Part shown: piece by piece, positions 1 to 64,000 of the stretch
Numbering within the stretch: position 1 is the first letter of the stretch
Layout: every line of letters starts with the position of its first letter
Source: Geothrix sp.
GTDB lineage: Bacteria; Acidobacteriota; Holophagae; Holophagales; Holophagaceae
Reading direction: 5' to 3'
Assembly (NCBI RefSeq): GCF_030219325.1
Contig: NZ_CP126625.1
Location: forward strand, 980,857 to 1,044,856
Length of the DNA: 64,000 bases
Translations under genes and position numbers: made by a program
The notes under the pieces: generated by a model
Database searches by the model: none
What the model was told of the DNA's origin: nothing
The model's input: only the letters and a program-made list of their open reading frames with translations

Positions 1-1527
<1,527 letters not shown>

Positions 1528-1669
1528 TCCGCCGGGCCCCATGACCGCTGGTCCCCCCAGGGCGACCGCTGGGCCGCCGGTCTGTTCCGCACGGGCCTTC
1601 TGCTCAACAGTGGGCGCAAATCGGCGTAACCTCTTCTCCTCGCCCCATCTTTCTCAAGGAGTCCCCCCC

Positions 1670-4408
1670 ATGAACCCTGTGTCCATGTCCCGCCTTCTCT
1701 GGCCGGGTCTCGCGCTGGTCCTGGCGCTGCCCCTGGCCGCCGGGGGCGCCGAAGCCCCGGCTCCCAAAGGAGCCAAAGCCGTCGCCGTGGAAGCCAAGCA
1801 GAACCAGCTTCCACCCCTCATCGACCGGGACAAGTTCTTCGGGAACCCCGTGATCGCCGGAGCCCAGCTCTCGCCGGATGGCAAGTGGATCGCCTTCCTC
1901 AAGCCCTACAAGGAGACGCGCAACGTCTGGGTGAAGAAGGTGGGTGAGCCCTACAGCAAGGGCCGGCTCATCACGGCGGATCCCAAGCGCCCCATCCCGG
2001 GCTTCTTCTGGAGCCGGGACGGAAGGCAGATCCTCTTCGTGCAGGACAAGGATGGCGACGAGAACTACAACGTCTACGCCGTGGACCCCGCAGCCGCGCC
2101 GGCCCCCGGCAAGGACGCCCCCGAAGCCCGCAACCTGACCGCCGCCAAGGGCGCCCGGGCGCAGATCCTCTCCGTGCCCAAGGCCGACCCCGACACGATC
2201 TATGTGGGCCTCAACGACCGGGACGCCGCCTGGCACGACGTCTACAAGGTGAAGATTTCCACGGGCGAGCGCACCCTGATCCGCAAGAACACCGAGCGCA
2301 TCGCCGGCTGGGTCTTCGACAAGAAGGCCAACCTGCGCCTCGCCGTGCGCACCACGGAGAAGGGCGACACCGAGATCCTGCGCGTGGATCCCACCCGCTT
2401 CGTCAAGGTCTACGAGTGCACCGTGTTCGAATCCGCCGGCCCCGTGGCCTTCCACAAGGATGGCAAGCGGGTCTACCTGGAGACCAACAAGGGGAAGCGG
2501 AACCTCGCGGAGTTGGTGCTCTTCGATCCCGCCACGGGCGAAGAAGTGAAGCTCGAGTCCGATCCCAAGGGCCGTGTGGATTTCGGCAGCGCCATCTTCT
2601 CCGACCTTACGGATGAGCTGCTGGCCACCACCTACGAGGATGAGCGAACCCGGATCTACTGGAAGAACAAGGCCTGGGAGGCCGACTACAAGCTGCTGCA
2701 GAAGAAGCTGCCGGGTCGCGAGATCGGTCTCGGCTCCATGACCACCGATGAGCAGCTGGTCATGATCACGGCCTACAGCGACCGCGACCCCGGTTCCCGC
2801 TACCTGTTCGATCGCCGCACCAAGAAGCTCAGCCTGGAGTACATCTCTCGGGAGGACCTGCCGCGCGAGCACATGGCCGCCATGCAGCCCATCCACTACA
2901 AGTCCAGTGATGGCCTTGAGATTCCGGCCTACCTCACCCTGCCCAAGGGCGTGCCCGCCAAGGACCTTCCCCTGGTCGTGGTGCCGCATGGCGGCCCCTG
3001 GGCTCGGGACAGCTGGGGCTTCAACAACATGGCCCAGTTCCTGGCCAACCGTGGTTACGCCGTGCTGCAGCCCAATTTCCGCGCCTCCACCGGCTATGGG
3101 AAGGCATTCCTGAACGCCGGCAACAACCAGTGGGGCGATCTCATGCAGGACGACATCACCTGGGGCGTGAAGCACCTGGTGGCCAACGGCACGGTCGATT
3201 CCAAGCGCGTGGGCATCATGGGCGGCTCCTACGGCGGCTATGCCTCCCTGGCGGGCGTGGCCTTCACCCCTGACCTCTACGCCGCGGCGGTGCCCATCGT
3301 GGGGCCCTCGAACCTCCTGACCCTGCTGGAAACCATCCCCCCCTACTGGGAGTCCTTCCGCATCATCTTCCACACCCGCATGGGCAACCCCGCCACGCCC
3401 GAGGGCAAGAAGCAGCTGGAGCGCCAGTCCCCCCTGAACTCCGCCGCCAAGATTAAGACGCCCCTCCTTGTGGTGCAGGGCGCCAATGACCCCCGCGTGA
3501 AGAAGGCCGAGAGCGACCAGATCGTCATCGCCCTGCGCGACCGGGGCTTCCCCGTGGAGTACCTCTGCGCCCCGGACGAGGGCCATGGCTTCGCCCGGCC
3601 CGTCAACAGCCAGGCCATGTTCGCGGCCGCCGAGAAGTTCCTGGCCAAGTACCTGCACGCCCGCTACCAGGAAGGCGGCAAGCCCGACGTCATGCAGCGC
3701 CTGCCCGAGATCACGGTGGATCCCAAGACCGTGGTGCTGGCGAAGAAGGCTGATGCCGCCTCCGTCGCCGTGCCCAAGCCCGTGGCCAACCCCACGGCCG
3801 GTACCTTCACCTATGCCGGCACCATCGCCATGGGCCCCCAGAGCATGCCCATCTCCATGGTCCGCACCGTGAAGGAGGAGGGCGGCTCCTGGGTTGTGAC
3901 GGACACGGCCAAGCTGCCCATGGGCGAGGCCGTGGACACCACCACCATGGCCAAGGACACCCTGGCGCCCCAGAAGCGGCAGGTGAAGCAGGGCCCCGTT
4001 GCCATCGAGATCGTCTTCGAGGGTAGCAAGGCCACCGGCACCATGGCCATGGGCGCCGAGCCCAAGCCCTTCAGCATCGACCTCGGCGGCGGTGCCTACG
4101 CCGACGGCTCGGGCTCCCAGGATGCCCTGGCCTGCCTGCCCCTGGCGGTGGACTACAGCGTCACCTTCCGCAACGTGGACCTGCAGAAGCAGAAGGTCCA
4201 GCTCAAGCAGGCGAAGGTCCTGGCCCAGGAAGAGGTGAAGGTGCCCGCGGGCAGCTTCAAGGCCTGGAAGGTGGAGCTCACCTCCGCCGAAGGCGATCCC
4301 GGCAGCACCACGATGTGGGTGGACACCGCCACCCGCAAGGTGCTCAAGACCGTCTCGACCCTGCCCCAGATGGGCGGCGCCGTGGTCACGGTGGAACTGC
4401 AGAACTGA
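1670..4408 (+). CDS. Secreted S9 family (prolyl oligopeptidase/DPP-like) peptidase with C-terminal extension
   Basis: 912 residues. The ATG at 1670 follows an AAGGAG site and begins a signal peptide (hydrophobic run in residues 8-26, then AGGAEAP), so a longer upstream reading is rejected. Residues about 50-430 look like a beta-propeller. The alpha/beta hydrolase domain carries the triad Ser520 (GGSYGGY), Asp607 (GANDPR) and His639 (DEGHGF). Members cut short peptides, here presumably in the periplasm or outside the cell. Residues about 700-912 are an unusual added domain rich in beta-type sequence that ends with a metal-free, lipocalin-like pattern resembling DUF3108. It reads as if a second secreted protein were fused on. 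A hairpin terminator follows directly. Confidence 0.92.
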   Translation: MNPVSMSRLLWPGLALVLALPLAAGGAEAPAPKGAKAVAVEAKQNQLPPLIDRDKFFGNPVIAGAQLSPDGKWIAFLKPYKETRNVWVKKVGEPYSKGRLITADPKRPIPGFFWSRDGRQILFVQDKDGDENYNVYAVDPAAAPAPGKDAPEARNLTAAKGARAQILSVPKADPDTIYVGLNDRDAAWHDVYKVKISTGERTLIRKNTERIAGWVFDKKANLRLAVRTTEKGDTEILRVDPTRFVKVYECTVFESAGPVAFHKDGKRVYLETNKGKRNLAELVLFDPATGEEVKLESDPKGRVDFGSAIFSDLTDELLATTYEDERTRIYWKNKAWEADYKLLQKKLPGREIGLGSMTTDEQLVMITAYSDRDPGSRYLFDRRTKKLSLEYISREDLPREHMAAMQPIHYKSSDGLEIPAYLTLPKGVPAKDLPLVVVPHGGPWARDSWGFNNMAQFLANRGYAVLQPNFRASTGYGKAFLNAGNNQWGDLMQDDITWGVKHLVANGTVDSKRVGIMGGSYGGYASLAGVAFTPDLYAAAVPIVGPSNLLTLLETIPPYWESFRIIFHTRMGNPATPEGKKQLERQSPLNSAAKIKTPLLVVQGANDPRVKKAESDQIVIALRDRGFPVEYLCAPDEGHGFARPVNSQAMFAAAEKFLAKYLHARYQEGGKPDVMQRLPEITVDPKTVVLAKKADAASVAVPKPVANPTAGTFTYAGTIAMGPQSMPISMVRTVKEEGGSWVVTDTAKLPMGEAVDTTTMAKDTLAPQKRQVKQGPVAIEIVFEGSKATGTMAMGAEPKPFSIDLGGGAYADGSGSQDALACLPLAVDYSVTFRNVDLQKQKVQLKQAKVLAQEEVKVPAGSFKAWKVELTSAEGDPGSTTMWVDTATRKVLKTVSTLPQMGGAVVTVELQN

Positions 4409-4426
4409 ATCGGACTTGCTCCAGGG

Positions 4427-4451
4427 ACGGCCGGGCTTGCCCGGCCGTTTT
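4427..4451 (+). terminator. Rho-independent terminator of the S9 peptidase gene
   Basis: A perfect 9-bp stem, ACGGCCGGG against CCCGGCCGT, closes a CTTG loop and is followed by a short T run. It begins 18 bases after the peptidase stop codon and lies before the acyl-CoA ligase gene, so that gene needs its own promoter. Confidence 0.8.
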
Positions 4452-4551
4452 CATGCCCGGACGGGCTAAGATCAAGGGTGTCTCTTCATGAAGGGACCTG
4501 GGTCGGCCGAGGGATCGGTCCGTGTCGAAATCCGTGGATGAAGGCGGTTGA

Positions 4552-6288
<1,737 letters not shown>

Positions 6289-6294
6289 GAACCC

Positions 6295-7896
6295 TCAGCC
6301 TCGCCGGAACCGGTGCAGGATCTTCCCCGCCAGCTCCCGGGCCTCGGGATGCCCCAATCCCGCCGCCGCGATGCCGTAGGCCACGGCGCAGAGCGCCACC
6401 AGGGGCAGCAGGCGGAGCCCCAGGGCCAGGCGCGTGAAGGCGTGGGGCGCGTCCAGGGCCAGGAACCGGGCCCCGGCCCAGGCCAGCAGGCCCATGAGGA
6501 CACACGCCGCGAGCGCCTTCGCCGTGGCCCGCAGCAGGGGGAGCAGGTTCAGGCCCGGCAGGCGTGGCCGCAGGCGCACCAGCAGAAGCAGCAGGCCCAC
6601 GAGGCTGGAAAGCCCGTTGGCCAGGGCCAGGCCGCCGGTGCCGAGGGGTTTCAGTAGGGCGAGGCTGAGTGCGACGTTGAGGACCAGCGTAAAGCCCGCC
6701 AGGGAGGCAGGGCCGCGGTAGTCCTTGAGGGCGTAGAGGGCCTGGTTGCCCAGGCGCTGGGCGGCGACGAAGACGAGTCCCAGGGACTGGAACACCAGCG
6801 TGACGGCGGTCCAGTCCGCGGCAGCGGGTCCGTAGGCGCCGGTGCGGAAGAGCAGGGCGCAGATGGGTCGCGCGAGCACCGCCAGGCCCGCGGAGGCCGG
6901 CAGCACCAGCAGCGCCGAGGCCGAGATCGACTGGATGAGGCTGTGGTGCATGGCGGGCCAGTCCCGGGCCTCGGCCTGCCGCGAGAGTGCAGGCAGGCTG
7001 GCCGTGGCCAGACTCATGGCGAAGATGCCCATGACCATCTCGCCCATCATGCCGCTGTTGTAGAGCACGGTCTGGGCGCCGTTCGGCAGCCGCGACGCCA
7101 GCATGGTGCTGATGAGGGCATTGATGGGGTAGATGCCCGCCGCCAGCAGACCCGGGCCCATGCGCTTGAGGGCCTTGAGCACCCAGGGATCCTTCAGGTG
7201 CAGGCCGAAGGCGAGACCGAAGCCCTCCTTCCGCACGGCAGGCAGCAGCACCAGCAGCTGGAGCAGGCCGCCCGCCAGCACCGCGCAGGCACACACCATG
7301 GCCACGGTCTCGAAGGGCACCGGACCTCCGCGCTGCAGAATGCGCAGGGCCGTCCACCCGAAGGCGATGAAGGCCAGGTTCCAGAACACGGAGACCGAGG
7401 CCGCCAGGGCGAAGCGGTGGCGCAGGTTCAGCAAGCCCGCGAAGCCCGCCGTGAGACTCACCAGGGCCAGGTAGGGGAACATGATGCGGCCCAGGGTCGC
7501 GGTGAGCTGGCTCTGGGCTTCGGGCCGACCGCCCATGAGCAGGCCCGCCAGGGGCCCCATAAGGAGCAGCACGAGGGCCACGCCTCCCAGCAGGATCGCC
7601 AGGAGGGTGCCGAGGAACCTCGCCGCCACGGCCTTCAGGGCGGCCTCGCCCTCGGCGGCCTCCGCTTCCGCCAGGGTGGGCAGGAAGGCGGCCGTCATGG
7701 TGCCTTCGGCGGTGAACCGGCGCAGCAGGTTGGGCAGGCGGAAGGCCACCACGTAGGCGTCGGCCGCGGCGCCCGCGCCGAGCACGTGGCTCAGGAAGAA
7801 GGTCTGAGCCAGGCCCGTGAGCCGGCTCAGCAGGGTCATCAGGCCGACGACCCCCGCGGACCTGAGCAGACTGGGTGCGCCCGGGTCCCCGCTCAT
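6295..7896 (-). CDS. murJ: Lipid II flippase MurJ (murein biosynthesis integral membrane protein)
   Basis: 533 residues with about 14 hydrophobic segments, matching the MVF/MurJ family in length and layout. The N-terminus (SLLRSAGVVGLMTLLSRLTG) is the usual MurJ opening, followed by VLGAGAAADAYVVAFRLPN. MurJ moves lipid-linked peptidoglycan precursor across the inner membrane. The ATG at 7896 is well placed. It overlaps by 4 bases the stop of a 26-codon upstream frame that I do not regard as a gene. The genes on either side have no obvious cell-wall link. Confidence 0.94.
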   Translation of the reverse strand: MSGDPGAPSLLRSAGVVGLMTLLSRLTGLAQTFFLSHVLGAGAAADAYVVAFRLPNLLRRFTAEGTMTAAFLPTLAEAEAAEGEAALKAVAARFLGTLLAILLGGVALVLLLMGPLAGLLMGGRPEAQSQLTATLGRIMFPYLALVSLTAGFAGLLNLRHRFALAASVSVFWNLAFIAFGWTALRILQRGGPVPFETVAMVCACAVLAGGLLQLLVLLPAVRKEGFGLAFGLHLKDPWVLKALKRMGPGLLAAGIYPINALISTMLASRLPNGAQTVLYNSGMMGEMVMGIFAMSLATASLPALSRQAEARDWPAMHHSLIQSISASALLVLPASAGLAVLARPICALLFRTGAYGPAAADWTAVTLVFQSLGLVFVAAQRLGNQALYALKDYRGPASLAGFTLVLNVALSLALLKPLGTGGLALANGLSSLVGLLLLLVRLRPRLPGLNLLPLLRATAKALAACVLMGLLAWAGARFLALDAPHAFTRLALGLRLLPLVALCAVAYGIAAAGLGHPEARELAGKILHRFRRG

Positions 7897-8144
7897 GCCT
7901 GGATCAGCAGGTCGGGGCCTGCGGGGTCTATGGCGTGCAGCACGGCCAGATGCGGAAGGAGGAGCATGGTCATGAGGATAGCCTGGGCCGGGGGTTCTCC
8001 GGGTGCCTTCTCCAGGGCACAGGGCGGTTACGATTCCGTCGAAAAGTTCCCTGGAAAAGGAGCAGGAATGCCGGATATTTCAGGCAACGCGGTTCGCCTT
8101 CGGCACTAGGATGAACACTCTCCCCGAGGTCTGGGGGTGGGCTC

Positions 8145-8552
8145 ATGAGACGACGCAGGGAGACAGCCTTCAGTTCCACGGATCCGCGCATCGACGCGGA
8201 CCACCTCGCCCTGTTCAAGCTCCTCGACCGCATGGGCACCCACCGCCGCGCCTCGGACATCGACGAGCTCAATCCCCTCCTGGACCAGCTGCTCGACCAC
8301 ACCTTCGACCACTTCACCCGCGAAGAGCAGATGATGCAGGCCTGGGGCTACGCCGGGACCGCCGGGCACATCCTGGAACACGAGGCCATGCGGAAGGCCT
8401 TCATCGAATCCCTGCGGCGGGTCGTCAAGGGCGACCAGGCCGTCCCCGCCTTCATCCAGCACGCCAGGGAGAGCTTCACCTACCACTTCGAGACCGCGGA
8501 CATGGTCTTCATCCACTGGCTGCAGATGAACCGGCCCACGGGAACGGGGTAG
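8145..8552 (+). CDS. Bacteriohemerythrin
   Basis: 135 residues, the typical single-domain length. All diiron ligands are visible in order: His20 (DADHLALF), His56 and Glu60 (HFTREE), His75 and His79 (HILEH), then His114 and Asp119 (HFETAD). Such proteins reversibly bind O2 and serve in oxygen sensing, storage or delivery, often in microaerophiles or motile bacteria. The ATG at 8145 follows a G-rich stretch that is a poor ribosome site. The gene stands alone, pointing at the tRNA-Thr gene on the other strand. The N-terminus is a little longer and more basic than usual. Confidence 0.93.
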   Translation: MRRRRETAFSSTDPRIDADHLALFKLLDRMGTHRRASDIDELNPLLDQLLDHTFDHFTREEQMMQAWGYAGTAGHILEHEAMRKAFIESLRRVVKGDQAVPAFIQHARESFTYHFETADMVFIHWLQMNRPTGTG

Positions 8553-8570
8553 AGGGTCAGACCGAAGAAT

Positions 8571-8646
8571 TGGAGCCGCCTGCCGGAATTGAACCGGCGA
8601 CCTTCTGGTTACAAATCAGATGCTCTGCCAACTGAGCTAAGGCGGC
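8571..8646 (-). tRNA. tRNA-Thr (anticodon TGT)
   Basis: Read on the minus strand, 76 bases fold as a complete cloverleaf: acceptor GCCGCCT/AGGCGGC, D arm GCTC/GAGC, anticodon loop TTTGTAA, T arm GCCGG-TTCAATT-CCGGC and an encoded CCA end. The anticodon is TGT, for threonine. Two oddities are visible: the last anticodon-stem pair (31-39) is A against C, and the discriminator base is T rather than the common A. It lies 27 bases downstream of accC on the same strand, so it may be processed from that transcript. Confidence 0.95.
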
Positions 8647-8673
8647 ACGCAGTCAGTCTAACGGACTAGGGCC

Positions 8674-10101
<1,428 letters not shown>

Positions 10102-10104
10102 GGC

Positions 10105-10722
10105 TTATCCGATCCGGACCGCGAAGAGGCGCTCGCCGTACTCGACCGGCGTGCCGTTCTCCACGAGCACTTTCACGACCTCGCCCGCCACGTCGCTCTC
10201 GATCTCGTTCATGAGCTTCATGGCTTCGATGATGCAGAGGGTCTGGCCGGGCTTCACGAAGTCGCCGGGGGAGGCGAAGGGGGTGGCCGTGGGATTGGAG
10301 GCCCGGTAGAAGGTGCCGACGATGGGGCTGGTGACGTAGTGGATGCCGGGCTCGTCCACCGGGACCGCGGCGGCCTGGGGGGCTACGGGGGCAGACGGGA
10401 TGTGGTGGACCTGGGGCGCCGGGGCGGCCATGACGATGGGAGCGGCCAGGGGGGCCTGGATCACGGGAGCCGGACCATCCTTGCGGATGCGGAAGCGCAT
10501 GTCGCCGGCCTCGAATTCGAATTCCTGGAAGGGCTCACGGCCCACCAGGGCGATGAGGGACTTGATCTCCTCGAGCCCGATGGTCTGCACCGAAGCCTTG
10601 GCTGGGGCCTTCGCGGCAGGTGCGGCGGATTTTGACGCGGCAGGAGTGGCCTTGGTCTTGGAAGCGGGGCGGGTGGCCGCGGTTTTCTTCACGGCAGCGG
10701 ACGGCTTGCGGGAGGTGCTCAT
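10105..10722 (-). CDS. accB: Biotin carboxyl carrier protein of acetyl-CoA carboxylase
   Basis: 205 residues from the ATG at 10722, which has GGAG at a good distance; a TTG codon one position upstream is a less likely start. The N-terminal 45 residues are an Ala/Lys/Pro-rich tail unlike most AccB proteins. Then come a short structured segment, a Pro/Ala linker (about 85-125) and the biotinyl domain with the attachment site EAMKLMNE. The protein carries carboxybiotin between AccC and the carboxyltransferase. It lies directly upstream of accC as in most bacteria. Confidence 0.95.
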   Translation of the reverse strand: MSTSRKPSAAVKKTAATRPASKTKATPAASKSAAPAAKAPAKASVQTIGLEEIKSLIALVGREPFQEFEFEAGDMRFRIRKDGPAPVIQAPLAAPIVMAAPAPQVHHIPSAPVAPQAAAVPVDEPGIHYVTSPIVGTFYRASNPTATPFASPGDFVKPGQTLCIIEAMKLMNEIESDVAGEVVKVLVENGTPVEYGERLFAVRIG

Positions 10723-10791
10723 CAAGGCTCCAACGATCAGGTCAGGCTGGGGAAGGGATCGAGCATACCAAACCAGGGGGGGCTGGACAGG

Positions 10792-11259
10792 TCACGATTC
10801 TTCTGAAGGTTCCGCCACGGGAGCCTTCTTCTTGGCCCGGGGGCCGTTTTCTTCCGGTCGGAATTCTTTGCGGGCCGCATCGAGAATGCCGTTGAGGAAT
10901 TGTGTGCCCTCCTGGTCACTGAATTCCTTCACGATCTCCAGGGCCTCGTTGATGACGATGGGGAAGGGCACTTCCTTCACGAACATCAGCTCGTAGAGGC
11001 CCAGGCGCAGCAGGTTGCGGTCCACGGCGGCCATGCGGTGGATCTTCCAGTGCTCGGCGTACTTGGTGAGCACGCCGTCGATCTCCTCCATCTGGCCGTG
11101 GACCCCGTCAACCAGGCGTCGGGCGTAGTAGAAGGCGTCCCGGTTCAGATCCTGGATGGCGTAGAAACCAGCGAACACCTGATCCGGCGCGTAGCCGGTC
11201 AGGTCCATGGCGTACAACATTTGCAGGGCGTATTCACGCCCGCGACGACGAACTCCCAT
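10792..11259 (-). CDS. nusB: Transcription antitermination factor NusB
   Basis: 155 residues, the normal size for NusB, all-helical, beginning with GVRRRGREYALQMLYAMD and ending with the conserved region PIVINEALEIVKEFS and FLNGILD. NusB binds boxA RNA with NusE and supports rRNA antitermination. Its ATG directly follows the ribH stop (TAG then ATG with no gap), which fits the common ribH-nusB pairing and translational coupling. The C-terminal 20 residues form a charged tail beyond the family core. Confidence 0.94.
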   Translation of the reverse strand: MGVRRRGREYALQMLYAMDLTGYAPDQVFAGFYAIQDLNRDAFYYARRLVDGVHGQMEEIDGVLTKYAEHWKIHRMAAVDRNLLRLGLYELMFVKEVPFPIVINEALEIVKEFSDQEGTQFLNGILDAARKEFRPEENGPRAKKKAPVAEPSEES

Positions 11260-11745
11260 CTACTTCTTTCCCTTCTTGCCGCCAAGGGTGTGGGCCAGGT
11301 CCACCATCTCCAGGACGCTCTGGGCGGCTTCCCAGCCCTTGTTGCCCATCTTGGCGCCGGCCCGGTCGATGGCCTGCTCCACGCTGTCCGTGGTGAGCAC
11401 ACCGAAGGCCAGGGGCAGGCCGGTGTCCAGGGCCACCTGGGCGGCGCCCTTGGTCACCTCGGCGGCGATCATGTCGAAGTGCGGGGTGCCGCCGCGGATC
11501 ACCGTGCCCAGCACCACGACCCCGGCATAGCGGCCGCTGGTGGCGGCGAGCTTGGCCGCCTGGGGCAGCTCGAAGCTCCCCGGGACGCGGATGAGGTCCA
11601 TCTGATCTTCGGTGCCGCCGTGACGGAGGATGCAGTCCTTCGCGCCGTCGATGAGGCGCTCCACGATGAAGTCGTTCCAGCGCGAAGCCACCAGGGCGAA
11701 GCGATCGCCCTCATGCACGCGGATGTGGCCCTCAAAGATCCCCAT
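11260..11745 (-). CDS. ribH: 6,7-dimethyl-8-ribityllumazine synthase
   Basis: 161 residues from the ATG at 11745, the normal length; the frame is open 15 codons further up but without family sequence. Family marks are [13 protein letters not shown], the substrate loop [27 protein letters not shown] with the catalytic His, and [17 protein letters not shown]. It joins a ribitylaminouracil and a butanone phosphate to make the riboflavin precursor. It is the first gene of ribH-nusB-accB-accC; no FMN riboswitch is visible upstream, and the other rib genes are elsewhere. Confidence 0.95.
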
Positions 11746-11806
11746 GGGAACCCCCCGAAAGGTGGTTAAGAACTGACGAGCGTAACACAACCCGCGGCAA
11801 CGGTAA

Positions 11807-11846
11807 CTCGGAAATGGCCCGGGGCGTGCCCCGGGCCATTTCCGAG
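11807..11846 (-). terminator. Very strong hairpin between acnB and ribH
   Basis: A perfect 19-bp inverted repeat (CTCGGAAATGGCCCGGGGC and its exact complement) with only two bases at the centre begins 12 bases after the acnB stop codon. It most likely ends acnB transcription. Neither side shows a proper T tract, so simple intrinsic termination is uncertain, and the hairpin could also protect the mRNA 3' end. Confidence 0.7.
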
Positions 11847-11857
11847 CCGGAAGGAAC

Positions 11858-14434
11858 CTAGACCTGCACGGTGTCCGCGATCTCGCGGAAATCCGGAATC
11901 TGATCGAAGTTCATGTAGCGGTAGATGTCCTTGGCCTTGGCATCCACCACGCCGATCTGGGCCATGTACTCGGCCACGGTGGGGATCTTCCCGGTCAGGG
12001 CGCAGATGGCGGCCAGCTCGGCCGAGGCCAGGTAGACCTGGGTGTCGATGCCAAGGCGGTTGGGGAAGTTGCGGGTGGAGGTGGACACGGCCGTGCTGCC
12101 CTTGCGGATCTGGGCCTGGTTGCCCATGCAGAGCGAGCAGCCGGGCATCTCCAGGCGGGCGCCGGTGCGGCCCAGGATGCCGTAGTAGCCCTCCTGCGTG
12201 AGGATGTACTCGTCCATCTTGGTGGGCGGGGCGATCCAGAGGCGGGTGGGGATGTCGCTCTTGCCGTCCAGCAGCTTCCCGGCGGCGCGGAAGTGGCCGA
12301 TGTTGGTCATGCAGGAGCCGATGAACACCTCGTCGACGGCCACGCCCGCCACCGCGGACAGAGTCTTCACGTCATCGGGATCATTGGGGCAGGCCAGCAG
12401 GGGCTCCTTCACGTCGGCCAGGTTGATCTCGATGACGGCGGCGTACTCGGCGTCGGCGTCCGGGGCCAGCAGCTCGGGCTTGGCGATCCAGGCCTGCATG
12501 GCCCGGATGCGGTTCTCCAGGGTCTCGCGGTGCTCGTAGCCGTTGGCGATCATCCACTTCATGAGCGTGATGTTGGACGTCATGTACTCGATGATCGGTT
12601 CCTTGTCCAAGTGCACGGTGCAGCCGGCGGCGGAGCGCTCGGCGGAGGCGTCGGAGAGTTCGAAGGCCTGTTCCACCTTCAGCTTGGGCAGGCCCTCGAT
12701 CTCGAGGATGCGGCCGCTGAAGATGTTCTTCTTGCCCTTCTTCTCCACGGTGAGCAGGCCCTGCTGGATGGCGTAGTAGGGGATCGCGTTGACGAGATCA
12801 CGCAGGGTCACTCCGGGCTGCAGCTCGCCCTTGAAGCGCACCAGCACGGATTCCGGCATGTCCAGCGGCATGACGCCCGTGGCGGCGGCGAAGGCCACCA
12901 GGCCGGAGCCCGCGGGGAAGGAGATGCCGATGGGGAAGCGGGTGTGGGAATCGCCGCCGGTGCCCACGGTGTCGGGCAGGAGCAGGCGGTTCAGCCAGCT
13001 GTGGATGACGCCATCGCCCACCTTGAGCGAGACGCCGCCGCGGTTGGTGATGAAGGGCGGCAGCTCGCGGTGGGTCTTCACATCCACGGGCTTGGGATAG
13101 GGCGCCGTGTGGCAGAAGGACTGCATCACCATGTCGGCCGAGAACTGCAGACAGGCCAGATCCTTCAGTTCATCGCGGGTCATGGGGCCCGTGGTGTCCT
13201 GGGAACCCACGGTGGTCATGTGCGGCTCGCAGTAGGTGCCGGGGCGGATGCCGGTGACGCCGCAGGCGCGTCCCACCATCTTCTGGGCCAGGGAGTAGCC
13301 CTTGCCCGTGTCTTTGGGCACGGCCGGGAGGCGGAAGATGGTGGAATCAGGCAGGCCCAGGGCCTTGCGGGCCTTGGCGGTGAGGCCGCGGCCCACGATG
13401 AGGGGGATGCGGCCCCCGGCGCGGACCTCGTCGAAGACCACGTCGGACTTCACCTTGAACTCGGCGATGACCTGGCCGTTCTTCAGGGCCTTGCCCTCAT
13501 AGGGGCGCAGCTCGATGACGTCGCCCATCTCCATGCCGTTCACGTCCAGCTCGATGGGCAGGGCGCCGGCGTCCTCCATGGTGTTGTAGAAGATGGGCGC
13601 GATCTTGGTGCCCAGGCAGACGCCGCCGAAGCGCTTGTTGGGCACGAAGGGGATGTCCTCCCCCGTGAACCACAGCACCGAGTTGGTGGCGGACTTGCGG
13701 CTCGAACCCGTGCCCACCACGTCACCCACGTAGGCGATGAGGTTGCCCTTGGTCTTCAGGGCCTCCAGCTGCTTGAGGGGGCCCACCTTGCCGGGATCGT
13801 CGGGGTTGATGCCGGGGCGGGCGTTCTTCAGCATGGCCAGGGCGTGGAGCGGGATGTCAGGACGGCTCCAGGCGTCGGGGGCCGGGGACAGGTCGTCGGT
13901 GTTGGTCTCGCCGGTGACCTTGAAGACGGTGAGGGTGAGGCTCTGGGGCACCTCGGGGCGGCTGGTGAACCACTCGGCCTCGGCCCAGGACTTCAGCACG
14001 GCCTTGGCGTTGGCGTTGCCCGCGTCGGCCTTGGCCTTCACGTCGGCGAAGGCGTCGAAGACCAGCAGGGTCTTCTTGAGGCCCTCGGCGGCCAGGGTGC
14101 CGACCTGGGTGTCGTCCAGCAGGTCGATGAGGGGCTTCACGTTGAAGCCGCCCAGCATGGTGCCCAGCAGCTCGGTGGCCTTCTCGCGGGAGACCAGGGC
14201 GACCTTTTCCTTGCCGCTGGCAACATCCGCCAGGAAGGCGGCCTTCACCCGGGCGGCGTCATCCACGCCGGCCGGCACGCGGTGCGTGAGCAGGTCCAGG
14301 AGGAAGGCCTCTTCCCCAGCGGGAGGATGGGCCAGCAAATCCGCGAGCTGAGAGGTCTGGGCTTCGGTCAGTGGCAGGGGCGGGATGCCCAGGGCGGCAC
14401 GTTCGGCGACATGTTGGCGATAGGCTTGAAGCAC
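11858..14434 (-). CDS. acnB: Bifunctional aconitate hydratase 2 / 2-methylisocitrate dehydratase
   Basis: 858 residues, full length for AcnB, with the N-terminal HEAT-like domain first and the catalytic core at the C-terminal side. The Fe-S cysteines appear in [11 protein letters not shown] and in [11 protein letters not shown]. It interconverts citrate and isocitrate in the TCA cycle, and AcnB enzymes also act on 2-methylisocitrate. The start is GTG at 14434, preceded by AGGGGG. It is a single-gene unit, divergent from the HD-GYP gene and closed by a strong hairpin. Confidence 0.96.
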
Positions 14435-14626
14435 GGTCGACCCCCTGAGAGCGCCGCTGGGCGCGGTCCGAACCTCTATTCTACATCCCGGCGGGGCTGG
14501 GGCGGCGCTCCCTTCCCGGTGCTCCGGCCCGGCGGAACGGGCCAGGCGGGAGATGCCCGGGTCGGCTTTGACTCAACCTCTGGGCCCGCCGGCCGATGGA
14601 GGGGGAAGGCCGGGGGGTTGGAACGG

Positions 14627-15835
14627 ATGGCGATCAAGCGGGTGCGGGTGGATCAACTCAAGCCGGGCATGTACATCCACGACCTGAACTGTGGCTGGCT
14701 GCAGCACGGGTTCCTCCGCCAGCAGTTCCTGCTCAAGTCCCTGGGCCAGATCGAGAAGATGCACCACCAGGGCATGCACGATGTCTACATCGACACCGGC
14801 AAGGGGGCGGACCTGCCCGGGGCGCCCACCGAGGCCGAGGTGCAGCAGGTCCTGCAGGAACAGCTGGAGGCCTCCGGGACCCAGAGGGCCATGCTTCCTA
14901 CCGCCCCTGTGCCCCAGCGGGAGGAGGCCGCCGCCGCCCAGCGCATCCTGGGCGAAGCGCAGGGCGTCGTGAAGGACATGATGCATGACATCCGCCTGGG
15001 CAAGCAGGTGGATCCGGCCAAGGCCATGCCCGTGGTGGACGAGATCAACGCCTCCATGCTGCGCAATCCCGGCGCTCTGCTGAGCCTCGGGCGCATCAAA
15101 CAGGCGGACACCTACACCTTCCAGCACTGTGTCAGCGTCTGCGCGCTCCTGGTGAGCTTCTCCCATGCCCTTGGCCTGGATGCCGAGGCGGTCCGCGAAG
15201 TCGGGCTGGGCGGCCTGCTGCACGATGTGGGCAAGATGAAGATCCCCAATGAGATCCTCAACAAGCCCGGGCGCCTCACGGAGGAGGAGTTCGCCGTCAT
15301 GAAGTCCCATGCGGCCCTCAGCCGCGAGCTGCTGCAGGGCACGCCGGGCATCTCGGAGACCGTGATCCGCATCGCCTCCGAGCACCACGAGAAGATGGGC
15401 GGGTGCGGGTACCCCAAGGGGCTCCGGGGGAACCAGATCTCCCAGGCGGGACGCATGGCCGCCATCGTGGATGTCTACGATGCCCTCACCTCGAACCGGG
15501 TCTACCACAAGGGGATGGAGCCCTCCGATGCCCTCAAGAAACTGCTGGAGTGGAGCGGCGACCACCTGGACGGCGATCTGGTGCAGCTCTTCATCCGGGC
15601 CCTGGGCATCTACCCCGTGGGCAGCCTGGTGCGCCTGTCGGACGGCAAGCTGGCCGTGGTGGTGGAACAGCAGGAGGATCTGCTGCGGCCCACGGTGCGC
15701 GTCGTGTACGATGCCGTCCGCGGCTATGGCCTCCCTCCCAGGGACCTGGATCTCCTGGCCTCCGACCACCACATCGAATCCTTCGAGGAGCCGGCGGAGT
15801 GGGATCTCAACCCCCTGGACTACCTCCGGGCCTAG
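14627..15835 (+). CDS. HD-GYP domain cyclic-di-GMP phosphodiesterase with N-terminal DUF3391
   Basis: 402 residues. The N-terminal 60 residues (KRVRVDQLKPGMYIHDL) match DUF3391, which often precedes HD-GYP. The HD-GYP core has HDVGK at 199-203, HHEKMGGCGYP ending at GYP 261-263, and IVDVYDALTSNRVYHKG. Such enzymes linearise cyclic di-GMP to pGpG or GMP. The usual acidic residue just before the glycine of the GYP stretch is Gly here (MGGCGYP), within known variation. ATG 14627 is chosen because family sequence begins there; the frame is open far upstream only as an antisense shadow of acnB. Confidence 0.93.
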   Translation: MAIKRVRVDQLKPGMYIHDLNCGWLQHGFLRQQFLLKSLGQIEKMHHQGMHDVYIDTGKGADLPGAPTEAEVQQVLQEQLEASGTQRAMLPTAPVPQREEAAAAQRILGEAQGVVKDMMHDIRLGKQVDPAKAMPVVDEINASMLRNPGALLSLGRIKQADTYTFQHCVSVCALLVSFSHALGLDAEAVREVGLGGLLHDVGKMKIPNEILNKPGRLTEEEFAVMKSHAALSRELLQGTPGISETVIRIASEHHEKMGGCGYPKGLRGNQISQAGRMAAIVDVYDALTSNRVYHKGMEPSDALKKLLEWSGDHLDGDLVQLFIRALGIYPVGSLVRLSDGKLAVVVEQQEDLLRPTVRVVYDAVRGYGLPPRDLDLLASDHHIESFEEPAEWDLNPLDYLRA

Positions 15836-15865
15836 CGACCACGACCCGCCGGGGCACACCGGGGG

Positions 15866-18112
15866 TCAATGGGCGGTCAGCCCCCGGATCAGGGTCAGCA
15901 GATCGTCGATGGCAAAGGGTTTGTTCAGCAGGTGGGCCCGGGCATCCGCGGCGAAGGGCGTCTGGAAGGCCTCCAGGGACTGCCCGCTGGCGAGGATGAA
16001 CGGAACCCGCGAGCCCGTCGCGCGGATCCGCTGGAACAGCTCCATGCCTGTGCAGCCGGGCATGCGCTGATCACTGAGCACCAGATCGAAGGCCTGGATC
16101 TGGAAGGCCTCCCAGGCCCGGTCTCCGGAGGCGGCCCGGCTCACGTGGGCTCCGGCCGCGACCAGGGCGCTCTCCAGCATGTCGAGGAGGAAGATCTCGT
16201 CCTCGGCCACGAGGATCCGCAATCCCAGGAGGGATTCGATGGGGTTCTTCCCAGAGTGCCGTGGGGCGCTGTCCGCGCCTCCGCATTCAGCCAAGGGGAA
16301 GCTCAGCGTGAACCGGGTTCCGGTGCCCACTTGGCTGTCCACGGCGATCGTTCCTCCGTGGGTCTGGACGATCCCATGCACCATGGAGAGCCCGAGCCCC
16401 GTGCCCTGGCCCACAGCCTTGGTGGTGAAGAACGGTTCGAAGATGCGGGGGAGGGCCTCTCCAGGGATGCCCTGGCCTGTGTCCTCCACCTCGAGTTCGA
16501 TGCGTCCTTCCCTGGTCCGACGGGTCCGCAGGGTGAGCTGTCCCCCCTGGGGCATGGCGTCCCGAGCATTGACGGCCAGGTTCATGAGCACTTGTTCCAG
16601 CTGCAGGTGGTCGCCCTTGATGGGGGCTGGCCCGGACGCCAGGTCGGTGTTGACCTGGATGAGCCCCCCCAGGATGCAACCCAGCAGGTCCGCGGTGGCC
16701 GCCACCAGCTCGTGGAGGTCCATGGGGCGAAGGTCCGGGTCGCCATGGCGGCTGAAGGCGAGCAGGGTCCGGGTGGTCCGCGCACAGCTGGTGGCCGAGG
16801 ACTCCGCCAGGATGAGCCGTTGCTGCGCGGGGTGCCCGTCCGGAAGCGTCTCCCGGACCAGGTGCATCTGGCCGAGGATGGCGCTGAGGTGGTTGTTCAC
16901 GTCGTGGGCGATGCCGCCGGCAAGGGTGCCCAGGGTCTCCAGCCGTTGGCTGTGCTGGAGCTGCTCCTGCAGGGCGTGCCGCTCCCGGATTTCGGCGTGG
17001 GCCCACTGCAGGGCCTGACCCACGACCTGGAACTCGAGGACCTCGTTCGAGGGCCGGTGCGGAGCGACGCCCGCGCCGACCTCTCCCGCCGCGTTGGCGA
17101 GGTCCTGGATGTCGTCCGAGAGCCTCCGTCCCACCCGGAGGCCCCAGAGAATGGGCAGCAGCATCACCACGAAGGCGGCCGCCGTGAATCCCAGCAGCTT
17201 CCCCTGGGCCGTGGCGAGCAGGTCCGCTTCAGGGATGGCGAGGACCATGTGCCACTGGGACCCCGGGTGGCGGGGGAGTTCGCTCCGCAGGATGCGGTGG
17301 CGCAGCCCGCCGAGGAGGGCCGAGGTCGAGCCGGGCGGTGGCAGGGCCACCATGGCCTGGGAGCCATGGGCATCCGAGAGCACTTGGCCCTCCTGGTCGA
17401 GGAGCCAGAGCCGGCTGCCCTGGGTCGGCCGGAGCAGCTCGAGGAAGCCCTGGAGATCCTCGGCCACAAGATCGAGCCCCAACGCGCCTTCCAGCGGCTT
17501 TCCAGGTCTCCTCAAGGGCACGAGCCAGGTCATGACAAGCCGGTTTTCCGGAGGGCCCAGGCGATAGGGCACAGACCAACGGGGCGTCTCGAGCCCGCGG
17601 GCTTCCCGGTACCATGGCCGGCTCCTGGGATCGTAGCTGTCCAAGTCACGGTAGGTCCCGGGCGCTGGGGGCTCGAGGCCCAGGGCCCCGGCCTTCTGCC
17701 AGCCCAGCTGGAAGCTGCCACCGGGGACTCTCCGGATCACCCGGCCATGCCAACCATCCGTGCCCTGCATGAGGAGGAGGGAATGCCCCTGCTCATCCAG
17801 GAAATTGAGCAGGCGGAAATCATCCTGGCTGTGCAGCCAGGGCATGAGCAGCGAGGCGTTGGCTTCGGGAGCGTCGAATGGGAGCCTCCCCTGGGTCCAA
17901 TAGCTGTGAACGAGGGAGCCACCTCGCTCCACCTCCGTCAGGCGCTGGTCCATGGCCTGGACCGCGATGCGCAGCCGGGCCTCGCCATCGCGCTGGGCCT
18001 GTCCAAGCAGGAGGGTCCGGGATCCCCACCAGACCAGCCCGAGGAGGATGGCCACGAGGGGAATTTGGATGCTCAGCAGCTGGCGGGCGAGGAGGCGGCG
18101 AAGAGGGGTCAT
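15866..18112 (-). CDS. Membrane hybrid histidine kinase: Cache sensor, HisKA, HATPase, REC
   Basis: 748 residues. Two transmembrane segments (about 13-35 and 310-332) bracket a periplasmic Cache-type sensor with the typical DPRSRPWYREA stretch. Then follow a short HAMP-like linker, the HisKA box GGIAHDVNNH with His403, a HATPase (DTGQGI, GTGLGLS) and a receiver with AEDE, Asp681 in SDQRMP and the lysine of LNKPF. It probably senses a small extracellular molecule. No response-regulator gene adjoins it, so the attached receiver may be the immediate target. It converges with the HD-GYP gene, leaving 30 bases between the stops. Confidence 0.93.
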   Translation of the reverse strand: MTPLRRLLARQLLSIQIPLVAILLGLVWWGSRTLLLGQAQRDGEARLRIAVQAMDQRLTEVERGGSLVHSYWTQGRLPFDAPEANASLLMPWLHSQDDFRLLNFLDEQGHSLLLMQGTDGWHGRVIRRVPGGSFQLGWQKAGALGLEPPAPGTYRDLDSYDPRSRPWYREARGLETPRWSVPYRLGPPENRLVMTWLVPLRRPGKPLEGALGLDLVAEDLQGFLELLRPTQGSRLWLLDQEGQVLSDAHGSQAMVALPPPGSTSALLGGLRHRILRSELPRHPGSQWHMVLAIPEADLLATAQGKLLGFTAAAFVVMLLPILWGLRVGRRLSDDIQDLANAAGEVGAGVAPHRPSNEVLEFQVVGQALQWAHAEIRERHALQEQLQHSQRLETLGTLAGGIAHDVNNHLSAILGQMHLVRETLPDGHPAQQRLILAESSATSCARTTRTLLAFSRHGDPDLRPMDLHELVAATADLLGCILGGLIQVNTDLASGPAPIKGDHLQLEQVLMNLAVNARDAMPQGGQLTLRTRRTREGRIELEVEDTGQGIPGEALPRIFEPFFTTKAVGQGTGLGLSMVHGIVQTHGGTIAVDSQVGTGTRFTLSFPLAECGGADSAPRHSGKNPIESLLGLRILVAEDEIFLLDMLESALVAAGAHVSRAASGDRAWEAFQIQAFDLVLSDQRMPGCTGMELFQRIRATGSRVPFILASGQSLEAFQTPFAADARAHLLNKPFAIDDLLTLIRGLTAH

Positions 18113-18223
18113 GCCCTGTCCAGGTGGGGGAAGCGGCGGTGGAATGACGAGGGTGGCTCTGGGCAGTCTAGAACACGCCCCCCGCGGCAGCCGAGGACGG
18201 CGGTCACAAGCTGGAATAGGCCC

Positions 18224-19921
18224 TCAGAAGCCGGCGGCCTGCCCATCCTTCCGCGACTCCGAGGCGCCGAAGTAGACCTTCTGTTTGGGATCCCAGCGGA
18301 TGGCCTGGTAGCCGCCGTAGCCGCCGAACAGCCAGCCCACGCCATGGCCACGGTTCATGAGCTCCCGCACGGTCTCGTAGGGGAAGCCGCTCTCCAGCTG
18401 GATGGTGCCGGGCAGTTTGCCCTTCTCTCCGGTGGGCTCTGGCGACCCGTCGTGGCTCATGCGCGGCGCATCGCCTGCCTCCTGGGCGTTCATGCCGAAA
18501 TCGATCATGTTCATCACGATCTGGGCGTGGCCGATGGGCTGGAACTCGCCGCCCATGACGCCGTAGCTGAGGAAGGGCTGGCCGTCCTTGGTGATGAAGC
18601 CCGGGATGATGGTGTGGAAGGGCCTCTTGCCGGGGGCGTAGGTGTTGGCGTTGCCCTCCTCCAGGTTGAACAGCTCGCCGCGGTCCTGGAGGCAGAAGCC
18701 CAGGTCGCCGGGCGTCATGCCGCTGCCCATGCCGCGGTAGTTGCTCTGGATGAGGCTCACCATGTTGCCTTCACCGTCGGCGGTGGTGAGGTAGATGGTG
18801 TCGCCCTCCTTCAGGGGTGGGTGGCCCGCTTCCAGCCGGCGCGCGGCGCGGTTCTCATCGATGAGGGCGCGGCGCTGGGTGGCGTAATCCTTCGAGAGCA
18901 GCCAGGACAGCGGCACCTTCATGAAGGGGGCATCGGCGTAGAACTTCGCCCGGTCCTCGAAGGTCAGCTTCTTGGCCTCGGTGAAGAGATGCACATGCTG
19001 CGGGCTGCCGAAGGGGATCTTCGAGAAATCGTAGCCCTCGAGGATGTTCAGCATCTGCAGGGCGGCGATGCCCTGGCCGTTGGGGGGCAGCTCCCACACG
19101 TCGTAGCCGCGGTAGTTCACGCTGACCGGCTCCACCCAGTCCGAGTGGTGGGCGGCCAGATCCTCATAGCTGAGGAAACCGCCCTGGGTCTTCATGTAGG
19201 CGTCGATCTTCCGGGCGATGTCGCCCTTGTAGAAGGCGTCCCGGCCCTCTTTGGCGACGGTTTCCAGCGTCTTAGCCAGTCGCGGGTTGCGGAAGACCTC
19301 GCCGCTCTTGGGGCCCCGCTTGCCGTCGACCGTGTAGGTCTCCAGGAAGCCCGGGAACTTGCCTAGTACCGGTACGCTGCGATCCCAGTAGTAGGCGATG
19401 AGTTCGGAGACCGGGAACCCTTCCTTGGCGTAGCGGATGGCCGGGGCCAGCACCTGGGCCATGGGGAGCTTGCCGAATTTCCGGTGCAGTTCGAACCAGC
19501 CATCCACGCAGCCGGGCACGCTCACGGGCAGGGGGCCATGGGGCGGGATGTGCTTGAGCCCCAGCTTCTTGAAGTGATCGAGGGTGAGGGATTTCGGCGA
19601 GCGGCCGCTGGCGTTGAGGCCATGCAGCTTCTTCGTCTTGGCGTCCCACACGATGGCGTAGAGGTCGCCGCCCATGCCGCTGCCCGTGGGCTCCATGAGG
19701 CCCAGGGCCGCGTCCGCCGCGATGGCCGCGTCGACGGCGGAGCCGCCCTGCTTCAGCACGTCCAGGGCGATCTGGGTGACGAGGGCCTGGCTGGTGCAGG
19801 CCATGCCGTGCTGGGCCGCCACTTCGGAGCGCGTGGCGAAAGCGCGGCCGGTGACGCGGTCGCCGGCCCGAACAGACAGGGCTGTGAAACCCAGGACGAG
19901 ACAGGCAGTCAGGAGGCGCAT
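18224..19921 (-). CDS. ggt: Gamma-glutamyltransferase (Ntn hydrolase), secreted
   Basis: 565 residues from the ATG at 19921, where GGAG precedes a clean signal peptide (MRLLTACLVLGFTALSVRAG). The family start is clear in GMACTSQALVTQIALDVLKQGGSAVDAAIA. The nucleophile expected at the self-cleavage site is Thr375 in GDTIYLTTAD; downstream SNYRGMGSGM forms the glycine-rich wall of the site. The enzyme removes or transfers gamma-glutamyl groups from glutathione and related peptides in the periplasm. The sequence is divergent around the nucleophile (SLIQSNY instead of the usual SLTTTLN), so substrate range may differ. It stands 111 bases upstream of the Cache kinase gene on the same strand. Confidence 0.9.
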   Translation of the reverse strand: MRLLTACLVLGFTALSVRAGDRVTGRAFATRSEVAAQHGMACTSQALVTQIALDVLKQGGSAVDAAIAADAALGLMEPTGSGMGGDLYAIVWDAKTKKLHGLNASGRSPKSLTLDHFKKLGLKHIPPHGPLPVSVPGCVDGWFELHRKFGKLPMAQVLAPAIRYAKEGFPVSELIAYYWDRSVPVLGKFPGFLETYTVDGKRGPKSGEVFRNPRLAKTLETVAKEGRDAFYKGDIARKIDAYMKTQGGFLSYEDLAAHHSDWVEPVSVNYRGYDVWELPPNGQGIAALQMLNILEGYDFSKIPFGSPQHVHLFTEAKKLTFEDRAKFYADAPFMKVPLSWLLSKDYATQRRALIDENRAARRLEAGHPPLKEGDTIYLTTADGEGNMVSLIQSNYRGMGSGMTPGDLGFCLQDRGELFNLEEGNANTYAPGKRPFHTIIPGFITKDGQPFLSYGVMGGEFQPIGHAQIVMNMIDFGMNAQEAGDAPRMSHDGSPEPTGEKGKLPGTIQLESGFPYETVRELMNRGHGVGWLFGGYGGYQAIRWDPKQKVYFGASESRKDGQAAGF

Positions 19922-20018
19922 GGGAGCTCCGGGGCGTGGTTCCATGTAACCACGGTTGCCTCGCATGATGAGGCTTCATTTTTGGCGCCAAGGGACCATG
20001 CTGGAGCCGAGGTGCCCC

Positions 20019-20504
20019 ATGTCCTTCGACGCTGTCACCCGGGAGTCCTTCCTCCGCCGCTACCGCCAGGGCGCCGCGCTGCTGCGGCAGGCCTGGAACG
20101 AAGTTCCCGCCGGGGCCCGGACCTGGCGCCCCGGCGAGGGCAAGTGGAGCGCCCACGAGGTGGTGATCCACTGCGCCGACTCGGAGACCTACGCGGCCAT
20201 CCGCATCCGGCTCCTGCTGGGGGAGGCCGAGCCCTTGGTCGTGGGCTACGACGAGACCGCCTGGGCGAAGCGCTTCGACTACCACGCCTCGGATCCCGAG
20301 CTGGCCCTGCACCTGGTGGAGACCGCACGCGCCCACACGGCCGCCATGCTCGACCGGCTGCCCGAGGAGGCCTGGGGCCGCATGGGCCGCCACACCCAGA
20401 GCGGACCCTATGGAACCGATGACTGGCTGCGGAGCTACGGGGAGCACCTGGAGATCCACGCGGCCCAGATCCGACGCAACCTCGCGGCCTGGCAGAACCG
20501 CTGA
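20019..20504 (+). CDS. DinB family protein (DinB/YfiT-like)
   Basis: 161 residues, a four-helix DinB-type protein. The putative metal triad is in SAHEVVIHCADSE (His) and HLEIHAAQI (two His four residues apart), with the helix-capping RTWRPGEGKWS before it. Related proteins are thiol-dependent transferases or hydrolases that use bacillithiol or mycothiol, but most members have no known substrate. ATG 20019 has a GAGG site; codons upstream in frame lack family sequence. It is the first of three plus-strand genes (DinB, tautomerase, NAT) that look like an operon for small-molecule detoxification; that role is inference. Confidence 0.85.
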   Translation: MSFDAVTRESFLRRYRQGAALLRQAWNEVPAGARTWRPGEGKWSAHEVVIHCADSETYAAIRIRLLLGEAEPLVVGYDETAWAKRFDYHASDPELALHLVETARAHTAAMLDRLPEEAWGRMGRHTQSGPYGTDDWLRSYGEHLEIHAAQIRRNLAAWQNR

Positions 20505-20517
20505 ATCTGGAGATCCC

Positions 20518-20898
20518 ATGCCCCTCGTCCGCATCTCCCACCGGTCCGGCGCCTCCGAAGCCTACCGGCAGGCCCTGTCCGACGGCATCCAGGAGGCGAT
20601 GGCAGGCACCGTCAACGTGCCTCCGGACGACCGTTTCCACATCCTCACCGAGCATGCGGCCGGCCTGATCTTCGATGCCCACTATCTGGGCATCGAGCGG
20701 ACGCCCGACTGGGTGGCCATCCAGATCACCCTGCGCCGGGGCCGGACCGTGGAAATGAAGCAGGCCCTCTACCGCCGCATCGCCGAGAACCTGGCCCGGA
20801 ATCCCGGTCTGCGCGCCGAGGACATCCTGGTCTGCCTGGTGGAGAACGACCTGGCGGACTGGTCCTTCGGCAATGGCGAAGCGCAGTATGTCCGCTGA
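20518..20898 (+). CDS. Tautomerase family protein (4-oxalocrotonate tautomerase superfamily)
   Basis: 126 residues, a two-unit tautomerase length. Translation begins MPLVRISH, which after Met removal gives the catalytic N-terminal proline of the superfamily and fixes the start at 20518 (GGAG eight bases before). The remainder (RFHILTEHAAGLIF, VAIQITLRRGRTVEMKQALY) fits the beta-alpha-beta fold. These enzymes ketonise enols or dehalogenate small acids; the substrate is unknown. It lies 13 bases after the DinB gene and overlaps the start of the N-acetyltransferase gene. Confidence 0.87.
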   Translation: MPLVRISHRSGASEAYRQALSDGIQEAMAGTVNVPPDDRFHILTEHAAGLIFDAHYLGIERTPDWVAIQITLRRGRTVEMKQALYRRIAENLARNPGLRAEDILVCLVENDLADWSFGNGEAQYVR

Positions 20899-21676
20899 GC
20901 TGGACCTGGGCGCCTACCTTCGGCGCATCGGCCTGAAGGAACCGCCCCTGGCGGATCTGGCGGGCCTGCGGGCGCTGCACCTTGCCCATGCCACGAGCAT
21001 TCCCTTCGAGAACCTGGACATCCAGCTGGGCCTGCCCATCCATCTCGACTTGACTTCGCTGCAGGCCAAGCTGGTTCGGCAGCGGCGAGGCGGCTACTGC
21101 TTCGAGCACAACACGCTGTTCCAGGCCGTGCTGAAGGCCACCGGGTTCGAGGTCATTTCCTGCGAGGCCCGGGTGCGGCTGGGGGCGCAAGTGCTGCTCC
21201 CCCGCACCCACATGCTGCTGCTGGTGCGGCTGGGCGGGAGCGACTGGCTGGCGGACGCGGGTTTCGGGGGCGAGGGCCTGCTTGGGCCGGTGCCCCTGGA
21301 CGGGGCGGCCCACGTGCAGTTCCTGAACACCTACCGGGTGGGCGAGGAGGGCGGTCTGCGCGTGCTCCAGTCCTTCCATCACGGCGCCTGGGAGGATCTC
21401 TACGCCTTCGAGCCCGCGCCGCGCTTCCCCATCGACTTCGAGCTGGCCAGCCACTACACCAGCACCCATCCCGACTCGCGCTTCATCAAGACGCTCACCG
21501 CCCAGCTGCCCGGGCCGGAGGTGCGTCGGATCCTCCGCAACCGCGCCTACGCCGAGCTGCGGGGCGATCAGGTGGCGGGCCGCGAGCTGGCGCCGGAGGA
21601 AGTGATCCCCATGCTGCGGGGGACCTTCGGGATCGACGTGCCCGAGGGGGCAAGGTTCCTGGCACTGGAGGGCTGA
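20888..21676 (+). CDS. Arylamine N-acetyltransferase (NAT family)
   Basis: 262 residues from the ATG at 20888; an ATG at 20873 is equally open and would add five residues. The catalytic triad is plain: Cys71 in RGGYCFEHN, His108 in RTHMLL and Asp123 in LADAGFGG. NAT enzymes move acetyl from acetyl-CoA to arylamines or hydrazines; some homologues act as amide synthases. The start overlaps the tautomerase gene by 11 bases, which supports coupled translation of the DinB-tautomerase-NAT group. Confidence 0.93.
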   Translation: MSAELDLGAYLRRIGLKEPPLADLAGLRALHLAHATSIPFENLDIQLGLPIHLDLTSLQAKLVRQRRGGYCFEHNTLFQAVLKATGFEVISCEARVRLGAQVLLPRTHMLLLVRLGGSDWLADAGFGGEGLLGPVPLDGAAHVQFLNTYRVGEEGGLRVLQSFHHGAWEDLYAFEPAPRFPIDFELASHYTSTHPDSRFIKTLTAQLPGPEVRRILRNRAYAELRGDQVAGRELAPEEVIPMLRGTFGIDVPEGARFLALEG

Positions 21677-21807
21677 ACCCCGCCACCCGCATGGCCGGGC
21701 CGGAAAGATGGCGGAATCCTTAAGAATCCAGCCATGCCCGTCGATGATGTCCCTGCAGGGCTGAGGCCAGGCAACCGGTCTCGTCGGACCGAGGAGGGGT
21801 CTTGGCA

Positions 21808-22995
21808 ATGTCTCCAGTGGCAGCGAGGCCTTCGGACCACCCGGCCGGTGGCATCCGGATGGTCGTCGGCGTCCTCCTCGTGGTGAACCTCCTGGTGCTG
21901 GCCTTCACCGTGGCGATCCTGCGGTGGCACCTTCACCGAGCGGAGGAGGATGCCGGCCGCACCGCCCAGAACCTGACCCAGGTGCTGGATCGCCAGCTGT
22001 CGGGCGACCTCCAGCGGATCGATCTGGCCCTCTTCGCCCTCCGGGGCGAGATGACCCGCCAGATGAGCACCGGGGGCATCCGGGACGCGGAACTGAACGC
22101 CTACATCGCCCGCCTCTTCACCCAGTTCCCGGAGCTGAGTTCCATCCGGACCGCGAATGCCGACGGACGCATCGACCACGGCATCGGCGTCCAGCCCGGC
22201 AGCGCCTTCAGCGTGGCGGACCGGGCCTACTTCGCCGAGGCCCAGCGGAACCCCAAGGCGGGCCTGCTGATCTCCGAGCCCGTGGTGGGGCGCATCAGCG
22301 GGCAGTGGGTGCTCATCTTCGCCCGGCGCGTCGAGCGTCCCGATGGCGGGTTCGCCGGCGTAGCCTACGCGGCCACCACCCTCGACCAGTTCACCCAGTC
22401 GATGTCGCGCATGGACCTCGGCCCCCACGGCACCGTGACCCTGCGGGGCGGACAGCTGGACATCTATGCCAAATACCCCGTGAACAAGGCCCTGGGAGAG
22501 GTGGTGGGGCGGCGGGACATCTCCCCCACCTTCCAGGCTCTGTTCCAGCAGGGACGCACCTCGGCCGTGTACAAGGCCCGGGGCGGTGTCGATGGCGTGG
22601 AACGGACCTTCGCCTTCGCCAAAATCGGGCAGCACCCGCTGTACCTCCATGTGGGGCTGGGCTCCGAGGACTACCTGACCCGGTGGCGGACCGTGTCGCG
22701 CTGGAGCTGGAGCCTCGCGGGGCTCTTCACCCTGCTCACTTCGGGCCTGGCCTGGCTGCTGCACCGGGCCTGGAAGCGGGAGCGGGAGCGGGCCCGGGAG
22801 GAGGTCCAGGAGCTGCGGGGCCTGCTGCCCATCTGTGCCAGCTGCAAGAAGATCCGGGATGACGAGGGGTACTGGAACCAGATCGAATCCTACGTGCAGG
22901 CCCACTCCGCGGCCACGTTCACCCATGGCATCTGTCCTGACTGCGTGACGAAGATGTATCCCGACCTGCCCGTGCGCCACCGTCCGAGGAGCTGA
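21808..22995 (+). CDS. Membrane Cache-domain protein with C-terminal Cys4 motif and no known output domain
   Basis: 395 residues. A transmembrane segment at about 18-37 and another at about 292-312 bracket a double-Cache periplasmic region (DRAYFAEAQRNPKAGLLIS, SEPVVGRISGQWV). The cytoplasmic part is only a short coiled stretch (RERERAREEVQEL) and a tail with Cys343, Cys346, Cys376 and Cys379 in LPICASCKK and HGICPDC. I know this tail as a recurring C-terminal motif of PAS, GAF and receiver proteins. Its function is undefined, and the spacing suggests a zinc site. No kinase, GGDEF, EAL or methyl-accepting domain is present. ATG 21808 is preferred over TTG 21802 because GAGGAGGGG lies 8 bases before it. 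Confidence 0.88.
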   Translation: MSPVAARPSDHPAGGIRMVVGVLLVVNLLVLAFTVAILRWHLHRAEEDAGRTAQNLTQVLDRQLSGDLQRIDLALFALRGEMTRQMSTGGIRDAELNAYIARLFTQFPELSSIRTANADGRIDHGIGVQPGSAFSVADRAYFAEAQRNPKAGLLISEPVVGRISGQWVLIFARRVERPDGGFAGVAYAATTLDQFTQSMSRMDLGPHGTVTLRGGQLDIYAKYPVNKALGEVVGRRDISPTFQALFQQGRTSAVYKARGGVDGVERTFAFAKIGQHPLYLHVGLGSEDYLTRWRTVSRWSWSLAGLFTLLTSGLAWLLHRAWKRERERAREEVQELRGLLPICASCKKIRDDEGYWNQIESYVQAHSAATFTHGICPDCVTKMYPDLPVRHRPRS

Positions 22996-23035
22996 CCTGT
23001 CGGGGAACCCATCGAACCAGTCTGGTCGATGGCCC

Positions 23036-24280
23036 TCAGTCCCGCAGGCTCTTGGCCTGCCGGTCGGCGTCCGCCTGCAGGGCGTTCGCCTGTTGGATGC
23101 CCTCGAGATCTTGAAGTCGAAGGGCCTCCGAAAGCCTGTTCCACGCCTGCTCACGGGTCTCGGCATAGCGCTCGATCCGGGAGAGCAGCCTGGCCTGGAT
23201 CTCGGGGAGCCCATGGACGCCCTCGAGCCGCAGGCGCGCCGAGTGCCAGGGCCGGATCACTTCCGTTTCAACGAGATGGGCGAATTCCGCATCCGAGAGG
23301 GCATTCGACCTCGCCTTCTGGAGCGCCAGGTTGTAGCTGGCCTGTACCTTGATTTCAGTTTCCGAAAACCGGGCGAGCTCCCGCTGAAGGTCCACCGTCT
23401 TCGGGCGCAGGGCCGCCGCGAGGGCCAGGATGGCAAGCCCGAAGGCCAGCACCTGGAGGTTGATCCGGGGCCTGGCTTCAGGGCCATGCACGCGGAATCG
23501 CGTCGCCATCACGAACCCACAGGCCAGCCCCCCCAGCAGACCACCCAGGTGGCCCGCCATGTCCAGCTCACGGTGGGTCAGCCCCCAGACCAGGTTGTAA
23601 CCCAGGAACATCAAGGCGTTCTTTTTGAGATTCTTCGCCACGTCCTCGGGGATGTCCCGGGATCCCGCCAGCAGGTACCCGATGAGGCAGCCATAAAGCC
23701 CGAAGATCGCGCCCGACGCGCCCGCCGACACGACGAAGGGATTCCACCACATGGAGGCGATGCTGCCCGCGAGGCCGGCCAGGAGATAGACCGCGGCGAA
23801 TCCGGCGGCGCCGATGAGACGCTCGATGAAGCGCCCGATGTCCCAGAGGACGTACATGTTGAAGAGGAGGTGGATGAGGCCGATGTGCAGGAAGGTGCAG
23901 GTGAACAGACGCCACCACTGGCCCGAGGTGGTGGCCGATCCAAGGTTCGCGCCCCATGTCAGGAGGTCCGGCACGCCCGGCTTGAGGAAATGGACCCCGG
24001 TCAGCAGCATCGCAAGATAGATGGCGACGTTCGCGCAGATGATGCCCATGGTCAGCGTGGGGAAGGGCGCCTTCGTCGCCAGCTGGTCCTGGAACTGGGC
24101 CAGCCGGGCCTGGGAACCATCGGGATCCTGGTTGGGATCAGGCCAGAGGTACTCGCACTTCGGGCAGATTTGGGCCCAGTGCTCCTGGACGAACCCGCAG
24201 GCAGGACAGGTCTTGGTGACAGGCTCCGGGCCCGCGGCGGCGATGGGGCGAAGCGGTGGTTCGGGGGCGGGGGCATCCAT
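23036..24280 (-). CDS. Rhomboid family intramembrane serine protease with N-terminal zinc ribbon
   Basis: 414 residues. The N-terminus has a zinc-ribbon pattern (Cys25, Cys28, Cys39, Cys42). A six- or seven-segment membrane domain follows, with HxxxN-type FLHIGLIHLLFNMY, catalytic Ser189 in GASGAIFG and catalytic His244 in MAGHLGG. The last 130 residues are a soluble helical region rich in Arg, Glu and Gln. Rhomboids cut substrates within membranes; the target is unknown. ATG 24280 is chosen; a GTG at 24307 in the same frame has no better ribosome site. Confidence 0.9.
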   Translation of the reverse strand: MDAPAPEPPLRPIAAAGPEPVTKTCPACGFVQEHWAQICPKCEYLWPDPNQDPDGSQARLAQFQDQLATKAPFPTLTMGIICANVAIYLAMLLTGVHFLKPGVPDLLTWGANLGSATTSGQWWRLFTCTFLHIGLIHLLFNMYVLWDIGRFIERLIGAAGFAAVYLLAGLAGSIASMWWNPFVVSAGASGAIFGLYGCLIGYLLAGSRDIPEDVAKNLKKNALMFLGYNLVWGLTHRELDMAGHLGGLLGGLACGFVMATRFRVHGPEARPRINLQVLAFGLAILALAAALRPKTVDLQRELARFSETEIKVQASYNLALQKARSNALSDAEFAHLVETEVIRPWHSARLRLEGVHGLPEIQARLLSRIERYAETREQAWNRLSEALRLQDLEGIQQANALQADADRQAKSLRD

Positions 24281-24325
24281 GGCAGGGCTTCTCCAACGTC
24301 GATTCACCGGGGTGGTGAAGGTCTC

Positions 24326-24997
24326 CTACCAGGGGATCCGCTCGCCATCCCGCCAGAAGCCGCCCGTGAGCCCGGGATCGGCCTGGAGCGCCAGCCACAG
24401 GATGCTGTCGGCGCCCTGCTGGAGGCTGCGGGGCGCCTCGGGGCCACCGAGGTCCGTACGCACCCAGCCCGGGCAGACGGCGTTGACCGCGATGCCCTGG
24501 GGCCTGAGCGCCTCCGAGAGTTGGACCGTGACGGCATTGAGGGCGGTCTTCGAGATGCAGTAGGCGGGGGCCCAGGTGGCGGGCGTCGAGAGCTGGCCGC
24601 CCCCGCTGCTGACATTCACGATGCGGCCGTCCTTGGGCATGAGGGGAGCCAGGGCCTGGATTAGGCGCAGGGGGCCCATGGTGTTCGTTTCGAGGGTGCG
24701 GTTCAGAAGCTCGACCTCGAGGGCCAGCGCATCGCCCATGCGGTCGAGCAGGATGCCCGCGTTGTTCACCAGCACCTCCAGGCGGCCGTGGCGCGCGCGG
24801 ATGGAAGCCGCCGCAGCGCGGATGGAGGCGGGATCGGAGACATCCAACGGCAGCACTTCCACGCCCGGCAGGGGGTTCATGCTTGCCGGGTTCCGCACGC
24901 CGGCAAGGACCGTGAAGCCCTCCGCCCCGAGGCGGCGGGCCACCTCCCGGCCCAGGCCGCGGGAGGCTCCGGTGACGAGGGCGATGGGCTGAGTCAT
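24326..24997 (-). CDS. SDR family NAD(P)-dependent oxidoreductase
   Basis: 223 residues, a classical short-chain dehydrogenase. It has the nucleotide loop TGASRGLG (9-16), NNAG near 79, the catalytic serine in NVSSGGG, and Tyr146 with Lys150 in AYCISK, followed by CPGWVRTDLGG. It reduces or oxidises a carbonyl/alcohol with NAD(P); the substrate is unknown. It is slightly short, with a reduced C-terminal substrate lid. Its start codon is 14 bases from that of the divergent YbaK gene, so promoters must overlap the neighbouring coding sequence. Confidence 0.92.
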   Translation of the reverse strand: MTQPIALVTGASRGLGREVARRLGAEGFTVLAGVRNPASMNPLPGVEVLPLDVSDPASIRAAAASIRARHGRLEVLVNNAGILLDRMGDALALEVELLNRTLETNTMGPLRLIQALAPLMPKDGRIVNVSSGGGQLSTPATWAPAYCISKTALNAVTVQLSEALRPQGIAVNAVCPGWVRTDLGGPEAPRSLQQGADSILWLALQADPGLTGGFWRDGERIPW

Positions 24998-25011
24998 GGA
25001 ATGATGATGCC

Positions 25012-25491
25012 ATGTCGAAAGCGCCCTCCACCAACGCCACCCGGATCCTGAAGCAGGCCGGCCTCGCCTATACGGAGCACCTCTACCGTTACGAGGACAA
25101 GGGCGGCACGGCCGTGAGTGCCCGGGAACTGGGCGTGCCGGAACACGCCGTCATCAAGACGCTGGTGATGGAGGATGAAAAGGGGGCGCCGCTGATCATC
25201 CTCATGCACGGCGACCGCGAGGTGAGCACCAAGGAGCTGGCCCGCCAGATCGGCGCCAGGAGCGTGCAGCCCTGCAAGCCCGAGGTCGCGAACCGGCACA
25301 GCGGCTACCTGGTCGGCGGCACCAGCCCCCTCGGCCTGAAGAAGGCCATGCCCGTCCATGCCGAGGCCACCATCTTCGAGCTCGACCGCATCTACCTCAA
25401 CGGCGGCAGCCGGGGGTTTCTGGTGGGGCTGGAGCCAAAGGACCTGGAGCGTGTGTTGAGTCTGAGGCGAGTTCACGTGGCACTTACTTGA
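25012..25491 (+). CDS. ybaK: Aminoacyl-tRNA deacylase of the YbaK/EbsC type (Cys-tRNA(Pro) deacylase)
   Basis: 159 residues, the usual YbaK length. Diagnostic stretches are KTLVMEDEKGAPLIILMHGDREVSTK (starting at residue 49, with the key Lys), GYLVGGTSPLG and the C-terminal YLNGGSRGFLVGL. YbaK hydrolyses Cys-tRNA(Pro) formed by mistakes of prolyl-tRNA synthetase. The ATG at 25012 lies very near the divergent SDR start. The next gene, an S41 peptidase, begins 83 bases on and is probably separate. Confidence 0.93.
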   Translation: MSKAPSTNATRILKQAGLAYTEHLYRYEDKGGTAVSARELGVPEHAVIKTLVMEDEKGAPLIILMHGDREVSTKELARQIGARSVQPCKPEVANRHSGYLVGGTSPLGLKKAMPVHAEATIFELDRIYLNGGSRGFLVGLEPKDLERVLSLRRVHVALT

Positions 25492-25574
25492 AATCTGGCG
25501 CACTGAACCTACTGGTAGCTTTTGCTGTGTTCGCGACGGATCGGCTTGAGGTTCTGTTCCAGCCAGGAGACAGC

Positions 25575-27884
25575 ATGTTCAGACTCGTTCAGGTGCTTGG
25601 ACTCACGCTCACCTTGCCCCTCGTCGCGCAAGCGCCAGAGCCCGCCAAGCCTCGACTTCCCGAAGGGATCCAGAACGGGACCTTCCAAAAGGATGCGGTC
25701 GGACAGCCTCCTTCTGATTGGTTTGTGCCCAAGGTAAGTCGGGAGCTCGGATTCAAAGCGGAGACTTCAGAAGATGCTCAACTGCCCGGGAGGCGATGCG
25801 CCAAGCTCGTTTTCACGGGTGGAAACAAGCCCACCTGGCGTGATTTTGGGAATCTCATGCAATCGATTGATGCCAAGCCCTACCGAGGCAAACGCATCCG
25901 ATTGAAGACCCAGCTCCGCCTGGGGGCGCTCGATCCCGATAGGCCGAGTCCAATCCAGATGTGGTTCCGAGTGGACCGGGTGGGCCAGAAGATGGGCTTC
26001 TTCGACAACATGGACAGCCGGCCGGTGCTTGCTGCGGCGTGGACACCTGCGGAGATCATTGGTGATGTGGCCCAAGATGCCGAGGCGCTAGCCCTGGGAG
26101 TCATGCTTCCACACGGGGGCCTGCAGGCCTGGATTGGCCCCGTGACCCTTGAGATCCTGGGTGATACACCCATTTTGAGGGCGGAAGGACCGAAGGTGCT
26201 CTCTCCTCGGGGAATGGAGAACCTGGGAGCCCTGGCGGTCGTCCTGAACCGGGTGCGCTACTTCCACCCCAGCGACGAAGCGGCCAAGGCGGACTGGAAT
26301 CGTCTGGCCTCCGAGGGGGTGAAGGCCGTGGAAGGGGCTGCCACCCCCAAGGCGTTGGCGTTGCGGCTCCAGCGTTTCTTTGCGCCCCTGGCTCCGGGCG
26401 CCCGGTTCATGGTGGGGGGGAAGGCCCCGGTGGCTGCCCCCGTCCCTGCAGACGCGGTGTTGGCGGTGCGCTGGAACCATTTGGGGCTGGGGCAGAACAA
26501 CGCGAACATCTACAAGAGCCTCCGGGAATACGCGCCCATCACCGACTGGAAGTCCAAGGGCTGGCGGGATCCAGCCTCACCCGAAACCGTGCAGCTGGCG
26601 GGGGGCGTCCAAGCCGTCCTCCCCACCGTTTGTGTTGCGAACGAAGCCAAACACACCCTGCCCAGGACCGCCCCCGTGGTGGATTCTCTGCCTGCGGGCC
26701 TGCCTGAACCCACTACCGGGTTCTTCAGCACGGCGGATGATCGCGCCACGCGCCTCGGAGACGTCATCCTGGCCTGGGGCGTGTTCCAGCACTTCTATCC
26801 CTATTTCGACGTGGTGAAAACGGACTGGCCGCGGGAACTGACCAAGGCGCTGCATGCCGCGGCCTTGGACAAGGATGCCAGCGCGTTCACCCACACCTTG
26901 AAGCGGATGACCGCGACGCTGAAGGATGGTCATGTCTGGGTGTCTGCCTCCGACCAAGACGATCCTTCCGTCCCGGCGCTCGGCTTGGTGGTCATCGACG
27001 GCCTTCCCGTGATCCGGTCCGCTGAAGGAACCGCGAAACACCTGCCCCTGGGAAGCCGCATCCTGTCCGTAGATGGCGAACCTTCAGGAAAACGGCTTGC
27101 GCGGATGAAGGAGGAAATCTCTGCCGCTGGTGAGGGCTGGATGAACCATCGCCTCGCAAGTGAATTCCTCGCTGGCGAAACGGGAACCCGAGTGAGACTG
27201 ACCTATGTCACCGCCACAGGGTTCCCCGGCCAGGCGACCGTGGTGCGGGATGCGAAGTATTGGCTTCTGGAGAATGGACAACCCGCAACCAAGGTGGGGG
27301 AACTCAGGCCCGGCATCTGGTATCTCGATCTGAATCGAATTTCGGAGAAGGAATTCGAGGCGGCGCTACCCAACCTGGCGCAGGCCAAGGGCGTGGTCTT
27401 CGACCTGCGGGGCTATCCGAAAATGGGGCCCGCGTTCCTTCAGCACCTGACCGACAAACCCCTGGAAAGCGCCCGTTGGAACAAGCCTCAGATCACCCAG
27501 CCCGACGGGAAGGGCTGGACCTGGGATTCCTCGGGTCGCTGGAATCTGGAACCACTGGCTCCCCGCATTCAGGGCAAGGTGGCCTTTCTCACGGGCGGCG
27601 GCGCCATCAGCTATGCCGAGTCCTGCCTGGGCATCGTCGAAGCGTACAAGCTGGCGGAGATTGTGGGGGAGCCCACGGCGGGCACGAATGGCAATGTAAA
27701 TCCCTTCTCCCTGCCTGGTGGTTTCACCATTTCCTGGACCGGCATGAAAGTGCTGAAGCACGATGGGTCGACCCACCATGGGGTTGGCATCCAGCCCACC
27801 CTGCCCGTGCGGCCCACCGTCCAGGGGCTTGCTCAGGGAAGGGATGAGGTTCTGGAAAAGGGCCTCGAGCAGGTATCCAGGTAG
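25575..27884 (+). CDS. Secreted S41 family peptidase (C-terminal processing/tricorn-like)
   Basis: 769 residues. ATG 25575 follows CAGGAGA and opens a signal peptide (MFRLVQVLGLTLTLPLVAQA). Residues 25-210 resemble a jelly-roll carbohydrate-binding or adhesion module (NGTFQKDAVGQPPSDWF). The middle is helical with a PDZ-like stretch (LGSRILSVDGEPSGKRL). The S41 domain shows GVVFDLRGYP, the probable nucleophile serine in GGAISYAES and GEPTAGTNGN. Base composition, above all in the first third, is visibly less GC-rich than in the neighbours, with more A- and T-ending codons, which suggests acquisition or relaxed selection. Substrate is unknown. Confidence 0.87.
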   Translation: MFRLVQVLGLTLTLPLVAQAPEPAKPRLPEGIQNGTFQKDAVGQPPSDWFVPKVSRELGFKAETSEDAQLPGRRCAKLVFTGGNKPTWRDFGNLMQSIDAKPYRGKRIRLKTQLRLGALDPDRPSPIQMWFRVDRVGQKMGFFDNMDSRPVLAAAWTPAEIIGDVAQDAEALALGVMLPHGGLQAWIGPVTLEILGDTPILRAEGPKVLSPRGMENLGALAVVLNRVRYFHPSDEAAKADWNRLASEGVKAVEGAATPKALALRLQRFFAPLAPGARFMVGGKAPVAAPVPADAVLAVRWNHLGLGQNNANIYKSLREYAPITDWKSKGWRDPASPETVQLAGGVQAVLPTVCVANEAKHTLPRTAPVVDSLPAGLPEPTTGFFSTADDRATRLGDVILAWGVFQHFYPYFDVVKTDWPRELTKALHAAALDKDASAFTHTLKRMTATLKDGHVWVSASDQDDPSVPALGLVVIDGLPVIRSAEGTAKHLPLGSRILSVDGEPSGKRLARMKEEISAAGEGWMNHRLASEFLAGETGTRVRLTYVTATGFPGQATVVRDAKYWLLENGQPATKVGELRPGIWYLDLNRISEKEFEAALPNLAQAKGVVFDLRGYPKMGPAFLQHLTDKPLESARWNKPQITQPDGKGWTWDSSGRWNLEPLAPRIQGKVAFLTGGGAISYAESCLGIVEAYKLAEIVGEPTAGTNGNVNPFSLPGGFTISWTGMKVLKHDGSTHHGVGIQPTLPVRPTVQGLAQGRDEVLEKGLEQVSR

Positions 27885-28104
27885 GCACTTGGTAAACAGG
27901 CGGTCGAGGCAGGGGCCATTGTTGACCTCATTGGTGCTCGCACCGTGCAACGCCAGGAACCACAGCTCAGATGACGCCATCGTGCTTTCCAAGCGGAGTT
28001 GCCCGACGAGTAAATCCTGAGTAACGGGCCCGACTTCCAGCATGGATGTTTGCACATGGGTGGCTTGTTGGGTGTAGGATGACCTCCCTTCTCAGGAGAT
28101 CACC
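27885..28104. other. Intergenic spacer with no recognisable gene
   Basis: These 220 bases separate the S41 and DinB genes. They share the lower GC of the S41 gene. A short minus-strand frame (about 60 codons before it becomes antisense to the S41 gene) has no start signal or family match. The last 20 bases hold the ribosome site (AGGAGATCACC) of the DinB gene. I see no hairpin terminator or clear promoter. Confidence 0.5.
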
Positions 28105-28695
28105 ATGAAAATGACGGTTCTTTCCATCCTGCTCGCCCTGCCGCTGGCGGCCCAGGCCCCGGCACCCAAGGCCCCCGTGCCCGCCCCCGCCGCCGAGCCC
28201 GCCGTCGGCGCGGCCATGGACGGCACCTACCAGTGGGTGCCCATGCAGTTCATCGGCGCCGCCGAGGCCATGCCCGAGGACAAGTTCGACTGGGCCCCCA
28301 GCCAGGGCGAGTTCAAGGGGGTGAAGACCTTCGCCCAGCAGATCAAGCATGTCTCCGCCGTGAACTTCGCCATGGGCGCCATGATCCTGGGTGAGAAGCC
28401 CCCGGCGGAGGTGGGGGATATGGAGATGGGCCCCGACAGCCTCAAGACCAAGGCCGAGATCGTGAAGTACATGAAGGATTCCTTCGCCTACGCCCGGAAG
28501 GCCATCCAGAGCATCACGGCCCAGAACGGCAGCCGGCCCATCAAGAACCCCTTCGGCCAGGGGCCTGACTTCACGGCCATCGGCATGGCCACGCTTCTGG
28601 CCTTCCACGGCATGGACCACTATGGCCAGATGGTGGAGTACCTCCGCATGAACGGCATCGTGCCGCCCGCCAGCCGTCCGAGGCCCAAGTCCTGA
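28105..28695 (+). CDS. Secreted DinB family protein
   Basis: 196 residues. A signal peptide (MKMTVLSILLALPLAAQA) and a Pro/Ala linker precede a DinB-like helical bundle with His in QQIKHVSAVNF and the pair in FHGMDHYGQMVEYLRMNGI. This exported DinB subtype is common in acidobacteria and differs from the cytoplasmic one at 20019. Function is unknown; metal binding is likely from the three histidines. A strong AGGAG ribosome site lies 9 bases before the ATG. It converges on the DUF4287/DUF5655-type gene. Confidence 0.85.
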   Translation: MKMTVLSILLALPLAAQAPAPKAPVPAPAAEPAVGAAMDGTYQWVPMQFIGAAEAMPEDKFDWAPSQGEFKGVKTFAQQIKHVSAVNFAMGAMILGEKPPAEVGDMEMGPDSLKTKAEIVKYMKDSFAYARKAIQSITAQNGSRPIKNPFGQGPDFTAIGMATLLAFHGMDHYGQMVEYLRMNGIVPPASRPRPKS

Positions 28696-28735
28696 GATTT
28701 CCCGGCCTCAACCAAACGGCGGTTGGTGTCTCTTG

Positions 28736-29362
28736 CTAGGCCCCATCCTGCTCGTACGCCCGTTTCAGCCAAGGTAGCGCGGCCTTCAGATCCGCTTCCG
28801 AGGCGAGTTCGAGCTTGTGGGTGATGCGGTCCTTCTTGGCGAAGCCGCCGGTGTCCTTCAGCCGGCCGCCGGGGTCTTTCACCTCTGCGGGATCGCCCAG
28901 GGCGAGGCCCAGGTCCAGCCGCGATGCGAAGGGCTTCACCTCGGCGAAGACGTGGTTCCGGTAGAAGGGGACGATGGTCTCGCAGGGGCAGATCTTCACG
29001 TCGGAGCCCAGGCCGCGCGCGTGGGCCACGATCTGCTCGAAGAGGGGGCGCAGGAGGGCCTTCTTCCCGCCGTACTGCGTATCGACATAGCCCGGTGCCG
29101 CGGCCAGGTAGCCCTCCGGCGAGTCGTCGAAGGCATGGCCCGGGGCGGCCCCGGCCCGCTGCAGGACGAACCCCGCCTGGTTGGTGCCCAGGCCGCGGGC
29201 CTTCAGCCAGCCCTTGGGGTCGGCCGGCTGTTCACGGCGAAGCAGGGTCACCCACTCCTCCAGGGTATGCCCGGTCTTGGTCTTGAAGTTGGCGAGGATG
29301 GCCTGGACATAGGCCACGCTGGGGTGGACGTCGTAGGGGGCCAGGTGGGTGGTTTTCGCCAT
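28736..29362 (-). CDS. DUF4287/DUF5655 domain-containing protein
   Basis: 208 residues from the ATG at 29362 (GGAG before it). The N-terminal half has the DUF4287 pattern (SVAYVQAILANFKTKTGHTLEEWVTLL in two overlapping helices). The C-terminal half matches DUF5655-like sequence with LRPLFEQIVAHARGLGSDV, CPCETIVPFYRNHVFAEVKPFASRLDLGLAL in outline. Such proteins are small, cytoplasmic and uncharacterised; some relatives are called predicted transport or DNA-related proteins without evidence. The gene is divergent from acetyl-CoA synthetase. No function is assigned. Confidence 0.8.
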   Translation of the reverse strand: MAKTTHLAPYDVHPSVAYVQAILANFKTKTGHTLEEWVTLLRREQPADPKGWLKARGLGTNQAGFVLQRAGAAPGHAFDDSPEGYLAAAPGYVDTQYGGKKALLRPLFEQIVAHARGLGSDVKICPCETIVPFYRNHVFAEVKPFASRLDLGLALGDPAEVKDPGGRLKDTGGFAKKDRITHKLELASEADLKAALPWLKRAYEQDGA

Positions 29363-29491
29363 GGGCAGGACTCCGGGGCCGGTGTAGCTGTGATGACCGT
29401 CATCGATTGTCCGCGATCTCCCGGGCCTCGTGCTACCTTCCCTCCCAACCAATCCCATCTCACCACCCGCATCCCGTTCTCGGAGCCCTCC

Positions 29492-31423
29492 ATGAGCGAA
29501 GTGGAAATCAGCATTACCCAGCAGAAGACCATCCAGGCGCTGCAGAAGGGCGAGGCCCCCATTCCCATGAAGGGCTGGCTGGCCAAGCAGGCGGCCATCA
29601 ACTACGAGGTGGAACGCGCCCTGGCCGAGGACGATCCCGCCGCCTTCTGGGCGGAGAAGGCCAAGGCCCTCGACTGGGCCGAGCCCTGGACGAAGGTCTT
29701 CGAGTTCAATCCGCCCAACCACGCCTGGTTCCTGGGCGGCAAGCTCAACGCCACGGTGAACTGCATCGACCGCCACGTCCACAGCGACCGGCGCAACAAG
29801 GCGGCCCTGCTGTGGGTGGGCGAGGACGGCGACGAGCGCTCCTACACCTACAACCGCCTCTACCGCGAGATGAACCGCTTCGCCAACACCCTGAAGCGCC
29901 TAGGCGTGAAGAAGGGCGACCGCGTCATCCTCTACATGCCGCTCACGCCGGAAGGCATCATCTCCATGCTGGCCTGCGCCCGCATCGGCGCCATCCACAG
30001 CGTGGTCTATGCGGGCATGGGCGCCCTGGCCCTCCGCACCCGCATCGAGGATGCCGGCGCCAAGGTGGTCGTCTGCTCCGATTTTACCTACCGCCGCGGG
30101 AAGGCCATCGCCCTGAAGCCCATCGTGGACGAGGCCGTGCGCGACCTGACTTCGGTGGACCACGTCATCGTCCACCGGCGCGGGTCCCGTCCCGGCGACG
30201 CGCCCGTCACCTTCGCCAGCGAGCGGGAGAAGGACTTCTACGACATCCAGCAGGGCCGCGACATCCACTGCGATCCCGAGATGGTGGACGCAGAGCACCC
30301 GCTGTTCATCCTCTACACCAGCGGGACCACCGGCAAGCCCAAGGGCGTGGTGCATGCCACGGGCGGGTACCTGGTGGGCGTGAACTACCTGAGCAAGGCC
30401 TTCTACCAGATCCAGGAGCGCGACATCTACTGGAGCACTTCGGACATCGGCTGGGTGGTGGGCCACAGCTTCATCGTCTACGGCCCCATGAGCATCGGCG
30501 CTACCGTGCTTTGCCGCGAGGGCGCGCCTGACTACCCGAGCCCCGATGTTACCTGGGAGATCTGCGAGCGCTTCGGCGTCAACGTGATGTTCACAGCCCC
30601 CACGGCCGTGCGCATGTGGATGAGCCACGGCGCCGAGGCCCCCGGGAAGTTCGACCTCAGCCGCCTGCGCCTCATGGCCTGCGCCGGGGAGCCCCTCAAT
30701 CCCGAGGCCCACCGCTGGGCCCAGCAGCACCTCGTGGGCCAGGGCAACGGCCAGGTGGTGGACAACTGGTGGCAGACGGAGATCGCCGGTCCGGTCATCG
30801 GCACCTTGCCCACCTTCGAAGTGCGGCCCGGCAAGGCCGGCAAGGCCATGCCCGGAGCCCAACTGGCGGTGGTGAACAAGGACGGCTCGCCCGTGCCCGA
30901 CGGCCAGGGCGGCCTGCTGGTCATCAAGTTCCCGCTGCCTTACATGCTGCGGACCGTGTGGAACGACCACAAGCGCTACGAGGACTACTGGAAGGAGATC
31001 CCCGGCTACTACACCGTGGGCGACGTGGCGGTCCGCGATGCCGACGGCTACATCGCCGTGCTGGGCCGGTCCGATGACGTGCTCAACGTTGCCGGCCACC
31101 GCATCGGCACCGCCGATGTCGAGGGTTCCCTCATTCGCCACCCGGCCGTGGCCGAGAGCGCCGTGGTGGGCATTCCCGATCCCATCAAGGGGGAGAACAT
31201 CAAGGCCTTCGTGGTCGTGCGGGCGGGGGTCGCCACGGGACCCGGCCTCATCGCCAGCCTGAAGGACCACGTCCGCGAGGACCTGGGCGGCATCGCCGTG
31301 CCCTCTGACATCGAGCTCCGGGCCAGCCTCCCCAAGACCCGCTCCGGCAAGATCCTCCGCCGGGCCCTCAAGGCTGAGGCCCTGGGTCAGGATCCGGGGG
31401 ACCTCAGCACCCTCGCGGATTGA
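29492..31423 (+). CDS. acsA: Acetate--CoA ligase (acetyl-CoA synthetase)
   Basis: 643 residues, the usual Acs length. The ATG at 29492 has GGAG at the right distance; the longer open frame upstream is antisense to the previous gene. Motifs are YTSGTTGKPKGVVH (P-loop), the acyl-pocket WWQTE with its tryptophan limiting chain length, YYTVGDVAVRDADGY, GRSDDVLNVAGHRIG and the C-terminal catalytic lysine in PKTRSGKILRR, also the usual acetylation site. It makes acetyl-CoA from acetate and ATP. The sequence after WWQTE (IAGPVIG) differs from the enterobacterial form (TGG), so propionate use is possible. Confidence 0.92.
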   Translation: MSEVEISITQQKTIQALQKGEAPIPMKGWLAKQAAINYEVERALAEDDPAAFWAEKAKALDWAEPWTKVFEFNPPNHAWFLGGKLNATVNCIDRHVHSDRRNKAALLWVGEDGDERSYTYNRLYREMNRFANTLKRLGVKKGDRVILYMPLTPEGIISMLACARIGAIHSVVYAGMGALALRTRIEDAGAKVVVCSDFTYRRGKAIALKPIVDEAVRDLTSVDHVIVHRRGSRPGDAPVTFASEREKDFYDIQQGRDIHCDPEMVDAEHPLFILYTSGTTGKPKGVVHATGGYLVGVNYLSKAFYQIQERDIYWSTSDIGWVVGHSFIVYGPMSIGATVLCREGAPDYPSPDVTWEICERFGVNVMFTAPTAVRMWMSHGAEAPGKFDLSRLRLMACAGEPLNPEAHRWAQQHLVGQGNGQVVDNWWQTEIAGPVIGTLPTFEVRPGKAGKAMPGAQLAVVNKDGSPVPDGQGGLLVIKFPLPYMLRTVWNDHKRYEDYWKEIPGYYTVGDVAVRDADGYIAVLGRSDDVLNVAGHRIGTADVEGSLIRHPAVAESAVVGIPDPIKGENIKAFVVVRAGVATGPGLIASLKDHVREDLGGIAVPSDIELRASLPKTRSGKILRRALKAEALGQDPGDLSTLAD

Positions 31424-31486
31424 CCGCATCTGGGTGTCCCATTCCGGCGTAATGCTCCATGATCGAAGGTCGATCCTGGAGTCCCC

Positions 31487-31975
31487 ATGCTGCCGCCCTG
31501 GAACCACCTCCACCCGGCCATCGTCCACTTCCCCATCGCCCTGCTCACGGTGGCCCCCCTGCTGGTGCTGCTCGGGCTGCTGTGGCCGGCCCAGCGGCGG
31601 GGCATCCACGCTGCGGCCCTGGTCCTGCTGGTGCTCGGCTTCGGCGGGCTGATGCTGGCCCTGGCCAGTGGTGACGCGGTGGAGCGGTACGCCCGCGCCA
31701 CCCCGGCCCTCATGGCCGGGCTGCGCGACCACGAGCTCGCCGCGCAGAAGGCCACCCTGATCTTCGGGCTGCTGGGCGGGGGCTTCGCGGTGCTCTGGGT
31801 GCTGCCCCTGGCGCGCAGGCGCGAACTGGCCCGCCACATCGAACTCAGCCTGCTGGTCTTCTGGCTGTTCCTCGCGGCGGGCGCTGTCCTCGCCCTGGCC
31901 CGCGCCGGCCACCTCGGCGGACACCTGGTCCACGACCTGCACACCCACGCGGCCCCCGAGCCTCCGGTGAGCTGA
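31487..31975 (+). CDS. DUF2231 domain integral membrane protein
   Basis: 162 residues with four hydrophobic segments. The N-terminal HLHPAIVHFPIALL is the signature of DUF2231, and histidines recur at the C-terminus (GHLGGHLVHDLHTH) as usual in this family. The conserved histidines suggest heme or metal binding, but the function is unknown. GGAG precedes the ATG at 31487. It lies 63 bases after acsA and 47 before the permease gene, all on the plus strand, so the three may be co-transcribed. Confidence 0.88.
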   Translation: MLPPWNHLHPAIVHFPIALLTVAPLLVLLGLLWPAQRRGIHAAALVLLVLGFGGLMLALASGDAVERYARATPALMAGLRDHELAAQKATLIFGLLGGGFAVLWVLPLARRRELARHIELSLLVFWLFLAAGAVLALARAGHLGGHLVHDLHTHAAPEPPVS

Positions 31976-32022
31976 TCCCGCAGCATCTGCCCACCGCAGC
32001 GGCGCACCCGCTACCATCTCCC

Positions 32023-33237
32023 ATGCCGTCTCGCCGCCTTCTGGTCCTCATCCTGCTCGGGTTCGCCTCGGGGCTGCCCCTGTTCCTGACGGGGTCGACC
32101 CTGAAGTTGTGGCTGACGGACGAGGGGCTGAGCCTTGGCACCATCGGGCTCTTCAGCTTCGTGACCCTGCCCTACAGCCTGAAGGTGTTCTGGGCGCCCT
32201 TCCTGGACCGCTACGCCCTGCCAGGGCTGGGTCGACGGAGAGGCTGGATGCTGCTCATGCAGGTCGGCATGGCTGTGGCCCTGTTCCTCCTGGCCCGGTC
32301 ACAACCCCGCCTGGACCTCTACCGCGTGGCCGTACTCGCCCTGGCGGTGGCCGTCACCAGTGCCACCTTCGACATCGCCGTGGACGCCTGGCGGGCGGAA
32401 GCCCTGGAACAGAAATTCCTGGGCCTGGGCAACAGCATCCACATCACGGCCTACCGCGTGGCCATGCTGGTGAGCGGCGGGTTGGCGATGAGCCTGGCCC
32501 AGTTTTTCGGGTGGCGGACCAGCTACCTGCTGATGGCTTTCCTGACCTGTCTCGGGATGGCGGGCACTTGGCTGGCGGTCAATACAGATGCCGTGGCCCA
32601 TGCGCCCCGCACCCTGCAGGAGGCGGTCGTGGGGCCCATGAAGGATCTGCTCCGGCGCCGGGGCATCTGGCTGCTCCTGGCCTTCACGGTGTTCTACAAG
32701 CTGGGGGACTGGCTGGCCGAGGCCATGACCATGCCCTTCCTGCTGCGGGGCATGGGCTTCACGAAGCTGCAGATCGGCACCGTGCAGAAGACCACGGCCA
32801 TGGTGGCCATCATCCTGGGGGGGCTGATCGGCGGCTGGATGCTCATGCGCATGAGCCTCAGAAAGGCGCTGTGGATCTGCGGGTTCGTGCAGGCTGGCAG
32901 CATCCTCGGCTTCTGGGCCATCTCCCTGCTGGGCCGGCACCTGCCCCTGCTCGTGGCGGCGAACACTCTGGAGAACCTGGCCTATGGCATGGGCGGTAGC
33001 GCCCTGGTCGCCCTGCTCATGGGCAGCTGCAACCGCACCTATACCGGCACCCAGTACGCCCTGTTCAGTGCGCTGACGGCGCTGCCCCGGACGCTCTTCG
33101 CAGGGATGACGGGCTTCATGGCGGACTGGTACGGCTGGAAGCTCTACTTCCCCGTCTGCGCGGCGGCGGCCATCCCTGGCTTGCTGTTGCTGCTGCTCTG
33201 GGACCGCTGGGGGCTCCCCGAAGCGCCCGAGTCGTGA
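32023..33237 (+). CDS. AmpG-like MFS permease (muropeptide/PAT family)
   Basis: 404 residues with 12 hydrophobic segments. The opening (LILLGFASGLPLFLTGSTLKLWL) and the charged motif TFDIAVDAWRAEAL in the fourth to fifth helix are those of AmpG and acetyl-CoA (PAT) transporters. AmpG imports anhydro-muropeptides for cell-wall recycling and, with beta-lactamase regulators, links to resistance. The substrate here is inferred only from family. ATG 32023 is the first good start. An inverted-repeat element begins about 10 bases after the stop codon. Confidence 0.88.
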   Translation: MPSRRLLVLILLGFASGLPLFLTGSTLKLWLTDEGLSLGTIGLFSFVTLPYSLKVFWAPFLDRYALPGLGRRRGWMLLMQVGMAVALFLLARSQPRLDLYRVAVLALAVAVTSATFDIAVDAWRAEALEQKFLGLGNSIHITAYRVAMLVSGGLAMSLAQFFGWRTSYLLMAFLTCLGMAGTWLAVNTDAVAHAPRTLQEAVVGPMKDLLRRRGIWLLLAFTVFYKLGDWLAEAMTMPFLLRGMGFTKLQIGTVQKTTAMVAIILGGLIGGWMLMRMSLRKALWICGFVQAGSILGFWAISLLGRHLPLLVAANTLENLAYGMGGSALVALLMGSCNRTYTGTQYALFSALTALPRTLFAGMTGFMADWYGWKLYFPVCAAAAIPGLLLLLLWDRWGLPEAPES

Positions 33238-33247
33238 CAAAGTCGCT

Positions 33248-33519
33248 TAGAGTGCCTAACAAACCCCGACGAGGCCGCGATGAAGCCAGGCAGGATGCAC
33301 CCCAAGGAAGGGCCCGCGGGGCAACGTGGTTCGTTGTTCAAGGGACCTGACGCCGCGGGGCGCCTGCCTGGCTTCATCCCTCCGGGCGAGGGGCGGCGGG
33401 CGTCGCGATGCAGCGTCACGCTCGTCGCGCGTAGTACCCGCTACGCTTCGACTCGCGTTCCTCGCCTCGCTCGCCCGGCGACCCTCGCGCGACCACGTGG
33501 GGGTTTGTTACGCACTCTA
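33248..33519. repeat. Element of about 270 bp with terminal inverted repeats
   Basis: The ends are 20-base inverted repeats with 19 matches: TAGAGTGCCTAACAAACCCC at 33248-33267 and its complement at 33500-33519, where one base differs. Inside lies a second perfect 16-bp inverted repeat, GATGAAGCCAGGCAGG (33279-33294) with its complement at 33363-33378, and a 6-bp hairpin at 33429-33446. There is no open reading frame of its own with family sequence. It fills the space between the permease gene and the next promoter. It resembles a non-autonomous mobile element. The ends also recall integron attC core boxes (GCCTAAC and GTTACGC), although the length is greater than usual. Confidence 0.75.
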
Positions 33520-33534
33520 TACTCCGGAGGTTCC

Positions 33535-34146
33535 GTGATCCGTCCGCTGCTCTGCCTGACCGCCCTGTCCCTGCTTGCCCAGGGCCCGCCCCCCGTCAAG
33601 AAGCCGGTGGCCGAGTTGCCCACGGCGCCTCCCATCAGCTCGAATCCCATCAAGGAGCTGGTCCGGGCGGACCTGGGCGAAGCGGAGACCGGCACGCCCG
33701 AGGCGCTGACCGCCTCGCTCTACGCGTTCATCTCCGGCCCGAAGGACCAGAAGCGCAGCATCGAGAAGATCCGCGCCCTGTTCCACCTCCAGGCCCGCCT
33801 GGCGGTGGCGGCCAAGCACCCCGAGAAGGGCGCCTTCATGCGCCCCATGGATCTGGAGGCCTTCCTGGCCTTCGCGATTCCCCAGTGGGAGAAGGGTTTC
33901 TACGAGAAGGGCACGGCGGTGACCGTCACGAAGCAGGAGGGCATCGCCCAGGTCTGGTCGCCCTACGAGATCCGCCTGGAGGCGGACGGCCCCGCGCTCT
34001 ACACGGGCACCAACGCCCTGCAGTGCGTCTTCGACGGCAAGCGCTGGTGGATCATGCACCTCGCCTTCCAGAGCGCCCCCACCGAGGCCCTCGCGGCCAC
34101 GCTGGACGCACCCAGGAAGCCCGCAGCGGACCAGCCGAAGAAGTAG
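33535..34146 (+). CDS. Secreted protein with NTF2/SnoaL-like fold, function unknown
   Basis: 203 residues from GTG 33535, which follows GGAGG and starts a short signal peptide (VIRPLLCLTALSLLAQGPPP). The mature part has a helical front and a beta-rich back ending VWSPYEIRLEADG, YTGTNALQCVFDGKRWWIMHLAFQSA, which is the pattern of SnoaL-like/DUF4440 proteins. No catalytic residues stand out. The larger frame starting at 33280 is noise from the repeat element. A probable promoter lies in the right end of that element (TATACT at about 33518). Confidence 0.75.
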   Translation: MIRPLLCLTALSLLAQGPPPVKKPVAELPTAPPISSNPIKELVRADLGEAETGTPEALTASLYAFISGPKDQKRSIEKIRALFHLQARLAVAAKHPEKGAFMRPMDLEAFLAFAIPQWEKGFYEKGTAVTVTKQEGIAQVWSPYEIRLEADGPALYTGTNALQCVFDGKRWWIMHLAFQSAPTEALAATLDAPRKPAADQPKK

Positions 34147-34150
34147 GCCC

Positions 34151-34615
34151 TCACCTCGCCAGGGGCCGGTTGGTCCGCCGCCAGGCCTTCATGCCGCCCC
34201 GCATCACGTAGAGCCAGGTGAAGCCCCGCTGGGTCAGCAGGTCGAAGGCCTGATGGGCCAGTTCGTCGGTCTCATCCACCAGGACCAGGGCCCGACGGGC
34301 CTTGGGATCCGGGGCTGTGAACCGCTGCGGGAACTCCGCGAAGGGCACGTGCAGGCAGCCGCGGATGTGTCCCGTCCGGAAGTCCTCGGCACTCCGCAGG
34401 TCCACCACCAGGGCGCCGGATCCCGTGACCAGTTCCTCCACCTGCACTGGATCCAGGACCGGGCGCCCCTTCCCCCGGCGCCGGGAGGCGATCCGGGGCA
34501 GGACCACCAGGAAGAGGATCAGGAGGCAGAGGGCTGCCAGCAGGATCCCAGGCAGGTGGGGATGGGCATTCAGCCAGCCTTCCAGGGTCGTGGGTGCGAG
34601 CGCGGTGCCGAACAT
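34151..34615 (-). CDS. Membrane-anchored rhodanese-like protein lacking the active-site cysteine
   Basis: 154 residues from the ATG at 34615. One transmembrane segment (about 20-42) precedes a rhodanese fold: ALVVDLRSAEDFRTGHIRGCLHVPF, then LVLVDETDELA where the catalytic Cys loop should be, and YVMRGGMKAW at the end. The loop has Asp in place of Cys, so sulfur transfer is not expected. Inactive rhodaneses often bind partners or act as regulators; no partner is evident. It converges on the NTF2-like gene with only 4 bases between them. Confidence 0.85.
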   Translation of the reverse strand: MFGTALAPTTLEGWLNAHPHLPGILLAALCLLILFLVVLPRIASRRRGKGRPVLDPVQVEELVTGSGALVVDLRSAEDFRTGHIRGCLHVPFAEFPQRFTAPDPKARRALVLVDETDELAHQAFDLLTQRGFTWLYVMRGGMKAWRRTNRPLAR

Positions 34616-34659
34616 GGATCCCCCGGGTATGGATGCCCTGCCGGGATGATGCCCCCGGC

Positions 34660-35643
34660 TCAGAACCCAGGCAAGCCCAGGGCGGCCGCCAGGGCGCGGA
34701 AGGCGTCGGGGATGGGGGCCTCCGCATCGATCCGGGCCCCGGTCAGGGGGTGGTCCACGGACAGCTTCCAGGCGTGGAGGGCCGGGTGGGGCAGCAGCAG
34801 CGGCTGGCCGTCCACGTCCTTCCACTTGCCGGGGCCGCCGTAGAGGGGATCGCCCATGAGCGGCGCCCGCAGGTGGGCGAGGTGGACGCGGATCTGGTGT
34901 GTGCGGCCCGTGAGCAGCTCGCACTCCACCAGGGCGGCGCTGGTGGTGCGGGCGAGAACGCGGATGCGGGTCTGGGCGGAGCGCCCGCCCGCGGCCACCA
35001 CCATGCGCAGGCGGTCCCGCTTGTGGCGGGCGATGGGCTCGTCGATGAGCAGGCTGCCCAGCTGGGGCAGCTTGGGCGAGTGGCGCACGATGGCCAGGTA
35101 GCGCTTCTCCACGGTGCGGGCCTTGAACTGGTCCTGGATGGCGCGCTGGGCCTCGGCGGTCTTGGCGAGGCAGAGGCAGCCCGTGGTGTAGCGGTCCAGG
35201 CGGTGCACCAGGCCCGGCCAGCCGGTGGAGAGTTCCTCCGTGTCCTCGCTGGGCTCGTCCTCTTCAACGACCTCGACCACCACGGGTGCCTTGAGGCGGT
35301 GCAGCAGCGCGTTCACCACGGTGCCACCCTGGTGGCCAGGGCCTGGATGCACGACCATGCCCGCGGGCTTGTTGACGATCCACAGCTGGTTGTCCTCAAA
35401 GAGCGACGGCAGGTCAATGTCCTCGGCTTCCAGGTGGGCCGCGGGAGGCGCCACCGCGGGGAGCTCGGTCTCCACCACGTCGCCCGGGCGCAGCTTCACG
35501 CCGCCCTTGGTCACCGCCACGCCGTTCACCTTGATCTCGCCCGTGCGGACGTGGACATCCCAGCGGGCGCGGGGGATCTCGGGATGGCGATCCGCGAGGA
35601 AGCGATCCAGGCGGGGGGCGCCTTCTTCGGCGATCAATTTCAC
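34660..35643 (-). CDS. rluD: RluA/RluD family 23S rRNA pseudouridine synthase
   Basis: 327 residues. The N-terminal S4 RNA-binding domain (PRLDRFLADRHPEIPRAR, VKVNG-type VNGVAVTKGG) is followed by the catalytic domain with HRLDRYTTG, whose aspartate is residue 150. A short acidic insertion (EEDEPSEDTEEL) lies just before the motif. RluD modifies helix 69 of 23S rRNA; the exact site here is inferred. The start is GTG at 35643, overlapping the lgt stop as GTGA, so translation is coupled to lgt. Confidence 0.91.
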   Translation of the reverse strand: MKLIAEEGAPRLDRFLADRHPEIPRARWDVHVRTGEIKVNGVAVTKGGVKLRPGDVVETELPAVAPPAAHLEAEDIDLPSLFEDNQLWIVNKPAGMVVHPGPGHQGGTVVNALLHRLKAPVVVEVVEEDEPSEDTEELSTGWPGLVHRLDRYTTGCLCLAKTAEAQRAIQDQFKARTVEKRYLAIVRHSPKLPQLGSLLIDEPIARHKRDRLRMVVAAGGRSAQTRIRVLARTTSAALVECELLTGRTHQIRVHLAHLRAPLMGDPLYGGPGKWKDVDGQPLLLPHPALHAWKLSVDHPLTGARIDAEAPIPDAFRALAAALGLPGF

Positions 35644-36434
35644 TTCGTCTCCTTACGCCGGCTCCAGACCAACCAGAGGCCCAGTCCCAGCAACATGAAT
35701 GCAATGCCCGTGAGGCGCCCGGTGCTCAGCCAGACCCAGCCCAGCCAGCCGGTGCCGCGATCCACATCGCCCCGCCAGGTCTCGGTGATGACGCGGCCCA
35801 GGCCCTCCACCAGGAAGTAGAGGGCGAAGATCTGGCCCTGGAAGGCCCGCTTGGGCCTGGCCAGCAGCAGGACAGCCATCACGGCCAGGTTGGCCAGTGA
35901 GTTGTAGAGCTGCACGGGATGGAGCGGGATGCCCAGGGGCGTGCCGCTGAAGGCGTGGGCGATGGGGTCCGTGAAGGTGGTGGCCCAGGAGGCGTGGCTC
36001 TCGGTGCCGTAGCAGCAGCCGGCAGAGAAGCAGCCCAGGCGGCCGATGGCCTGGCCCAGGGCCACGCCGGGCACCAGGGCGTCGCCCGTGATCCGCAGGG
36101 GCAGGCCCTGGCCCTTGCGCAGCTTCCAGAAGAACACCGCCGTGGCGGCGATGATGCCCCCGTGGATGGCGCCGCCCGCCCGCAGGGTGGCGAAGGAGAA
36201 CACCTCCCGCAGGGGCGCGCCGCCGATCAGGTCCACCACGATCATCAGGAGCTTGGAGCCCAGGATGGCGGAGATGAGCATGGCGATGGCGAGATCCGTG
36301 ATGGCCGCGGGGGCCAGGCCATCGAGCTTGGCCTGCCGCTTGGCGAGGCCCGCGCCGGCGAAGAAGGCGATGGCCAGCAGCAGCCCGTAGGTGCCCAGGG
36401 GGAACGAGCCGATCTCGAAGAGGACAGGATGCAT
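35640..36434 (-). CDS. lgt: Prolipoprotein diacylglyceryl transferase
   Basis: 264 residues with seven hydrophobic segments. The ATG at 36434 begins MHPVLFEIGSFPLGTYGLLLA, the normal Lgt opening, and GGAIHGG contains the catalytic-region His. The signature region reads GRLGCFSAGCCYG rather than the enterobacterial GRxGNFxNxE; I know the Cys-rich form from other diderms. Lgt attaches diacylglycerol to the lipobox cysteine of prelipoproteins in the inner membrane. It is the first gene of lgt-rluD, divergent from lpxD by 66 bases. Confidence 0.92.
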   Translation of the reverse strand: MHPVLFEIGSFPLGTYGLLLAIAFFAGAGLAKRQAKLDGLAPAAITDLAIAMLISAILGSKLLMIVVDLIGGAPLREVFSFATLRAGGAIHGGIIAATAVFFWKLRKGQGLPLRITGDALVPGVALGQAIGRLGCFSAGCCYGTESHASWATTFTDPIAHAFSGTPLGIPLHPVQLYNSLANLAVMAVLLLARPKRAFQGQIFALYFLVEGLGRVITETWRGDVDRGTGWLGWVWLSTGRLTGIAFMLLGLGLWLVWSRRKETK

Positions 36435-36500
36435 GGTTCGGATTCCGGGGGGAGATTGGAAACGGAGGACGGTAGGCTGATGGCTGACGAGGAGGCCCCC

Positions 36501-37502
36501 ATGTCCCGGACCGTGACGACCCTGACCGCGCAGGATCTGGCCGAACGTCTGGGTGGCGTCCTGGAGCATTGTCCCCCGGAACGCCCCATTTCCGAAGTGA
36601 AGCCCCTGGAGGAGGCAGGGGCGGGCTCGGTGTCCTTCCTGGCCAACCCCAAATATGCGGGCAAAGCCAAGGACAGCGCCGCGGGCCTGATCTTCGTGGA
36701 CGCCACCGTGGAGCTTGGCGGCCGCCCCGTGCTGCGCGTGAAGCATCCCTACTGGGCCTTTGCCCAGGCCATCGGCTGGCTGCACCCGGAACCGGCGCCG
36801 GAATGGAGTCACGCGCCGGTCAATCCCACGGCGCAGGTGGGGGAGGGCAGCCGCATCGCGCCGGGCGCCACGGTGGGGGCCCGCACGGTGCTGGGGAAGG
36901 GCTGCGTCATCCACCCGGGCGCCCACATCGGCGACGACTGTGTGCTGGGAGAGGGCTGCGAGCTGTTCCCGGGCGCCGTGCTCTACCGCCGCACCCGGCT
37001 GGGGAACCGCGTGGCCGTGCACGCCAACTCTGTGGTGGGCAGCGACGGCTACGGCTACGTGCTGGCGGAGGGCCGCCACGCCAAGATCCCGCAGGTGGGC
37101 TGGGTGGAGGTGGGCGACGACGTGGAGATCGGCGCCTGCGTCTGCATCGACCGCGGCGTGCTGGGGCCCACCCGCATTGGGACCGGCACGAAGATCGACA
37201 ACCAGGTGCAGGTGGGCCACAACGTGCAGGTGGGGAGCCACTGCCTGCTGGTGAGCCAGACCGGCATCAGCGGCTCGACGAAGCTCGGGGACTACGTGAC
37301 GCTGGCCGGCAAGGTCGGCGTGGTGGGCCACATCGAGATCGGCAGCCGCAGCGTGGTGGGCGGCAACAGCGTGGTGGCCAAGAGCCTGCCCGAGGGCAGC
37401 TTCGTCACCGGCTTCCCGGCCCGCCCCCACAAGGAATGGACCGAGGCCCAGGCCGCCCTGAACCGGCTGCCGCGGCTGATGAAACAGCTTCGGAGAGGCT
37501 GA
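36501..37502 (+). CDS. lpxD: UDP-3-O-acylglucosamine N-acyltransferase
   Basis: 333 residues from ATG 36501, which has GAGGAGG before it. An N-terminal uridine-binding domain (ISEVKPLEEAGAGSVSFLANPKYAG in two strands) leads to a left-handed beta-helix of hexapeptide repeats, with the catalytic His240 in VQVGHNVQVG and the ending GNSVVAKSLPEGS. LpxD adds the second hydroxyacyl chain in lipid A synthesis, so this organism probably makes lipopolysaccharide. It stands alone, away from lpxA, lpxB and fabZ. Confidence 0.94.
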   Translation: MSRTVTTLTAQDLAERLGGVLEHCPPERPISEVKPLEEAGAGSVSFLANPKYAGKAKDSAAGLIFVDATVELGGRPVLRVKHPYWAFAQAIGWLHPEPAPEWSHAPVNPTAQVGEGSRIAPGATVGARTVLGKGCVIHPGAHIGDDCVLGEGCELFPGAVLYRRTRLGNRVAVHANSVVGSDGYGYVLAEGRHAKIPQVGWVEVGDDVEIGACVCIDRGVLGPTRIGTGTKIDNQVQVGHNVQVGSHCLLVSQTGISGSTKLGDYVTLAGKVGVVGHIEIGSRSVVGGNSVVAKSLPEGSFVTGFPARPHKEWTEAQAALNRLPRLMKQLRRG

Positions 37503-37517
37503 CCGCAAAAAGGCTGG

Positions 37518-37614
37518 AACCGCGAATGTCGCGAATGAACGCAAATAAGGCAGGAACTCCGATCTTCCGCTTTCTATTCGCGCGCCCGAAGGGCCATTCG
37601 CGCCATTCGCGGTT
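37518..37614. repeat. Imperfect palindromic repeat between lpxD and a kinase gene
   Basis: The left arm AACCGCGAATGTCGCGAATG (37518-37537) matches the complement of the right arm ending CGCCATTCGCGGTT (37614) at 19 of 20 positions, and each arm repeats the word CGCGAATG. The centre contains GCCCGAAGGGC. Repeats built from this CGCGAATG word recur between genes in many bacteria. It lies between two convergent genes, so it may also help end transcription; the TTTTTT run follows on the plus strand at about 37620. Confidence 0.65.
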
Positions 37615-37643
37615 GGGTGTTTTTTCAATTTCGCGGTTTCTGG

Positions 37644-39566
37644 TTACTCGCCCAGGCAGCTCCGGATTTTCTGGATGAGGTCGCCCGGGTTGTAGGGCTT
37701 CTGCAGGAACTGGATGGGGGCGAAGCGCTGGAGGTTGCCCGCCACGTCTGAGCTGCTGTAGCCGCTGGAGAGCAGGACGGGCACGGCAGTCCCCGGTCCG
37801 CCTCCGGAGCGCAGCTCCGCGAGGACCTCGTCCCCGCCCAGGATGGGCATGGTGAGGTCGAGCACCACGGCGCGGATGTCGGTGGCCCGGTCGCGGTAGG
37901 CCCTGAGGCCGTCGCGGCCATTGGTGGCGACCTCGACCTGGAAGCCGCAGCGCTCCAGGGTGGCGGCGGCGACGCTGCGCACGGTCTCCTCGTCATCCAC
38001 GACGAGGATGGTCCCCTGGCTCGAATAGGACAGGGAGGGGCGGTCCTGCCAGAGGTCCTGGCCATGGGTCCCTTCGGAGCGGGGGAAGAGCAGTCGGAAG
38101 GTCGTGCCCTGGCCGGGCTCGCTGAGCACCTGGATGGCGCCCTGGTGGCCATGCATGATGCCGAGGACGGCGGCCAGCCCGAGTCCGCGCCCGGTGAACT
38201 TGGTGGTGAAGAAGGGATCGAAGATCCGCCCGAGGGTGTCGTGGGCCATCCCGGAGCCGGTGTCCTTCACTTCCAGGAAGACCGACTCCCCCTCCGGCGG
38301 CGTACCCGCCAGGCAGGGGGTGAGGGGTCCGGTGGGCATGGCGCCCACGGTGATGGTGATCCGGCCGGTCCGCTCGTCCAGGGCATCCGAGGCGTTGGTG
38401 ATGAGGTTCATGATCACCTGCCGGATCTGGGTGGCGTCCCCGTCGATCAGGGGCAGGTCGGGGGCATAGCGGTGCTCGAGGACGGCCTTCTTGGAGATCA
38501 CGGTCTCCAGCAGGCTCTCCATCTCGTCCACCAGGCGCGACAGTGAGAGGGGCTCGACCAGGAACTTGCCACGGCCGGAGTAGGCCAGCAGCTGGTTGGT
38601 CAGTTCCGCGGCCCGGGTGGCGGCCAGCTCGATCTGGTGCAGGCGTCGCCGCAGGGGGCTGTCGACCTGGAGGTCCATGAGGGCCAGGCCCGCGTGGCCC
38701 ATGATGCCCATCAGCAGGTTGTTGAAATCGTGGGCGATGCCGCCCGCCAGCACGCCCAGGCTCTCGAGCTTCTGCGCCTGCTGCACCTTGGCTTCCATGA
38801 TCTGGCGGTCCAGCTCCACCTGGCGCCGCTCGGTGATGTCCCGGGCGTTGACGACGATCCCGTGCACGCCGGGCACCTCCAGGGCGTTGTGCGCCACGGC
38901 CTCCATGAGCCTCGGCGTGCCGTCCTTGTGCAGGATGCGGATCTCCAGGGTCCTGGAGGCCCCGGGGTTCTGGAGCAGTTCGGCCAGCACGCCGGCGAAG
39001 ACCGCAAGGTCCTCGGGGTGGACCAACTCGATGGCCGGGGTCCCGATCCGCTCCCCGGGTCGGTAGCCCAGGATCTTCGAGGCGGAGGGGCTGCTGTAGG
39101 CGACCCGCCCCGACTGGTCGAGAATCACGACCAGGTCCAGCGCATGTTCGATGATGGCCCGCATGCGGGACTCGCTGGCCTTCAGCTCCAGCTCCATCCG
39201 GTGGCGGTAGAGGGCCATCTCGATGGTCGAATGGAGGGTCCGCTCATCGTAGGGCTTGAGGAGGTAGCCGTAGGGGCCGCTCTCCTTGGCCCGGGTGAGC
39301 GTCGTCTCGTCCGCGAAGGCGGTGAGGTACACCACGGGCAGGCCCAGGTCCTGCATGTGGTGGGCGGCCTCGATGCCATCCATCCCGGCCCCGAGCGAGA
39401 TGTCCATGAGCACCAGGGAGGGTCTCGTGCTCGCCGCCATGGCCACCGCCTCTTCGCCGGTGGAGGCCAGTCCGGACACGCCGTAGCCCAGGTCCTGGAG
39501 GTGCAGACGGAGGTCCATGGCCACGATGGCCTCGTCTTCGACGATCAGGATCCGGGGTTGGCTCAT
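37644..39566 (-). CDS. Hybrid histidine kinase REC-PAS-HisKA-HATPase-REC
   Basis: 640 residues, cytoplasmic. It begins with a receiver (VEDE, phospho-Asp55 in LMDISLG, Lys in LLKPYDE). A PAS domain at about 132-250 follows, then HisKA with His279 in GGIAHDFNNLL, HATPase (DTGSGM, GRGLGLA) and a second receiver with Asp570 in LDLTMP and the lysine of QKPYNP. The front receiver indicates that another kinase, most simply the MASE1 kinase encoded just upstream with a 4-base overlap, feeds into it. It is the last gene of the cheR operon. Confidence 0.93.
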   Translation of the reverse strand: MSQPRILIVEDEAIVAMDLRLHLQDLGYGVSGLASTGEEAVAMAASTRPSLVLMDISLGAGMDGIEAAHHMQDLGLPVVYLTAFADETTLTRAKESGPYGYLLKPYDERTLHSTIEMALYRHRMELELKASESRMRAIIEHALDLVVILDQSGRVAYSSPSASKILGYRPGERIGTPAIELVHPEDLAVFAGVLAELLQNPGASRTLEIRILHKDGTPRLMEAVAHNALEVPGVHGIVVNARDITERRQVELDRQIMEAKVQQAQKLESLGVLAGGIAHDFNNLLMGIMGHAGLALMDLQVDSPLRRRLHQIELAATRAAELTNQLLAYSGRGKFLVEPLSLSRLVDEMESLLETVISKKAVLEHRYAPDLPLIDGDATQIRQVIMNLITNASDALDERTGRITITVGAMPTGPLTPCLAGTPPEGESVFLEVKDTGSGMAHDTLGRIFDPFFTTKFTGRGLGLAAVLGIMHGHQGAIQVLSEPGQGTTFRLLFPRSEGTHGQDLWQDRPSLSYSSQGTILVVDDEETVRSVAAATLERCGFQVEVATNGRDGLRAYRDRATDIRAVVLDLTMPILGGDEVLAELRSGGGPGTAVPVLLSSGYSSSDVAGNLQRFAPIQFLQKPYNPGDLIQKIRSCLGE

Positions 39567-41521
39567 GGGTGGCGGCTGGGGGGGAAGCTCAGGAGGAAGG
39601 AGGCACCCCGGCGCCGTTCGAGCTCCAGGGTTCCCCCCAGCTGATCGGTCAGGGCCCGGACCAACTGGAATCCCAGGCCGCCGCTGTCCAGATCCACGGA
39701 TTCCGGCAGGCCCTGTCCCGAGTCGGCCACGCGGAGCGTGACCCGGCCCTGGGCGTCCGGTTCGATCTGGATGTCCAGGCTGCCGCCCTGTCCAACCGGA
39801 AATGCGTGCTGGAGGGCATTGGCCACCAGCTCGTTCAGGATCAGCCCGAGCGGGACCGGGGCGTCCGGTCCGAGCTCCACGCTGGCCACCTGCACCCGCA
39901 GGTCGATGAGGGCGGGCACGCTGGCGTAGCTCCGGACCAGGCGTTCCGCCAGGGTCTGCACGTAGCCGGGCAGGTCGAGCTGAGAGAAATCGGGGGCGTG
40001 CTTGAGCTTCTGGTGGATGAGGGCGATGGCCTGGACGCGCTCCTGGGCCTCCTGGAGGGCCAGGTGGACCGCCGGATCCTCCTGCGTGGAGGCCTGCAGC
40101 CGCAGCAGGCTGGAGACCACCTGGAGGTTGTTCTTCACCCGGTGGTGGATCTCGCGCAGCAGGAGGTCCTTCTCCCTCAGGGTGGCCCGGAGGGCGTTCT
40201 CCTCGGCGTGCTTGTGGGCGTGGATGTCGAACAGGAAGCCCATGACCCGCCCCTGTCCCCGCCTGGATTCCAGGCCGCCCGCCACCCGCACCCAGTGCTC
40301 GCCGCCCGCGGGGCTCCGCAGCCTGAATTCGAGCTGGCGATCCCCCTCGGGACGGCTGATCTCCAGGAGGAACCTAAGGAAGGCGAGCTGATCCTCAGGA
40401 TCGATCACCTCGCCCCAGAAGGGCTGCTTCAGCCACTGTTCCGGCGGCCAGCTGAAGTGGGTTTCGACGGCGCTGCCCAGGTAGCTGCAGCGTCCCGTGT
40501 TGAGGTCCATCTCCCAGGGGATGGCCCCGGTGACCTCCATGAGCTGGTTCAGGTGGCGGCTCCGGCGGTCGCGGATGCCCAGCGCCGCCCGCTGCGCATC
40601 CATGGCGGAGCCCAGGAACATGGCCATCCCGAACAGGACGCCGAGGAAGGACTGGATCCCCAGCTGCGCCTCCACAGGCAGGTCATTCCGCAGGATGAGA
40701 ATGATCAAGGCCAGGCCCAGGATCGGGAAACCCAGGCTGGCGGCGCGGAGTCCCCCCCGCACCACCAGCCAGGTCATGGGCAGGAAGAGCAGGTACTTCA
40801 GGTGCAGGGTGCCGGGTTCGCTGAACCGCACCACCAGGACCGTGATCAGGAACAGGCCGAGGGCCTGGGCCAGGAACTCCAGGGGCCGGAGGGCCGGAGC
40901 GAGGGGCTTGAGCCGGGCACTCCCGAGGTTCAGCCAGGGCCGCACCCACAGGAGCAGGGCGGGCCCCAGGGTGAGCACCCCGAGGGCGTCGCTCAGGAGC
41001 AGAATCCGCACGCCATTCGCGAGGTGGATGCCCTGGAGGAGGCCCAGGCTGCGCAGCAGGGCGTACACGGGCAGGGAGGCCAGCAGGGGGCCGAAGAAGA
41101 CGAGAAGCAGGAAGCCGCCCACATCCTGGGTGCGATGGAGGCGGATCGACAGCCGCGCCTTGCGGAAGGCCAGGACGGCCAGGGCGTGGCCGCCGGCATA
41201 GAGACCCGACACGGCCAGGATGGTCCAGGGCCCCATTCCCATGGGGCGGAGCCACAGGTCCACGGGCAGCGGCGCCAGGATGACCGCGGGCAGGACCTTC
41301 GGCCCGTAGGCCAGCAGCAGCGCGACGCTCAGCGCCGCCGGGAGGTACCAGACCGAGACCCCGTCCTTCGTGCTCAGGGCGGAGGCCACCAGGTGCAGCA
41401 GGATGAAGGCGGCCCAGTAGCCGGCCAGCACGGTCATCAGACCCGGTCGTCGGCCCCGGACCCCGGACTGGGCCGAGAAGGCTTCTGTCACGGAAGAGGG
41501 TTGAAGGGTGGTTTCAGTCAC
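39563..41521 (-). CDS. Membrane sensor histidine kinase: MASE1, PAS, HisKA_2/HATPase
   Basis: 652 residues. The N-terminal 300 residues carry about eight membrane segments of the MASE1 type. A PAS-like domain follows (about 335-440, WEMDLNTGRCSYLG). The kinase core is of the HisKA_2 class with LREIHHRVKNNLQVVSSLL and the HATPase motif DSGQGLPES. It has no receiver, so the downstream REC-first hybrid is a likely partner. The stop overlaps that gene's ATG by 4 bases, and the FliK-like gene ends 3 bases before its start. Confidence 0.91.
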   Translation of the reverse strand: MTETTLQPSSVTEAFSAQSGVRGRRPGLMTVLAGYWAAFILLHLVASALSTKDGVSVWYLPAALSVALLLAYGPKVLPAVILAPLPVDLWLRPMGMGPWTILAVSGLYAGGHALAVLAFRKARLSIRLHRTQDVGGFLLLVFFGPLLASLPVYALLRSLGLLQGIHLANGVRILLLSDALGVLTLGPALLLWVRPWLNLGSARLKPLAPALRPLEFLAQALGLFLITVLVVRFSEPGTLHLKYLLFLPMTWLVVRGGLRAASLGFPILGLALIILILRNDLPVEAQLGIQSFLGVLFGMAMFLGSAMDAQRAALGIRDRRSRHLNQLMEVTGAIPWEMDLNTGRCSYLGSAVETHFSWPPEQWLKQPFWGEVIDPEDQLAFLRFLLEISRPEGDRQLEFRLRSPAGGEHWVRVAGGLESRRGQGRVMGFLFDIHAHKHAEENALRATLREKDLLLREIHHRVKNNLQVVSSLLRLQASTQEDPAVHLALQEAQERVQAIALIHQKLKHAPDFSQLDLPGYVQTLAERLVRSYASVPALIDLRVQVASVELGPDAPVPLGLILNELVANALQHAFPVGQGGSLDIQIEPDAQGRVTLRVADSGQGLPESVDLDSGGLGFQLVRALTDQLGGTLELERRRGASFLLSFPPSRHP

Positions 41522-41524
41522 GGC

Positions 41525-42400
41525 TCACCCCATGGCCTGGAGGGGGCTGCCGCCGGCCAGCGCCCTCAGATCCGGCGCATCCGGGGGAAGGGCGAACACC
41601 TGGAGATCCACGGGCCGCCCCAGCGAGACGAGCTCGGCCTCCAGGTCCTGGCGCAGGGCCGGGACCTGCCCGGGGTCCTGCAGCCACAACCGGACCCTCA
41701 ATCCGGCGCTGCGCTGTTCCAGCCCCAGCCGCACCTCGCCAAGGGTGGAGAAGGGGACGCTCAGGAACACGCGGTGGACCGCGTCGGTCCCGGATCCGGC
41801 GGGATCTCCCTCCCCTTCGATCCAGAGCCGCATGGGCTCTGCGCCTGGCGCCCAGGGCAGGGGGATCTCGAACCAGCCGGTGCCTTCCTTGGCCTGCAGC
41901 TGGTGGAAGGCCGACTCGGCGGGGGAAACGGCCGGGTCGGCGAGGGCCTTCATGGCTTCCTTCAGCCAGGACGACCAGGCTTCCGGCTGTTCCGCCACGG
42001 CCAGGCCCGCCTGCAGCAGCTGACCCAGCAGCTGACCGAGCGGCGTCTGGGCGGCGCTGGACTGGAGCCGGGCCAGCAGGGGGCCGGCCTCGCCGAAGAC
42101 CAGGGGGGCGAGCAGGGCCGGGCTGGGCGGTGGCGTGGCCCGGACCACCTGGAGGCGTAGGCCGGCACCCTCCGGCAGCGGCACCCCGCGCAGGGCGAGG
42201 GTGCTGCCGGGCGGGAAGGGCAGGCTGCCCTGGGCCTGGAGTTGCCTGCCGTCCGCCAGGCGCAGAAGGAGGCCCTCCGGCAGGACGGCCTCGAGGGTGG
42301 CCTCGATGGTCTGTCCCGTGAGGGCGCTGAAGAGGGCCGGGGCGGAGGGGGCCGCGGAGGCCGGGATCCGCAGGGATCCCAGGATCGCGGGAGTCAGCAC
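41525..42400 (-). CDS. FliK C-terminal-like protein in a cheB operon
   Basis: 291 residues, starting at GTG 42400 with AGGAG about 10 bases before it. The sequence is low in charged residues and rich in Leu, Ala, Pro and Gln in the first half. The last 80 residues (VFLSVPFSTLGEVRLGLEQ, LRVRLWLQDPGQVPALRQDL, LGRPVDLQVF) resemble the Flg_hook domain at the C-terminus of FliK hook-length proteins. No other flagellar gene is nearby, so a flagellar role is uncertain. It could be a divergent FliK or a protein with a borrowed fold in the same signalling operon. Confidence 0.6.
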   Translation of the reverse strand: MLTPAILGSLRIPASAAPSAPALFSALTGQTIEATLEAVLPEGLLLRLADGRQLQAQGSLPFPPGSTLALRGVPLPEGAGLRLQVVRATPPPSPALLAPLVFGEAGPLLARLQSSAAQTPLGQLLGQLLQAGLAVAEQPEAWSSWLKEAMKALADPAVSPAESAFHQLQAKEGTGWFEIPLPWAPGAEPMRLWIEGEGDPAGSGTDAVHRVFLSVPFSTLGEVRLGLEQRSAGLRVRLWLQDPGQVPALRQDLEAELVSLGRPVDLQVFALPPDAPDLRALAGGSPLQAMG

Positions 42401-42412
42401 GTGGGCATGCTC

Positions 42413-43525
42413 CTAAATGTGGAAGTGGCGCCGCAGGTGGCCGGGGATGTCGCCCAGAGGGGCGACCACGTCCACGCAACCGCGCTCCACGGCGGCCCGA
42501 GGCATGCCGTAGACCACGCAGCTCTCCTCGGATTCGGCCAGGGTGTGGGCCCCCTTCCGCTTCAGCTGTTCCATGCCCTTGGCGCCATCCGCGCCCATGC
42601 CCGTGAGAATGCCCGCGAGCACCTGGCCCCGGAACAGTTCCGCCACGCTGAGGAAGAGGACGTCCACGCTGGGACGGTGGAGGGAGGACACGGGTTCGGC
42701 GCTCAGCTCGATGCAGCCCTTCGGGCCGCGGGCGCCGTAGGTCATGTGGATGCCGCCGGGCGCGATGTAGACTGTGCCCGCCTTGAGGGGCTCGCCCTGC
42801 TCGGCCTCCTTCACGTGCACCTGGCAGAGGCCGTTCAGCCGGTCAGCGAAGGGCTTGGTGAAGGTGCTGGGCATGTGCTGGACGATGAGGCAGGCCACCG
42901 GCAGGCTGGCGGGAATGGTCGGCAGGATGTCCTGCAGGGCCTTGGGGCCGCCAGTGGAGCTGCCGATCAGCAACAGCTCCGCCTGGGGAGAGCCGAGGCC
43001 CATCCCCAAGGGGGGCGCCGCCTTGGGCGGAGCGGCCGGTTTGGGGGGCGCGCCCGCCGCCGGAGGCGGTGGCGTCGAGGGGGTGGGGGCGGGCGTGGCA
43101 GAGGCCGGCGCCGTCTTGTGGAAGCGCGGGCTGGTGGCCAGGCGCCGCACCTTCTCCTGCAGGTCGTGCTGGATCTGCAGGATGCTCATGCTGGCGAAGC
43201 CGCTCTCCTTGGGGATGAAGTCGAGGGCACCGAGCGAAAGCGCATCCAGGGTGGCCTGGGCGCCCTCCTGGGTGAGGCTGGACACCATGAGCACCGGCAT
43301 GGGGTGCTCCGCCATGATCTTCTTCAGGCAGGTGAGGCCGTCCATCCGCGGCATCTCGATGTCGAGAGTGACGATGTCGGGCTTGTGCTCCGCGATCTTT
43401 TCAAGGGCGTCGATGCCGTCGCGGGCCGTGGCGATCACGCGCAGGTCGGGTGCCTCCTCCAGCATCTTCTGCAGGGACTTCCTCATGAAGGGGCTGTCGT
43501 CCACCACCAGGATCCGGATCGTCAT
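42413..43525 (-). CDS. cheB: Chemotaxis response regulator protein-glutamate methylesterase CheB
   Basis: 370 residues. The receiver has VVDDSPFMRK and phospho-Asp in VTLDIEMPRMDG. The methylesterase domain has Ser in GSSTGGPKAL, His in VQHMP and Asp in TGMGADG. The two parts are joined by a Pro/Ala linker of about 40 residues, longer than usual. CheB removes methyl groups from chemoreceptor glutamates and deamidates glutamines. The gene lies 9 bases after an HDOD gene and 12 before the FliK-like gene. The phosphodonor CheA is not encoded here. Confidence 0.94.
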   Translation of the reverse strand: MTIRILVVDDSPFMRKSLQKMLEEAPDLRVIATARDGIDALEKIAEHKPDIVTLDIEMPRMDGLTCLKKIMAEHPMPVLMVSSLTQEGAQATLDALSLGALDFIPKESGFASMSILQIQHDLQEKVRRLATSPRFHKTAPASATPAPTPSTPPPPAAGAPPKPAAPPKAAPPLGMGLGSPQAELLLIGSSTGGPKALQDILPTIPASLPVACLIVQHMPSTFTKPFADRLNGLCQVHVKEAEQGEPLKAGTVYIAPGGIHMTYGARGPKGCIELSAEPVSSLHRPSVDVLFLSVAELFRGQVLAGILTGMGADGAKGMEQLKRKGAHTLAESEESCVVYGMPRAAVERGCVDVVAPLGDIPGHLRRHFHI

Positions 43526-43534
43526 GGGTTCGCC

Positions 43535-44398
43535 TCAAGCCTGGAATGCCACTTCGACGAAGGCCAGGGCGTGATCCACTTCGTCGTCGATGGAGAAGGT
43601 CATCCGTTCCACGTCCAGATCCTTGTGCAGGGCGCCGGCCAGGACCGCCTTGAAGGCCGGCAGGTCGTCGAGCGAGATCATCAGCCGCTCGTCGGCCGGG
43701 CCCATGGGGATGCGGGTGCGCACCAGCAGGTCGGCCAGGTGGATGAGGTTCGGCAGGAAATCCTCGGACTTGGGATCGTGGTGATCGCGGATCACGTCGA
43801 CGATGCTCTCGGGGAAGGACCAGTCGGCGGCGAGCAGGGCTCCGGCCTCGGCGTGGTCCATGCCCAGCAGGGCGCGTTCCGCGTCCACGAAGTAGGCACC
43901 CTCGGCCACGGCCTTGAGCACTTCGGCGTAGTCTTCCGGGAAGCAGGTATCCAGGGCGACCTTCCCGATGTCGTGGAGCAGGCCGCAGAGGAAGGCGGTT
44001 TCCGCCTGCCCATGCCGCTTGGCCAGGATGCAGACGCCCTTGGCGGTGAGGCCCACGGCCACGCTGTGCTGCCAGAGCTTCAGTGCGTCGAGATGGGTGC
44101 CGCCCTTCAATGTCTTGATGACCGCGGCGCCGGTGCCCAGGTTGGCCACGGCATCGAAGCCCAGGCGCAGCACGGCCGTCCGGAGATCCATGACGGAATC
44201 CGAGCCGGCATACAGGGCGGAATTCGCCAGACGCAGCAGGGTGGCCGACAGGGAGGGGTCCTTCGAGAGGATGCCGAGGATGCGGTCCACGGTGCAGCGC
44301 TCGTCCTGCACGGCCTCACCCAGAGCCACCACCGTCAGGGGGAGGCTCGGAAGGGTCCTGGCCTTCAGGCGCGAGGTGAACTGCTCCCGGGAAATCAT
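43535..44398 (-). CDS. HDOD domain protein (second in operon)
   Basis: 287 residues. The HDOD region covers nearly the whole protein: LPSLPLTVVALGEAV, DPSLSATLLRLANSALY, LRLGFDAVANL and GLLHDIGKVAL. Members are signalling scaffolds found with chemotaxis and cyclic di-GMP proteins, usually without catalytic activity, although the HD pair is kept here. It is one base downstream of the other HDOD gene, to which it is clearly related but not close to identical (roughly a quarter of positions by eye), consistent with an old duplication. Confidence 0.88.
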   Translation of the reverse strand: MISREQFTSRLKARTLPSLPLTVVALGEAVQDERCTVDRILGILSKDPSLSATLLRLANSALYAGSDSVMDLRTAVLRLGFDAVANLGTGAAVIKTLKGGTHLDALKLWQHSVAVGLTAKGVCILAKRHGQAETAFLCGLLHDIGKVALDTCFPEDYAEVLKAVAEGAYFVDAERALLGMDHAEAGALLAADWSFPESIVDVIRDHHDPKSEDFLPNLIHLADLLVRTRIPMGPADERLMISLDDLPAFKAVLAGALHKDLDVERMTFSIDDEVDHALAFVEVAFQA

Positions 44399-44399
44399 G

Positions 44400-45248
44400 T
44401 TAGAACTCCGCGATCATGGACTTGTCCTGCTCGATGGCCGTCCGGACGCCTTCCTTGATGCCGGTCAGGGCCTCGGGGCCCAGCTGCAGGATCTCCATGG
44501 CCTGCAGGGAGGCACCTTCGAGGTGGCGGGGGTCACCGATGCCCACCTTCTCCTCCAGGGCCAGGTGGTTGGCCAGGGCCACGATGGCGGTCAGCTCCTG
44601 GTAGTCCTCGGGGGCATGGATGGGGTCGTGGTGGAAGCGCACCGCCGCCTGCAGGCTGGGGGCCAGGTTCCACTTGTTCACCAGGGCCTCGCCCACCATG
44701 GCGTGGTCGAAGCCGAAGGTATCCAGCTCGAGGTCCAGACAGACGCCCTGCTCGTTGTAGACGGTGCGCAGCAGAGTCCCGTAGCGCTCGGGGAACTTCA
44801 CGCCCATGACGGACTTGCCGATGTCGTGCAGCAGGCCGCCGATGAAGGCCTCTTCCATGCGCGGGAAGCGGAGGCTCTTCGCGAAGGCGCGGCTGGCGAT
44901 GGCGGAGACCAGCGCGTGCTCCCAGATCAGCCGCTCCTGGAGGCCGACGGCGCCCCGGTGGTAGAGGTTCTTGGCGGAACTGGCGATGACCACGCTCTTG
45001 ATGGTCGAGAATCCCAGGGTCATGATCGCCTGGGTGAGGGTCGTGACTTCCCGCACCATGCCGAACATGGCGGAGTTGGAGATCTTCAGGATCTGGCTGG
45101 TGAGGGCCTGGTCCATGGAGATGACCTTGCGGAGGTCCTCGGCATTGGCATCGGGATCGGCGGATACGCGCAGCACCTGGGAGGCCACCTGCGGCAGCGG
45201 CGGCAGGTCTCCGAGGTTGGCGATGAGTTCTTGGGGGGTGATGGGCAT
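44400..45248 (-). CDS. HDOD domain protein (first in operon)
   Basis: 282 residues with the same domain: LPPLPQVASQVLRVSADPD, DQALTSQILKISNSAMFG, IMTLGFSTIKSVV, GLLHDIGKSVMG and FHHDP near the end. It is a typical stand-alone HDOD protein. Placed 17 bases after cheR and one base before the second HDOD gene, it is probably made in step with both. A role in coupling receptor methylation to another output is inference from position only. Confidence 0.88.
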   Translation of the reverse strand: MPITPQELIANLGDLPPLPQVASQVLRVSADPDANAEDLRKVISMDQALTSQILKISNSAMFGMVREVTTLTQAIMTLGFSTIKSVVIASSAKNLYHRGAVGLQERLIWEHALVSAIASRAFAKSLRFPRMEEAFIGGLLHDIGKSVMGVKFPERYGTLLRTVYNEQGVCLDLELDTFGFDHAMVGEALVNKWNLAPSLQAAVRFHHDPIHAPEDYQELTAIVALANHLALEEKVGIGDPRHLEGASLQAMEILQLGPEALTGIKEGVRTAIEQDKSMIAEF

Positions 45249-45265
45249 GATCCGCTCCTGGCCTT

Positions 45266-46123
45266 TCAGGTCCGCTTCCGGTAACCCATGGCCTTGCTGA
45301 AGTGCAGCAGCTCAAAACCGGTGTTGAAAGCATGGATGCTTTCGCTGTGTCCCACCAGCAGGTAGGCCTTGGGGTGGAGCTGGCCGTGGAAACCCTTGAG
45401 CACCTGGGATTTGACGGATTCGTCGAAGTAGATGAGGACGTTCCGGCAGAAGATCACGTCGAAAGCGCCCAACTGCCGGTAGGCCGGATAGTCCACCAGG
45501 TTGAAGTTCCTCAGGCTGGTGAGCCGCTGAAGCTCGGGCTTCACCTGGAAGAGGTCCTTCCCCAGCGGGATGAAGTGGCGCTGGAGCTGGTCCGGCGTCA
45601 GGTTGCGCAGGGTGTAGCTGTTGTAGACGCCGTCCTGGGCCTGGGCCAGCACCTTCTCGCTGATGTCCGTCCCCAGGATCTCCACCGTGAAGCCCCGCAG
45701 GACCGTGTCTTTCAGGTCCTGGCAGATCATGGCCAGGGTGTAGGGCTCCTCGCCGCTGGAGCAGGCCGCTGACCAGATGCGCAGGCGGCTCTGCCCCCGC
45801 TCGCGGGCCTGCTTGGCCGCGTCCGGGAGCACGATGTTCTGGAAGGCCTCGATCTGGGGCGGGTTGCGCCAGAAGCTGGTCTCGTTGGTGGTGATCTCCA
45901 CGAAGAGCCGCTTCAGCTCCGCGGCCCCCTGGCTGCCCTGCAGCAGGGAGAGGTAGTCGCCGTAGGTGCGCAGCTTCAGCTCTCCGATCCGCTTGCTCAG
46001 CCGGTTCTCCAGGAAGTACTGCTTGGACTCGCTGAAGAAGATGCCCGACTTGGCATAGATGAAGTCCCGGAGGCTCCGGAACTCGGCAAGGGTCATCTGC
46101 TGTTTGGCCTGGAGTGGATCCAT
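45266..46123 (-). CDS. cheR: Chemotaxis protein-glutamate O-methyltransferase CheR
   Basis: 285 residues from the ATG at 46123 (AGGA eight bases before it). The N-terminal helical domain (FRSLRDFIYAKSGIFF) is followed by NETSFWR, the S-adenosylmethionine-binding stretch WSAACSSGEEPYTLAM, GTDISEKVL and IFCRNVLIYF. CheR methylates receptor glutamates. No TPR extension is present. It is the first gene of the seven-gene signalling operon, behind an array of hairpins that separates it from acpS. Confidence 0.94.
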   Translation of the reverse strand: MDPLQAKQQMTLAEFRSLRDFIYAKSGIFFSESKQYFLENRLSKRIGELKLRTYGDYLSLLQGSQGAAELKRLFVEITTNETSFWRNPPQIEAFQNIVLPDAAKQARERGQSRLRIWSAACSSGEEPYTLAMICQDLKDTVLRGFTVEILGTDISEKVLAQAQDGVYNSYTLRNLTPDQLQRHFIPLGKDLFQVKPELQRLTSLRNFNLVDYPAYRQLGAFDVIFCRNVLIYFDESVKSQVLKGFHGQLHPKAYLLVGHSESIHAFNTGFELLHFSKAMGYRKRT

Positions 46124-46185
46124 CGGGTCGTCCTGCCCGCGGGATCGGCCTCGGATCCAAAGGCTTGAGTTTGGGTCGGTATCAG

Positions 46186-46324
46186 GCGCCTCCACCGGGC
46201 TTTGCCCGGTGGAGGCGCGGGGGCTCCCGGGGGGACATCGCTCGCGAAGCGAGCAGGCCTCCGCCTAGCGCCTCGCTCCCGCGAGGCTCCTGCTTCCGCT
46301 ATGCGGAGCGCAGAGGCGGAGCCT
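46186..46324. repeat. Array of hairpins upstream of cheR
   Basis: About 140 bases hold successive perfect or near-perfect stems: a 15-bp stem with a TTT loop at 46186-46218, GCTCGC-GAA-GCGAGC at 46240-46254, GCCTCGC-TCCC-GCGAGGC at 46270-46287, and CCGC-TAT-GCGG near 46296-46306. An outer pair, AGGCCTCCGCCT (46255-46266) with AGGCGGAGCCT (46313-46324), encloses the last two. It lies downstream of acpS and upstream of cheR on the same strand. It could act as terminator, mRNA stabiliser or repeat element; no coding frame with family sequence crosses it. Confidence 0.7.
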
Positions 46325-46339
46325 CCCCCCCGGACAGCA

Positions 46340-46708
46340 TCAGCGCTCCAGGATGACCACCGCCAGGGCCAGGTCCCCATCGTGGCTGACGCTGCCATGC
46401 AGGACCCGGATGTCCCTGGAAGTCAGTAGATCGGCCAGGCCCCCCACGGCCCAGAGGCGGCCGTTGACGTAGCGCAGCTCCTTCCAGGACCAGCCGTCCA
46501 GGCCCTGGCCCAGGGCCTTGCCGAAGGCCTCCCTCAGGGCCCAGCGCCCCGCCAGGCGCTCCGGCAGGCGTTCCCGGTTGCCCCCCAGCAGGTAGGCGGC
46601 CTCCTCCGGATGGAGGATGCGCCCGGCGCACTTCTCTGCCCCGAAGCGCTCCACCAGGTGGCGCCAGCGGCTGGGGGGACAGAGATCCGTTCCCAGGCCG
46701 ACGATCAC
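46340..46708 (-). CDS. acpS: Holo-[acyl-carrier-protein] synthase
   Basis: 122 residues, the AcpS length. Features are the magnesium-site Asp in VGLGTDLC at the start, RWALREAFGKALG in the middle and VSHDGDLALAVVI at the end. It transfers phosphopantetheine from coenzyme A to acyl carrier protein. Its ATG overlaps the acetyltransferase stop by 4 bases, so the two are translated together. Confidence 0.9.
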   Translation of the reverse strand: MIVGLGTDLCPPSRWRHLVERFGAEKCAGRILHPEEAAYLLGGNRERLPERLAGRWALREAFGKALGQGLDGWSWKELRYVNGRLWAVGGLADLLTSRDIRVLHGSVSHDGDLALAVVILER

Positions 46709-47190
46709 GCAAGCTCCCGGGCGAACCAGTGGTCGCAGCCCCCGTGGCCGGTGCGACCCAGGGGCGAGCAGAGGGGCTTGAAGCCGAGCTTGCCGTAGAG
46801 GCGGATGGCCTGGTCCATGCCGGAGAGGGTTTCCAAGTAGCAGGTCCGGTACCCCAGGTCCTGCGCCACCACCAGGCAGTGCCGCAGCAGGGTCTCACCC
46901 ATGCCCTGTCCCCGGGTTTCCGGCAGGAAGTACATCTTCCGCAGCTCGCAGGTCCCGGGCTCGCCGCCTTCCAAGGCCGCGATGCCCGCGCCGCCCACCA
47001 CTTGATCTCCCCCATCCACCACCACGAAGTAGGCCGCCCCCGGTACCGAATAGGCAGCGCTCATGTGATCCACTTCCGGGTCGTGGATGGCGAAGCCCGG
47101 GCCATCGGCGCCGAACTCCGGCATGACCTGGCGGATGATGGCCGCCACGGCGGGATCATCCTCGGGGCGGATCGGTCGGAACGTCAGCAT
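46705..47190 (-). CDS. GNAT family N-acetyltransferase
   Basis: 161 residues. The acetyl-CoA-binding motif is ETRGQGMGETLL and the preceding strand is CELRKMYFLP; YGKLGFKPL follows near the C-terminus. The layout resembles the small GNAT group that acetylates amines of metabolites or proteins, but the substrate is unknown. It precedes acpS with an ATGA overlap and is divergent from the aldolase gene. Confidence 0.88.
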   Translation of the reverse strand: MLTFRPIRPEDDPAVAAIIRQVMPEFGADGPGFAIHDPEVDHMSAAYSVPGAAYFVVVDGGDQVVGGAGIAALEGGEPGTCELRKMYFLPETRGQGMGETLLRHCLVVAQDLGYRTCYLETLSGMDQAIRLYGKLGFKPLCSPLGRTGHGGCDHWFARELA

Positions 47191-47259
47191 GGCTCCTAAG
47201 GTAACTCAAAGGCCTCCCCCCGGGGCCCGGTCCAGGCCAAGCTGGATGGGGGGTATGCC

Positions 47260-47928
47260 ATGTCGGGAGCCGCGTTCCAGGACCGCCTTCGCGCCGGTGC
47301 GCAGTTGCTGGGCACCCTCGTCCAGATTCCCCATCCCGCCGTGGCCGTCCACCTCGCCCGGCAGGGCTTCGACTGGCTCTTCCTGGACGGGGAGCACGGC
47401 GGCTACGGCCCCGCCGAGGTGGCCGCCACCCTTCGCGCCCTCGGCGGTTCGGTGCCCTGCCTGGTGCGGGTTCCCTCCTTGGATGGGGAGATCCTCGAGG
47501 CCGTGGCCACCTGCGGCGCAGAGGGTCTCATCCTGCCCCACGTGGATACGGCCGCCCAGGCCGAGGCGGTGGTCCGGCAGGTCCGGGGCCGGGGCCTGGT
47601 GGTGGTCCAAGCCGAATCCCGGGAGGCCGTGGCCCACATCGGGGCCATCGCCGGGGTGCCCGGCGTGGACGCCGTGTTCGTGGGTCCCTACGACTTGACC
47701 GACAGCCTGGGCCTCCCCGGACAGTTCGAGCACCCGGCCTTCACCGCCGCGGTGGAGGCCGTGGCGGAAGCCTGCCGGAGCGCCCACGTGCCCCTCGGCA
47801 TCTTCCGCATGACGGCTCCCGAAGCCCTGACCCACGTGCCCCAGGGCTTCACCCTGCTGGCCACGGGCCTGGACACCACGCTGCTGGAGGCCGGGGCGCG
47901 GGGGATGCTCGCGGAGTTGCGGGGCTGA
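47260..47928 (+). CDS. HpcH/HpaI aldolase/citrate lyase family protein
   Basis: 222 residues, a compact TIM barrel. FLDGEHGGY near residue 40, the metal ligands Glu in VQAES and Asp in VGPYDLTDSLG, and LILPHVDTAAQAE define the family. Members cleave or form 2-keto-3-deoxy sugar acids or 4-hydroxy-2-ketoheptanedioate with pyruvate; the substrate here is open. It is shorter than most (about 250 residues), ending soon after the last strand. No sugar-acid pathway genes adjoin it. Confidence 0.88.
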   Translation: MSGAAFQDRLRAGAQLLGTLVQIPHPAVAVHLARQGFDWLFLDGEHGGYGPAEVAATLRALGGSVPCLVRVPSLDGEILEAVATCGAEGLILPHVDTAAQAEAVVRQVRGRGLVVVQAESREAVAHIGAIAGVPGVDAVFVGPYDLTDSLGLPGQFEHPAFTAAVEAVAEACRSAHVPLGIFRMTAPEALTHVPQGFTLLATGLDTTLLEAGARGMLAELRG

Positions 47929-47931
47929 AAG

Positions 47932-48083
47932 AGTCTGGGGTCTGGAGGCTGGAGTCTGGAGGTACTGCTTTTCTGATGCGGCCCTTCGGGCCGCGCCAGT
48001 GATGGCCTTGGGGCCGTTCAGATGGGAGCGGCCGTTGGATTCACCGAGCCCTGCTCGTACCTCCGGTCTCCAGACTCCAGACT
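47932..48083. repeat. Palindromic element with tandem GTCTGGAG-type words
   Basis: The left arm (47932-47965) contains several variants of the eight-base word GTCTGGAG and ends GGAGTCTGGAGGTAC. The right arm (48057-48083) begins GTACCTCCGGTCTCCAGACT and is largely its complement. A 7-bp hairpin, GCGGCCC-TTC-GGGCCGC, sits inside at 47978-47994. It lies between the convergent aldolase and hrpB genes. It looks like a small dispersed repeat; a role in stopping both transcripts is possible. Confidence 0.65.
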
Positions 48084-48090
48084 GATCCCC

Positions 48091-50559
48091 TCACTCCGGC
48101 CAGTGATGCTTCGGATAGCGCCGCGACAGCCCCGGGCGCAGCTCCTGGTAGACCCGCTGCCAGAAGCCGGCGAGGTCCGTGGTGACCTGCACGGCGCGCA
48201 TGTTGGGGGCCAGCAGGTGCAGGACCAGCGGCACGGCGCCGCCAGCCACGGCCGGGGACTTCTTCAGACCCCAGAAGTCCTGGAGCCGTGAGGCGATCCA
48301 GGGGGGATCGTCTTCGTAGTGGACCTTGGTGGGGCGCCCCTTGGGCAGCTGGATGGCCTCCGGGGCCCAGGCGTCCAGCAGGCGCAGCGTGTCCGCCGGA
48401 AAGGCCTGGCGCAGGGCCGCGGACCAGTCCACGTCCTGGACCTCCCGCAGGGTGGACCGGCCCCGGCAGGCGCCGGCCAGGAGTGGCAGCCGCAGGTCCT
48501 CGGGCAGCTCCAGTTCCGGGCGATGCCGACGCAGGAAGGCCAGCCGGGCCAGCATGCGGGCAGGCACCTCGTCCAGCGGTCGATCCGCCAGGGCCTGCGC
48601 AAGCAGGTCCGCCACGCGTGGATCCGCCGGATCCGCGGGGCCACGGCTGACGTCGATGCTCAACCCGTCATAGCGGATCTCGGTCCTGCGCTCGACGCGA
48701 CCGGCCGAGGCGTGGAACACCACGTCGTCGATGTCCTCCAGGCGCTCGGGGAAGGCCTCCAGCAGCCAGTCGGCCTCGCAGCGCGACGCCTGGCGGATGA
48801 GGGTCTGGCCGCCGGTACCCTGCTTCACGGCCTCGGCCTCCAGGGCCAGAATGAGGCCGGGCCGCCGCACGCGGCTGGCGGGGTCCAGCTTGGCGCCACC
48901 ACCACCGGCGAAGGCGCAGGTGCCGTTGGCGGAGAGCTGTCCCACGCGGTCCGGATAGGCCAGGAGCAGGGCCTTCAGCAGGCGCGATTCCGCATCTGCG
49001 GGTTCGACCGGCGAGGGCAGGAGCCTGGTCAGGGATTGCACCGCCCGCCGCGCCCTCTGGACCGCCGCCACGTCCAGCCCTGCGGCCCGGCAGGCCCCGG
49101 CCCCGAAGCCGGCGGCTTCCGCCTCCTCGAACTGATCCAGGCGCAACAGCAGATCGGAGTCCGCGCCATGGCCGGTCTTCACGGGGGCCCGATCTAGTCC
49201 CTGCCGGGCCGAGAGGCTGCCGGTCTCCAGCAGGGCCGCGGCGCGCAGCGCCAGCTGGGGGATGCCCAGGTCCTCACCTGCCACGGCCAGCCGCGCCAAG
49301 CGCGAATGCAGGGGCAGGTCCGCCATGCGGCGGCCCACGGGGCTGAGGGCGCCATCCTCGAGGGCGCCGAGGCGGGTGAGGAGAATTTCCGCCGCGCCGA
49401 TCGAGGTCGCGGGAGGCGCCTCGAACCAGTCCAGAGCCTCCGGATGGCCGATGCCCATGCCATGCAGGGCCAGCAGGGGCTCGGCAAGGTCCGAGCGCTG
49501 CAGCTCCGGGATGTCGAAGGCGGGCCGGGCCCCGAAGTCGGCCTCGGTGTACAGGCGCAGGCAGCGGCCCGGCCCCGTGCGGCCCGCGCGGCCCGTGCGC
49601 TGCACACAGCGGGCCTGACTGATGCGCACCGTGCGCAGGCCCGACAGACCCGACCAGGGCGAGTGCGAGGCCTCGCGTCCCAGGCCCGAATCAACCACGG
49701 CGCCGATGCCATCGAGGGTGACGGAGCTTTCCGCGACGTTGGTGCTGAGGATGATCTTGGGCGTGTCAGTGACTTCGAGGGCGTGGGCCTGGGCCTCCGG
49801 CGACAGCTCTCCATGCAGGGGCCGCAGGCTCAGGCCCCTGCGCCCCGCCACGGCCTCGCAGCCCTTCAGGCAGGCCCGGATCTCGGCGGCGCCCGGCAGG
49901 AACACCAGCGTGTGGGCCCGCAGGCCCTCCCCATAGAGGCGGTCGAGGGCCTCCGCCACCTGTTGCTCGACGGGCCGGTCATCGGGTCGCGGCAGGAAGG
50001 CCGTGTCCACGGGGAAGACCCGGCCCTCGCTCTTCATGACCGGCGCATCGAGGTAGGCGGCCACGGGGCCGGCGTCCAGCGTCGCGGACATCACCAGCAG
50101 CTTCAGATCGGGCCGCGTCTCCTGCTGGAGCCGGCGCAGCAGGGTGATGGCGAGGTCCGTGTGCAGGTGCCGCTCGTGGAACTCGTCCAGCACCACGGCA
50201 CTGATGCCGCGCAGGCCAGGATCGCCGTGCAGGCGCCGCAGCAGCAGGCCCTCGGTGACGAAGCGCAGGCGCGTGGCCTTGGACACCTTCTGCTCGAAGC
50301 GCACGGCATAGCCCGCCCGCTGGCCCAGCAGCTCGCCCAACTCGTCCGCCACCCGCGTGGCGGCCAGGCGCGCAGCCAGGCGGCGGGGCTCCAGGATCCA
50401 GCACTCGCCCTCCCCCAGCAGGCCAGATTCCAGCAGGGCCGGGGGTACGCGGGTGGTCTTGCCCGCGCCGGGATCGGCCTGCAGCACCAGGTTCGGTCGC
50501 CGGCGCAGACTCTCCACGAGCCGCGGCAGCAGGGGATCGATGGGCAGGCTCAGGCGCAT
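48091..50559 (-). CDS. hrpB: ATP-dependent RNA helicase HrpB
   Basis: 822 residues, the HrpB length. The N-terminal motor has ADPGAGKTTRVP (Walker A), the DEFHERH box (DEAH class), SATLD, and ILSTNVAESSVT with RAGRTGPG. The HA2 and HrpB-specific C-terminal regions follow (DPASRVRRPGLILALEAEA, near the end PTKVHYEDDPPWIASRLQDF). HrpB is a DExH helicase of little-known role. The ATG at 50559 lies inside the upstream gene, an overlap of 10 bases. Confidence 0.93.
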   Translation of the reverse strand: MRLSLPIDPLLPRLVESLRRRPNLVLQADPGAGKTTRVPPALLESGLLGEGECWILEPRRLAARLAATRVADELGELLGQRAGYAVRFEQKVSKATRLRFVTEGLLLRRLHGDPGLRGISAVVLDEFHERHLHTDLAITLLRRLQQETRPDLKLLVMSATLDAGPVAAYLDAPVMKSEGRVFPVDTAFLPRPDDRPVEQQVAEALDRLYGEGLRAHTLVFLPGAAEIRACLKGCEAVAGRRGLSLRPLHGELSPEAQAHALEVTDTPKIILSTNVAESSVTLDGIGAVVDSGLGREASHSPWSGLSGLRTVRISQARCVQRTGRAGRTGPGRCLRLYTEADFGARPAFDIPELQRSDLAEPLLALHGMGIGHPEALDWFEAPPATSIGAAEILLTRLGALEDGALSPVGRRMADLPLHSRLARLAVAGEDLGIPQLALRAAALLETGSLSARQGLDRAPVKTGHGADSDLLLRLDQFEEAEAAGFGAGACRAAGLDVAAVQRARRAVQSLTRLLPSPVEPADAESRLLKALLLAYPDRVGQLSANGTCAFAGGGGAKLDPASRVRRPGLILALEAEAVKQGTGGQTLIRQASRCEADWLLEAFPERLEDIDDVVFHASAGRVERRTEIRYDGLSIDVSRGPADPADPRVADLLAQALADRPLDEVPARMLARLAFLRRHRPELELPEDLRLPLLAGACRGRSTLREVQDVDWSAALRQAFPADTLRLLDAWAPEAIQLPKGRPTKVHYEDDPPWIASRLQDFWGLKKSPAVAGGAVPLVLHLLAPNMRAVQVTTDLAGFWQRVYQELRPGLSRRYPKHHWPE

Positions 50560-51548
50560 GACTGGCCCAGGGCAGCGAGGAAGGCGGCGGGATCGTCAAC
50601 GGACACGGCCAGGCGCCGGGTCGGCCGACCCGGACCCAGCAGCCCCGTCACCTGGATGGGTTCCGAGAGCCTCAGCTCAAGAACGGCATTCCCCTTGGCC
50701 ACCAGCTTCGCCACGCCCTTCATGTGGGCATGCCGGGCCCAGTCGTCTTCGAACTCGGGCAGGGGCGAGGCGGAAAGGACGCGGCTGACGGGGACGATGG
50801 CGGACTTCAGGAGGCCCAGATGCAGTTCGAGCCTGCCCTCGCGGAACTGATGCGGCCGGGCCTTGAGCGTGGCATAGAGCCCGACCAGCCAGAGCACCGC
50901 GTAGATCGTGGAGCCATGCAGCGTCCACCGCAGCCAGGGCGCCAGCCCCGTCGAGATCGCTCTCATCAGCAGGAAGTCACCGGGGATCATCAGCGGAACG
51001 GCCGGGAGAATGGCGCGCAGGGCGGCTTCGCGGTGGTGGGTGAAGCCCGCGGGCGCGGCCTCGCGGAAGCCCCCGAAGAGGAACCGGACCGCGCTGCCCA
51101 GCATCACCAGCTCCAGGGCCATGAGGCGGGCCGCGCGGGGCGGGACGAAGGCCTCGAAGGCAGTGGCGATGCGGTCCTCGGGCCAGATTCCGGGAAGCGC
51201 CCTGGCGGTCCGCCATGCCCTCATGGCCAGGATCAGGAGCAGCAGTTCAAGGATCAGCGCCGTGCCCACCCGCAGCTGGAGGGCCCGGTGCGAGGCTTGG
51301 GTGAGGACCAGCCCCAATCCCTCGGTCAGGATCAGCGCCGGAAGCAGGATCCGTGTGCCCGGGATCCGTCCAAGCCGCCAGTCGTGGACCAGCGTGACCA
51401 GTCGCATGGCCAGCAGCGTCAGCAGGGAAGTTGTGATCCAGGTCAGAGCCGGGTGCCTGGGTGCCCACAGACGCAAGACCAGAGCCACTCCGCCGAGGGC
51501 AAGGAAGAGTCCCCAGAGCAGGGACGAGGGGCGGACGCGCGAGGCCAT
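50550..51548 (-). CDS. Multi-pass membrane protein of unknown function
   Basis: 332 residues with about seven or eight hydrophobic segments over the first 230. The last 80 residues are soluble (LRLSEPIQVTGLLGPGR, LAVSVDDPAAFLAAL), with a beta pattern like a PH-type domain. I recognise the C-terminal pattern from uncharacterised membrane proteins but know no function. It reads into hrpB with a 10-base overlap, so the two are probably coupled. The start at 51548 has no strong ribosome site. Confidence 0.7.
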   Translation of the reverse strand: MASRVRPSSLLWGLFLALGGVALVLRLWAPRHPALTWITTSLLTLLAMRLVTLVHDWRLGRIPGTRILLPALILTEGLGLVLTQASHRALQLRVGTALILELLLLILAMRAWRTARALPGIWPEDRIATAFEAFVPPRAARLMALELVMLGSAVRFLFGGFREAAPAGFTHHREAALRAILPAVPLMIPGDFLLMRAISTGLAPWLRWTLHGSTIYAVLWLVGLYATLKARPHQFREGRLELHLGLLKSAIVPVSRVLSASPLPEFEDDWARHAHMKGVAKLVAKGNAVLELRLSEPIQVTGLLGPGRPTRRLAVSVDDPAAFLAALGQSCA

Positions 51549-51580
51549 ATCTCCAGCCTAAGGCCTCCAGGCCCTTTCCT

Positions 51581-51626
51581 GCGGATCGCCCGGCGATCCG
51601 CCTCCCGCTGCCGCTGAGCGGCAGCG
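51581..51626. repeat. Twin 9-bp hairpins between divergent genes
   Basis: Two perfect stems stand side by side: GCGGATCGC-CCG-GCGATCCGC (51581-51601) and CGCTGCCGC-TGA-GCGGCAGCG (51606-51626). They lie upstream of both the membrane-protein gene (minus) and the transketolase gene (plus), so they are not terminators. They could be operator sites or structured leader RNA. Confidence 0.55.
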
Positions 51627-51672
51627 CTTCCGGGCCGCCTCGCGTAGAATGGGAGATTCGACGGGAGTGGTC

Positions 51673-52641
51673 ATGGCAGGCATGGAAACGGCGGGCGTGG
51701 GCGGCAAGGTGGGCGGTGTCATGGACAGCCTGCGGGATGCCTACGGCGATACCCTGGTGGAGCTGGGGAACGAGGGCGCCAACATCATCGTGTTCGACGC
51801 GGATCTGGCCGGCTCCACCCGCACCAGCAAGTTCGCCAAGGCCTTCCCCGAGCGCTTCTTCAACATGGGCGCCGCCGAGCAGGGCATGGTGGCTGCCGCC
51901 GCCGGGGCCGCCACCACGGGCGTGGTGCCCTTCCTCAGCACCTTCGCCATGTTCGCCACGGGCCGCGCCTATGAGTTCGTGCGCCAGGCCGTGGGCGTGG
52001 GCCACCAGAACGTGAAGATCGTAGCCACCCACGCGGGCCTCACCGTGGGCGAGGACGGGGGCACCCACCAGTGCCTCGAGGACTTGGCCCTCATGCGGAT
52101 GATCCCGGGCATGACCATTATCTCCCCCGCCGATGCCATCGAGACGAAGCAGGCCATCCGCTTCGCCTACGCCCACCAGGGCCCCGTCTATGTCCGCCTC
52201 ACCCGCGACAAGTTCCCCCGCATCCACGGTTCGGACTACCGCTTCGAGGCCGGCAAGGCCGTGGTGATGCGGCCTGGCAAGGATGTCCTGCTGGTGGGCT
52301 GTGGCCTGGGCACCTCCATCTGCCTGGAGGCCGCGGAGCTGCTGGCTGTCGACGGCATCGAGGCTACCGTGCTGCACACGCCCACCATCAAGCCCTTCGA
52401 CCGCGAGACGCTCATCGCGCTGGCGAAGACCCACCGGGCCGTCGTCACCTGCGAAGAGCACCAGGCCCACGGCGGCCTGGGCGGCATCGTGGCGGAGATC
52501 CTCTCGGAAGCCCACCCCATGCCCGTGCACCGCGTGGGCGTGCAGGACCAGTTCGGCCAGAGCGGCAAGCCCGAGAAGCTGCTGGCCGCCTACGGGGTCA
52601 CGCCCCAGGCCGTGGCCGCCGCCGCGAAGAGCGCGCTCTGA
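51673..52641 (+). CDS. Transketolase family protein, C-terminal (pyrimidine-binding) subunit only
   Basis: 322 residues from ATG 51673, which has GGGAG five bases before it; the ATG at 51649 lacks one. It holds only the pyrimidine-binding domain, with Glu69 in GAAEQGM and the THAGLTVGEDGGTHQ loop, and the C-terminal domain (VVTCEEHQAHGGLGG). The diphosphate-binding half of the enzyme is missing and is not encoded next to it. Split transketolases need both subunits to transfer two-carbon units. The partner must be elsewhere, or the protein has another job. Its TGA overlaps the next ATG by one base. Confidence 0.88.
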   Translation: MAGMETAGVGGKVGGVMDSLRDAYGDTLVELGNEGANIIVFDADLAGSTRTSKFAKAFPERFFNMGAAEQGMVAAAAGAATTGVVPFLSTFAMFATGRAYEFVRQAVGVGHQNVKIVATHAGLTVGEDGGTHQCLEDLALMRMIPGMTIISPADAIETKQAIRFAYAHQGPVYVRLTRDKFPRIHGSDYRFEAGKAVVMRPGKDVLLVGCGLGTSICLEAAELLAVDGIEATVLHTPTIKPFDRETLIALAKTHRAVVTCEEHQAHGGLGGIVAEILSEAHPMPVHRVGVQDQFGQSGKPEKLLAAYGVTPQAVAAAAKSAL

Positions 52642-52943
52642 TGGCCACCGAGACGTTCAAGGCCAGCCGCTGGACCGGAGGCAACCACCTGTTCACGACG
52701 GTCATCGAAGTCACGGATGCCGCCGTCGTCCGCCGCAAGCGATCCTGGTTCACCGTGAACGAGATCAGCATCCACCTGTCCAAGGTCGCCAGCGTGCGCA
52801 TCGACACGGGCCTCTTCTGGGCCGACATCCTGGTGGAAAGCACCGGTGGCAGCGATCCCCTCACCAGCCACGGCCACCGCAAGGCCGATGCCCGTCGCAT
52901 CAAGGAACTCATCGAGGCGGCCCAGAGCCGGGGCATGAGGTAG
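52641..52943 (+). CDS. Small PH-like domain protein
   Basis: 100 residues. The stretch IEVTDAAVVRRKRSWFTVNE and ISIHLSKVASVRIDTGLFWADILVEST has the strand pattern of bacterial PH domains (bPH_2-like), without a membrane segment. The final helix (ADARRIKELIEAAQSRG) fits the fold. The ATG overlaps the transketolase stop (TGATG), and the kinase gene follows 5 bases later. Function is unknown. Confidence 0.65.
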   Translation: MATETFKASRWTGGNHLFTTVIEVTDAAVVRRKRSWFTVNEISIHLSKVASVRIDTGLFWADILVESTGGSDPLTSHGHRKADARRIKELIEAAQSRGMR

Positions 52944-52948
52944 CAGCC

Positions 52949-55717
52949 GTGAGGCCTGGGCGGACCCAGCTGGCGCCGGGCACGGAAGTCGGCCGCTTCC
53001 AGGTGCGCTCCCTCCTGGGCCAGGGCGGCATGGGGGCCGTCTACCTGGCCTGGGATCCGGTGCTGGAGCGCAAGGTCGCCCTCAAGGCCATCCGCCTGGG
53101 CCAGGCTGGAGAGGTGGCCAGTACCGCCAGGTTCCGCCGGGAGGCCATGGCCCTGGCCCAGCTCAATCACCGGAACGTCTGCCAGGTCCATGACTGGGTG
53201 GAGGCCGGCGGCAGCGCCTACATCGCCATGGAGTTCATCGAGGGTGAGACCCTCTCCGCCCGGGCCCCCACGATGGACCTCCGGCAGAAGCTCGAGGCCC
53301 TGCGGTCCATCGCCCATGCCCTGGAAGCCGCCCACGCGAAGGGGATCGTCCACCGGGACCTGAAACCGAGCAACGTGATGCTGGATGCCGGCGGCGAGGT
53401 CAAGGTGCTGGACTTCGGCCTGGCCCGCCTCGTGGACGCCACGCCCGACCCGGGCGAGACCTCCACGGACAACGTCCCGAACCTCTCCGGCATCGCCGCC
53501 CAGGTCGAGGGGGGTTTCACGCAGGCGGAGACCGCCGCGTTCCGCGCGGAGGAGAAGACCAGCCTGGGGTCTGCGCCGGGCTCCTCATCACAGCCGTCGA
53601 GCTGGGGGGAGATGACCGAGGTCGGCACCTTCATGGGCAGCCCCACCTACGCCTCGCCCGAGCAGATGCGGGGCAAGCGGGTGGGCCCTCCCAGCGATGT
53701 CTTCTCGCTGGGCGTGGTGGCCTGGGAACTGCTCCTGGGTGACCAGCCCTTCCCGGGCGAGGGGCAGGCGAGGATGGCCGCGACCATCGAAGGAGAGCTC
53801 AAGCCGCTGCGGGGCCACAAGCTCCCCCGGCGCCTGGCAGGCCTCCTGCGGGCCATGCTGCATAAGAAGGCGGACCAGCGCCCCACCAGCCAACAGGTGG
53901 CGGAGGTCCTGTCGCGTCAGCTGGCCAGCACCCCCGCCGCCTGGTGGGCCGTGGCCGCCCTCACAGGCGTCATCCTGGTGGCCGGTCCCGGCTACTACCT
54001 CTTCGGGCGGAGCATCATCGCCGACCTGGGCCGGGAACAGCCGCCCCGGATGGCGGTCATGCCCATCCGGAACCTGACGGGGGATCCAAGCCTCGATGCC
54101 CTGGTGGGCGTGGGCATGACCGAGCTGCTCTCCATGGCCCTGAACGGGTCCCAGCGCATGGCCGTGGTGGAACCCGAAGCGGTGAGCCGGGCCATCAGCG
54201 GCCTGCGGATGAACCCTTCTGAGGCACTGGAACCCACTGGCCAGGCCCGAATCGCCTCGGCCCTGGGTGCCCGCCTCCTCCTGCGGGGGACGCTGAGCCA
54301 GGATGCCTCGGGCCCGGCCCACGTGCTCAGCTACGAGCTGGTGGACCAGAGCGGGCGGACCCGGTTCACCGGCGTCGCGAGAGCCTCCCGCCAGGCGAAC
54401 TTCGCCCCCTACGCCCTGGTGGATCCCGCCGCCCACGACCTGCTCCGCAAGGTGGATCCACTCCGCTCGAGCGCCACCCAGAACCTGCCGATCCCGCCCG
54501 GGGTCTTCGCCACCTATGCCAACGGGAAGGCCCTCTTCCTCAAGGGCGACTTCAAGGGCAGCGAGCCCTTCCTGCGGGATGCGGCCATGCAGGCGCCGGC
54601 CTTCTCCAGCGCCGTCTCGGGCTATGCCGCCTGCCTCCGCCGCCTGGGCCGCGAGCAGGCTCCGGCGGTGGCGAACTGGGCCCTGATGTCGGCCCGGGCC
54701 ACCGGCGACCGCTGGGCGGAAGGACGCGCCCTGGGCCTGAAGGCCTACCTGGCCAAGGACCTGGGCCAGCTGGACGAGGCCCAACGGCTGCGGGAGGCCG
54801 CCTTGGTGCTGGCCCAGTCCATCGGGGACCGGGACGGCGAGACCATTTCCTTCAACCACCTCGGGCTCATCGCCGCCGAGCGGGGCCGGAACGAGGATGC
54901 CAACCGGTTCTACGAGCGCTCCCTGGCCCTCAGTCAGCAGACGGGCGACCAGGTCTACCTGTCCCTGGCGCAGAACAATCTGGCCAACCTCGCCCTGAAG
55001 CGGGGCGATCTGGGTGCGGCCGAAGCCCTGTACCGGACCAACCTGAAGCTGCAACAGGGCCTGGGCAACCGCTCGGGCGAGGCCCTGGCCCTGAACAACC
55101 TCGGCGTGGTCGCCCTCATGACGCGGGACCTGCCGGGCGCCGAGGGCCTGCTGACCCGGGCCCTGACCCTCCGCGCCGCCCTGGGCGACAAGGGCGGCCA
55201 GGTCTCCTGCCTCCGCAACCTGGGGATCCTCGCCACCATGAAGGGCCAGATCCCGGAGGCCGCCGACTTCCACCTGCGGGCCATGGACCTGGCCAAGGCC
55301 GCTGGTCTCCGGACCGTGGAGGCCGAATGCCAGTTCTACGCCGCGGACCTGGACCGGCTCCGGCAGCGGTTCAAGGAGGCCCGGGAGGGCTTCCACAGGG
55401 TCCTCGCGCTGCTTCCCGAGGGCGTGACCCCCGAGGTGCGCGTCAACGCCCAGGCGGCGCTGGCCGAGTGTCTCGTCCGGATGCCACGGCCCGATGCGAA
55501 GGAGGCGGCCAAGATCCTGGCCAGCCTGCCTCCCGGGGAAAGCGACACGCCCTACGTGTACCGGTCCCGGGCCTGGTTCGCCTTCAAGGCGGGACAGAGG
55601 GAGACGGCCCTGTCGGAGCTGGGCAAAGGCATGGCCGATCCCCGTCGGCAGGCCCCCGAGCTCCGGGCCGAGCTCGATCAGACCCGGGCCCACTTCCTCG
55701 GGAACTCCGGCCGGTAG
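52949..55717 (+). CDS. Serine/threonine protein kinase with TolB-like and TPR domains
   Basis: 922 residues from GTG 52949 (GAGG eight bases before it). The kinase domain has LGQGGMGAVYLAW, Lys46, Asp137 in HRDLKPSN, DFG at 155-157 and GSPTYASPEQM, with an insertion of about 45 residues after DFG. One membrane segment (about 331-352) leads to an outside domain like the TolB N-terminus or FlgO (MAVMPIRNLTGDPSLDAL, SALGARLLLRGTLSQ). At least seven TPR units follow. Such kinases in acidobacteria and myxobacteria are presumed environmental or envelope sensors. The target is unknown. Confidence 0.92.
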   Translation: MRPGRTQLAPGTEVGRFQVRSLLGQGGMGAVYLAWDPVLERKVALKAIRLGQAGEVASTARFRREAMALAQLNHRNVCQVHDWVEAGGSAYIAMEFIEGETLSARAPTMDLRQKLEALRSIAHALEAAHAKGIVHRDLKPSNVMLDAGGEVKVLDFGLARLVDATPDPGETSTDNVPNLSGIAAQVEGGFTQAETAAFRAEEKTSLGSAPGSSSQPSSWGEMTEVGTFMGSPTYASPEQMRGKRVGPPSDVFSLGVVAWELLLGDQPFPGEGQARMAATIEGELKPLRGHKLPRRLAGLLRAMLHKKADQRPTSQQVAEVLSRQLASTPAAWWAVAALTGVILVAGPGYYLFGRSIIADLGREQPPRMAVMPIRNLTGDPSLDALVGVGMTELLSMALNGSQRMAVVEPEAVSRAISGLRMNPSEALEPTGQARIASALGARLLLRGTLSQDASGPAHVLSYELVDQSGRTRFTGVARASRQANFAPYALVDPAAHDLLRKVDPLRSSATQNLPIPPGVFATYANGKALFLKGDFKGSEPFLRDAAMQAPAFSSAVSGYAACLRRLGREQAPAVANWALMSARATGDRWAEGRALGLKAYLAKDLGQLDEAQRLREAALVLAQSIGDRDGETISFNHLGLIAAERGRNEDANRFYERSLALSQQTGDQVYLSLAQNNLANLALKRGDLGAAEALYRTNLKLQQGLGNRSGEALALNNLGVVALMTRDLPGAEGLLTRALTLRAALGDKGGQVSCLRNLGILATMKGQIPEAADFHLRAMDLAKAAGLRTVEAECQFYAADLDRLRQRFKEAREGFHRVLALLPEGVTPEVRVNAQAALAECLVRMPRPDAKEAAKILASLPPGESDTPYVYRSRAWFAFKAGQRETALSELGKGMADPRRQAPELRAELDQTRAHFLGNSGR

Positions 55718-55722
55718 GAATC

Positions 55723-56511
55723 CTAGGCGAAGTGCGGCGCCCGCTTCTCCAGGAAGGCGGCCAGTCCCTCCTTGGCATCCGGGTGCCGCATGGCGGCCTT
55801 CATCTGGGCGCCCTCGGCCTCAAGGCGGGCGCGCAGACCCTCGGCATCCAGCCCCTGGTTGCGCAGCAGCGTGGCCTTGATGCGGGCGAAGGTCCCGGCG
55901 GGGCCGGCGGCGAGGCGGCGGCCCAGGGCTTCCACCGCGGCCTCCAGCTGATCCGCCGGAACGATCTGGTTCACGAGGCCCAGGGCCTGGGCCCGCGCGG
56001 CGTCGATCGTGTCGCCGGTCATCATCAGCTCCGCGGCCAGGGCCGGGTTCACCAGACGCGACAGGCCCACGCTGCCGCCCCAGTCCGGGTGGAGGCCGAG
56101 TTTCACGAAGGCCATGCTGAACAGGGCCTCGGGCGTGGCGATGCGCAGATCGGCGCTCAGCGCCAGGCTCATGCCCGCGCCCGCGGCAGGGCCCTGCACC
56201 ACCGCCACCACAGGCTTGGGCAGGGTGGCCAGGCCATGGGCCACGGAGACGCCCAGGTCGAGCAGCGCCTCCAGCTCGTTCCAGCGGCCCTCGGCCAGCG
56301 CCTTCGCCAGCCACCCGATGTCGCCGCCCGCGCAGAAGGCCCGGCCCTCGCCCCGCAGGAACAGGGCTTTCACGCCCGGCTCTGCCGACCTCGCCAGGGC
56401 CTCCTCGAAGCCCTCCGTCATCTCCGGCACCAGCGCATTCAGCTTGTCCGGCCGGTTCAGCGTTAGCGTGGCGACTCGGTCGCGCACGTCGAAAAGGATG
56501 GGCGTGGGCAT
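55723..56511 (-). CDS. Enoyl-CoA hydratase/isomerase family protein
   Basis: 262 residues from the ATG at 56511, with GGAG seven bases upstream. The crotonase oxyanion-hole regions are FCAGGDIGWL and GPAAGAGMSLALSADLRIA. At the position of the first catalytic Glu the sequence reads LHPDWGGSVGL, so a classical hydratase acid may be missing, and an isomerase or other crotonase activity is as likely. It probably serves fatty-acid or aromatic degradation. It converges on the kinase gene. Confidence 0.88.
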   Translation of the reverse strand: MPTPILFDVRDRVATLTLNRPDKLNALVPEMTEGFEEALARSAEPGVKALFLRGEGRAFCAGGDIGWLAKALAEGRWNELEALLDLGVSVAHGLATLPKPVVAVVQGPAAGAGMSLALSADLRIATPEALFSMAFVKLGLHPDWGGSVGLSRLVNPALAAELMMTGDTIDAARAQALGLVNQIVPADQLEAAVEALGRRLAAGPAGTFARIKATLLRNQGLDAEGLRARLEAEGAQMKAAMRHPDAKEGLAAFLEKRAPHFA

Positions 56512-56604
56512 GAAGGCTCCGGGAGCCCTAAGGGGCCCATCCATAGTGCCCAAAGTCGCCTGCCCCAGGGTGCCCTTCAGGTGCTGAACCCGTCTGCCGG
56601 GCCC

Positions 56605-57483
56605 TCAGGACGTAGATGGTTCCAGGTATCCCGAAGCCAATTTCGCGAAGGAAAACCCCGCCTTGTTTCGTTTGGCTTCATACATGGCTGCGTCTGCCCG
56701 GTGGATCAAGGCTTCGGCAGTGGTGCCATGCCTCGGGAACAGGGAGATTCCGACGCTGGCTTGGAGGCATGGGCTGATGCGATGGCCGCCCACTTCCAGG
56801 TGGCACGGCATTCTGATCGCCTCAATCAGCTTGCCCGCGATGAGAGCGACATCCCGCTCATGCTTGACCTCCATCAGCAGGTACGTGAATTCATCGCCGC
56901 CATGGCGGCTGACGGTGTCGTCGTGCCGCGTGATGTCGCGCAGGCGGTCCGCGACGGTCCGCAGAACGGTATCGCCTGCATCGTGCCCATACGAGTCGTT
57001 GATGGTCTTGAAATCGTCCAGGTCCAAGAACATCACCGCCAGGAGCCAGCCATGCCGGAGAGCCTGGGCCAGGCCATGCTCCAGTCGGTCGTTGAACAAG
57101 GCGCGGTTGGGCAGGCCCGTCAACAGGTCGTGGAGGGATGCGTGGTGATCGGCCTGCCCCTGCTCTTTGACGGCTGCCAGTTCGGCTTCCAGGTCACTGC
57201 GCTCCCTGACTTCATCTTTCAGGGCCTCATTCACGTCCGACAGTTTCTCGGATGCCTCCAGCACCTTCTCCTCGACGGCCTCGCTTTTCTCGATGGCAGA
57301 CTCCATCCCAGGGCCCGTATTACCCTGCGCGAGTTCCTGCTTCAGCGCCAGGTTGACCGTGGCCAAGTCCTCGGCACTGGCCGCCACCAGTCCCTCGACG
57401 TGTTCGTTCTGCCCGAGCACATGATCCAGAGACTTGGCCGGTCGGGTGCTTGCGGAGGTCGGCGGCGGTGGAACAGTGGCCAT
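56605..57483 (-). CDS. GGDEF domain diguanylate cyclase with N-terminal coiled coil
   Basis: 292 residues from the ATG at 57483 (GAGGAG before it). Residues about 30-125 form a Glu/Ala/Leu-rich coiled coil. The GGDEF domain starts at HDLLTGLPNRALF, and the active-site loop is RHGGDEF. The inhibitory site RxxD (RHDD) sits exactly five residues before GGDEF. It should make cyclic di-GMP under product control. No sensor domain or membrane segment is visible, so control may come through the coiled coil and partners. Confidence 0.92.
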   Translation of the reverse strand: MATVPPPPTSASTRPAKSLDHVLGQNEHVEGLVAASAEDLATVNLALKQELAQGNTGPGMESAIEKSEAVEEKVLEASEKLSDVNEALKDEVRERSDLEAELAAVKEQGQADHHASLHDLLTGLPNRALFNDRLEHGLAQALRHGWLLAVMFLDLDDFKTINDSYGHDAGDTVLRTVADRLRDITRHDDTVSRHGGDEFTYLLMEVKHERDVALIAGKLIEAIRMPCHLEVGGHRISPCLQASVGISLFPRHGTTAEALIHRADAAMYEAKRNKAGFSFAKLASGYLEPSTS

Positions 57484-57593
57484 GGGCTCCTCGACTGGGT
57501 CCGGGAGGGGTTCCGGAGGCACAGCGCCTCCCGGGAAGGCGCTGCGGGGCGTCCGGGCTTCCCCGGATGGTTCCGGGGTGGCCTGCGGGGAGC

Positions 57594-58046
57594 CTACTTG
57601 TTGCTCTCCACGTTGTAGGTGAAGACCGGCTCGTTGGTGGGGGAGGCCGCTTGTCCATTGGGTTCGGGCGTGACCGTGATCCGGAACCGGTGATGGGGGG
57701 TCAAGGTGTCCAGGCTGCCTTCGAGATCACTGTTCAGGACCAGGGCGCCGACATTCTGGCTGTCCCCATCCACGGGCCGGAACCAGACCACATAGACCGT
57801 GGAATCCGGTGCGATTCTCGAGGGGGGTGCCAGGTGCTTCACCCGGATGGAGACCTTGGAGTTCCCGTTGTCTCCGTTGGTGACCCTGACCGTGCCTTGG
57901 CCCGCGGGGACGTCGGAAGCGGCGTGCATCTCCTGGGGTTTGGCACGCCAGAACGCCATCTTCTGGCAACCGGACTGGGCGCCCGCCATGGCGATCACGC
58001 CGACCACCAGGGCCGCGGGGAAAAGCTTGGAGTAATGCAGGCTCAT
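57594..58046 (-). CDS. Small exported protein of unknown function
   Basis: 150 residues from the ATG at 58046 with AGGAG eight bases before it. A signal sequence (LFPAALVVGVIAMAGAQSGC) ends in QSGC, close to but not a perfect lipobox, so it may be a lipoprotein. The mature part is beta-rich (GTVRVTNGDNGNSKVSIRV, VYVVWFRPVDGDSQNVGAL) and faintly recalls the C-terminal domain of anti-sigma factors of the RskA type. An AT-rich promoter region lies upstream. Confidence 0.7.
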   Translation of the reverse strand: MSLHYSKLFPAALVVGVIAMAGAQSGCQKMAFWRAKPQEMHAASDVPAGQGTVRVTNGDNGNSKVSIRVKHLAPPSRIAPDSTVYVVWFRPVDGDSQNVGALVLNSDLEGSLDTLTPHHRFRITVTPEPNGQAASPTNEPVFTYNVESNK

Positions 58047-58110
58047 GATCTGTCTCCTCAAGGACAGAGCCAAGGGTGCAATTCTCGGTCCACGCGTTAA
58101 TTTGTTTGTT

Positions 58111-58116
58111 ATTATA
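58111..58116 (-). promoter_or_regulatory. Probable -10 box in an AT-rich island
   Basis: On the minus strand these bases read TATAAT, a perfect -10 hexamer, in a 35-base AT-rich stretch within GC-rich DNA. It is 65 bases upstream of the small exported protein's start. The -35 region at the usual spacing is poor, so an activator or extended -10 may be needed. Confidence 0.45.
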
Positions 58117-58214
58117 TTTTACGAATAAAAACCCTCGACCTGGTGGAGCTCTGGGGGCATCAGATTGAAGGACCTGGTGGCCAAATTGAATGAGTCACTG
58201 ATGCATCTGGAGGA

Positions 58215-58955
58215 TCATCCGAGGGCCTCTACAAACGCCGCGAACAGATCTCTCGCCGCGTCCCCTGCGGGGCCCTTCAGGTTGACCAGGTTCTCGGGAT
58301 GCCATTGGACGCCGAAGACCCAGCGCTTCGGATCGGCGGCTTCCACGGCTTCGATGATCGGGCCGGTGTCGGGGTGGGCGGTGTCCAGGTGCCAGCCCAC
58401 CGCCACCAGGGGTGGCGCCACGCGCTTCACGGCCTGGTGGTGGCGGCTGTTTACCAGGAAGACGTCCTCGCCCAGCAGCGAGCGCAGCCGCGAACCGGGG
58501 GCCAGCTGCACGCGGTGATGCATGTCAGGCACCTCCGGCGTCCCGTGCTGGTGGCGGGTGTCCTCGCAGCCGTAGTGGTCCGGCACGTCCTGGATCATGC
58601 TGCCGCCCAGGGCCACGTTGAGGATCTGCTCGCCGCGGCAGATGCCGAGGATGGGCAGGTTCCGCTCCCAGGCCGCGCGGATGAGGGGAAGCTCGAAGTC
58701 GTCGCGCTCAGCGTCCACCTCGGCCTTCGAATGCACGGGTTCGTCCGCATCCCAGTGGCGGGGGTGGATGTCGTAGCCGCCCGTGAGCAGCAGGCCCGCC
58801 GCGCCGGCCAGGTCCGGCGCGGGATCGCCAGGGGCCACCAGCAGGGTGGGGCCGGTCCAGCCCGCCGCCTCCAGCGCGGGGAGGTAATGCTTCTCCGCGC
58901 CCGACTTGTTTTTACAGCTCACGAGGAGCTTTGAGTTGCCGCTTGACATGTCCAT
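58215..58955 (-). CDS. Class I glutamine amidotransferase-like (gamma-glutamyl-gamma-aminobutyrate hydrolase, peptidase C26)
   Basis: 246 residues if the ATG at 58955 is used; ATG 58949 and TTG 58967 are alternatives. The nucleophile Cys106 is in LGICRGEQILNV, and the His/Glu pair is in VQWHPENL. LLTGGYDIHPRHW is the family's oxyanion region. PuuD-like enzymes release GABA from gamma-glutamyl-GABA in putrescine breakdown; others act on different gamma-glutamyl compounds. No putrescine genes are nearby, so the substrate is open. Confidence 0.88.
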   Translation of the reverse strand: MDMSSGNSKLLVSCKNKSGAEKHYLPALEAAGWTGPTLLVAPGDPAPDLAGAAGLLLTGGYDIHPRHWDADEPVHSKAEVDAERDDFELPLIRAAWERNLPILGICRGEQILNVALGGSMIQDVPDHYGCEDTRHQHGTPEVPDMHHRVQLAPGSRLRSLLGEDVFLVNSRHHQAVKRVAPPLVAVGWHLDTAHPDTGPIIEAVEAADPKRWVFGVQWHPENLVNLKGPAGDAARDLFAAFVEALG

Positions 58956-59012
58956 TCCCCGGCGCAAACCTCATCACCCTACCACCCCCTCAGATGGTCT
59001 GAGTCGACGGTG

Positions 59013-59030
59013 AGGCGGAGAGCTCCGCCT
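59013..59030 (+). promoter_or_regulatory. Hairpin in the ssb leader
   Basis: AGGCGGAG and CTCCGCCT form a perfect 8-bp stem with a two-base loop that ends about 8 bases before the AGGAGG ribosome site of ssb. It could influence ssb translation or mark the end of an upstream transcript; no T run follows. Confidence 0.4.
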
Positions 59031-59047
59031 ATACAAAAGGAGGACAC

Positions 59048-59509
59048 ATGTCCGGATCCTTGAACAAAGTGCTGCTCATCGGCAACCTCGGGCGCGATCC
59101 CGAGCTGAAGTCCACCCCTTCGGGGCAGACCGTCGCCCGCTTCTCCGTGGCCACCACGGAGACCTGGAAGAACCAGAGCGGTGAGAAGCAGAGCAAGACC
59201 GAGTGGCACAACATCGTGGTGTGGGGCAAGCAGGCCGAGATCGCCGAGAAGTACCTGCGCAAGGGCAAGCAGGTGATGATCGAGGGCCGCATCCAGTACC
59301 GCGAGTACACCGACCAGGCCGGCGTGAAGAAGACCGCCTGCGACATCCGCTGCGACAACTTCGTCATGCTGGGCCGCATGGAAGACGGCAACCGCGACTC
59401 CGGCAGCTACGGCGGCAAGAACTCCGGTGGCCAGGACTTCGAGGACCACGGCGCCCCCAGCCCCGCGGGCGGCAACAACAGCTTCCCGGATGACGACATC
59501 CCGTTCTGA
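59048..59509 (+). CDS. ssb: Single-stranded DNA-binding protein
   Basis: 153 residues. The OB fold covers about 1-110 (SLNKVLLIGNLGRDPELK, TEWHNIVVWGKQAEI, GRIQYREY). A Gly/Ser/Asn-rich linker then leads to the acidic tip DDDIPF, which recruits DNA repair and replication proteins. A strong AGGAGG precedes the ATG. It is a single-gene unit closed by a hairpin terminator. Confidence 0.96.
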   Translation: MSGSLNKVLLIGNLGRDPELKSTPSGQTVARFSVATTETWKNQSGEKQSKTEWHNIVVWGKQAEIAEKYLRKGKQVMIEGRIQYREYTDQAGVKKTACDIRCDNFVMLGRMEDGNRDSGSYGGKNSGGQDFEDHGAPSPAGGNNSFPDDDIPF

Positions 59510-59543
59510 TCGGGCGTGGTTCCGCCGCACATGTCGGCACGGT

Positions 59544-59574
59544 TTCAAAACGGCGCCTCAGGCGCCGTTTTGAA
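59544..59574 (+). terminator. Intrinsic terminator of ssb
   Basis: TTCAAAACGGCGCC and its perfect complement form a 14-bp stem with a TCA loop. The stem itself ends in a TTTT run on the plus strand (and AAAA on the left), so it can stop transcription in either direction. Confidence 0.85.
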
Positions 59575-59582
59575 GTCAGGGG

Positions 59583-59617
59583 AAGATCTGCTTGGCGGCG
59601 CAGCCGCCTAACTCCAG
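59583..59617 (+). repeat. Direct repeat, left copy, flanking the blaI-M56 pair
   Basis: A 35-base sequence, AAGATCTG, four variable bases, GCGGCGCAGCCGCCT, one variable base, then ACTCCAG, recurs at 61869-61903 with 31 identical positions. It contains the small palindrome GGCGGC-GCA-GCCGCC. Both copies follow GGGG. The two copies have the same orientation and enclose exactly the blaI and M56 genes with their promoter. Confidence 0.75.
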
Positions 59618-59639
59618 GCCAGGCCTCAGAGGAAGATGT

Positions 59640-59681
59640 ACGGAAACGTCCGTTGACAATCTACGGACGAAGCCGTAGGTT
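59640..59681 (+). promoter_or_regulatory. Promoter and probable BlaI operators
   Basis: A perfect -35 TTGACA (59653-59658) and a -10 of TAGGTT (59676-59681) are 17 bases apart. A dyad, CTACGG-ACGAAG-CCGTAG (59661-59678), covers the spacer and -10. A second one, ACGGA-AACG-TCCGT (59640-59653), overlaps the -35. Shared ACGGA half-sites suggest binding of the BlaI-type repressor encoded just downstream, giving autoregulation. Confidence 0.65.
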
Positions 59682-59701
59682 TGTGGAGCCCCGGAGTTCT
59701 C

Positions 59702-60091
59702 ATGCCCGAACTGCCCCGTCCCTCGGATTTTGAACTGGCCATCCTGCGTGTGCTCTGGCGCCTGGGTGAGGGCACGGTCAGGCAGGTTCATGGGGCCTTG
59801 CAGGCGGAGCGCCAGCAGGGCTATACGACAGTGCTGAAGACCATGCAGATCATGGCGGAGAAGGGCCTGTTGCGCCGCGACGAGAGTGCCAAGAGCCACG
59901 TCTACCGGCCCGCTGAAGCGCCCCAGGCCACCCGGGGCAGCATGGTCCGCGATCTGGTGGACAAGGCCTTCGAGGGCTCCGCGCTCCAACTACTGGCCCA
60001 CGCGCTCCACGCAAAGCGACCCAGCGCCTCGGAGCTGGACGAGATCCAGGCCCTCATCGATCAGGCGCGGTTGGAGCGGAGGCGGAAATGA
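59702..60091 (+). CDS. BlaI/MecI/CopY family transcriptional repressor
   Basis: 129 residues, the family length. The winged helix is clear in ELAILRVLWRLGEGTVRQVH and GYTTVLKTMQIMAEKGLLRRD, followed by the dimerisation tail (LVDKAFEGSALQLL). BlaI repressors are inactivated when a partner M56 peptidase triggers their cleavage. ATG 59702 has GGAG six bases before it. Its stop overlaps the M56 start (ATGA), the classical blaI-blaR1 arrangement, and two dyads lie in its promoter. Confidence 0.92.
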   Translation: MPELPRPSDFELAILRVLWRLGEGTVRQVHGALQAERQQGYTTVLKTMQIMAEKGLLRRDESAKSHVYRPAEAPQATRGSMVRDLVDKAFEGSALQLLAHALHAKRPSASELDEIQALIDQARLERRRK

Positions 60092-61851
60092 CCTGGATTG
60101 ATCTGCCCCTGGTGCTGAGGACGGGATGGACGCTGATGCATTTCCTCTGGCAGGGCGCAGTCCTGGCGGGTGCCCTGGCCCTGATCCTGTGGTCCATCAA
60201 GGGGCGGTCACCTCGACTTCGCTATGGCTTGGCTTGCGCGGTCCTGCTGGCTATGGCAGTCGCACCCGTGGCCACCTGGTACCGATTGGGGCAGCCCCAG
60301 GCCGCGAGCCGGGTGATCCTCGAATCATCGGACCAAGTGGCACGTGCCTCCCGCCGCGCCACCCCGACGGAGTCAGCTTCCCCTATGGAGGGTGCGGCCA
60401 CAACGAGCCGCACTTGGGGTGGATTCTTGCCAATGAGTGTGGGCCTGTGGCTCATTGGCGTGGCCATCATGAGCCTGCGCCTGGCCAGCGGCTGGGCTTG
60501 GCTCCAATGGCTGCGGCGCCGGCCAGACACCGTGCCTGCGTCTGACGACATCCAGCTGCGGCTGTTACGCCTCTGCCAGCGCATGAACCTGGTCAGCAAC
60601 ATCCGGATCCTGCTCTGCGAAAAGGTACCGGGCCCCACGGTCATGGGCTGGCTGCGGCCTGTGCTCCTGCTGCCGCCTGCGGCCCTGCTGGGGATGCCGG
60701 CCGATCAGCTGGAGCTGGTGCTGGCCCACGAACTTGCCCATATTCTGCGCCACGATTTTGCCATCAACCTCATTCAGTCCTGCGTCGAAGTGCTGCTCTT
60801 CTACCACCCGGCCGTGTGGTGGGTCTCCGCGAAGATCCGTCAGGAACGGGAGCTGTGCTGTGACGACTTGGCGGTGCGAACGACGGGGGACGCCCTGGAC
60901 TACGCCGCCGCGCTCACCCGGCTGGAAGCCCTCTGCCGCCCGCCGGATCCCCCACGACATGCCGCCCAGGCCCTGGCCCTGAGCGCCACCGGAGGCTCGT
61001 TCATGCACCGCATTCGACGACTCATTTCACCTATTACCCCCACACCGCTGGCACCGAGAGCGGGTCTGGTTCTGCTACTCCTTCTGGGCGGGTTCCTTAC
61101 CCTTCAAGCCCGCAACGCGTTTGGACCCGATCCCATGTCCTCGGTGACTGCGAAGCCTGTCCAGGATGCCGACAGCAACTTGGGCAATCGCTTCGTGAAC
61201 GGCCAGTTGCCACCCGAAGGGACCATGTGGCTGCGGCGCTACGACCGCGATTCTGCGGACGGCAAGCGGAGGGCCGGAACCATTTATGTCCATGTGAACC
61301 GCCTGACTGCTGCAGAGATCACCGATGGGCTGACCCGTCTGGATCAGGCACCCCAGGATGAAGCCAAGGGTTATGTGGAGTTGGAGGTGAAGGCGGATCT
61401 ATCCAAGCAGGGACTAGAGGCGAGAGCCGAACTGGCCAAGCAGAACCGGGATTGGCTCTATGTGTATCTCTTCCTCGGCGCGGACCCAGCCCGGGTGAAA
61501 CGCGTCGTGCATGCCTGGAACACTTTCCACTTCCTCGGCCAATGGCCAGAAGACAAGAAACCCGGACAGATCATCATCCAGAGGAACAGCCAGTTCACCG
61601 CTGAAATCGGAGTGCTCTCCAGGGGCTTGAACGTCCAGGTGTGGGCCGGGGATGTGCCTGTGGAGACGGTATTCGAAGCCCTGAAAGAACTCATGGCAAT
61701 GACCCCGGATGCGGGTGTGCCCCAGGAGGTTCGTCGGCGGGTCCCGCTTGGATCAGGCCTGAAGAACCATGTCTCGCTTGATTTGTCAGGCAAGAACCCT
61801 GACGAGCTCTGGAAGGAACTCGAGGCGGCAATTCAGAGAGGGCAGCACTGA
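60088..61851 (+). CDS. M56 family (BlaR1-like) membrane metallopeptidase with novel C-terminal region
   Basis: 587 residues. Membrane segments (about 12-36, 50-63, 111-131 and 322-338) surround the zinc peptidase domain with His214, Glu215 and His218 in HELAH and probable third ligand Glu255 in RERELCCDD. BlaR1 proteins cleave BlaI-type repressors after sensing a signal. The C-terminal 245 residues do not show the penicillin-binding serine motifs (SxxK, SxN, KTG) of true BlaR1. They look like a different extracellular sensor or effector domain, so beta-lactam induction is not supported. Confidence 0.88.
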   Translation: MTWIDLPLVLRTGWTLMHFLWQGAVLAGALALILWSIKGRSPRLRYGLACAVLLAMAVAPVATWYRLGQPQAASRVILESSDQVARASRRATPTESASPMEGAATTSRTWGGFLPMSVGLWLIGVAIMSLRLASGWAWLQWLRRRPDTVPASDDIQLRLLRLCQRMNLVSNIRILLCEKVPGPTVMGWLRPVLLLPPAALLGMPADQLELVLAHELAHILRHDFAINLIQSCVEVLLFYHPAVWWVSAKIRQERELCCDDLAVRTTGDALDYAAALTRLEALCRPPDPPRHAAQALALSATGGSFMHRIRRLISPITPTPLAPRAGLVLLLLLGGFLTLQARNAFGPDPMSSVTAKPVQDADSNLGNRFVNGQLPPEGTMWLRRYDRDSADGKRRAGTIYVHVNRLTAAEITDGLTRLDQAPQDEAKGYVELEVKADLSKQGLEARAELAKQNRDWLYVYLFLGADPARVKRVVHAWNTFHFLGQWPEDKKPGQIIIQRNSQFTAEIGVLSRGLNVQVWAGDVPVETVFEALKELMAMTPDAGVPQEVRRRVPLGSGLKNHVSLDLSGKNPDELWKELEAAIQRGQH

Positions 61852-61868
61852 GGATCTGCAGTAGGGGC

Positions 61869-61903
61869 AAGATCTGTTCTGCGGCGCAGCCGCCTTACTC
61901 CAG
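61869..61903 (+). repeat. Direct repeat, right copy, flanking the blaI-M56 pair
   Basis: This is the second copy of the 35-base repeat at 59583, 17 bases after the M56 stop codon, with 31 of 35 identical bases. The 14-bp hairpin at 61899-61930 begins within its last five bases (TCCAG); the left copy has no matching hairpin. Confidence 0.75.
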
Positions 61904-61930
61904 ACGGTGCCCACAAGGGCATCGTCTGGA
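61899..61930 (+). terminator. Hairpin after the M56 gene
   Basis: TCCAGACGGTGCCC pairs with GGGCATCGTCTGGA at 13 Watson-Crick positions and one mismatch or wobble, around an ACAA loop. It lies 48 bases after the stop codon. There is no clear T run, so termination is likely but not certain. Confidence 0.55.
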
Positions 61931-62002
61931 GCCCATCCTGCCAGAGAACACCCCTCGGAGAATTCACGCCGCCGCGATACAATGACCGGTTCGGGAGTCT
62001 CC

Positions 62003-63628
62003 ATGCTTGCAGTGCAGAACGTCACCATGCGCTACGGCGCGAAGATCCTGTTCGAGGACGTCACCACGACCTTCAACCCTGGCCGCCGCTACGGCCTGAC
62101 GGGGCCCAACGGATCGGGCAAGTCCACGTTCATGAAGATCCTGTCGGGCGAGTTGGAGCAGCAGATGGGGAACGTGATCCGTCCCCGCAAGATGGGCATC
62201 CTGCGCCAGGACCAGTTCGCCTTCGATGCGTTCCGCGTCATCGACACGGTGATCATGGGCAACGCGGGGCTCTGGAAGGCGCTGCAGGAGCGGGACGCCA
62301 TCTATGAGAAGGCCGAGATGACCGATGAGGACGGCATGCGCGTGGCTGAGCTCGAGGGCGTGGTGGCCGACGAGGATGGCTACACGGCGGAAGCCGATGC
62401 GGCGGTGTTGCTGGACGGCCTGGGCATTCCCGAGTCCCTCCACGATCGCAAGATGAGCGAGCTGCAGGGCGGCCAGAAGGTGCGGGTGCTGCTCTCCCAG
62501 GCCCTCTTCGGCAATCCGGCGGCCCTGCTGCTGGACGAGCCCACCAACCACCTGGACCTGGATTCGATTCACTGGCTGGAGGAGTTCCTCAGCCGCTACA
62601 AGGGCACGGTGGTGGTGATCTCCCACGACCGCCACTTCTTGAACAACGTCTGCACCCACATCGCCGACATCGACTACCAGACCATCATCCAGTACACCGG
62701 CGGCTATGACGACATGGTCATGGCCAAGATCCAGGTGCGGTCGCGCATCGAGTCGGACAACGCCCAGCGGGAGAAGAAGATCGCCCAGCTCAACGAGTTC
62801 ATCCAGCGCTTCGCCGCGGGCACCCGCAGCAGCCAGGTGAACAGCCGCCGCAAGGAAGTGGAGCGCCTGCAGCCCAGCGACCTGGCCCGCAGCAACATCC
62901 AGCGGCCCTTCATCAAGTTCAACATCGGCAAGCCCGGCGGCCGCTACGCCCTGGAATTCGAAGGGGTGAAGAAGGGCTATGACACGGACAAGGACGGCAC
63001 CGGGGGCCGCCACGAGGTCATCAAGGGCTTTACGGCCATGGTGCAGCGGGGCGAGAAGGTGGCCCTCATGGGCCGCAACGGCATCGGCAAGACCACCCTG
63101 CTGAATGCCCTGCTGGCCAACGCGCCCCAGGTCACGGAACTGGGCCTGAAGCTGGACGGCGGCCAGGTCAAGTGGGGCCACGAGGCCAACGTGGGCTATT
63201 TCTCCCAGGACTTCGCCGAGAGCATCCCCAAGGGCTACGAGCTGGTCACCTGGCTCCATCAGTTCGACCCTGAGGCCACCAAGGAGCAGATCCGCGGCAT
63301 CATGGGCCAGATGCTCTTCCGGGGCGAAGAGGGCAACAAGATGACGGACGTGCTGAGCGGCGGCGAGTCCTGCCGCCTGCTCTTCTGCAAGCTCATGCTG
63401 CAGAAACCCAACATCCTGGTGCTGGACGAGCCCACCAACCACCTGGACCTTGAAGCCGTCATCGCGCTGAACGACGCCCTGCAGCGCTACGAGGGCACCA
63501 TCCTCTTCGTGACCCACGACGAGGACATCATCGACGAGGTGGCCACCCGCATCTGGCACCTCACCGACGATGGCATCGAGGATTTCCAGGGCAGCTACGA
63601 GGAGTACAACGCGCCGACGGGGCGCTGA
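62003..63628 (+). CDS. ABC-F family ATPase (YbiT-like)
   Basis: 541 residues from ATG 62003, with GGGAG six bases before it. Two ATP-binding cassettes occur: Walker A GPNGSGKST with signature LQGGQKVRVLLSQ and LLLDEPTNHLDLD, then GRNGIGKTT with LSGGESCRLLF and LVLDEPTNHLDLE. An interdomain linker rich in Arg and Lys (AAGTRSSQVNSRRKEVERL) lies between. There is no membrane domain. ABC-F proteins act on ribosomes in translation control or antibiotic protection; length and layout fit the YbiT group. Confidence 0.92.
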   Translation: MLAVQNVTMRYGAKILFEDVTTTFNPGRRYGLTGPNGSGKSTFMKILSGELEQQMGNVIRPRKMGILRQDQFAFDAFRVIDTVIMGNAGLWKALQERDAIYEKAEMTDEDGMRVAELEGVVADEDGYTAEADAAVLLDGLGIPESLHDRKMSELQGGQKVRVLLSQALFGNPAALLLDEPTNHLDLDSIHWLEEFLSRYKGTVVVISHDRHFLNNVCTHIADIDYQTIIQYTGGYDDMVMAKIQVRSRIESDNAQREKKIAQLNEFIQRFAAGTRSSQVNSRRKEVERLQPSDLARSNIQRPFIKFNIGKPGGRYALEFEGVKKGYDTDKDGTGGRHEVIKGFTAMVQRGEKVALMGRNGIGKTTLLNALLANAPQVTELGLKLDGGQVKWGHEANVGYFSQDFAESIPKGYELVTWLHQFDPEATKEQIRGIMGQMLFRGEEGNKMTDVLSGGESCRLLFCKLMLQKPNILVLDEPTNHLDLEAVIALNDALQRYEGTILFVTHDEDIIDEVATRIWHLTDDGIEDFQGSYEEYNAPTGR

Positions 63629-63656
63629 GGCTTCCCGATCCACTGGGCCTGTCGTT

Positions 63657-63684
63657 TTGAGAAACTATTTCAACTATTTATAAA
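63657..63684 (+). promoter_or_regulatory. Probable promoter in an AT-rich spacer
   Basis: TTGAGA (63657-63662) and TATAAA (63679-63684) are 16 bases apart in a strongly AT-rich stretch (63655-63740), which is rare in this window. It would serve the PAS gene starting at 63777 and would leave a leader of about 85 bases. Confidence 0.45.
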
Positions 63685-63776
63685 TCAATTAATTACACTC
63701 CATTCTTGCTCTATGGGGTGAAAAAAGTATATTGAGTCCAGATCTGAATTCCCATGATCTGGAAAGTGAGCAACCC

Positions 63777-64000
63777 GTGACGCTGCGGCAGGGAGGCAGG
63801 GGTGCATCCTCCGATGACGGCGCGGGCCTGGGCAGGGGGACCCGTCCGCTCTCACGGGTGTCCCGGGCCATCCGGGAACTCGAGAACTTCAAGCGCGCCC
63901 TGGACGAGCACGCCATCGTGGCCGTCACCGATGCCAAGGGACGCATCACCTACGTGAACGAGAAGTTCTGCGCCATCTCCAAGTACAGCCGGGAGGAGCT
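63777..64000 (+). CDS. PAS domain sensor protein (3' end outside window)
   Basis: The frame is open from GTG 63777 to the window end (74 codons). After about 35 disordered residues, [20 protein letters not shown] and [20 protein letters not shown] show the start of a PAS domain. Proteins with this start are usually PAS-type histidine kinases or diguanylate cyclases; the output is not visible. The ribosome site (GGAAAG) is weak, and GTG 63858 is another possible start. Confidence 0.75.

Follow-up and report, generated by a model that had tools for sequence, protein, structure and literature searches.

A palindromic MITE-like element of Geothrix and its close relatives, with arms that probably co-change by template switching

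The window analysed here is a stretch of 64,000 nucleotides from Geothrix sp. (contig NZ_CP126625.1, positions 980,857 to 1,044,856), and within it a foldable sequence lies between an AmpG-like MFS gene (32023-33237, PF07690) and a gene of 203 amino acids with no Pfam match (33535-34146). A preliminary description placed this sequence at 33248-33519; comparison with other copies moves its borders to 33250-33517. Its outer inverted repeats (33248-33279 and 33488-33519) are 32 nt long and 88% complementary, and the pairing extends inwards to about 33 nt per arm with a few mismatches. Within the window the terminal 16-mer, with up to three mismatches, occurs at these two sites only, against 0.1 occurrences expected. 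The terminal repeats and the perfect inner pair of 16 bp that were first noticed are both real, the latter joining 33279-33294 to 33363-33378. Folded as single-stranded DNA, the + strand reaches -102.8 kcal/mol (z = -10.1 relative to shuffled sequences), and in the consensus fold a terminal stem closes two inner arms. The features are as follows, with the evidence for each in brackets.

33250..33517, + strand: MITE-like element, GAG...CTC, 268 bp, in which no gene of its own was found (copies in its own genome and genus; empty site elsewhere)
33247..33249, no strand: left target-site duplication, TTA, which has decayed in comparison with its right counterpart (position of the GAG anchor; consensus CTNA/GAG, 87 copies)
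33518..33520, no strand: right target-site duplication TAT, decayed (consensus CTC/TNAG, 87 copies)
33249..33264, + strand: terminal stem, left half, 16 covarying pairs, containing the attC-like GCCTAAC (inverted repeat; covariation)
33503..33518, + strand: terminal stem, right half, containing GTTACGC (inverted repeat; covariation)
33279..33294, + strand: inner stem, 5' side of the perfect 16-bp pair (inverted repeat; covariation)
33363..33378, + strand: inner stem, 3' side of the perfect 16-bp pair (inverted repeat; covariation)
33387..33395, + strand: second inner arm, 5' side, CGAGGGGCG, pairing with 33479-33487 (mutual information; pair counts)
33479..33487, + strand: second inner arm, 3' side, CGACCCTCG (mutual information; pair counts)
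33429..33446, + strand: small hairpin GCGTAG...CTACGC within the second arm (pair counts; fold)

The element had also been thought to supply the promoter of the next gene (33535-34146). No sigma-70-like site was found, and two further facts count against this idea: the GGAGG ahead of that gene is not part of the element, and in other Geothrix genomes the two neighbour genes adjoin without it.

Copies, insertion sites and identity

The closed 3.73-Mb Geothrix genome (G000) holds at least 12 copies, eight of which, counting the window copy, match that copy at 88-100% identity along most of its length; these copy numbers are lower bounds. Relatives turn up in nearly every Geothrix genome (44 of 47) and extend to five further genera of the family Holophagaceae. 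Genome searches found the element in no other family of the class, and plasmid, phage and viral collections gave zero matches. Size variants share the same ends and include deletion derivatives, ten of them of 49-63 bp. The core is well conserved among copies while the arms drift, differing from copy to copy yet staying complementary within each copy. Related subfamilies end in GGAGCCTGTCC or GGAGCTGGAACGG, and these families were left out of the pair counts given below because their ends align poorly to the main family. Copies sit near gene borders in every orientation relative to their neighbours; among 88 copies, with rough gene calls, the layout of the neighbouring genes is tandem in 33 and 15 cases, convergent in 15 and divergent in 25. 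The sequence is neither single-copy nor always tied to one gene, nor does it lack covariation, any of which would have spoken against a mobile or structured element.

Several copies carry additional sequence. An extra hairpin module of 42 nt in L095, missing from its ortholog L039, recurs reversed and at a different place in L175; another copy, L017, also has an extra hairpin module inside, and longer modules of about 95-150 nt lie within L145 and L150. In L018 (688-990) the beginning of a further copy (TAGGAGCCTGTCCCAGTATTCGAAAGCCCCGC) comes immediately after a copy of the second subfamily, which may represent a tandem or nested insertion. L016 and L104, whose flanks are 80-83% identical and which apparently occupy one site in two genomes, belong to different subfamilies and lie in opposite orientation; replacement or independent insertion may account for this. 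One copy has a SAM riboswitch (RF00162, 81 bits) in its vicinity, at L073:508-611 on the - strand.

The copies are inserted between genes at CTNAG and flanked by a target-site duplication of 3 bp, TNA. Anchoring 87 copies on GAG...CTC gives the flank consensus CTNA/GAG...CTC/TNAG, where the slash marks the border of the element, and exact TNA repeats flank 21 of these 87, whereas permutation yields 8.7 and, in 1000 rounds, never more than 18. The anchor failed for five copies and was misplaced in a few (e.g., L032, L062 and L089), errors that can only weaken the statistic. Among short derivatives (up to 119 bp), exact repeats flank 8 of 11 (p = 0.0017). A duplication of TA or of 1 bp had been considered and was dropped for TNA once the copies were anchored on GAG/CTC. 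Empty sites are found as well. At the window site, GTCG-TTCT-CTCCGG replaces the element in G013 (L124, L130), and in G002, G003 and G009 the two neighbour genes stand side by side with the element absent. The site occupied in L054 and L093 is empty in L029, which reads GAAG-TAG-GGGTATCC as compared with GAAG-TAA-element-TGA-GGGTATCC, and this fits a duplication of 3 bp.

The preliminary description had left three options, a MITE, an unusual attC site of an integron and a structured RNA, and the first of them stands while the other two, discussed below, do not. The copies are dispersed, non-coding and shorter than about 600 bp, with terminal inverted repeats, a target duplication of fixed length, empty sites, no internal transposase gene and short deletion derivatives of 49-63 bp. 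We consider it probable (at roughly 0.66) that the element is a non-autonomous, MITE-type DNA transposon native to Geothrix and close genera, the arms of which change together by template switching. Its spread would be the work of a transposase that inserts at CTNAG and leaves a TNA duplication. Three transposase families were searched (PF13340, PF01609 and PF01797). A scan of the closed genome with the end pattern returned only pairs spaced about 270-315 bp apart and single ends, and no transposase with these ends; the IS5-type loci (PF13340 and PF01609) across the genus do not carry them, and PF01797 (Y1_Tnp, RAYT) has no match in the element's own genome and one in the 16 Geothrix genomes searched. 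A 3-bp TNA target duplication is the pattern of the IS1031 group of the IS5 family, and a kinship suggested by these repeats is a lead.

Covariation, arm change and core inversion

The covariation among copies is strong. Over all helices of 65 distinct copies, 97.2% of the cells in the pair counts pair, and changes on both sides are found in 338 cells, where shuffles give 88 and sliding the partners gives 32 at most; 15 of the 16 pairs of the terminal stem have changed on both sides. Mutual information, with no structure supplied, recovers the same pairing partners.

Comparison of flanks yielded sets of orthologous copies, and it is at these fixed sites that the changes can be followed. In seven orthologous sets 30 arm pairs have changed, and in 17 of them one Watson-Crick pair has been replaced by a different one, when about 1.2 such cases would be expected; one set from four genomes (L057, L090, L171 and L179) shows several compensated changes at a single site. 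Borrowing of the arms from another genomic copy was rejected for L061, the arm sequence of which has exactly two occurrences in 47 genomes, namely its own two arms; the matching base must thus have been sourced from the partner arm. In addition, the core of about 230 bp is reversed between the arms at two sites (L035/L056 and L054/L093), with flanks and arms in register, while the remaining orthologous sets of the same family keep a single core orientation.

Template switching between inverted repeats is reported to homogenise their arms and to invert the spacers between them (PMC8604942); compensatory changes in hairpins are a further reported outcome (PMC8794818). Both recognised footprints, arm homogenisation and core inversion, are present here, and by analogy with those cases they suggest the switch itself. 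During replication, the polymerase would jump from one arm onto its partner, so that one arm is rewritten from the other, and sometimes the spacer would be copied backwards, inverting the core. The reported inversions involve spacers of a few bases (PMC8604942), as opposed to about 230 bp here, and it would fall to the inner stems to bring the arms into contact across this distance. It also counts against a MITE shaped by template switching that the conservation of the core among copies exceeds what a purely passive repeat would need.

The main rival of template switching is selection for the DNA fold. The element would be the same MITE, with arms that stay complementary because folded DNA (a hairpin or cruciform) is needed, for example for recognition by a transposase or a host protein, so that compensatory mutations are selected. 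Such selection would give much of the same pattern, since it accounts for pairing kept in all helices, for the lack of bias between G.T and A.C mismatches described below, and for a core that is conserved while the arms drift; by itself it leaves the flipping of the core at fixed sites unexplained, and diverged but pairing arms would need a transposase indifferent to sequence, of which none is known here. We regard it as possible, at clearly lower odds than template switching. A related and more doubtful idea is that the whole transposon family is recognised by the folded shape of its DNA instead of its end sequence, through an enzyme acting on GAG/CTC-tipped hairpins at CTNAG; were it true, arm sequences would be free to drift provided that pairing is kept, and selection on the invertible core would be for its fold.

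Strong covariation and a stable fold are also what a structured non-coding RNA, or an RNA-level regulator spread to many loci, would display. Selection at the RNA level tolerates G.U and does not tolerate A.C. The arms contain 15 G.T and 21 A.C mismatches, and rare variants over all helices amount to 72 G.T and 87 A.C, whereas a tRNA control from the same locus collection (acceptor and T stems) contains 14 G.T and no A.C; the difference between arms and tRNA is significant by Fisher's test (p = 9e-5), with cells that are not fully independent and a small tRNA sample. Because the mismatches show no excess of G.U, they point clearly to pairing being kept in the DNA and not in an RNA of the + strand. 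Rfam, at gathering and at relaxed thresholds, has no match to the element, its copies are found in all orientations relative to the adjacent genes, and a single site can hold the core in either direction, all of which makes the RNA reading very unlikely. If template switching is the cause, the strong covariation would be mainly a mutational by-product of palindromic DNA, not the sign of a functional RNA.

Integron-like ends

The attC-like boxes at the ends of the element had suggested a search for an integron integrase, and there is one in the same genome, at 714363-715301 (463 bits, NCBIfam cut-off 265). It belongs to a chromosomal integron at about 707-715 kb (L386:982-9302). The cassette array beside the integrase counts no fewer than 12 repeats, each about 142 nt long, and these hold attC sites of 124 bp ending in GCCTAAC...GTTAGGC. 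Integrase matches above the cut-off occur in most other Geothrix genomes searched. The suspicion of a link to attC thus had a real basis, since the genome's own attC sites end in the very boxes that the commonest arms of the element contain. Set against the attC pattern RYYYAAC...GTTRRRY, the GCCTAAC of the window copy fits an R'' box, but its GTTACGC misses the exact GTTRRRY; most other copies carry GTTAGGC as their right box. An unusual or enlarged attC moved by the integron integrase is nevertheless scarcely credible, as the likeness to the integron region is confined to these 7-base boxes. The element forms a continuous stem of about 270 bp, without the inner L boxes, spacer and extrahelical bases of the attC layout; AAC/GTT varies among copies, and the related subfamilies end in sequences of their own. 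Its copies are scattered, the window copy lies outside any cassette array, and their TNA borders lie about 5 bp outside the boxes. Judged by its sequence, the element is not an attC.

Just as improbable is the reading that the element is retained between genes because it acts as a bidirectional transcription terminator or insulator, a role that the constant proximity to gene borders would suit and that would also yield symmetric mismatches through selection on both transcribed strands, since the arms lack a terminator-like stem (a weak internal one is all there is), convergent gene pairs are not enriched (15 of 88), and the corresponding gene pairs of related genomes lack the element.

Implications and known systems

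This family preserves a natural record of how bacterial palindromes homogenise their arms and invert their spacers, and its many copies and orthologous sites make such events countable. It also shows that a mobile DNA repeat can give rise to the strong base-pair covariation that is often read as proving a functional RNA. The two can be told apart by comparing G.T with A.C mismatches, a simple check that could be extended to other candidate RNAs built from repeats.

Among known systems, REPIN/RAYT elements share the dispersed, gene-less intergenic palindromes; unlike them, the Geothrix element has target duplications, and its own genome is without a Y1_Tnp match. With the IS1031 group of the IS5 family it shares the 3-bp TNA target duplication, while an IS1031-like element with the same ends was not found in the genome or genus (end-pattern scan; PF13340/PF01609 loci). 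The attC sites of its own genome are likewise palindromic and hairpin-forming and share the end boxes GCCTAAC...GTTAGGC, but they are 124 bp long, stand in an array beside the integrase, differ in internal sequence and have no TNA duplications. There is also a likeness in kind to Chunjie of Geobacter uraniireducens and other prokaryotic MITEs, which are short and non-coding, with terminal inverted repeats, target direct repeats, dispersed intergenic copies and size variants with the same ends (PMC10969869). The terminal repeats of the MITEs described there are conserved in each family, whereas those of the Geothrix element vary by copy and match within a copy, and orthologous sites show its core in reversed orientation. 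Template-switch mutations at short inverted repeats show the same arm identity, spacer inversion and instant compensatory changes (PMC8604942, PMC8794818); the repeats in the published cases are short and lie in yeast genes and rRNA genes, and here the setting is a mobile element whose spacer, in the two cases of inversion, measures about 230 bp.
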